This document shows positions 1 through 25,989 of a DNA stretch of 25,989 bases, in pieces. Positions within the stretch are counted from its first letter, which is position 1. Each line of letters begins with the position of its first letter. Made by a program: the position numbers and the translations under genes. The stretch comes from a bacterium (GTDB taxonomy: Bacteria > JAMCPX01). The notes below the pieces were generated by a model, which was not told where the DNA came from, did not search any database, and saw only the letters and a program-made list of their open reading frames with translations. The DNA lies in contig JAJYJX010000010.1 in assembly GCA_021789095.1 (NCBI GenBank), positions 1 to 25,989 on the forward strand, in the 5' to 3' direction.

Positions 1-114
1 CAGATTACCTATTTTACCATATCAAATCATGCTTGTGTCTTTTGCCTTTTTGTCCCTTTTTGACATGCTTAAATTGACCCAGAAAATGCGTTTGAAATAA
101 GGTTTTTTATATTG
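1..114. other. Window-edge noncoding segment
   Basis: AT-rich sequence downstream of the YfhO-family gene. I see no convincing open reading frame and no GC-rich hairpin followed by a T tract on the minus strand, so no terminator is called. The plus strand has T-rich runs around 40-65, but nothing diagnostic. A neighbouring gene may begin just outside the window. Confidence 0.5.
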
Positions 115-2463
115 CTACAAAAACAATGATATGATTGCAGGTATGAATGCCATAGCACTTAATACCGTTCCAAGTTTGAATGAAGAAGGCTTATATTCAA
201 ATTCCACTCTATGGATGCCGGGTTCAAGAGATATACCTCTAAATAGATAATTAGCATGTAATATTGGCACCTTTTTTTCATCCACATAAGCCTTCCAGCC
301 ATTGTCGTAAGTATCAGTCAGCACCAGTACGGATTTACATTTGCTGAATGTATTTATAGCAACTCTATCAGGTTCGTATAAAAGTATTTGTGCACCATCT
401 TCTTTTGTATCACTACAGGAAGAAAGGCTTATGTTATCATCTCCTTCAATGACTACACTATCCATGAACAGCTTATCTATATCAGTCTTTACCAATTCAA
501 GCGACTGGACAGGTGTATTGGTATGGATAATCTCATGCGTAAGATAAGCCCTCTTTGCCAGTGGAAGCTGATATATTATTTGCCTGCGTGGGTCATAAAA
601 ATACTTTACACCCATAAGCTCAAGGTATTTTACGAAATCCTTTTCGTTATCCGGATTTATTTTCATTATTAAATAGCTGTTAAGATAAGTCTCTGATACG
701 AGTGTGGTAAAAAAGTTATTATACCTTTTGTTTACAGGAAAATCGTATCCCCTAATATCCGCTATGCCATACACCATAAGGTTATTAGGCAGAAAAGTAG
801 GACCAAGGCTTGTAAACCTGTAGTTGTCTAAATTAGTTCTGAGATTCGATAAAAGAGGTATACTGGGGAATATCCAGTCTTTGTTTATTTGCGGATTGTA
901 ATTATATCCCAATACAAATAGATCAATAAACTGTAGGCCAATAATTGCAATCAAGGCCTTTTTAAGATCCATTGAACCAATAAAATACATAATAGCTGTG
1001 AATAACCCTATAAAAACAAGGCTTATCATACTACTTATATAAATAGTTGTTTCAAAATCTTGAAGTCCTTTATGAGGATGTAAATAGATTATAAAGAAGA
1101 TTTCTAATGCCAAAAGTGAAATCGCTATAATTGTGATTATGAAAATAAGGCTTTTAAATCCAACGGCTTGTTGTTTTTGTTCTTTATTTTGTTGAATCTG
1201 CCCTTTGCTTTTAATCTTCTGCTTTACAACGGGTAGCTCTTTGACAGCCCATTTCTGAATTATATCTATGCCAATCCCTGAAAGCATTATAATACTGAAT
1301 TGATAAATTAATATCAGTCTCTGGTTTGCCATGTGGCTAAAAAATGGGAGTGCAGTAAACATCTGAAAAAATGGCGGAATAGCAAATACAATGAGTAAAG
1401 AACCTAATGCGAGAAAGGAAAAGAATAAAACATCCCTGCTTCTGTATCTCCTATATATTATTGCTATAATAGCAAGTATCAAAGCAGCAATGCCTACATA
1501 GCCTGATTGATCGTTAAAGTTGGCTGGACCCCAGTAATTATTATAAACAGGTGAACCATAAAATTGAGGCGCCATAAATACAGGTAAAATCTTTAAAGAA
1601 AGGGAAAAGGTATTTGAATTTCCTCTCAAGCCCCATGTAGCAGATTTTAAAAGCTCAGATAAAAACGGTAAAAGCATCGGCGATGCGATCATAAAACCTA
1701 ATGCGAAACTTATCATGATGAGACTAAATTTTTTAGCGACCTCTGATAAAGGCCTTTTGTCTTTATATTGGAACACAAGCAAAGTAATTATATAGATCAT
1801 TGCAGCAAACAAAATATGAGCAGATGTTTCAGGATGACCTCCAAGGAATTGTACGCCTGTTATAATAGAAAGCCATCCCGCATATCTTAATCTTCCCGTT
1901 TTTATAAATTTACAGGCTAATAAAAACAGCCATGGTAAAAATACAGATACATTTGCTAAAGGGTGATTCAGCCATACAATGTTGAATGCACAGAGCATGA
2001 AACTGATTGCTGCGAATAAGGCGCCTAAAAATTCAATACCAATGGCATCTGCAAATAAGAACATGCCAAACCCTGCAATAAACAGCCTTATAAATGCGCT
2101 GATTGCAAAAGCATCTTTAAAGGGAAAGGTATAGAATACAAAGTTTATAGGATACAAAACAGCAGATTGGGCGTCTGCAATAAAAGACTCGCCCATCATT
2201 ATATAAGGGTTCCATAAAGGTAGATAGCCGTTCCTTATCTGTTCTCTTGCGAAAAACAGGAATGGATAAAACTGTCCGGTTTGGTCACCTAATAATGTGT
2301 TATGCGGATGTTCAAATCCAACAGGTGCATAGTTGCTGAATGGTGGGTATGCATACAAATTATCCGTGGATGAAAGGGCTCTGCCAAGGAATACAACCTT
2401 ATAAAAATAAATGATGAGTAAAGATATTAATATAATTGCTGTAATAAGTTTTTTATATTTCAT
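115..2463 (-). CDS. YfhO-family multi-spanning membrane protein
   Basis: The 782-residue product begins with a hydrophobic segment (about residues 5-27). An extracytoplasmic stretch with several aromatic and Pro residues follows (PPFSNYAPVGF, LPLWNPY near residues 40-90). About a dozen further membrane segments are interrupted by a K/Q-rich cytoplasmic-looking loop near residues 418-436. After about residue 535 comes a soluble region with the YfhO-type ending (VLVLTDTYDNGWKAYVD, then a Gly/His segment and a last hydrophobic helix). YfhO proteins are GT-C-like membrane proteins linked in some bacteria to glycosylation of lipoteichoic acid or other surface polymers; the substrate here cannot be read from sequence. 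The gene follows ruvB after about 100 bp and has no clear Shine-Dalgarno sequence, so its own promoter is likely. Family assignment is fairly sure, function is not. Confidence 0.8.
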   Translation of the reverse strand: MKYKKLITAIILISLLIIYFYKVVFLGRALSSTDNLYAYPPFSNYAPVGFEHPHNTLLGDQTGQFYPFLFFAREQIRNGYLPLWNPYIMMGESFIADAQSAVLYPINFVFYTFPFKDAFAISAFIRLFIAGFGMFLFADAIGIEFLGALFAAISFMLCAFNIVWLNHPLANVSVFLPWLFLLACKFIKTGRLRYAGWLSIITGVQFLGGHPETSAHILFAAMIYIITLLVFQYKDKRPLSEVAKKFSLIMISFALGFMIASPMLLPFLSELLKSATWGLRGNSNTFSLSLKILPVFMAPQFYGSPVYNNYWGPANFNDQSGYVGIAALILAIIAIIYRRYRSRDVLFFSFLALGSLLIVFAIPPFFQMFTALPFFSHMANQRLILIYQFSIIMLSGIGIDIIQKWAVKELPVVKQKIKSKGQIQQNKEQKQQAVGFKSLIFIITIIAISLLALEIFFIIYLHPHKGLQDFETTIYISSMISLVFIGLFTAIMYFIGSMDLKKALIAIIGLQFIDLFVLGYNYNPQINKDWIFPSIPLLSNLRTNLDNYRFTSLGPTFLPNNLMVYGIADIRGYDFPVNKRYNNFFTTLVSETYLNSYLIMKINPDNEKDFVKYLELMGVKYFYDPRRQIIYQLPLAKRAYLTHEIIHTNTPVQSLELVKTDIDKLFMDSVVIEGDDNISLSSCSDTKEDGAQILLYEPDRVAINTFSKCKSVLVLTDTYDNGWKAYVDEKKVPILHANYLFRGISLEPGIHRVEFEYKPSSFKLGTVLSAMAFIPAIISLFL

Positions 2464-2566
2464 ATTTCATAGTTATACAGAAGACTCTTATGTAAAGAGA
2501 TACACAATAGTTAAGAAAAAGACAAAAGATATTTTCTTGCAAGATTTTTAGGATTTAAAGAAGGGG

Positions 2567-3607
2567 TTACCTGTTTTTGAACAGGTCAGGCTGACGGGTA
2601 GTCCGGTCCTGTATACCGAGATGCCTGTAAGCAAGCTCTGTTGCCATCCTGCCCCTTGAAGTCCTTTCGATCATACCGCACTGTATAAGAAAAGGCTCAT
2701 AGACCTCTTCTATGGTGTCGCTCTCCTCACCTATTGCCACTGCTATGGTGTCGATGCCCACAGGCCCTCCGTTGAATTTTTCTATTATGGTCTTGAGGAT
2801 TTTAATGTCCATCCTGTCGAAACCAAGATGATCTATGTCGAGCATTGAAAGCGCCTTTCTTGTTATATCCATGTCTATGTGTCCGTCGCCCTGTACCTGC
2901 GCGTAGTCCCTTATTCGCCTTATAAGCCTTATTGCGACCCTTGGGGTGCCGCGGGACCTTTTTGCTATTTCGTTACTGCCTTCTTCTGTAATATGAATGC
3001 CTATAATACCGGCGGAGCGTTCGATAATCTTCTTTAATTCCTCTGTTGTATAAAACTCGAGGCCTGCCACAAATCCGAACCTGTCTCTGAGGGGTGCTGA
3101 TAAAAGACCCGTTCTGGTTGTTGCACCTATAAGTGTGAATCTCGGCAGATCAAGTCTTATTGCCTTTGCCGAAGGCCCCTGGCCGATTATAATGTCGAGC
3201 TTGAAATCCTCCATTGCAGGATAAAGCACCTCTCCGACAGATGAGTTTATTCTGTGGATCTCATCAATGAACAAAACGTCCTTTTCATTGAGGTTCGTAA
3301 GTATGGCTGCAATGTCGCCTGTTTTCTCCAGAATGGGACCTGATGTCGTTTTCAATCCGACACCGAGTTCTGTTGATACGATATAGGCAAGCGTTGTTTT
3401 CCCGAGTCCCGGAGGGCCGTAAAACAGGATATGATCAAGTGCATCGTCGCGCTCTTTTGCTGCCTGTATAAATACCCCGAGATTGGAAACCACCTTCTCC
3501 TGTCCGATGTATTCGGAAAACTTGTGCGGTCTGATCTTCTGTTCATACAGTTCATCTTCTTTTAATTTTCTCGGGTCAAACTGCCCTGTATCTGTTTGTT
3601 TGTTCAT
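2567..3607 (-). CDS. ruvB: Holliday junction branch migration ATPase RuvB
   Basis: RuvB is the AAA+ motor of the RuvAB complex that migrates Holliday junctions for RuvC cleavage. The 346-residue length is normal. Walker A is GPPGLGKTT (residues 64-72), Walker B is FIDEIHR (113-119), sensor 1 is GATTR, and the Arg-finger region is LRDRFG. The C-terminal winged-helix segment includes the [10 protein letters not shown] motif and ends in [15 protein letters not shown]. The ATG overlaps the ruvA stop codon by 4 bp (ATGA), so translation is probably coupled. It is the last gene of the yebC-ruvC-ruvA-ruvB run. No key residue is missing. Confidence 0.98.
2570..2585 (-). terminator. Weak hairpin across the ruvB stop codon
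   Basis: A perfect 6-bp inverted repeat, CCTGTT and AACAGG with a 4-nt loop, includes the last codons of ruvB. The sequence after it on the minus strand is C-rich and then only moderately T-rich, so this is a poor intrinsic terminator. It is recorded because it is the only hairpin I see between ruvB and the next gene. Confidence 0.2.
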
Positions 3608-4191
3608 TTACTCAACCGCTTTAATGATAATTTTATAACCTCCCCGATATCGAGAGACGGATTGTCTTTCATGACCGCTTCCACGATGTCCCTTGACTGC
3701 TGCTGTTTATACCCCAGGTTGATCAGCGCTGATACCGCATCGGACAGTACCGTATGTTTTCCTGTCACAGCATTGCCGAAAGGCTGCAGGTTGTCCATCT
3801 TTTCCTTCAGCTCAACAATGATCTTTTCAGCGGTTTTTCTGCCAAGGCCGGGCACGGACGACAGCCTTGCAAGATCTTTTGTGACTACAGCACTTATCAG
3901 GTCTTCCAGTTGTATGTTCGACAGGATATTTCTCGCCACCTTAGGTCCTATACCTGATACGGAGATTAGGAGCTTGAACAGCGCCTTTTCAGTCAATGAT
4001 GAAAAGCCGTAAAGGTATATATCGTCTTCCCTTGCCTGGGTGTGGAGATAGAGTGTTACGCTGCTGCCCTCATCGGGCAGGGACATCAGAGTTGCATTGG
4101 ATACAAACACCTCGAACCCGATGCCGTTTACATCAACGATCACGCTGTCCTGTTTTTTTTCAAGCAGTATGCCTTTAATGCGATACAGCAT
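3604..4191 (-). CDS. ruvA: Holliday junction DNA-binding protein RuvA
   Basis: RuvA binds the four-way junction as a tetramer or octamer and loads RuvB. The 195-residue product starts [13 protein letters not shown], the usual beginning of the N-terminal OB-fold domain. It carries helix-hairpin-helix segments in the middle ([14 protein letters not shown] near residues 78-91, [14 protein letters not shown] near 112-125). The C-terminal domain III that contacts RuvB (residues 150-195) ends in [12 protein letters not shown]. The start lies 17 bp inside the ruvC coding end and the stop overlaps ruvB, placing it in a tightly packed ruvCAB operon. Confidence 0.97.
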
Positions 4192-4678
4192 GTTCAGCCA
4201 GTCTGTCCTTAAACTGTACGGAATTTATATGACATATTGCAACAGCCATGGCATCCGACCTGTCCATGAGCATATGAACGTCGATATTCAAAAGTCTTCT
4301 CACCATGATCTGTACCTGTTCTTTACCTGCCTTCCCGTAACCTGTAAGAGCCTTTTTTATAATCATTGGCTGATATTCGTTTACGGAAAGACCATTGTTC
4401 AATACGGCAATCATGGCTGCTGTCGCTGTCTGGATAAGTACGAAAGAACTCCTTTGGTTTTTTGAAAAGAATACGGTTTCTATCGCTGCTGCGTCAGGCC
4501 TGTATGTGCCTATGATTGCATTTATCTCTTTGTATATAAACAGCAGCCGTTCAGGAACAGCGGATATATCTTTTGAATTGATTACACCGGACGATACATG
4601 TCTGTAGCTGTTGCTTCCTGATTCAATAACAGCCCATCCCATGAATTGAGATCCTGGGTCTATACCCAGTATCCTCAT
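4175..4678 (-). CDS. ruvC: Crossover junction endodeoxyribonuclease RuvC
   Basis: RuvC resolves Holliday junctions by symmetric cleavage. The RNase H-like fold is evident from GIDPGS at the N-terminus. The four acidic catalytic positions are present: D7, E67 (AAIETVFF), D139 and D142 (DRSDAMAVAICH). The length of 167 residues is standard. The ATG overlaps the yebC stop codon by 4 bp and the 3' end runs 17 bp into ruvA. This is the common bacterial yebC-ruvC-ruvA-ruvB order. Confidence 0.97.
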   Translation of the reverse strand: MRILGIDPGSQFMGWAVIESGSNSYRHVSSGVINSKDISAVPERLLFIYKEINAIIGTYRPDAAAIETVFFSKNQRSSFVLIQTATAAMIAVLNNGLSVNEYQPMIIKKALTGYGKAGKEQVQIMVRRLLNIDVHMLMDRSDAMAVAICHINSVQFKDRLAEHAVSH

Positions 4679-5430
4679 TGGCTCATAGCCTCCATATCCT
4701 TTTCGGGTATGTCGAAATTGGCATAAACCTTCTGCACGTCATCGTGATCATCCAGGGCTTCCATAAGCTTAATCATCTGTTCGGCTTCCCTGCCCTTGAG
4801 CGGCACATAGGTCTGAGGAACAAGTGTAATTTCGGCATAGGTGTACTTTACACCCGCTTTGTCGTAAGCTGCCTTCACGGCTTCGAACGATGACGGCGGG
4901 ACCAGCACCTCGAAAACCTTGCCGTCTTCATCATGGCCTACATCCTCCACATCAAAATTCATGGATATTTCCAGGAGCTTGTCCTCTGTAATCGTGTCGT
5001 CAGGCACGAGGAACTGCCCCTTTTGTTTAAACATCCATCCAACGCACCCTGCTTCGCCGAGATTCCCGCCATACCTTGAAAAAATGTGCCGTATCTCCGC
5101 TGCTGACCGGTTTTTGTTGTCTGTCATTACATTGACAAGAACAGCTACGCCTCCGGGTCCGTAGCCTTCATACATGAGCTCTTCATAGATCTCGCCCTCC
5201 ATTTCTCCGGTGCCCTTTTTTATGGCATTCTCTATGTTGGTCTTGGGCATGTTTTCCTGTTTGGCTGCATTGACCGCTGCCCTGAGCCTGGAATTTGTGT
5301 CTACATTCCCGCCTCCGGTTCTTGCCGCTGTTATGATTTCCCGTATAAACTTTGTAAAGAGTTTACCCCTCTTTGCATCCTCCTTGCCCTTTTTATGTTT
5401 TATCGTTGCCCATTTTGAATGGCCTGACAT
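4675..5430 (-). CDS. YebC/PmpR family protein
   Basis: The 251-residue product begins MSGHSKWATIKHKKGKEDAK, the family signature. The three-domain YebC fold is recognisable through the YEGYGPGGVAVLV and YGGNLGEAGCVGWMF segments and the acidic C-terminus (LDDHDDVQKVYANFD). Members have been described as transcriptional regulators (PmpR) and, more recently, as ribosome-associated factors helping translation of proline-rich stretches, so the exact role here is open. A strong Shine-Dalgarno sequence (AAAGGAGG) precedes the ATG. The gene sits 13 bp after dxs and overlaps ruvC. Confidence 0.95.
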   Translation of the reverse strand: MSGHSKWATIKHKKGKEDAKRGKLFTKFIREIITAARTGGGNVDTNSRLRAAVNAAKQENMPKTNIENAIKKGTGEMEGEIYEELMYEGYGPGGVAVLVNVMTDNKNRSAAEIRHIFSRYGGNLGEAGCVGWMFKQKGQFLVPDDTITEDKLLEISMNFDVEDVGHDEDGKVFEVLVPPSSFEAVKAAYDKAGVKYTYAEITLVPQTYVPLKGREAEQMIKLMEALDDHDDVQKVYANFDIPEKDMEAMSQ

Positions 5431-5443
5431 GATACCTCCTTTT

Positions 5444-7330
5444 TTATAACGATACCTTGTGCATCAGGGTGTGTATCTTCTTTGCTATGCCTTCCGGATA
5501 CAGATCATAGAGTTCCTTCAGCTTATTCTGATCCCCGTGCTGGACAAATACATCCGGTATGCCGATGGTGATAAATCTGTTATGATTCATCCGTCTATTG
5601 TTTATAAACTCCATTACAGCACTGCCGAATCCGCCGGCAGAGACATTGTTTTCAACCGTTACAATGACCTCAAACCTTGATGCTATGTCCATCAATAACT
5701 GCTCATCAACGGGCTTTACGAATCTTGCGTTCACTACAGCGGCGCTTATACCGTATGAAAGTAATATGTTCCTTGCAATGAGTGACGGTACTACCATATC
5801 TCCGATTGCCAGGATCGCAACATCGCTACCGTTCTCGAGCATCTCCGCACTGCCTATGGGTATAAGCTTGAAACTACCAGAAAGTCTGACACCCACTGCG
5901 CTGCCCCTTGGGTATCTGACCGCGCATGGCCTGCCGAGGTTGATCGCGGTGAACAACATGTGTCTTAATTCTTCCTCATCCTTTGGGGACATTACAGTCA
6001 TGTTGGGTATCATCCTCAGGTAGGAGAGATCGAATGTGCCGTGGTGCGTGGGTCCGTCCTGGCCTACGATACCGGCCCTGTCCATCATTATCGTTACGCC
6101 CAGATTCTGGATGCACACGTCGTGAATAACCTGATCAAATGCCCTCTGTAAGAAGGTGGAATAGATAGCTGCCACAGGCTTTAACCCTTCTGCCGCAAGA
6201 CCTGCAGCGAAGGTAATCCCGTGCTGTTCTGCTATACCTACATCGTAGAACCTGTCAGGAAATTTTCTTGCAAACTCTTCAAGACCGGTACCGTCGGGCA
6301 TTGCCGCTGTTATAGCAACGATCCCGGGGTCCTGTTCAGCAAGCTTTATGATTGAATCACTGAAGACCTTCGTGTATGACGGAGCGGAATTATTTTTGGA
6401 TAAGACCCTGCCTGTTTTTTTGTCAAACGGTCCCACCCCGTGCCAGAACACCGGGTCCTTTTCAGCGTATTCATAACCTTTGCCTTTCTGGGTCTTTACA
6501 TGGACAAGTACAGCACCGTCCCAATTTTTAACATTATTGAAGGTCTCTATGAGTTCCTTAAGATTGTGCCCCTTGATGGGGCCTATGTACTGGAAACCGA
6601 GACCTTCAAACAGTATGCCCGGTGTTACAAAGCTCTTGAACGATGCCTCTGTCCTCTGTGCGACCTTGTAGAGCGGATCGCTGAACCTTTTTGGCAGTGA
6701 TAGTATAAAATCCTTTATATTTTTCCTTATTCTTGCGAATTTTGAGCTCGTCATTTTTCTGCTGAAGAAGTTGGATAGTGCACCTACGTTAGGGTATATG
6801 CTCATGCCGTTATCATTTAAAACGACTATCAGGTTCCTTCGCAGGTGACCTGCCTGGTCCAGGCCCTCGAAAGCAAGGCCTGCTGTAAGAGAACCGTCAC
6901 CTATTACAGCCACAACCTTGGCGTTATTGTTGCCCTGTATTTTCAGGGCTTCCCTGATGCCCAAAGCAGCAGAGATAGAAGTGCTAGAATGTCCTGCACC
7001 GAACACATCGTATTCGCTTTCTTCACGCTTCAGAAAACCGCTGAGGCCGTTAAACTGCCTCAGGGTCTTAAACTTGTCTTTTCTCCCTGTAAGGATTTTG
7101 TGTGCATAAGCCTGGTGTCCGACATCCCATATAATCTTATCGTCCGGTGCATCAAAAACATAATGCAGTGCTATCGTGAGTTCGACTGTTCCAAGACTCG
7201 ATGCGAGGTGTCCTCCGTTTATGGACACTATATCGGTTATCTCATCCCTTATCTCTCCTGCAAGCTGGCAGAGTTCTTCTATGGTCAGCTTTTTTATATC
7301 AGAAGGATAGTTTATTCTTTCAATAATCAT
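5444..7330 (-). CDS. dxs: 1-deoxy-D-xylulose-5-phosphate synthase
   Basis: Dxs condenses pyruvate and glyceraldehyde 3-phosphate, the first step of the MEP isoprenoid pathway, using thiamine diphosphate. The length of 628 residues is typical. Visible signatures are NGGHLASSLG with the conserved His at residue 41, the thiamine diphosphate/Mg motif GDGSLTAG (144-151) with LNDN (171-174), the IAEQHGITFAAGLA segment, and DRAGIVGQDGPTHHG. The C-terminal transketolase domain is complete. The ATG overlaps the stop of the preceding prenyl synthase gene (ATGA), so two isoprenoid enzymes are made from one message. Confidence 0.98.
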   Translation of the reverse strand: MIIERINYPSDIKKLTIEELCQLAGEIRDEITDIVSINGGHLASSLGTVELTIALHYVFDAPDDKIIWDVGHQAYAHKILTGRKDKFKTLRQFNGLSGFLKREESEYDVFGAGHSSTSISAALGIREALKIQGNNNAKVVAVIGDGSLTAGLAFEGLDQAGHLRRNLIVVLNDNGMSIYPNVGALSNFFSRKMTSSKFARIRKNIKDFILSLPKRFSDPLYKVAQRTEASFKSFVTPGILFEGLGFQYIGPIKGHNLKELIETFNNVKNWDGAVLVHVKTQKGKGYEYAEKDPVFWHGVGPFDKKTGRVLSKNNSAPSYTKVFSDSIIKLAEQDPGIVAITAAMPDGTGLEEFARKFPDRFYDVGIAEQHGITFAAGLAAEGLKPVAAIYSTFLQRAFDQVIHDVCIQNLGVTIMMDRAGIVGQDGPTHHGTFDLSYLRMIPNMTVMSPKDEEELRHMLFTAINLGRPCAVRYPRGSAVGVRLSGSFKLIPIGSAEMLENGSDVAILAIGDMVVPSLIARNILLSYGISAAVVNARFVKPVDEQLLMDIASRFEVIVTVENNVSAGGFGSAVMEFINNRRMNHNRFITIGIPDVFVQHGDQNKLKELYDLYPEGIAKKIHTLMHKVSL

Positions 7331-8172
7331 AATTTGAATTCCTGCTTAACCCAGTCGCATATGCCGGTTAAGTAGATGCCTTCTTTTTTATACTTTATGG
7401 CTTCTTTTGCCTTTTCAATATATTCATAAAATAATTTTTTTGATTCATCAAGGCCAAGCACATTTACAATCGATGGTTCTTCTGTGTTTTCATCATGATC
7501 TGCAATATCATCCCCGATCTGAAACGCCATGCCGAGCGCCTCGCCGTACGTGCGCATATGCTGTATATAAGTACGCTTTTTGAAGAACAGAGCAGGGGCA
7601 ACAGCGGAAAATAGTATCAGTGCAGCGGTCTTGCTTCTGTGTATAAATCTTATATCTTCCCCGTTCATGCGTGCTCCCCGTTTTTCGAGATCAACGACCT
7701 GCCCGCCGACCAGCCCCCTGGAACCTATTGCCGATGCAAACTCTACAAGCAATGAAGCCATGTCGCCGTTCTTCTGATACGAGCCGAGAGTCCCCAGCAC
7801 CTCGAAAGCTTCTGTCAGCAGTGCATCCCCTGCAAGGACCGCGATCGCTTCGTTGAACATCCTGTGGACAGTTGGTTTGCCCCTTCTGAAATCATCGTTG
7901 TCCATCGAAGGAAGATCGTCATGGACAAGGGAATATGCATGCACCATCTCTATCATGGCCCCTATGGAATAAACGGCTTTATCAATGGCTATAGCCATAT
8001 ATTCCGAAGATGCTATTGCAATAAGCGGCCTTAATCTCTTGCCGCCGTTGAATATACTGTATCTCATTGCCCTGTGTATTGTTGAAGGTATTACATTCTC
8101 TGCAGGGAGTATGCTGTCCAGGGTTTCATTTATTCTTTTTGAATGATGTTTAATGTAATCGCTGAAATTCAA
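7327..8172 (-). CDS. ispA: Polyprenyl (farnesyl-type) diphosphate synthase
   Basis: This is a trans-prenyltransferase of the IspA family that elongates DMAPP with IPP. The 281-residue product has GGKRLRP (43-49), a first aspartate-rich motif DDLPSMD (85-91, the DDx4D bacterial farnesyl/geranylgeranyl type), GGQVVDL (156-162), and a second motif GDDIAD with DDxxD at 221-225. Product chain length cannot be fixed from sequence. The best start is TTG at 8172, giving MNFSDYIKHH; it lies 3 nt after the preceding stop codon with no clear Shine-Dalgarno sequence, suggesting reinitiation by terminating ribosomes. It overlaps dxs by 4 bp. Confidence 0.93.
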   Translation of the reverse strand: MNFSDYIKHHSKRINETLDSILPAENVIPSTIHRAMRYSIFNGGKRLRPLIAIASSEYMAIAIDKAVYSIGAMIEMVHAYSLVHDDLPSMDNDDFRRGKPTVHRMFNEAIAVLAGDALLTEAFEVLGTLGSYQKNGDMASLLVEFASAIGSRGLVGGQVVDLEKRGARMNGEDIRFIHRSKTAALILFSAVAPALFFKKRTYIQHMRTYGEALGMAFQIGDDIADHDENTEEPSIVNVLGLDESKKLFYEYIEKAKEAIKYKKEGIYLTGICDWVKQEFKL

Positions 8173-8175
8173 AGT

Positions 8176-8919
8176 CTAAACAGCTTTTTTGTTTCTTTTC
8201 TGTTTGCGTTCCTGAGCTTCATCATCCCCAACGTAGTACAGTATTCTCTGGCAATGGGGACAATGTATAATTCTTTTGTTCATCATAACTTCATTGAATA
8301 ACTGGGGAGGAATATTGACGTGACACCCCTGACAAACGCTTTTCTTGACTTCTACGATGGCTACATGTCTTTGTTTTTTGATTTGTTCATACATACTCAG
8401 AAGTGCACTTGGTATATTCTTTGCTATAGTGTTCCTCTGCAGATCAAGTTCGTCTCTTTGTTTTGCCAGATAAGTAATTCTGTTCCTGCTCTGTTCCGAT
8501 ACCAGCTGCAGTCTTTTGCCGATCTCCTCAAGCTTCTGTTTCTCTTCTTCCTTGTTCTTGCTTATTTTCTCGAGTTCTTCCATCATCCTCATTACGGCGT
8601 TCTCAATCTCACCTATGTCCTTCTTTGCGCCGTTTATCTCCCTCATGAATGCCTGATATTCCCTTCCCGATTTTGCTTCCTTCAGCCTGCTGTCCCATCT
8701 TTTTATCATTTCGTTGGTTTGCTGGATCTCTGCTTCCTTCGCTTTCCTTTCCGCATCAATCTGCCCGTAATTCTTGTCGAACTCCGCTATTGCCTCCTCG
8801 GCGCTGTGGTAGGCGTCTTCATCCCCTTTTAAAGTTTCTTCCAGTGCATTCTTTTCCTGTAAAATATTTGCTATTTGAACGTCAATTTCCTGAAGTTGCT
8901 TAAGCTGCTCTATATCCAA
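8176..8919 (-). CDS. Coiled-coil zinc-ribbon protein (zf-RING_7/C4 type)
   Basis: The 247-residue product is mostly long charged helices predicted to form a coiled coil (about residues 5-180). A C-terminal four-cysteine zinc ribbon follows (VCQGCH with C196 and C199; HCPHC with C220 and C223) and a basic tail. This matches the bacterial C4-type zinc-ribbon family related to chlamydial CdsZ; its cellular role in most bacteria is unsettled. The start is TTG at 8919, chosen because AAAGGAGG lies 9 nt upstream. It begins 31 nt after the tRNA and sits directly before the prenyl synthase gene. Family call is good, function unknown. Confidence 0.85.
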   Translation of the reverse strand: MDIEQLKQLQEIDVQIANILQEKNALEETLKGDEDAYHSAEEAIAEFDKNYGQIDAERKAKEAEIQQTNEMIKRWDSRLKEAKSGREYQAFMREINGAKKDIGEIENAVMRMMEELEKISKNKEEEKQKLEEIGKRLQLVSEQSRNRITYLAKQRDELDLQRNTIAKNIPSALLSMYEQIKKQRHVAIVEVKKSVCQGCHVNIPPQLFNEVMMNKRIIHCPHCQRILYYVGDDEAQERKQKRNKKAV

Positions 8920-8950
8920 CTTACAGTGCCTCCTTTCTTTTTTATCTCAA

Positions 8951-9023
8951 TGGGCCCACCTGGACTCGAACCAGGGACCAACCGGTTATGAGCCGGTAGC
9001 TCTACCAGCTGAGCTATGGGCCC
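8951..9023 (-). tRNA. tRNA with anticodon CAT (probably Ile2, else Met)
   Basis: A complete 73-nt cloverleaf. The 7-bp acceptor stem is GGGCCCA/TGGGCCC, the D-stem GCTC/GAGC with a GG-containing loop, the anticodon stem ACCGG/CCGGT with loop CTCATAA, and the T-stem CCTGG/CCAGG with loop TTCGAGT; the discriminator is A. The anticodon is at 8990-8988. C4-G69 and C5-G68 are recognition pairs for the TilS lysidine synthetase, which favours the Ile2 (AUA-reading) identity over elongator Met, but this is not proof. No 3' CCA is encoded. The first base immediately follows the rpoD stop codon and the next gene starts 31 nt later, so the tRNA is probably cut out of a polycistronic message. Confidence 0.95.
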
Positions 9024-10814
9024 TCATTCACTAATAAATGTTTTCAAATGCTTGCTGCGGCTCGGATGCCTCAGCTTTCTTAAAGCTTTAGCCTCTATCT
9101 GTCTTATTCTTTCTCTCGTAACTTCGAAGTCTTTTCCAACCTCTTCAAGGGTATGATCGGATTTCTCGCCTATACCGAATCTTAGTCTCAGCACCTTCTC
9201 TTCCCTCGGCGTAAGGGTACCCAGCGCGTCTCTTGTAAAAAACTGTAAATTTTCGTTGGCAACAACATCGTGCGGGCCAGCAAAAGATTTATCCTCTATA
9301 AAGTCTATAAGGTGGCTGTCTTCCTCTTCTCCGATAGGGGTTTCAAGAGAAATAGGCTCTTTTGCTATTTTCAACACCTTTCTGACTTTGTCAACAGGAA
9401 GCTCCATCTTTTCCGCGATCTCTTCAGGTAATGGTTCCCTTCCGATCTCCTGCACGAGGTATCTGGACGTCCTTATGAGCTTGTTTATGGTTTCAATCAT
9501 GTGAACCGGTATCCTGATTGTTCTGGCCTGATCGGCTATGGCCCTTGTTATGGCCTGGCGGACCCACCATGTTGCATACGTGCTGAACTTGTAACCCCGC
9601 TGATACTCGAATTTATCAACAGCCTTCATTAAACCAATGTTACCTTCCTGGATGAGATCTGCGAGGTTCAGTCCCCTGTTGGTATATTTTTTTGCTATGC
9701 TGACAACAAGCCTCAAATTCGCAAGTATCAGTTTTTCCTTCGCTCTTTTTGTTTCTTCTTCGCCGAGCAGCACTTCGTTCAGTGTCTTTCTCAGGGTTGC
9801 ACTGTCTGACTCTGCCTCCGTTTCCAGTGTCTTGATCTGATTTAAGACGTTCTTCATCCTTCGTACAAGCATCTTGAACTTGTCGTAATCTATCTTGTAT
9901 TTTTTGGCTATTTTCTTTACTTCCCCGGCGGATCTGTTCAGTATAGGCAGGTGCTCTTTAAAAGTTCCAAGCGGTATATTGCTCGCGGACGCACAGCTTC
10001 TGAGTTCGCCCTCTGCGGAATCAAGCCGGTCAACCAGCCCCCGGAGCTTTGCTGTTATCTGCATTATAAACTTTTCGTTTGGAGAAAGTCCTACAAGAAG
10101 AGATGCAACCTTTTCATTGAGTTTAAGCATCAGCTCCTTTGCTTTTTTTGCATCTTTATTTTTTCGCAATACTGCCCTGTACATGCTTCTCTCTTCTTCC
10201 AGGTTTATCATTTTCTTTATGATGGCGAGAGTCTTCTGGATGGTTTCTTCTTCTTCCTCGGGTGTGTAATCCTCTTCCATTTCCCGGATGATATCTTTTA
10301 TCTTTATGGCGTTGTTCGTGAGCCTGTCACCTGTGTCCTTTATTTCTTTTATTGTAACAGGTGAGGACAGCAAGGCATTAAAAACCTTGTTCCTTCCTTC
10401 TTCTATTGCCTTGGCTATTCCCACTTCCCACTCCCGTGTCAAAAGCGGCATGCTCCCCATTTCCCTTAGATACAGTTTTATCGGGTCGTTGAGACGCTCG
10501 TATGATTTGGTTTCTTCTTCCTCTTCTTCCTGGACCTGAAAATTCTGCACTTTTATACTCTTGCTTGAATCGACGACCTCGATATCGAGTTCTCCGAACA
10601 TATTCATTACTTCATCTATCTGGTCCGGTGATACGATGTCTGCAGGAAGAAGGTTGTTGACTTCCTCGAATGTCAGAAAGCCTTTTCCCTTGCCGAGGTT
10701 GATAAGCTTTTCCACGCTGTCGTTTAATTTGTTGTTAGCGATTTTACTCTCTTTCTTTTCGCCTTTTGACTTACGTACAATCTGACGGCTCTTTTTGATT
10801 TTGTTGCGTGTCAT
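9024..10814 (-). CDS. rpoD: Primary sigma factor RpoD (sigma-70)
   Basis: The 596-residue housekeeping sigma factor has a basic leader, a region 1.1-like segment (about 30-85), region 1.2 ([21 protein letters not shown] near 110-130), a long nonconserved acidic and helical insert (about 140-355), region 2 ([20 protein letters not shown] through [20 protein letters not shown], 361-436), region 3, and region 4 with the helix-turn-helix [19 protein letters not shown] (about 566-584). The ATG lies 3 nt after the dnaG stop without a Shine-Dalgarno sequence, so coupling to dnaG is likely. It is the third gene of the rpsU-dnaG-rpoD operon. The stop codon TGA directly abuts a tRNA. Confidence 0.98.
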
Positions 10815-10817
10815 ATG

Positions 10818-12584
10818 CTATTGTTTATGAAAAACTGCAATCTCCTTTTTTTTCTTTAATAGTTCATCAGCGGTATCTTTATTCCCGGCAGCCTTTGTTT
10901 GAACTATCTCTCTCGATAATTTTTTCTGCTCGTTTACATAGTATGTCTTTTTTATCTTGTTTACAGCCTGCTCGTACAATGCATCAATGTCTTCTCCGCT
11001 TAGATCGTTCAGCATGGCTTCAGAAATAACGGCTTTGGTTCTTTCTTCAATTTCCTGACTGAATACAGTACTCTTTATATTCTTTACCCCGCTGTCGTAT
11101 AAAGTTTTTATATAGCGAATAGATGCGTTAATTTCCGGATTTGCCAGTGTGTTAATTATTCCATCCTTAAATAGAATATGCACTTTTTCCGGATGGTCAA
11201 TAACTATTGATAATAATATGACTTCTGCCCTGCTGGTATCGCTTCTGGCAGACTGAGGCGTCGCAGAAGTTTTTTCGTATACACTAGTTTCCATTTTCCC
11301 GAAAGAACTTCTTATAGATGACTCGGAGATGCCTGTCAACTCTGAGAGTCTTTTTATGTACAATTCCTGCTTTATAGGGGAACTGCGCATCTTCTGAATG
11401 AGCAGCAGGATGTTGTTTATAGCCCTGAGCTTGTTTGCGATACTGGCGTCCGAATCTTTTAAGAGCCTTTTAACGAATGATTCAAACAGCGGCTGGGCAT
11501 TATTTATAATCCCGTTCATTGCATCCCTGCCATACTTCACCAGGAAGGTATCCGGATCATAACCGGTAGGCAGCATAGCATACCTGCCTTCTATGTCTGA
11601 ATCTATTATTACTTCAAGTGTTCTCATTGCTGCTTTTTCACCTGCCGCGTCTCCGTCAAAAAGAAAAACAGCATCGCGTGCATATCTTGAAACTGTGTTT
11701 ATGTGGTAAATACTTACGGCGGTTCCGGTTGTTGCGACCGTATTTTTAAAACCATACTGGTGCATGAGCAATACGTCCATGTAGCCTTCTACAAATATAA
11801 AATAACCCGCTTTTGTTACCTGTGATTTTGCAGTATTAATGCCATACAGAGACATACCCTTTTTGTAGACATCGGAATCCGGCGAATTAAGATACTTTGG
11901 TTCTTCGCCGTCAAACATCCTGCCGCCGAAAGCAATTATGCGGCCCATGTAATCTTTGATAGGAAACATAATCCTGCCCCTGAACCTGTCATAATAATCG
12001 TTTCCATTTTGCTTTTTAATAATAATGCCGAGGGTAAAAGCCGTAGTTACCGGTACATCGTGTGATTTTAAAAACGATAGGGCAGCATCCCACCTGTTTG
12101 GAGCATAACCTATGGTATAGTCATTTATTGTCTGGGTGCTGAGTCCTCTTTCCACGGTCAGGTACTTGAATGCCTTTTTACCGGCGGAATCAGCAAAAAG
12201 CAGGTGATGATAATAATTTGCGATCAGCTCATTGATCGAATAATAATCATCTTTCTTTTTATCTGATTCCTTTGTTGCAAGAGTAATACCCGCTACATTC
12301 GCCAGGTATTTTACCGTATCGTTAAAGCCCTCATTCCTGACACGCATGAGAAAACTTATAACATCTCCTCCTGCCCCGCAGCCGAAACAATGAAAAACAC
12401 CTTTTTTTTCGTTGACCGTAAAAGAAGGTGTTTTTTCATTGTGAAAAGGACATAAACCTATGAAGTTGTCTCCGCTTTTTTTAAGATTTACATAGCCTGA
12501 TATTATGTCAACTATGTTTATTCGCTCTTTTATATCTTTAATTTGGGTTTCCCGGGTGTACCCCATTATCTTATCCCATTGCAC
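10818..12584 (-). CDS. dnaG: DNA primase DnaG
   Basis: DnaG makes RNA primers at the replication fork. The product (588 residues from a GTG at 12584) has the CHC2 zinc finger (LCPFH with C45 and H48, HCFGCG with C66 and C69). The catalytic core holds the TOPRIM domain (FVEGYMDVLLMHQYG, then FLFDGDAAGEKAAM), and a C-terminal helical region is expected to bind the helicase. The ATG six codons later (12566), giving MGYTRETQIKDIKERI, fits the usual primase N-terminus better than the GTG; neither has a strong ribosome site. It follows rpsU after about 120 bp and leads into rpoD. Confidence 0.97.
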   Translation of the reverse strand: MQWDKIMGYTRETQIKDIKERINIVDIISGYVNLKKSGDNFIGLCPFHNEKTPSFTVNEKKGVFHCFGCGAGGDVISFLMRVRNEGFNDTVKYLANVAGITLATKESDKKKDDYYSINELIANYYHHLLFADSAGKKAFKYLTVERGLSTQTINDYTIGYAPNRWDAALSFLKSHDVPVTTAFTLGIIIKKQNGNDYYDRFRGRIMFPIKDYMGRIIAFGGRMFDGEEPKYLNSPDSDVYKKGMSLYGINTAKSQVTKAGYFIFVEGYMDVLLMHQYGFKNTVATTGTAVSIYHINTVSRYARDAVFLFDGDAAGEKAAMRTLEVIIDSDIEGRYAMLPTGYDPDTFLVKYGRDAMNGIINNAQPLFESFVKRLLKDSDASIANKLRAINNILLLIQKMRSSPIKQELYIKRLSELTGISESSIRSSFGKMETSVYEKTSATPQSARSDTSRAEVILLSIVIDHPEKVHILFKDGIINTLANPEINASIRYIKTLYDSGVKNIKSTVFSQEIEERTKAVISEAMLNDLSGEDIDALYEQAVNKIKKTYYVNEQKKLSREIVQTKAAGNKDTADELLKKKKEIAVFHKQ

Positions 12585-12705
12585 CTATTTATCCCGTTAA
12601 AGAAAACCACCGATTCCCGTCACGGATGATTGCAACTCGAAGCCGGATATAGTTTAAACCCACTGTAACCGCAAACCGTTAGAGAATAAAGTGCTATCAC
12701 TGGAT
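12585..12705 (-). other. rpsU-dnaG spacer
   Basis: A 121-bp gap inside the macromolecular synthesis operon. In Escherichia coli this position holds an attenuating terminator and an mRNA processing site. Here I find only imperfect complementarity around 12612-12650 and no hairpin followed by a T run, so no regulatory element is called. A short palindrome, GTTTAAAC, is present at about 12653-12660. Confidence 0.4.
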
Positions 12706-12906
12706 TTACAGATAGGATAACTTCTTCAATTTCTTGTATACTCTTTTTTTAGCAGCAATCTCTTTTCTTTTTCTTTCTACACTGGGTTTCTCGTAGTATT
12801 CCCGTTTTCTGAGCTCGGTCTGGATGCCGGCTCTCTCAACGAGTTTCTTGAACCTTCTTAAAGCCTGTTCAAAGTTTTCTCCGTCTCTCACTATTACGCT
12901 TGTCAT
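12706..12906 (-). CDS. rpsU: 30S ribosomal protein S21
   Basis: The small basic protein of 66 residues starts [20 protein letters not shown] and continues with [19 protein letters not shown], the S21 signature, and has a Lys/Arg-rich C-terminus. S21 sits near the anti-Shine-Dalgarno end of 16S rRNA in the small subunit. A purine-rich ribosome site (AGGGAGGGAAGGA) lies just upstream of the ATG. It is the first gene of rpsU-dnaG-rpoD, with a good promoter directly upstream. Confidence 0.97.
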
Positions 12907-12946
12907 GAATATCCTTCCCTCCCTTCTTTTATGGGGTCAAAATACA

Positions 12947-12974
12947 AGTATATACTTAATAAATAGTTAGTCAA
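12947..12974 (-). promoter_or_regulatory. Sigma-70 type promoter of rpsU-dnaG-rpoD
   Basis: On the minus strand, TTGACT (12974-12969), a 16-bp spacer and TATACT (12952-12947) lie about 40 bp upstream of the rpsU ATG. Both hexamers match consensus at five of six positions. The -35 box contains the TGA stop codon of the upstream protease gene. Placement ahead of a housekeeping operon makes this the most credible promoter in the window. Confidence 0.65.
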
Positions 12975-15463
12975 TAGATACTACCAACTTTTGATTTTGC
13001 GAGTTTCACAATGATAAACCATCCCAATAACAACAGTATAGAAGGGAACAGGTCTCCCGGATTGAATCTGCCATTGGATTGTGAGCACATGCAGCCGTTT
13101 GACGAGCTTTCAAGAAAACTGGTCCCGCCGGTAGATGGGTATATGGATGTATTCCCGTAAGGGTCAGCGGAAACAACCCGGTATAAGTAGATTTTCCCTG
13201 AATTCAATTTTGATAGATTGGTTAGATCGACAATGTGTGACTCCGTCATGGTTGTTGTGCCTGCAGAGAATGTCTGGCCTGTAAAACCGGCTGCCCAGTA
13301 TAGTACATAGCTTGAACTCAGTTTATTCGTGTTCCATTTTATCTGTACAGAGGATATACCGGTTACTGTTCCAGCCACATTGGATATAACGGGTCCCATT
13401 GTACTTGTGCTTATTGGTGTTGTAGAAGTAACAAGATTTAAAGCATTTAATTTTCCATAACCCCAATCATTATTCGGTAATGTATTTGTTGTCCATGTGT
13501 CACTGGTTGCGGATGTTTCAAGCAGGTTGATTGTGTCTGTTATATCAAGCCCGCTGTTCCTGTCATAAAGCAGTGCAATAGCCCCGACAACATGCGGAGT
13601 CGCCATACTTGTACCGCGCAGGACAATATGTGTACCGTCCTGTGTAATAAGTTGCTGAGCAAACAATGCTTTCTGCGACAGAGCAGATACAATATCCTCA
13701 CCCGGCGCTGTTATGTTCGGTTTCCGGCCGGTCGAAGCTGGATCAGGGGTTGGTCCCCGGCTGGAAAAAAACGATACATTACCTATTGGCTGAGTATCGG
13801 TAAACCCATACGTCAGTCCATCTTTTGCAATCCACTCGTCCTTTGTAACAAACGATCCCACTGCAATTGCATATCTTGCCGTTGCAGGGAAAGATACAGT
13901 ATCGGATGTGTCACCGGCAATCATGGTGTATCCAGGAATGGAGATGGTCGTCATTGTATCAAACAGGCTGTTATCCGAAAAGATCCATGCGTTCAATGAC
14001 TGGCCGCTTGAGCCGTTATTTTGTGTCAGCACTACGTATCTGTAGCTATTCTTTGAATTGGTAAGGTCTATTGCGGAATTGCCGCCGTTTGTGATGGTAA
14101 ATACAACTTCATTTTTTGATGTTCCTCCGGATGCCACATTACTGGCATCTATCTGTGCATACCCATATATAGTGCTCTGTGATTGCAAAGTTTCAGCCGC
14201 ACTATTACCCGGGTTTACAAAACCGGTCTGTGTAAGTGTGTTGCCGCTCAGATCTATTACACCAAGGGCAAATGAAAGGTCAGGCGATGCTGTGTTATAC
14301 CATAGATCAATGTCTACCTCACTTGTATCCGGGTTTTCAGGATTTGATCCAACGGAGAAATATGAAGCGTATGGACCGGCTGTAGTCGCAGTAAATCCAA
14401 GATGTACGGGATTGCCCCCGTCATTACCGGCTGCAACAACCACCGCCCTACCAGTGGCTTGTGTTACAAAGCCATCCAGTGCCTGCTCCATGCTTGAAGA
14501 GTCATCATGCGGCCCGAGCTGTGCGCCAAGGCTTATGTTTACAACAGCCGGTATACCGTACTGTGATGCAAGAGAAAAGATATAATTAATGCCGTCAAGG
14601 ACATGCGCTTCCGTCATGTCTGTTTTTACGATAACCAGCATTGCATCTGGTGCCATGCCCGTATATACGGCATTGCTGCTGCCTGCTATGCCGGTAACGT
14701 GCGTGCCATGGCCGACCGTATCAATTTCGCTGCACGTGCCTTTATTTATCTGATAGCCTGTACATTCATTCCCATAATTATAGTTCTGGGGCGGTGCAGG
14801 TTTGCAAGTGGGTAAACTGCAGGTTTGATCCCAAAGGGCTATTACCTTCGTGCTGCCGTCCGCATAATGCAGGTCAGGATGTTTCAGGTCAAGTCCGCTG
14901 TCGACAATGCCTATGATGACATTTTTGCCTGTATACGGTCTTGGCAGGCCATTACCCCCATTATGGACAATATCACCTTGAACAGCGGGTACGCTTTTAT
15001 CAAGCAAGAAATGCAGCTTCCGCGACAGTACAATATTTGTCAGGCTCTGCTTTTCAACCAATGCAGGAACAAGCGACAGCGGTACCGTTGCAGTCATAAT
15101 ACCGTTTATGGATGTACCTGTGGAGCCGTTGTTGCTTGCTATGAATTGTTTCATCCTGTCCGGGGATGTTGTTTTCAGTATGACGTCCACCATGGTTTCT
15201 CCGGACTGTGATTTACTTATCGAGCCGTTCAGGAGCGTTGGCGAAAGGACGGGTGAGGCATGATAGGGAGAAAGCGTGTTGACGGCATTGTACAGCCCGC
15301 TCAGGAACGGGTCTATTTTTGTATCGGCATAGACACGGGGTGCTATCAGCATAACCATTATAAGCGTGATAAAACCGCATTTTCTTAATTTCCCTCTCAG
15401 CTTAAGAGGGCGGGCACACAACGAAGATTGGGTAGGCGTTACAATTTGTCTCGGCGCACTCAT
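12971..15463 (-). CDS. Secreted subtilisin-like (S8) serine protease with C-terminal surface-anchor tail
   Basis: The 830-residue product has an N-terminal signal peptide (basic KLRGKLRK, hydrophobic FITLIMVMLIAP, probable cleavage after VYA at about 46). An I9-like propeptide spans about 88-150. The S8 catalytic triad is D188 (GIVDSGLDLKHPDLH), H252 (GHGTHVTG) and S619 (RGTSMATPHVVGA), with oxyanion N347 (AAGND). About 200 residues between N347 and S619, rich in beta-type sequence (DIDLWYNTASPDL), form an inserted domain reminiscent of Csp-type jelly rolls. A fibronectin III-like segment (685-785) precedes the tail: GCMCSQ (C791, C793), a hydrophobic helix (about 802-819) and a Lys-containing end. 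The tail resembles MYXO-CTERM-type sorting signals. Residues 1-27 lie over a palindromic element, so TTG at residue 15 is an alternative start. It is probably a T2SS substrate, which is inference. Confidence 0.9.
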   Translation of the reverse strand: MSAPRQIVTPTQSSLCARPLKLRGKLRKCGFITLIMVMLIAPRVYADTKIDPFLSGLYNAVNTLSPYHASPVLSPTLLNGSISKSQSGETMVDVILKTTSPDRMKQFIASNNGSTGTSINGIMTATVPLSLVPALVEKQSLTNIVLSRKLHFLLDKSVPAVQGDIVHNGGNGLPRPYTGKNVIIGIVDSGLDLKHPDLHYADGSTKVIALWDQTCSLPTCKPAPPQNYNYGNECTGYQINKGTCSEIDTVGHGTHVTGIAGSSNAVYTGMAPDAMLVIVKTDMTEAHVLDGINYIFSLASQYGIPAVVNISLGAQLGPHDDSSSMEQALDGFVTQATGRAVVVAAGNDGGNPVHLGFTATTAGPYASYFSVGSNPENPDTSEVDIDLWYNTASPDLSFALGVIDLSGNTLTQTGFVNPGNSAAETLQSQSTIYGYAQIDASNVASGGTSKNEVVFTITNGGNSAIDLTNSKNSYRYVVLTQNNGSSGQSLNAWIFSDNSLFDTMTTISIPGYTMIAGDTSDTVSFPATARYAIAVGSFVTKDEWIAKDGLTYGFTDTQPIGNVSFFSSRGPTPDPASTGRKPNITAPGEDIVSALSQKALFAQQLITQDGTHIVLRGTSMATPHVVGAIALLYDRNSGLDITDTINLLETSATSDTWTTNTLPNNDWGYGKLNALNLVTSTTPISTSTMGPVISNVAGTVTGISSVQIKWNTNKLSSSYVLYWAAGFTGQTFSAGTTTMTESHIVDLTNLSKLNSGKIYLYRVVSADPYGNTSIYPSTGGTSFLESSSNGCMCSQSNGRFNPGDLFPSILLLLGWFIIVKLAKSKVGSIY

Positions 15464-15495
15464 AACCCCTTCCTGCCCCCCCTTATTATAAGGGG
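15392..15495. repeat. Palindrome-bounded element over the protease start
   Basis: One end carries CCCTCT and AGAGGG around a 7-nt loop (15392-15410). The other carries a perfect 8-bp palindrome, CCCCTTAT and ATAAGGGG around one base (15479-15495). The sequence between is more GC-rich than the AT-rich gap beside it. It looks like a small intergenic palindromic repeat, but I cannot see other copies in this window, so repeat status is unproven. It covers the first codons of the protease gene and the region around its ribosome site. Confidence 0.4.
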
Positions 15496-15727
15496 AGGGG
15501 TAATAATTTTATTGATTCTTTTCATTTGATAATCCTTAGCATAATTAGATTTCTTTTGTAATACACCCTGACAAAAAAATCTTAAACAAATATAACCTAA
15601 AAGAAAACATTTAATGATTATAATATAACAATATGTTGGAACAAATTCTATAATTATTCCCCAAGATAAAATTTTACAATTGTAATATTATACATTTTAA
15701 AAAATAATCAACAACAATTATCGATCC
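15496..15727. other. AT-rich intergenic region before the protease gene
   Basis: About 230 bp of strongly AT-rich DNA with no open reading frame of note on either strand. It contains the candidate promoter and the palindrome listed separately. Its composition is clearly different from the coding DNA on both sides. Confidence 0.6.
15674..15714 (-). promoter_or_regulatory. Candidate protease promoter with palindromic operator
   Basis: On the minus strand, TTGTTG (15714-15709), a 16-bp spacer and a perfect TATAAT (15692-15687) are followed one base later by the 12-bp palindrome TTACAATTGTAA (15685-15674), which would cover the transcription start. The -35 match is only four of six and the region is AT-rich, so chance matches are easy. 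It lies about 220 bp upstream of the protease start. Confidence 0.3.
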
Positions 15728-15743
15728 TTAGTTAAATTGTTGT
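15711..15743 (-). terminator. Candidate AT-rich terminator after the second small exported protein
   Basis: A perfect 9-bp inverted repeat, ACAACAATT and AATTGTTGT with a 15-nt loop, spans the stop codon of the preceding gene. It is followed on the minus strand by a T-rich run (TTATTTTTT). The stem has few GC pairs, so termination strength is doubtful. It marks the likely end of the accA-gspLMN transcription unit. Confidence 0.35.
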
Positions 15744-16333
15744 ACCCCCAAGTCACATCTTCCTGATAGCCCCCGACAGTCAATAGATCTGCAAAAGAAA
15801 AGTATAGCAGTTGTTCCGGAGATAACTGTTTCGGTAAACATAGTAGAAGACGCTCCGCTGCTGTCAAAAGAAAGAACAATCAACCTAAGAGATAAAGTAC
15901 CGCCCTCGGCTTGACCCAGCTGGGTAATATTCAGAGCACCTAAAGTAGAATACTCGTTCCCGCTTAAATCAACATAAGAATATAACGGGCGTATACTTAC
16001 GCTCGGATATTGCTCGCTAACATTATTAAGAATAGGGCTTACGTTTGAGGCTTTTTTATCGGCAACCGATATCGTTGACCCCGTATAAGCGTATGCTGCA
16101 CTATTGCTATCATAATCAACGTTGAACGCACAAGAAATCTGACTGCCCTGTAAGGCTCTTGCCAGGCTCTGCTGTAGGACTTCCTTGTTCACGGGGCCAC
16201 CATTACCTCCGCCATTTCCGCAGCGACCTGCGGCCATAACCGCTATCGCTAAAATCATCATCCCGAAAAACATTATTACGTATATGATAATATATTTTAA
16301 GAAAATGTCAAAAAGGGAAAACCAGCTTACCAC
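15728..16333 (-). CDS. Small exported or membrane-anchored protein, paralogue of the preceding lipoprotein
   Basis: I do not recognise a named family. The 201-residue product (GTG start; ATG at 16273 is an alternative) has a long hydrophobic N-terminus ending AVMAAGRCGNGGGNGG. Its neighbour has IVAAGCGSGGNGS, so the two align except for one extra Arg codon (CGC) directly before the cysteine, which spoils the lipobox. Similarity continues with SCAFNVDYDSNSAAYAY versus TCGVMDSVSYAPVQYAY, then GTLSL versus GTISL, and MFTETVIS versus IFAETVVP. The protein is shorter in the middle and runs about 20 residues past the neighbour's end with an odd Cys/Arg-rich tail. It may be a decaying duplicate or may have changed its anchoring mode. 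Last gene of the gsp-linked operon. Confidence 0.6.
   Translation of the reverse strand: MVSWFSLFDIFLKYIIIYVIMFFGMMILAIAVMAAGRCGNGGGNGGPVNKEVLQQSLARALQGSQISCAFNVDYDSNSAAYAYTGSTISVADKKASNVSPILNNVSEQYPSVSIRPLYSYVDLSGNEYSTLGALNITQLGQAEGGTLSLRLIVLSFDSSGASSTMFTETVISGTTAILFFCRSIDCRGLSGRCDLGVQQFN
16284..16311 (-). promoter_or_regulatory. Candidate internal promoter in the 5' end of the second small exported protein gene
   Basis: On the minus strand, a perfect TTGACA (16311-16306), a 16-bp spacer and TATCAT (16289-16284, five of six) lie just before the in-frame ATG at 16273. A transcript from here would be almost leaderless. It competes with the reading that translation starts at the upstream GTG. 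Low confidence because the surroundings are AT-rich. Confidence 0.3.
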
Positions 16334-16357
16334 ACAAAAGCGATAAACGGGCTAAGC

Positions 16358-17437
16358 CTAAGGAACGATTAGTGTAAACGGCACTACTGTCTCGGCAAAA
16401 ATCGGCAAGCGAGTATCGGTCATTGCTCTCATATTAAGTCCGTCGAAGTCCACATCGGGATCGTAAATCGTAATTTTTTCCTGATAAGTACCGCTCGCAA
16501 GACTACCGTCGTTGCAAATCATAAGCGGCATTTGGAAGCTTTGTCCCGGACTAACAATTTCGGGCCACTGGCAATAACCATAACCATTGCAAGACATTAT
16601 ATCGTAGGTATTGACCGTCCCAAAATTCAAGCTTACGGGTTGATCTGAATAAGAAAAATAGACCAGCTGACCCGGCGATATTGAGTTGATTATATCACCA
16701 CTCGTTATGCTCTTGGATGTAGTCGTAAAAAAACTATCTACAAAGGTGATTGTTTGCCCGGAAACGCATTGATTGACCCCCGAAGGCAATGTTATGGTTA
16801 ACTTGCTGGAGACCGGAGTAATTACGTTGCCTGCGTCATCAAGATCGGCACTTATCTTATTCCCGTTTGCGTCAAATACGCTAAACAGTTGATAACGAGG
16901 ATAAATCGGAATCCCAGAACAGGAACCGCTTACGGTAAAAGTCTGATTTATGGTATTCGTCATTAATAGAATCGTGAGCGAAATAGTTCCGCTTCCAAAA
17001 TTACCAACTGCCGTTGGATAACCAAGATCGGGCATATGGCTGCCATCCCAGTAATCCTCTACTTTATCCACGCCATCCTCGCTATAGACATATTCTCCGG
17101 AACCACTGAGAACGCCGTATTTTGCAATGGTACTAAAGAAATCAGCGGCATTATTCATCGCATTAAGATCGGTCAGAAACGTACCTTGATCTCCGGCATA
17201 AGCATACTGAACCGGAGCATAGCTAACCGAATCCATAACTCCGCACGTGATCTGAAGAGACATTGTCAATGACTGAATGGTCTTATTTATGCTCTCCCGA
17301 TCTGATGCTGTGCTGCCATTACCGCCCGAACCGCAACCCGCAGCCACGATCGCTACCGCCAAAACCATCATCACGAAAAACGTTATTCTGTTCAGAAATT
17401 TCATACATTTCATATTGATTAGCAGGATCTTTTTCAT
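16358..17437 (-). CDS. Putative lipoprotein of unknown function linked to T2SS genes
   Basis: I do not recognise a named family. The 359-residue product has a signal peptide II-type N-terminus (basic MKFLNR, hydrophobic FFVMMVLAVAIV, then AAGC with C35 as the lipidated cysteine) followed by a GSGGNGS linker. The body looks like beta-rich extracytoplasmic sequence: Ser/Thr/Gly/Asn-rich, with further Cys residues that could pair (TCGVM, SGSCSG, NQCVSG, MSCNGYGYC, MICND). The ATG overlaps the gspN stop by 4 bp, so it is translated with the T2SS genes and may be a secretion accessory or surface protein. The following gene looks like a shortened paralogue. Confidence 0.7.
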   Translation of the reverse strand: MKKILLINMKCMKFLNRITFFVMMVLAVAIVAAGCGSGGNGSTASDRESINKTIQSLTMSLQITCGVMDSVSYAPVQYAYAGDQGTFLTDLNAMNNAADFFSTIAKYGVLSGSGEYVYSEDGVDKVEDYWDGSHMPDLGYPTAVGNFGSGTISLTILLMTNTINQTFTVSGSCSGIPIYPRYQLFSVFDANGNKISADLDDAGNVITPVSSKLTITLPSGVNQCVSGQTITFVDSFFTTTSKSITSGDIINSISPGQLVYFSYSDQPVSLNFGTVNTYDIMSCNGYGYCQWPEIVSPGQSFQMPLMICNDGSLASGTYQEKITIYDPDVDFDGLNMRAMTDTRLPIFAETVVPFTLIVP

Positions 17438-18369
17438 TGGTTAAACCTCGGAGCATTAAGATTTCCTGTAACGGATAGATTGAAGTAGCCTGATGCATCC
17501 CTTGTGAGCATGAAAAAGGGTATGGTCTTACGCATCTGCTGTTCCATCTCCGGTGTAGGATTGAACTTTAATTTAAGATTTAAAACACTGTTGCCTGCCG
17601 GATTTGCAAGTATGATACTTCCTTCAAGCTGTGAGTTTATATCTTTGCTTGCCTGGGTGGCATTCTGTATATCTACCCTGCCGTCCTTTACAAAGACCGG
17701 AAGGGAAATGTCTCCGAAGTTTATCTTGGGGAGTGTAAGGATGCCGGATAACGTGGAATGCCCCATGCTTGCATTCTTAATGTTTATAATACAGTTGCCG
17801 CTGTCTCTTGCAGCGTTGTCTAACGATCCCTTTATATTCCATTTTACATTGAGTATGCCATCCATATTCAACCCATAGTTGCTTTTTAGCAGAGAGTACC
17901 GGTCTATGTATATGTTCTTGATCACACCGTCGAAGTAAAAATCTGTTTTTTTGCTCCCCATTTCAAGAGAGGCCTGGCCGTTGTAAAGTGCTGCATGGAT
18001 CTTAAATGCAAGCCACCCTTTAAAAAGGGATAACACTGCCGGGGTAAGCTCAAAGGTGTGTGCCTCAAGTACAGGGCTTTCATTATCTCCTGTCTTTTTT
18101 GTGATGAGTACGTCGGTCAGTTTAAGACCTATAGGGAAGGCTCCTTCTGATTTTTTTACGCTCATGTCCATTGTTGTTTTACTTTTTATTTCATTGCTCA
18201 ATATGGTTGAAATTTCATTATAGGGGAACAGAAACCATAAAAAGATAAAGTAAAAAACGATAACAACTGTCAGGTATGCAAAAGCCTTTGCAAGTGCCCA
18301 TTTGTTCTCTGCAAGGAAATCTCTCAAAGAAAAGGAAAAAAACTTTACCTTTTGCCAGAATTTATTCAT
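17434..18369 (-). CDS. gspN: Type II secretion system protein N (GspN-type)
   Basis: The 311-residue product has one N-terminal membrane helix (about residues 28-48, VVIVFYFIFLWFLFP). A periplasmic part follows with the GspN/AsmA-like beta pattern: early KLTDVLITKK, AHTFELTPAVLSLFKGWLAF, and a late GSIILANPAGNSVLNLKLKF with a C-terminal GYFNLSVTGNLNAPRF. Deltaproteobacterial-type GspN proteins of this length are associated with the T2SS inner-membrane platform. It is translationally coupled on both sides (4-bp overlaps with gspM and the lipoprotein gene). Its position after gspL and gspM supports the call; the rest of the T2SS is not in the window. Confidence 0.8.
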   Translation of the reverse strand: MNKFWQKVKFFSFSLRDFLAENKWALAKAFAYLTVVIVFYFIFLWFLFPYNEISTILSNEIKSKTTMDMSVKKSEGAFPIGLKLTDVLITKKTGDNESPVLEAHTFELTPAVLSLFKGWLAFKIHAALYNGQASLEMGSKKTDFYFDGVIKNIYIDRYSLLKSNYGLNMDGILNVKWNIKGSLDNAARDSGNCIINIKNASMGHSTLSGILTLPKINFGDISLPVFVKDGRVDIQNATQASKDINSQLEGSIILANPAGNSVLNLKLKFNPTPEMEQQMRKTIPFFMLTRDASGYFNLSVTGNLNAPRFNQ

Positions 18370-18923
18370 TGGGGGGATCCGGGTATTATGACCTGCAGGC
18401 CTATATCCAGCAGGGACGGATTATTATACGATACTCTTGCATTCAGCCTTTTTATCTTTAACTGGTACTTGCCGCCCAGTTCTATCTTGAACAGAAGATT
18501 GTTGAGCTGATAAAGGCTTATGCCCTTGAGTCTTACATCGACATAAGATGTGCTGGTATCTGATGATGTTCTTGGCTGTATGGAATCGTATGATACACCT
18601 GCTGCGTTTGCAATGCCTTCGAGGTATGTCATTATGGAAAAATCCTTTGGTACACTTTCGTTACCGCGCAGCAGCAATTCATATTTCTTGTGTTCACTGT
18701 ATAATTTCTGCATTTCGGCCAGGCCTGTCCTCTCATCCTGCACTTCCTTTTTCAGCCTTACGCTGCTGCGGTATACCGGTGTGATCAGGGCGAGATCCAG
18801 TATAACAAATGCAGTCAGCAGCAAAGCGCCGGTTAAAAGCCATTTCTCCCTCCTGTTGAGCCGGCTGAACCCGCTTTTTATTTCTGAAAGAATATCGAAT
18901 TTTTTAAAAAAATTGTTTATCAT
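18366..18923 (-). CDS. gspM: Type II secretion system protein M (GspM-type)
   Basis: The short 185-residue product has a cytoplasmic N-terminus (KSGFSRLNRREKWL), one membrane helix (about 28-50, TGALLLTAFVILDLALI) and a coiled-coil stretch. A ferredoxin-like periplasmic domain follows (VSYDSIQPR, LKGISLYQLNNLLFKIE, LKIKRLNARV). GspM is a bitopic partner of GspL in the T2SS assembly platform and resembles PilO. It overlaps both gspL and gspN by 4 bp. Sequence conservation in this family is low, so the call rests on topology, fold pattern and position. Confidence 0.82.
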   Translation of the reverse strand: MINNFFKKFDILSEIKSGFSRLNRREKWLLTGALLLTAFVILDLALITPVYRSSVRLKKEVQDERTGLAEMQKLYSEHKKYELLLRGNESVPKDFSIMTYLEGIANAAGVSYDSIQPRTSSDTSTSYVDVRLKGISLYQLNNLLFKIELGGKYQLKIKRLNARVSYNNPSLLDIGLQVIIPGSPQ

Positions 18924-20371
18924 TTCAATGTTATACTGAGCTGAAATTCAAAACTCTTCTGGTCTGCCGACTTGCTGGTATCAATAACCTTTACGTCCTT
19001 TATGCTGCTGGAATTCTTAATGCCTGCCACTATTTTATCGACCCCATCAAGGGTGGGTGTTCTTCCTCTCAGCGTTATCTGTTCAGGATCAATGGACAAC
19101 TCCGTCACGTCAACCTTTACCTCTTTCGGTATACCTGTGCTGATTTCCCTTAATATCTCTATGACAGGTACTGAACCGGATAAATTTTCAGCTTTTTTCT
19201 TTTCTTTCGACACGAGGTAGCGCATGGTTCCGAGAGGATCCCCCATTGAAGGCTCATCCGAGAAGGCATTCTTAAACACCTGCAGCATTTTGTTATCCAG
19301 TGTATGCTTCTTGTGGTTAAGGCTTATATAGCCGTAAGCCATATTGATGATAAACATGAATAGAAGCAGACATGCGATGCCGAGTGTGGCAATCAACCTG
19401 CCCTTTATCTGCTCTATGGCGCGCTGGAATTGAAAAGATCCCTTCCTTAAGTTTATAAGATTGCGCGGTTTTCTCATGATATTTCTTAATGTAAGAGCGA
19501 ATGCAAGGGTATACTCCTGTCCTACGGGTATGTTTTCATCTGTCGCAGCTCTGACAATGTCGTTGAGGGGCAGGGAAAATGTCTGGAGCTCAAGCTGTTT
19601 TTCAAATAAGGGGGCTTTATCGGAAAACCTGCCGGCAAATACAGCAGAACTTATGTTTGTATTAAATCTTTTTTCCACCATACTTAGGGAAAGCTTCAGT
19701 TCGTTTATAAAGGCAGATTTTACCTTTTCATTCATAGTGTCTTTATCTGTAGTTAACTCCATCATGGGAGCACTCATTTTGATGTCCCTTGCTATGAACA
19801 GACCATTGCCGTTGATGAAAGAAACAGAGGTGTGCGCATGACCGATATCTATAATCACGAATGGTTCAACCAGTTTTATATAGGTAGAGAGATTAGAATA
19901 TGCACAGTGTGAAATATCGATTATGTTAGGGTCCAGACCAACCCGCAGCAGTGCATCCAGCCATTGTTTTATTGCATCGGTACTCAGGGCAAATGTAATT
20001 GCAGACGCCTTTGTGCCCTCTTTACCGATCGTATTGTAATCCATTACCGCCTCTTCAAGGCTGTACGGACTTACCTCTTCAAGCTCAGGACCTATTGCCT
20101 GGGATATAAGCTTGTCCTCTGTAAACGGTACCGAGATTGTGTGCACGGATACGATATCAGACGGAATGCCTGCAATCACATCTGATGATGAAATCCCTTC
20201 AATTGAAAAGAATTCCTTGAGGCCTTCGATATTCGTGTCAGAGAGAAGCCCGGTGTTCTCAGGAAACACAAACTCCTTCGATACAATGTGCTCAATGCCC
20301 CTTATGGTTGTTTTTAAGCCAACCATTTTTACCGAGTATCTTCCGATGTCAATGCCAAATATAGCGCCCAT
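18920..20371 (-). CDS. gspL: Type II secretion system protein L (GspL, PilM/PilN-like)
   Basis: The 483-residue product joins a cytoplasmic actin-like (PilM-type) domain to a PilN-like periplasmic domain through one membrane helix (about 325-348, LIATLGIACLLLFMFIINMAYGYI). Actin-fold motifs are IFGIDIGRYSVKMVGL at the N-terminus and VIIDIGHAHTSVSFI (172-186). The periplasmic part (about 385-483) has VPVIEILREISTGIPKEV and ITLRGRTP typical of PilN/GspL. GspL docks the GspE ATPase to the inner-membrane platform. It starts 6 nt after the accA stop and overlaps gspM by 4 bp. A pilus PilM-N protein is the alternative, but the order L-M-N favours T2SS. Confidence 0.85.
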   Translation of the reverse strand: MGAIFGIDIGRYSVKMVGLKTTIRGIEHIVSKEFVFPENTGLLSDTNIEGLKEFFSIEGISSSDVIAGIPSDIVSVHTISVPFTEDKLISQAIGPELEEVSPYSLEEAVMDYNTIGKEGTKASAITFALSTDAIKQWLDALLRVGLDPNIIDISHCAYSNLSTYIKLVEPFVIIDIGHAHTSVSFINGNGLFIARDIKMSAPMMELTTDKDTMNEKVKSAFINELKLSLSMVEKRFNTNISSAVFAGRFSDKAPLFEKQLELQTFSLPLNDIVRAATDENIPVGQEYTLAFALTLRNIMRKPRNLINLRKGSFQFQRAIEQIKGRLIATLGIACLLLFMFIINMAYGYISLNHKKHTLDNKMLQVFKNAFSDEPSMGDPLGTMRYLVSKEKKKAENLSGSVPVIEILREISTGIPKEVKVDVTELSIDPEQITLRGRTPTLDGVDKIVAGIKNSSSIKDVKVIDTSKSADQKSFEFQLSITLK

Positions 20372-20377
20372 AAATAT

Positions 20378-21343
20378 CTATTTCCCGATTTCCCTGAACT
20401 GCCCCATGGATCTATACCTGCTGTAGCGGTTTTTAACAAGTTCATCCGCGGGTATGGATTTAAGTTCTGCGAGTGCACTGATCAGGGCCTCTTTTATGGT
20501 CTGCGCCATTGACTTGGGATCATTATGTGCACCTCCCGCAGGTTCTTTTAAGATTTCATCAGCGATGCCCATCCGCTTCAAATCATCCGCGGTCATCTTT
20601 AAAGCATCAGCTGCCTGAGGGGCTTTTGATTGATCCTTCCACAATATGGCAGCGCATCCTTCCGGAGATATAACGGAATATACCGCATATTCCAGTATAA
20701 ACATTTTATCTACAAGACCTATTGCCAGGGCTCCTCCGCTGCTCCCTTCGCCTATTATACAGCCTATCGTAGGGACTGTGATACCCGCCAGTTTCAGAAT
20801 TGATTCTGATATTGCTTCTGCCTGCCCGCGCTCCTCGGCACCTATGCCGGGATATGCTCCGGGAGTGTCGATAAAGGTAACGATGGGTATGCCGAACTTC
20901 TGTGCAATGTCCATTGCGCGCATTGCCTTCCTGTACCCTTCAGGATGAGGCATTCCAAAATTCCTCAATACCCTGTCCTTTGAGCCTCTGCCCTTCTGTT
21001 CACCTATGAAAACAACCCGCTGATCATTGAGCAGTCCTATGCCGGATACAATGGCAGTATCATCCTTGAACCGCCTGTCGCCGTGTATTTCGACAAATTC
21101 ATTGGAAATGAGGTATATGTAATCGTACGTGTATGGCCTTTCAGGATGCCTTGAAAGCTGAACGATTTTCCATGCACTGAGATTGGAAAAGGTTTCTTCC
21201 CGAAGCTTTTTGACCTTTTTCTCCAGTCTTGCTATCTCATCAGAAAGATCTATGCCCTCTGATGCGGAAAGCTGCCTGAATTCTTCTATCTTTTTTTCCA
21301 GCTCATAAATAGGTTTTTCAAAATCAAGCGGTTGATGGATCAT
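20378..21343 (-). CDS. accA: Acetyl-CoA carboxylase carboxyltransferase subunit alpha
   Basis: AccA works with AccD to transfer carboxyl from biotin to acetyl-CoA, making malonyl-CoA for fatty acid synthesis. The 321-residue product starts with the family's LDFEKPIYELEKKIEE. It contains HPERPYTYDYI, FIGEQKGRGSKDR, FGMPHPEGYRKAMR, DTPGAYPGIGAEERGQAEAI, and GEGSSGGALAIG followed by SPEGCAAILWKD, all intact. No accD is in the window. It is first in a close-packed run with gspL, gspM and gspN, an unusual partner set for a metabolic enzyme. No obvious Shine-Dalgarno sequence precedes the ATG. Confidence 0.97.
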   Translation of the reverse strand: MIHQPLDFEKPIYELEKKIEEFRQLSASEGIDLSDEIARLEKKVKKLREETFSNLSAWKIVQLSRHPERPYTYDYIYLISNEFVEIHGDRRFKDDTAIVSGIGLLNDQRVVFIGEQKGRGSKDRVLRNFGMPHPEGYRKAMRAMDIAQKFGIPIVTFIDTPGAYPGIGAEERGQAEAISESILKLAGITVPTIGCIIGEGSSGGALAIGLVDKMFILEYAVYSVISPEGCAAILWKDQSKAPQAADALKMTADDLKRMGIADEILKEPAGGAHNDPKSMAQTIKEALISALAELKSIPADELVKNRYSRYRSMGQFREIGK

Positions 21344-21351
21344 ATTTTATA

Positions 21352-21380
21352 AAGATAACATCCAGTTTAAACGGCGTCAA
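21352..21380 (-). promoter_or_regulatory. Candidate accA promoter
   Basis: On the minus strand, TTGACG (21380-21375), a 17-bp spacer and TATCTT (21357-21352) precede the accA ATG at 21343. The -10 match is only four of six and would leave a leader of a few bases, which fits the lack of a ribosome site but may be chance. Confidence 0.25.
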
Positions 21381-21447
21381 TAACAAGGATAAGCAGTGTT
21401 TGAAAAAGACCCCCGGTGCAGTAATATTTATCCCGAAAGAATACCTT

Positions 21448-21508
21448 AAACAGTCTTGACACTGTTTCAGAGTGTGTGCTACTGAAGATAGAATAATAAT
21501 AAAGGAGG
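21448..21508 (+). promoter_or_regulatory. Control region of the receiver-protein gene: inverted repeat, -35 box and ribosome site
   Basis: A perfect 7-bp inverted repeat, AAACAGT (21448-21454) and ACTGTTT (21461-21467) with a 6-bp centre, overlaps a consensus TTGACA (21456-21461). A -10 box is less clear; TACTGA 18 bp downstream is the nearest candidate. A strong ribosome site, AAAGGAGG (21501-21508), lies 4 nt before the ATG. The repeat has the size and position of an operator. Confidence 0.4.
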
Positions 21509-21512
21509 ACGT

Positions 21513-22664
21513 ATGAGTAAAAAGATTTTACTCGCAGATGATTCGATAACTATTCAGAAAGTTATATCGATAACCTTTTCATCTCCCGATTACGAAATTA
21601 CAATTGTTGATAACGGCAATGACGCGATAAAGAAGGCAGGAGATGTGAAACCCGATATTATACTTACTGACATAGTTATGCCGGGTAAAAACGGATACGA
21701 AGTATGCGATGCCGTTAAGGGTAATCCTGCTTTACAGAACATTCCCGTCCTCCTTCTTACTGGTGCTTTTGAAGCGTTTGATGAACAGAAAGCAAAACAG
21801 TCGGGTGCGGATGCATGGTTGTCCAAGCCGTTTGAAACACAGGCACTTATAGATAAGGTTAATACGTTATTGTCAAAACCTGCAGTGAAGAAGCCTGCAG
21901 AGGCAAGGCCGCCGGTCTCAAGGCCGGCACCCACTCCTCCGCCGACATCCAGGCCCGGGGTTCCGCCTCCACCCCCTCCCAGAAGGCCTGCTGCCGCTGC
22001 CCCGGCACCGCCGCCTCCACCGCGACCAGCACAGCCAAAACCGAAAGAAAGAGTAGAAGAGATAAGGGAGCTGTCAGAGGCAGAGTCATTCGAGGTAACA
22101 GGAGATACCATAGGCGATGAGAGCGGCTGGGAAACCGTACCGTTCGGTGAAGAAGCCTCCACCGGGGTAAAAGAGAAACAAGAAGGGATCGAGGTCGAAG
22201 AATTTCCGGGGGAGAAACTGTCATCCGAACAGTTTATGGAGGAATCCAAACCTTCTGAATTATCAGAAACGTCTGAAGAACTTTCTGTAGGATTCGGGGA
22301 TCTGGAAGAAGCCATGGAAGAAGAGGTAAAACCCGGGGAACCTGCCCCTGTCCAGGAACAGTATGAGCAAACTTTTGAAGAAAGGGAAATTTCACGGCCG
22401 CTTGAAGAGCATGGTGTAACTCAAAGAGAAGTGTCTCCTACCGCCGGATTAAGAAAAGAAGAGCTTCTCGAGCAGACATCAAGAAAGATAGACAGCATGC
22501 TGAAACAGATACTGCCGGATGCAGTGAAACAGGCAGTGGAGAATAAAATCGATGAGTTGGTAAGAGAGGTTGCAGAAAAAATCATATGGGAAGTGGTACC
22601 CGCCCTGACAGAGACGATGATCAAAGAAGAGATACAGAGACTAAAAGCAAAGAAAAAACCTTAA
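21513..22664 (+). CDS. Receiver-domain (CheY-like) protein with Pro-rich linker and helical C-terminus
   Basis: Residues 1-120 of the 383 form a complete receiver domain: acidic pair D9/D10, phosphoacceptor D53 (ILTDIVMPGKNGYE), T83 (LLLTGA) and K105 (LSKPF). A Pro-rich stretch (about 125-180) and a long Glu/Ser-rich acidic stretch (about 183-315) follow. The end is a helical segment (about 320-383) with IDSMLKQILPDAVKQAVENK and a VAEKIIWEVVPALTE motif. No DNA-binding or enzymatic output domain is visible, so output by protein contact or polar localisation is likely. I have seen this kind of ending in deltaproteobacterial receiver proteins but cannot name the family. It precedes valS on the same strand; no sensor kinase is nearby. 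Confidence 0.85.
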   Translation: MSKKILLADDSITIQKVISITFSSPDYEITIVDNGNDAIKKAGDVKPDIILTDIVMPGKNGYEVCDAVKGNPALQNIPVLLLTGAFEAFDEQKAKQSGADAWLSKPFETQALIDKVNTLLSKPAVKKPAEARPPVSRPAPTPPPTSRPGVPPPPPPRRPAAAAPAPPPPPRPAQPKPKERVEEIRELSEAESFEVTGDTIGDESGWETVPFGEEASTGVKEKQEGIEVEEFPGEKLSSEQFMEESKPSELSETSEELSVGFGDLEEAMEEEVKPGEPAPVQEQYEQTFEEREISRPLEEHGVTQREVSPTAGLRKEELLEQTSRKIDSMLKQILPDAVKQAVENKIDELVREVAEKIIWEVVPALTETMIKEEIQRLKAKKKP

Positions 22665-22735
22665 AACACCTCCAAGCACACCACCTTTACAGGCATCTCG
22701 TACTCCGTTTTTCGGGAATGCAGTAATATTTTATT
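22665..22735 (+). other. Spacer before valS
   Basis: A 71-bp gap with no clear hairpin, T-box signature or Shine-Dalgarno sequence. The last part (22719-22731) repeats 13 bp found at 21417-21429 upstream of the receiver-protein gene. Confidence 0.4.
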
Positions 22736-25390
22736 ATGGGTCAGATAGATAAGGCATACACGCACAAAGACATTGAAGACAGATGGTACAAACAATGGCT
22801 GGATAAAGGATTGTTTCATTCAGAGCCGGACCGGCGCAAGCCTTACTCAATAGTTATCCCTCCTCCCAATGTTACAGGTGCTTTGCACATGGGGCATGCC
22901 CTGAACAGCACGCTGCAGGACATACTCGTCAGATACAAAATGATGCAGGGCTTTAATACGGTATGGGTTCCCGGCACCGATCATGCCGGCATAGCAACGC
23001 AGAATGTTGTGGAAAAGAAGCTGGCCCAGGAAGGGCTCGACAGGTTCAAGATAGGAAGGGATAAGTTTATAGAAAAGATATGGGAGTGGAAGAAGCAGTC
23101 AGGCGATACCATTGTCCGTCAGCTTATGAAACTGGGTGTTGCGTGCGACTGGTCCAGGCAGAGGTTCACCATGGATGAAGGCCTGTCCATGGCCGTTAAA
23201 GAGGTTTTTGTAAGGCTTTATAATGAAGGCCTTATCTACAGGGACGAGTATATTATCAACTGGTGCCCCAGATGCCTTACAGCACTTTCCGATCTCGAAG
23301 TAGAGCACAAAGACGAGGACGGCAAATTGTACTATATACTCTATCCTTTCGCGGACCAGAGCGGCGGGCTGACAGTCGCAACTACCAGACCGGAAACCAT
23401 GCTTGGAGACACTGCGGTTGCTGTCCATCCCGACGATCCGAAATACAAAGACGCAATAGGGAGGAAGGTGGTTGTTCCCATAGCAGAAAGAGAAATACCG
23501 GTTATATCGGATCCTGCGGTGCACAGCGATTTTGGTACCGGTGCCGTGAAGATAACACCTGCCCATGATTTTGATGATTTTGAGATGGCAAAAAGGCATA
23601 TGCTCCAGCTGATCCAGGTCATAGATCATTCCGGCAGGATGACGGGGGAGGCAGGCAAGTATAACGGCACAGACAGGTACAAAGCAAGGGACGCCATTAT
23701 TGAGAAGCTGCAAAAGCTGGGAGTCCTTGTAAAAACAGAGGATTATAAACTGTCGGCCGGAAGGTGCTACAGGTGCAGCACCGTAACAGAACCCATGGTT
23801 TCCAAACAATGGTTTGTAAGGACAAAGCCGCTTGCGGAAAAAGCCATTGATGCGGTCAGAGAACACAGGACAAGGATTATCCCGCAGCAGTGGGAGAAAT
23901 CGTACTTCGAATGGATGGAGAATATAAAGGACTGGTGCATATCGAGGCAGATCTGGTGGGGACACAGGATACCTGCATGGTACTGTGACGACTGCGGCAG
24001 TGTTACTGTTGCAGCAGAGCCTCCAGGGGCATGTGTGAAATGCGGCAGTAAAAACATCCGCCAGGATGAGGATGTGCTTGATACATGGTTCTCTTCCGCA
24101 CTCTGGCCGTTTTCGACCCTGGGCTGGCCCGATGCGACAATTGAACTCGGTTATTATTATCCAACCAGTGTCCTTGTTACAGCGTTTGATATCATATTCT
24201 TCTGGGTCGCACGTATGATGATGATGGGACTTAAATTCATGGGCGATGTCCCGTTCAGGGACGTGTATATCCATGCACTGGTAAGGGACGAGTACGGTAA
24301 AAAGATGAGCAAAACAAAAGGCAATGTTATCGATCCCCTTGATATAATGAACAAGTACGGTACGGATGCCTTCAGGTTTACGCTTGCTTCGATGGCTGCA
24401 CAGGGCAGGGATATAAAACTTTCGGAGCAGAGGATAACAGGCTACAGGAATTTTATAAACAAGTTGTGGAACAGTACCAGGTTCGTCAGTATGAAGGTTT
24501 CTGAGGCGGCTCTTGAACCTCCGTTTATTCAGAGCTCGGTAAATCCTATTGATGCATGGATCAACAAAAGGTTAAACGATACCGTAACCAGCGTAAGGGA
24601 TGCCCTTGAAAGCTACAGGTTCAACGATGCGGCGGCGGCCCTGTACCAGTTTGTATGGCATGAGTACTGCGACTGGTATCTTGAGATGGTAAAGATCTCT
24701 TATGCCTCGTCTTCCGATAAAAAAACGCTGCTGAACATGATGTTTGTCCACGAAGTACTGATAAGGCTGCTTCATCCGTTCATACCGTTTGTAACAGAAG
24801 AGATCTATCATGTCCTCGGGTACGGCCTCAAACCCGGCGATTCCATAATGCAGGCAACGTATCCGGATACCGGACAGCTCATAAAACCGGACACATCACA
24901 GGACAGTGCGGCAGGAGAGATCGATTTAGTCATTGAGGCTATAAAGCTTATAAGGAACATAAGGGCGGAATGCAATGTGCCGGCAGCTGCCGATGTCGAT
25001 CTAAGCTTCACGGGCCCGGATGAGAAACTGGGATTGATCGTGAAGTATTCAGGCTATATGGCAAAAATGACACACGGCAGGACATTGAATGTAAAACAAT
25101 CGCCTGTCGAGATAAAGGGCAGTGCAGTGGACCACCTTGAAGGATTGAACGTGTATATTCATCTTGCCGGCATTATAGAGCCGTCTGTTGAAATACAGAG
25201 GCTTGATAAGGAGATCGATAAATTACAGCCCGAGCTTGAAAAGTACAAGTATAAACTAAACAACGACGACTTCCTGAAGAAAGCGCCGCAGGATGTGGTG
25301 GATGAGGCAAGGCAGATAAGCGGTCAGCTGATGGAAAGGTACGAACAGCTGAACGTATCAATGAAAAGGATTAAAGAACTGTTAAGATGA
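22736..25390 (+). CDS. valS: Valine-tRNA ligase
   Basis: This class I aminoacyl-tRNA synthetase charges tRNA-Val. The 884-residue length is normal. The HIGH-type signature is PPPNVTGALHMGH (HMGH at 51-54) and the KMSKS-type loop is KMSKT (523-527). The editing (CP1) domain is present with TTRPETMLGDTAVAVHP and GTGAVKITPAHDFDD. Zinc-binding CxxC pairs are visible in the middle (WCPRC; YCDDCG with VKCGS). The anticodon-binding domain and the C-terminal coiled-coil tRNA arm (EIQRLDKEIDKLQPELEKYK) complete it. The start is set by conservation; no ribosome site is visible. It overlaps nadC by 4 bp. Confidence 0.98.
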   Translation: MGQIDKAYTHKDIEDRWYKQWLDKGLFHSEPDRRKPYSIVIPPPNVTGALHMGHALNSTLQDILVRYKMMQGFNTVWVPGTDHAGIATQNVVEKKLAQEGLDRFKIGRDKFIEKIWEWKKQSGDTIVRQLMKLGVACDWSRQRFTMDEGLSMAVKEVFVRLYNEGLIYRDEYIINWCPRCLTALSDLEVEHKDEDGKLYYILYPFADQSGGLTVATTRPETMLGDTAVAVHPDDPKYKDAIGRKVVVPIAEREIPVISDPAVHSDFGTGAVKITPAHDFDDFEMAKRHMLQLIQVIDHSGRMTGEAGKYNGTDRYKARDAIIEKLQKLGVLVKTEDYKLSAGRCYRCSTVTEPMVSKQWFVRTKPLAEKAIDAVREHRTRIIPQQWEKSYFEWMENIKDWCISRQIWWGHRIPAWYCDDCGSVTVAAEPPGACVKCGSKNIRQDEDVLDTWFSSALWPFSTLGWPDATIELGYYYPTSVLVTAFDIIFFWVARMMMMGLKFMGDVPFRDVYIHALVRDEYGKKMSKTKGNVIDPLDIMNKYGTDAFRFTLASMAAQGRDIKLSEQRITGYRNFINKLWNSTRFVSMKVSEAALEPPFIQSSVNPIDAWINKRLNDTVTSVRDALESYRFNDAAAALYQFVWHEYCDWYLEMVKISYASSSDKKTLLNMMFVHEVLIRLLHPFIPFVTEEIYHVLGYGLKPGDSIMQATYPDTGQLIKPDTSQDSAAGEIDLVIEAIKLIRNIRAECNVPAAADVDLSFTGPDEKLGLIVKYSGYMAKMTHGRTLNVKQSPVEIKGSAVDHLEGLNVYIHLAGIIEPSVEIQRLDKEIDKLQPELEKYKYKLNNDDFLKKAPQDVVDEARQISGQLMERYEQLNVSMKRIKELLR

Positions 25391-25989
25391 ATAGAATGGA
25401 ACGGATCCTCCGGACCGCCCTTGATGAGGATATAGGTTCCGGAGATATAACAACCGAAAACATTGTCGATACTGCTCTTTTTGCTTCAGGTGTAATCAGA
25501 GTAAAGGAACATGCAATTATAGCAGGTATCGGAATTGCTGAGCAGGTCTTTAAAATAGTGGATCCGGACATAAAATTCACCAGCACGGTAAGTGACGGAG
25601 ATCATGTCAGAAGGGATCAAACAATAGCTGAAGTTACCGGCAGGGCGTCTTCGCTGTTAAAGGCCGAGCGTACCGCACTTAACTTTCTTATGCGGTTATC
25701 GGGTATTGCGACACTTACACATGCATATGTTAAGGCAGTTGAACGTACCGGAGTAACATTGCTTGACACGAGAAAGACCTCTCCGTGCCTGCGTGTGCCG
25801 GAAAAGCTGGCCGTGAAGGCCGGCGGCGGGACAAACCACAGGTTCGGTCTGTTTGACGGGATTCTTATAAAGGACAATCATATCAAGGCTGCGGGCAGCA
25901 TTAAAAATGCCGTAAAAAAAGTTCAGCGCACAATGCCATATCACAAGGTTGAGGTTGAAGTGAAAAACATTGAGGAACTGAGAGAAGCA
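25387..25989 (+). CDS. nadC: Nicotinate-nucleotide pyrophosphorylase (quinolinate phosphoribosyltransferase), 3' end missing
   Basis: NadC converts quinolinate and PRPP to nicotinic acid mononucleotide in de novo NAD synthesis. The first 201 codons are present and the frame is open to the window edge. The N-terminus LRTALDEDIGSGDITTENI is typical. Signature residues are AERTALNFLMRLSGIAT (94-110), DTRKTSPCLR (127-136), GGGTNHRFGL (146-155) and LIKDNHI (160-166). In most relatives the second segment reads DTRKTxPGLR, so C134 replaces the usual Gly. The ATG overlaps the valS TGA (ATGA), implying coupled translation. Confidence 0.95.
   Translation, partial: MNRMERILRTALDEDIGSGDITTENIVDTALFASGVIRVKEHAIIAGIGIAEQVFKIVDPDIKFTSTVSDGDHVRRDQTIAEVTGRASSLLKAERTALNFLMRLSGIATLTHAYVKAVERTGVTLLDTRKTSPCLRVPEKLAVKAGGGTNHRFGLFDGILIKDNHIKAAGSIKNAVKKVQRTMPYHKVEVEVKNIEELREA

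Follow-up and report, generated by a model that had tools for sequence, protein, structure and literature searches.

A conserved cysteine-containing C-terminal tail on a subtilase encoded near type II secretion genes: a probable sorting signal with a candidate myxosortase-family enzyme

The subtilase gene and its secretion gene neighbourhood

The stretch of DNA analysed here (25,989 nucleotides, referred to as the window) carries on its minus strand a conserved block of genes that starts with accA (20378..21343). It is followed by a gspL-like gene (18920..20371), whose product harbors PilM and PilN domains and matches GspL below its cut-off, by gspM (18366..18923; PF04612, 36.2 bits, cut-off 27.8), and by gspN (17434..18369; TIGR04411, 151.8 bits, cut-off 50). 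The end of gspN (17434) lies 2.0 kb from the start of a subtilase gene (12971..15463), and the gap is occupied by two lipoprotein-like ORFs of the same strand, one with a VAAGC lipobox (16358..17437; canonical AAGC) and one with AAGRC in place of AAGC (15728..16333). The N-termini of these two ORFs are related (35% over 66 aa), and relatives do not possess the ORF 15728..16333 at the position between gspN and the subtilase gene.

The order accA-gspL-gspM-gspN-subtilase is kept in three related genomes (G002, G003, and G005), and in a fourth (G001) gspN-subtilase is visible on a short contig. The window genome encodes GspD (551 bits, curated cut-off 351) and GspC_delta (213 bits, curated cut-off 150), and in G003 GspE, GspF, and GspK score above their cut-offs. 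The genome thus possesses a type II secretion system (T2SS) and not merely a type IV pilus. T2SS genes about 2 kb upstream of the subtilase gene and on the same strand had been proposed in the original prediction; they are gspN, gspM, and the gspL-like gene, and their order is conserved.

The subtilase (S8 family; PF00082, E 6e-36) comprises 830 aa, with all three catalytic motifs intact (D188, H252, and the Ser-containing motif), an FN3-like C-terminal domain, and a C-terminal tail (12971..13105, minus strand) that is evident from the translation, from an alignment of relatives (A1), and from its region-wise conservation. The protein ends in SSSNGCMCSQSNGRFNPGDLFPSILLLLGWFIIVKLAKSKVGSIY (FLESSSNGCMCSQSNGRFNPGDLFPSILLLLGWFIIVKLAKSKVGSIY). 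As predicted, and at the predicted coordinates, GCMCSQ is followed by a hydrophobic stretch and a Lys-containing end (KLAKSK). The signature S-x-x-GCxC-x-QS-x-G-x4-GD spans residues 787-804, with GCMC starting at residue 790 (codon 13096-13094), the hydrophobic helix covers approximately residues 805-823, and the Lys-containing end residues 824-830. The best 19-residue hydropathy window (residues 804-822, KD mean 1.94) falls on this helix.

Conservation and spread of the tail

Orthologs of the subtilase and one paralog keep the tail (alignment A1), with mostly basic ends. Among the subtilase tails, mean pairwise identity is highest in the signature (67%), followed by the linker that precedes it (50%), the helix (36%), and the end (15%), a gradient that has the appearance of a recognition motif joined to a helix constrained only in composition. 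If the tail were a plain C-terminal anchor, i.e. a helix that keeps the unprocessed protease in the inner membrane, with cysteines that form a disulphide or bind metal, the helix and the Lys end would suffice by themselves, and the better conservation of the signature compared to the helix would be left unexplained.

Tails were searched with profiles, first A1, built from subtilase relatives, and then the wider A2; in the window genome (assembly 92% complete, 203 contigs) they were counted by these profile searches alone. Only two were detected there, on the window subtilase and on a paralogous subtilase (G000:C109). A second protein with the same tail, for which a search had been suggested originally, is hence present, and the fact that the only two carriers in this genome are paralogous would also suit a plain anchor. 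The spread to other cargo is shown through the relatives, since both tails of the window genome sit on paralogous subtilases. Tails with the invariant Cys occur in all nine genomes examined from this small phylum and on at least five mutually unrelated groups of exported proteins; after removal of the last 60 residues, the carriers form five groups without detectable mutual similarity. Among them, P0010 (approximately 1,240 aa) has a subtilase domain and a weak match of the FG-GAP-like kind, P0014 is a subtilase of approximately 1,060 aa that also contains a BACON-like domain, P0012 is GH15/oligosaccharide-amylase-like, and P0013 is an NHL-propeller protein, whereas P0011 and P0015 carry single-Cys tails and show weak OmpL47/Ig-like matches. 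According to a reading of the translations, the N-termini of the tailed proteins look signal-peptide-like or lipoprotein-like. A search of the window genome did not detect the protein of approximately 1,240 aa that most relatives encode.

The tail is more than chance, because it is kept in orthologs and a paralog, is present on unrelated proteins, and is rare outside the phylum. A plain anchor, which we regard as improbable, does not explain why otherwise dissimilar proteins share this tail, always at the extreme C-terminus, or why the tails occur in genomes with a myxosortase-family enzyme; the existence of single-Cys tails also argues against a necessary disulphide. As single-Cys tails (FGC and SGCAW types) retain the position of the first Cys, Cys791 is the likelier functional, putatively lipidated residue of GCxC. 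Weak candidate tails of the GGWTC type would align to the second Cys instead. With CxC and single-Cys tags in one phylum and approximately one myxosortase (Mrt) per genome, these tails may help to decide which Cys is functional.

Several further observations were made on the tail carriers. The second tailed subtilase (L104, 3416-6142, minus strand) is surrounded by liv genes, which resemble those of branched-chain amino acid transporters, and is not adjacent to gsp genes. Another locus (L093, 1623-8144, minus strand) encodes a tandem pair of 1,040-aa proteins whose single-Cys tails (SSSSSGCAWLGTQG...) are identical, and a third protein, of the FFGCS type, comes after them. Two genera share one arrangement of two overlapping ORFs in different frames (L106, 2383-2927, and L107, 2257-2801, both minus strand), the first with a signal-peptide-like start and the second with a Cys-helix-basic tail (GGWTCNTSDSS...) at its end; its occurrence in two genera suggests either that a frameshift is conserved or that both share a disrupted gene. 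A weak tail match in a CstA-like protein of the window genome (contig C4) was dropped as chance after reading, as were further low-scoring profile matches.

A myxosortase-family protease as candidate enzyme

The original prediction also suggested a search of the genome for a rhombosortase or a CAAX-type processing protease. The single CPBP (PF02517) protease found, P0009 (213 aa, contig C59), reaches 113.3 bits with the Mrt_core model NF040914 ('myxosortase family intramembrane protease'; cut-off 100). A plain membrane anchor had been named as the outcome if the genome held neither a second tailed protein nor a matching enzyme; both were found. The motifs EEVFYR, AGHL, and HWLSN of P0009 correspond to EExxxR, H, and HxxxN, the kinds of residues reported for MrtX and MmRce1 (PMC11980579). 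A search of solved structures by sequence gave no match for P0009. In the Mrt proteins of genus g2 (L029, L030, and L031 from G008, G001, and G007), HxxxN reads HWLSD.

P0009 remains below every named equivalog cut-off (MrtX, MrtC, MrtP, MrtS, MrtZ, and MrtJ), the best named subfamily being MrtP (167.7 bits, cut-off 250). This would be compatible with a tag cut by another enzyme (a rhombosortase, an exosortase, or another protease), with the Mrt-like protease serving a different job, and several further Mrt-core genomes show no A2 tail. We nevertheless consider another enzyme very improbable: Cys-signature tags are the type that is paired with Mrt enzymes, MYXO-CTERM and JDVT-CTERM are the tag models that match more than one tail, and the sole CPBP protease found in the genome is an Mrt.

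Across the phylum, an Mrt above the NF040914 cut-off was found in 7/9 genomes, including all four with at least 90% completeness, and two tail-bearing genomes of lower completeness (82% and 87%) gave no Mrt match. A tree that also contained 19 Mrt-core proteins from other genomes places the seven of the phylum in a single clade (97/100), the stem of which is long (1.07 changes per column). The P0009 gene adjoins mutS, and no tailed gene is adjacent to mrt. The mrt-mutS adjacency (L001, L060, L062, and L128) is seen across the phylum and also in an unrelated genome, G051.

Outside the phylum, A2 matched at E≤1e-4 in only two of the 281 other genomes (G051 and G196), both of one family. G051 carries an Mrt-core enzyme together with tailed relatives of the window subtilase (L010) and of P0010 (P0016). 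Tail and Mrt-core occur together in eight of the 290 genomes (Fisher p 2e-6), seven of which belong to one phylum; among the 281 other genomes tail and Mrt-core show no significant association (p=0.18), and the tail model was built from the phylum. The co-occurrence therefore rests on few independent events.

Relation to known tags and proposed route to the surface

Known invariant-Cys tags include MYXO-CTERM, JDVT-CTERM, and Synerg-CTERM. Comparison with the curated C-terminal sorting models did not bear out a direct assignment: the window tail matches no NCBIfam tag model, including TIGR03901 for MYXO-CTERM (cut-off 20 bits). A genome-wide TIGR03901 search of the window genome gave no match either, a weak negative since no control gave signal. 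Weak matches were obtained with MYXO-CTERM for five of the other tails and with JDVT-CTERM for four, the best JDVT-CTERM score (NF033191) being 13.6 bits with a cut-off of 27. One relative's P0014-type tail, scanned alone, reaches 20.3 bits with MYXO-CTERM (cut-off 20). The window tail shows the MYXO-CTERM layout of invariant Cys, helix, and C-terminal basic cluster. The tag is probably related to MYXO-CTERM, and by the curated model the window protein is no member. The missing curated match of the window tail and the borderline match in one relative point to a divergent, uncatalogued class of Cys-type tags with its own Mrt clade. The tail profile can serve as a tag model for tails that the curated families miss.

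The closest comparison is the MYXO-CTERM/MrtX system of Myxococcus xanthus (TIGR03901, NF040593), which shares the tripartite tail (Cys signature, generic GCGC; helix; basic end), a CPBP-family Mrt with equal catalytic motifs, a T2SS, and proteases among the cargo. It differs in that the window signature is GCxCxQS..GD, a tailed cargo gene is linked to gspLMN, P0009 scores 115.7 bits with the MrtX model (cut-off 180), and the phylum of the window genome apparently lies outside Myxococcota. JDVT-CTERM/MrtJ (NF033191, NF033192) likewise combines a Cys-type tail with a related Mrt enzyme, whereas here the two-gene mrt-cargo neighbourhood is missing and several cargo proteins exist per phylum. Synerg-CTERM/MrtS (TIGR04564, NF040589) resembles the single-Cys P0011-type tails, but both components stay below the cut-offs (tail 11.6 vs 22.5 bits, enzyme 89.6 vs 130 bits). 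GlyGly-CTERM/rhombosortase (Vibrio cholerae VesB) is similar in its tailed serine protease and surface route via the T2SS; in contrast, the GlyGly signature is absent here and the candidate enzyme is a CPBP protease and not a rhomboid.

We propose, at a probability of about 0.82, that the tail is an invariant-Cys sorting signal processed by P0009 on a lipid-anchored protease displayed through the T2SS. An N-terminal signal peptide would direct the subtilase across the inner membrane, where the C-terminal helix would hold it. A putative acyltransferase would then lipidate a Cys of GCxC, most likely Cys791, P0009, a myxosortase-family glutamic intramembrane protease, would remove the helix, and the T2SS would carry the folded, lipid-anchored subtilase to the outer surface. 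Lipidation, cleavage, and T2SS-dependent display are assumed by analogy to Myxococcus, where MrtX cleaves TraA in a Cys-dependent manner, in E. coli too, and MYXO-CTERM proteins need the T2SS to reach the surface (PMC11980579); the window tag may work in the same way. What is established here is how the tail is conserved and distributed, that the genome encodes an enzyme of the Mrt family and a T2SS, and that the gene order is conserved. Against the proposal count the lack of a curated match for the window tail itself, the two paralogous carriers, the scores of P0009 below the named Mrt subfamilies, the unlinked mrt gene, the two tail-bearing genomes that gave no Mrt match, and the non-significant association outside the phylum. 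The original interpretation as a divergent MYXO-CTERM-like sorting tag largely holds: the conserved signature, its spread, and the Mrt enzyme support it, but the curated model does not recognize the window tail.

The recently proven myxosortase pathway would thereby be extended to a small uncultured phylum. In Myxococcus, the connection of Cys-type tags with the T2SS comes from experiments with few cargo proteins, and the gene order described above supports this connection. Of the new results, the one that says most about the mechanism is that the gspM-gspN-subtilase order recurs in an unrelated genome (G022), where a diverged gspM-gspN pair is followed by a subtilase with 33% identity. This subtilase has a Cys-helix-Arg tail, ending RGFGCRFSPEGDLPGTLLLLLLVFQVMWVLAYTRREN, and the Mrt-core enzyme of the same genome scores 104 bits. 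A further, rather unlikely reading is that gspL-M-N and a Cys-tailed subtilase constitute a cross-phylum module, in which the surface-anchored subtilase would be more than one of the cargo proteins, namely a T2SS-associated maturation protease for other Cys-tailed cargo, served by a distinct Mrt subfamily and tag class in this phylum.
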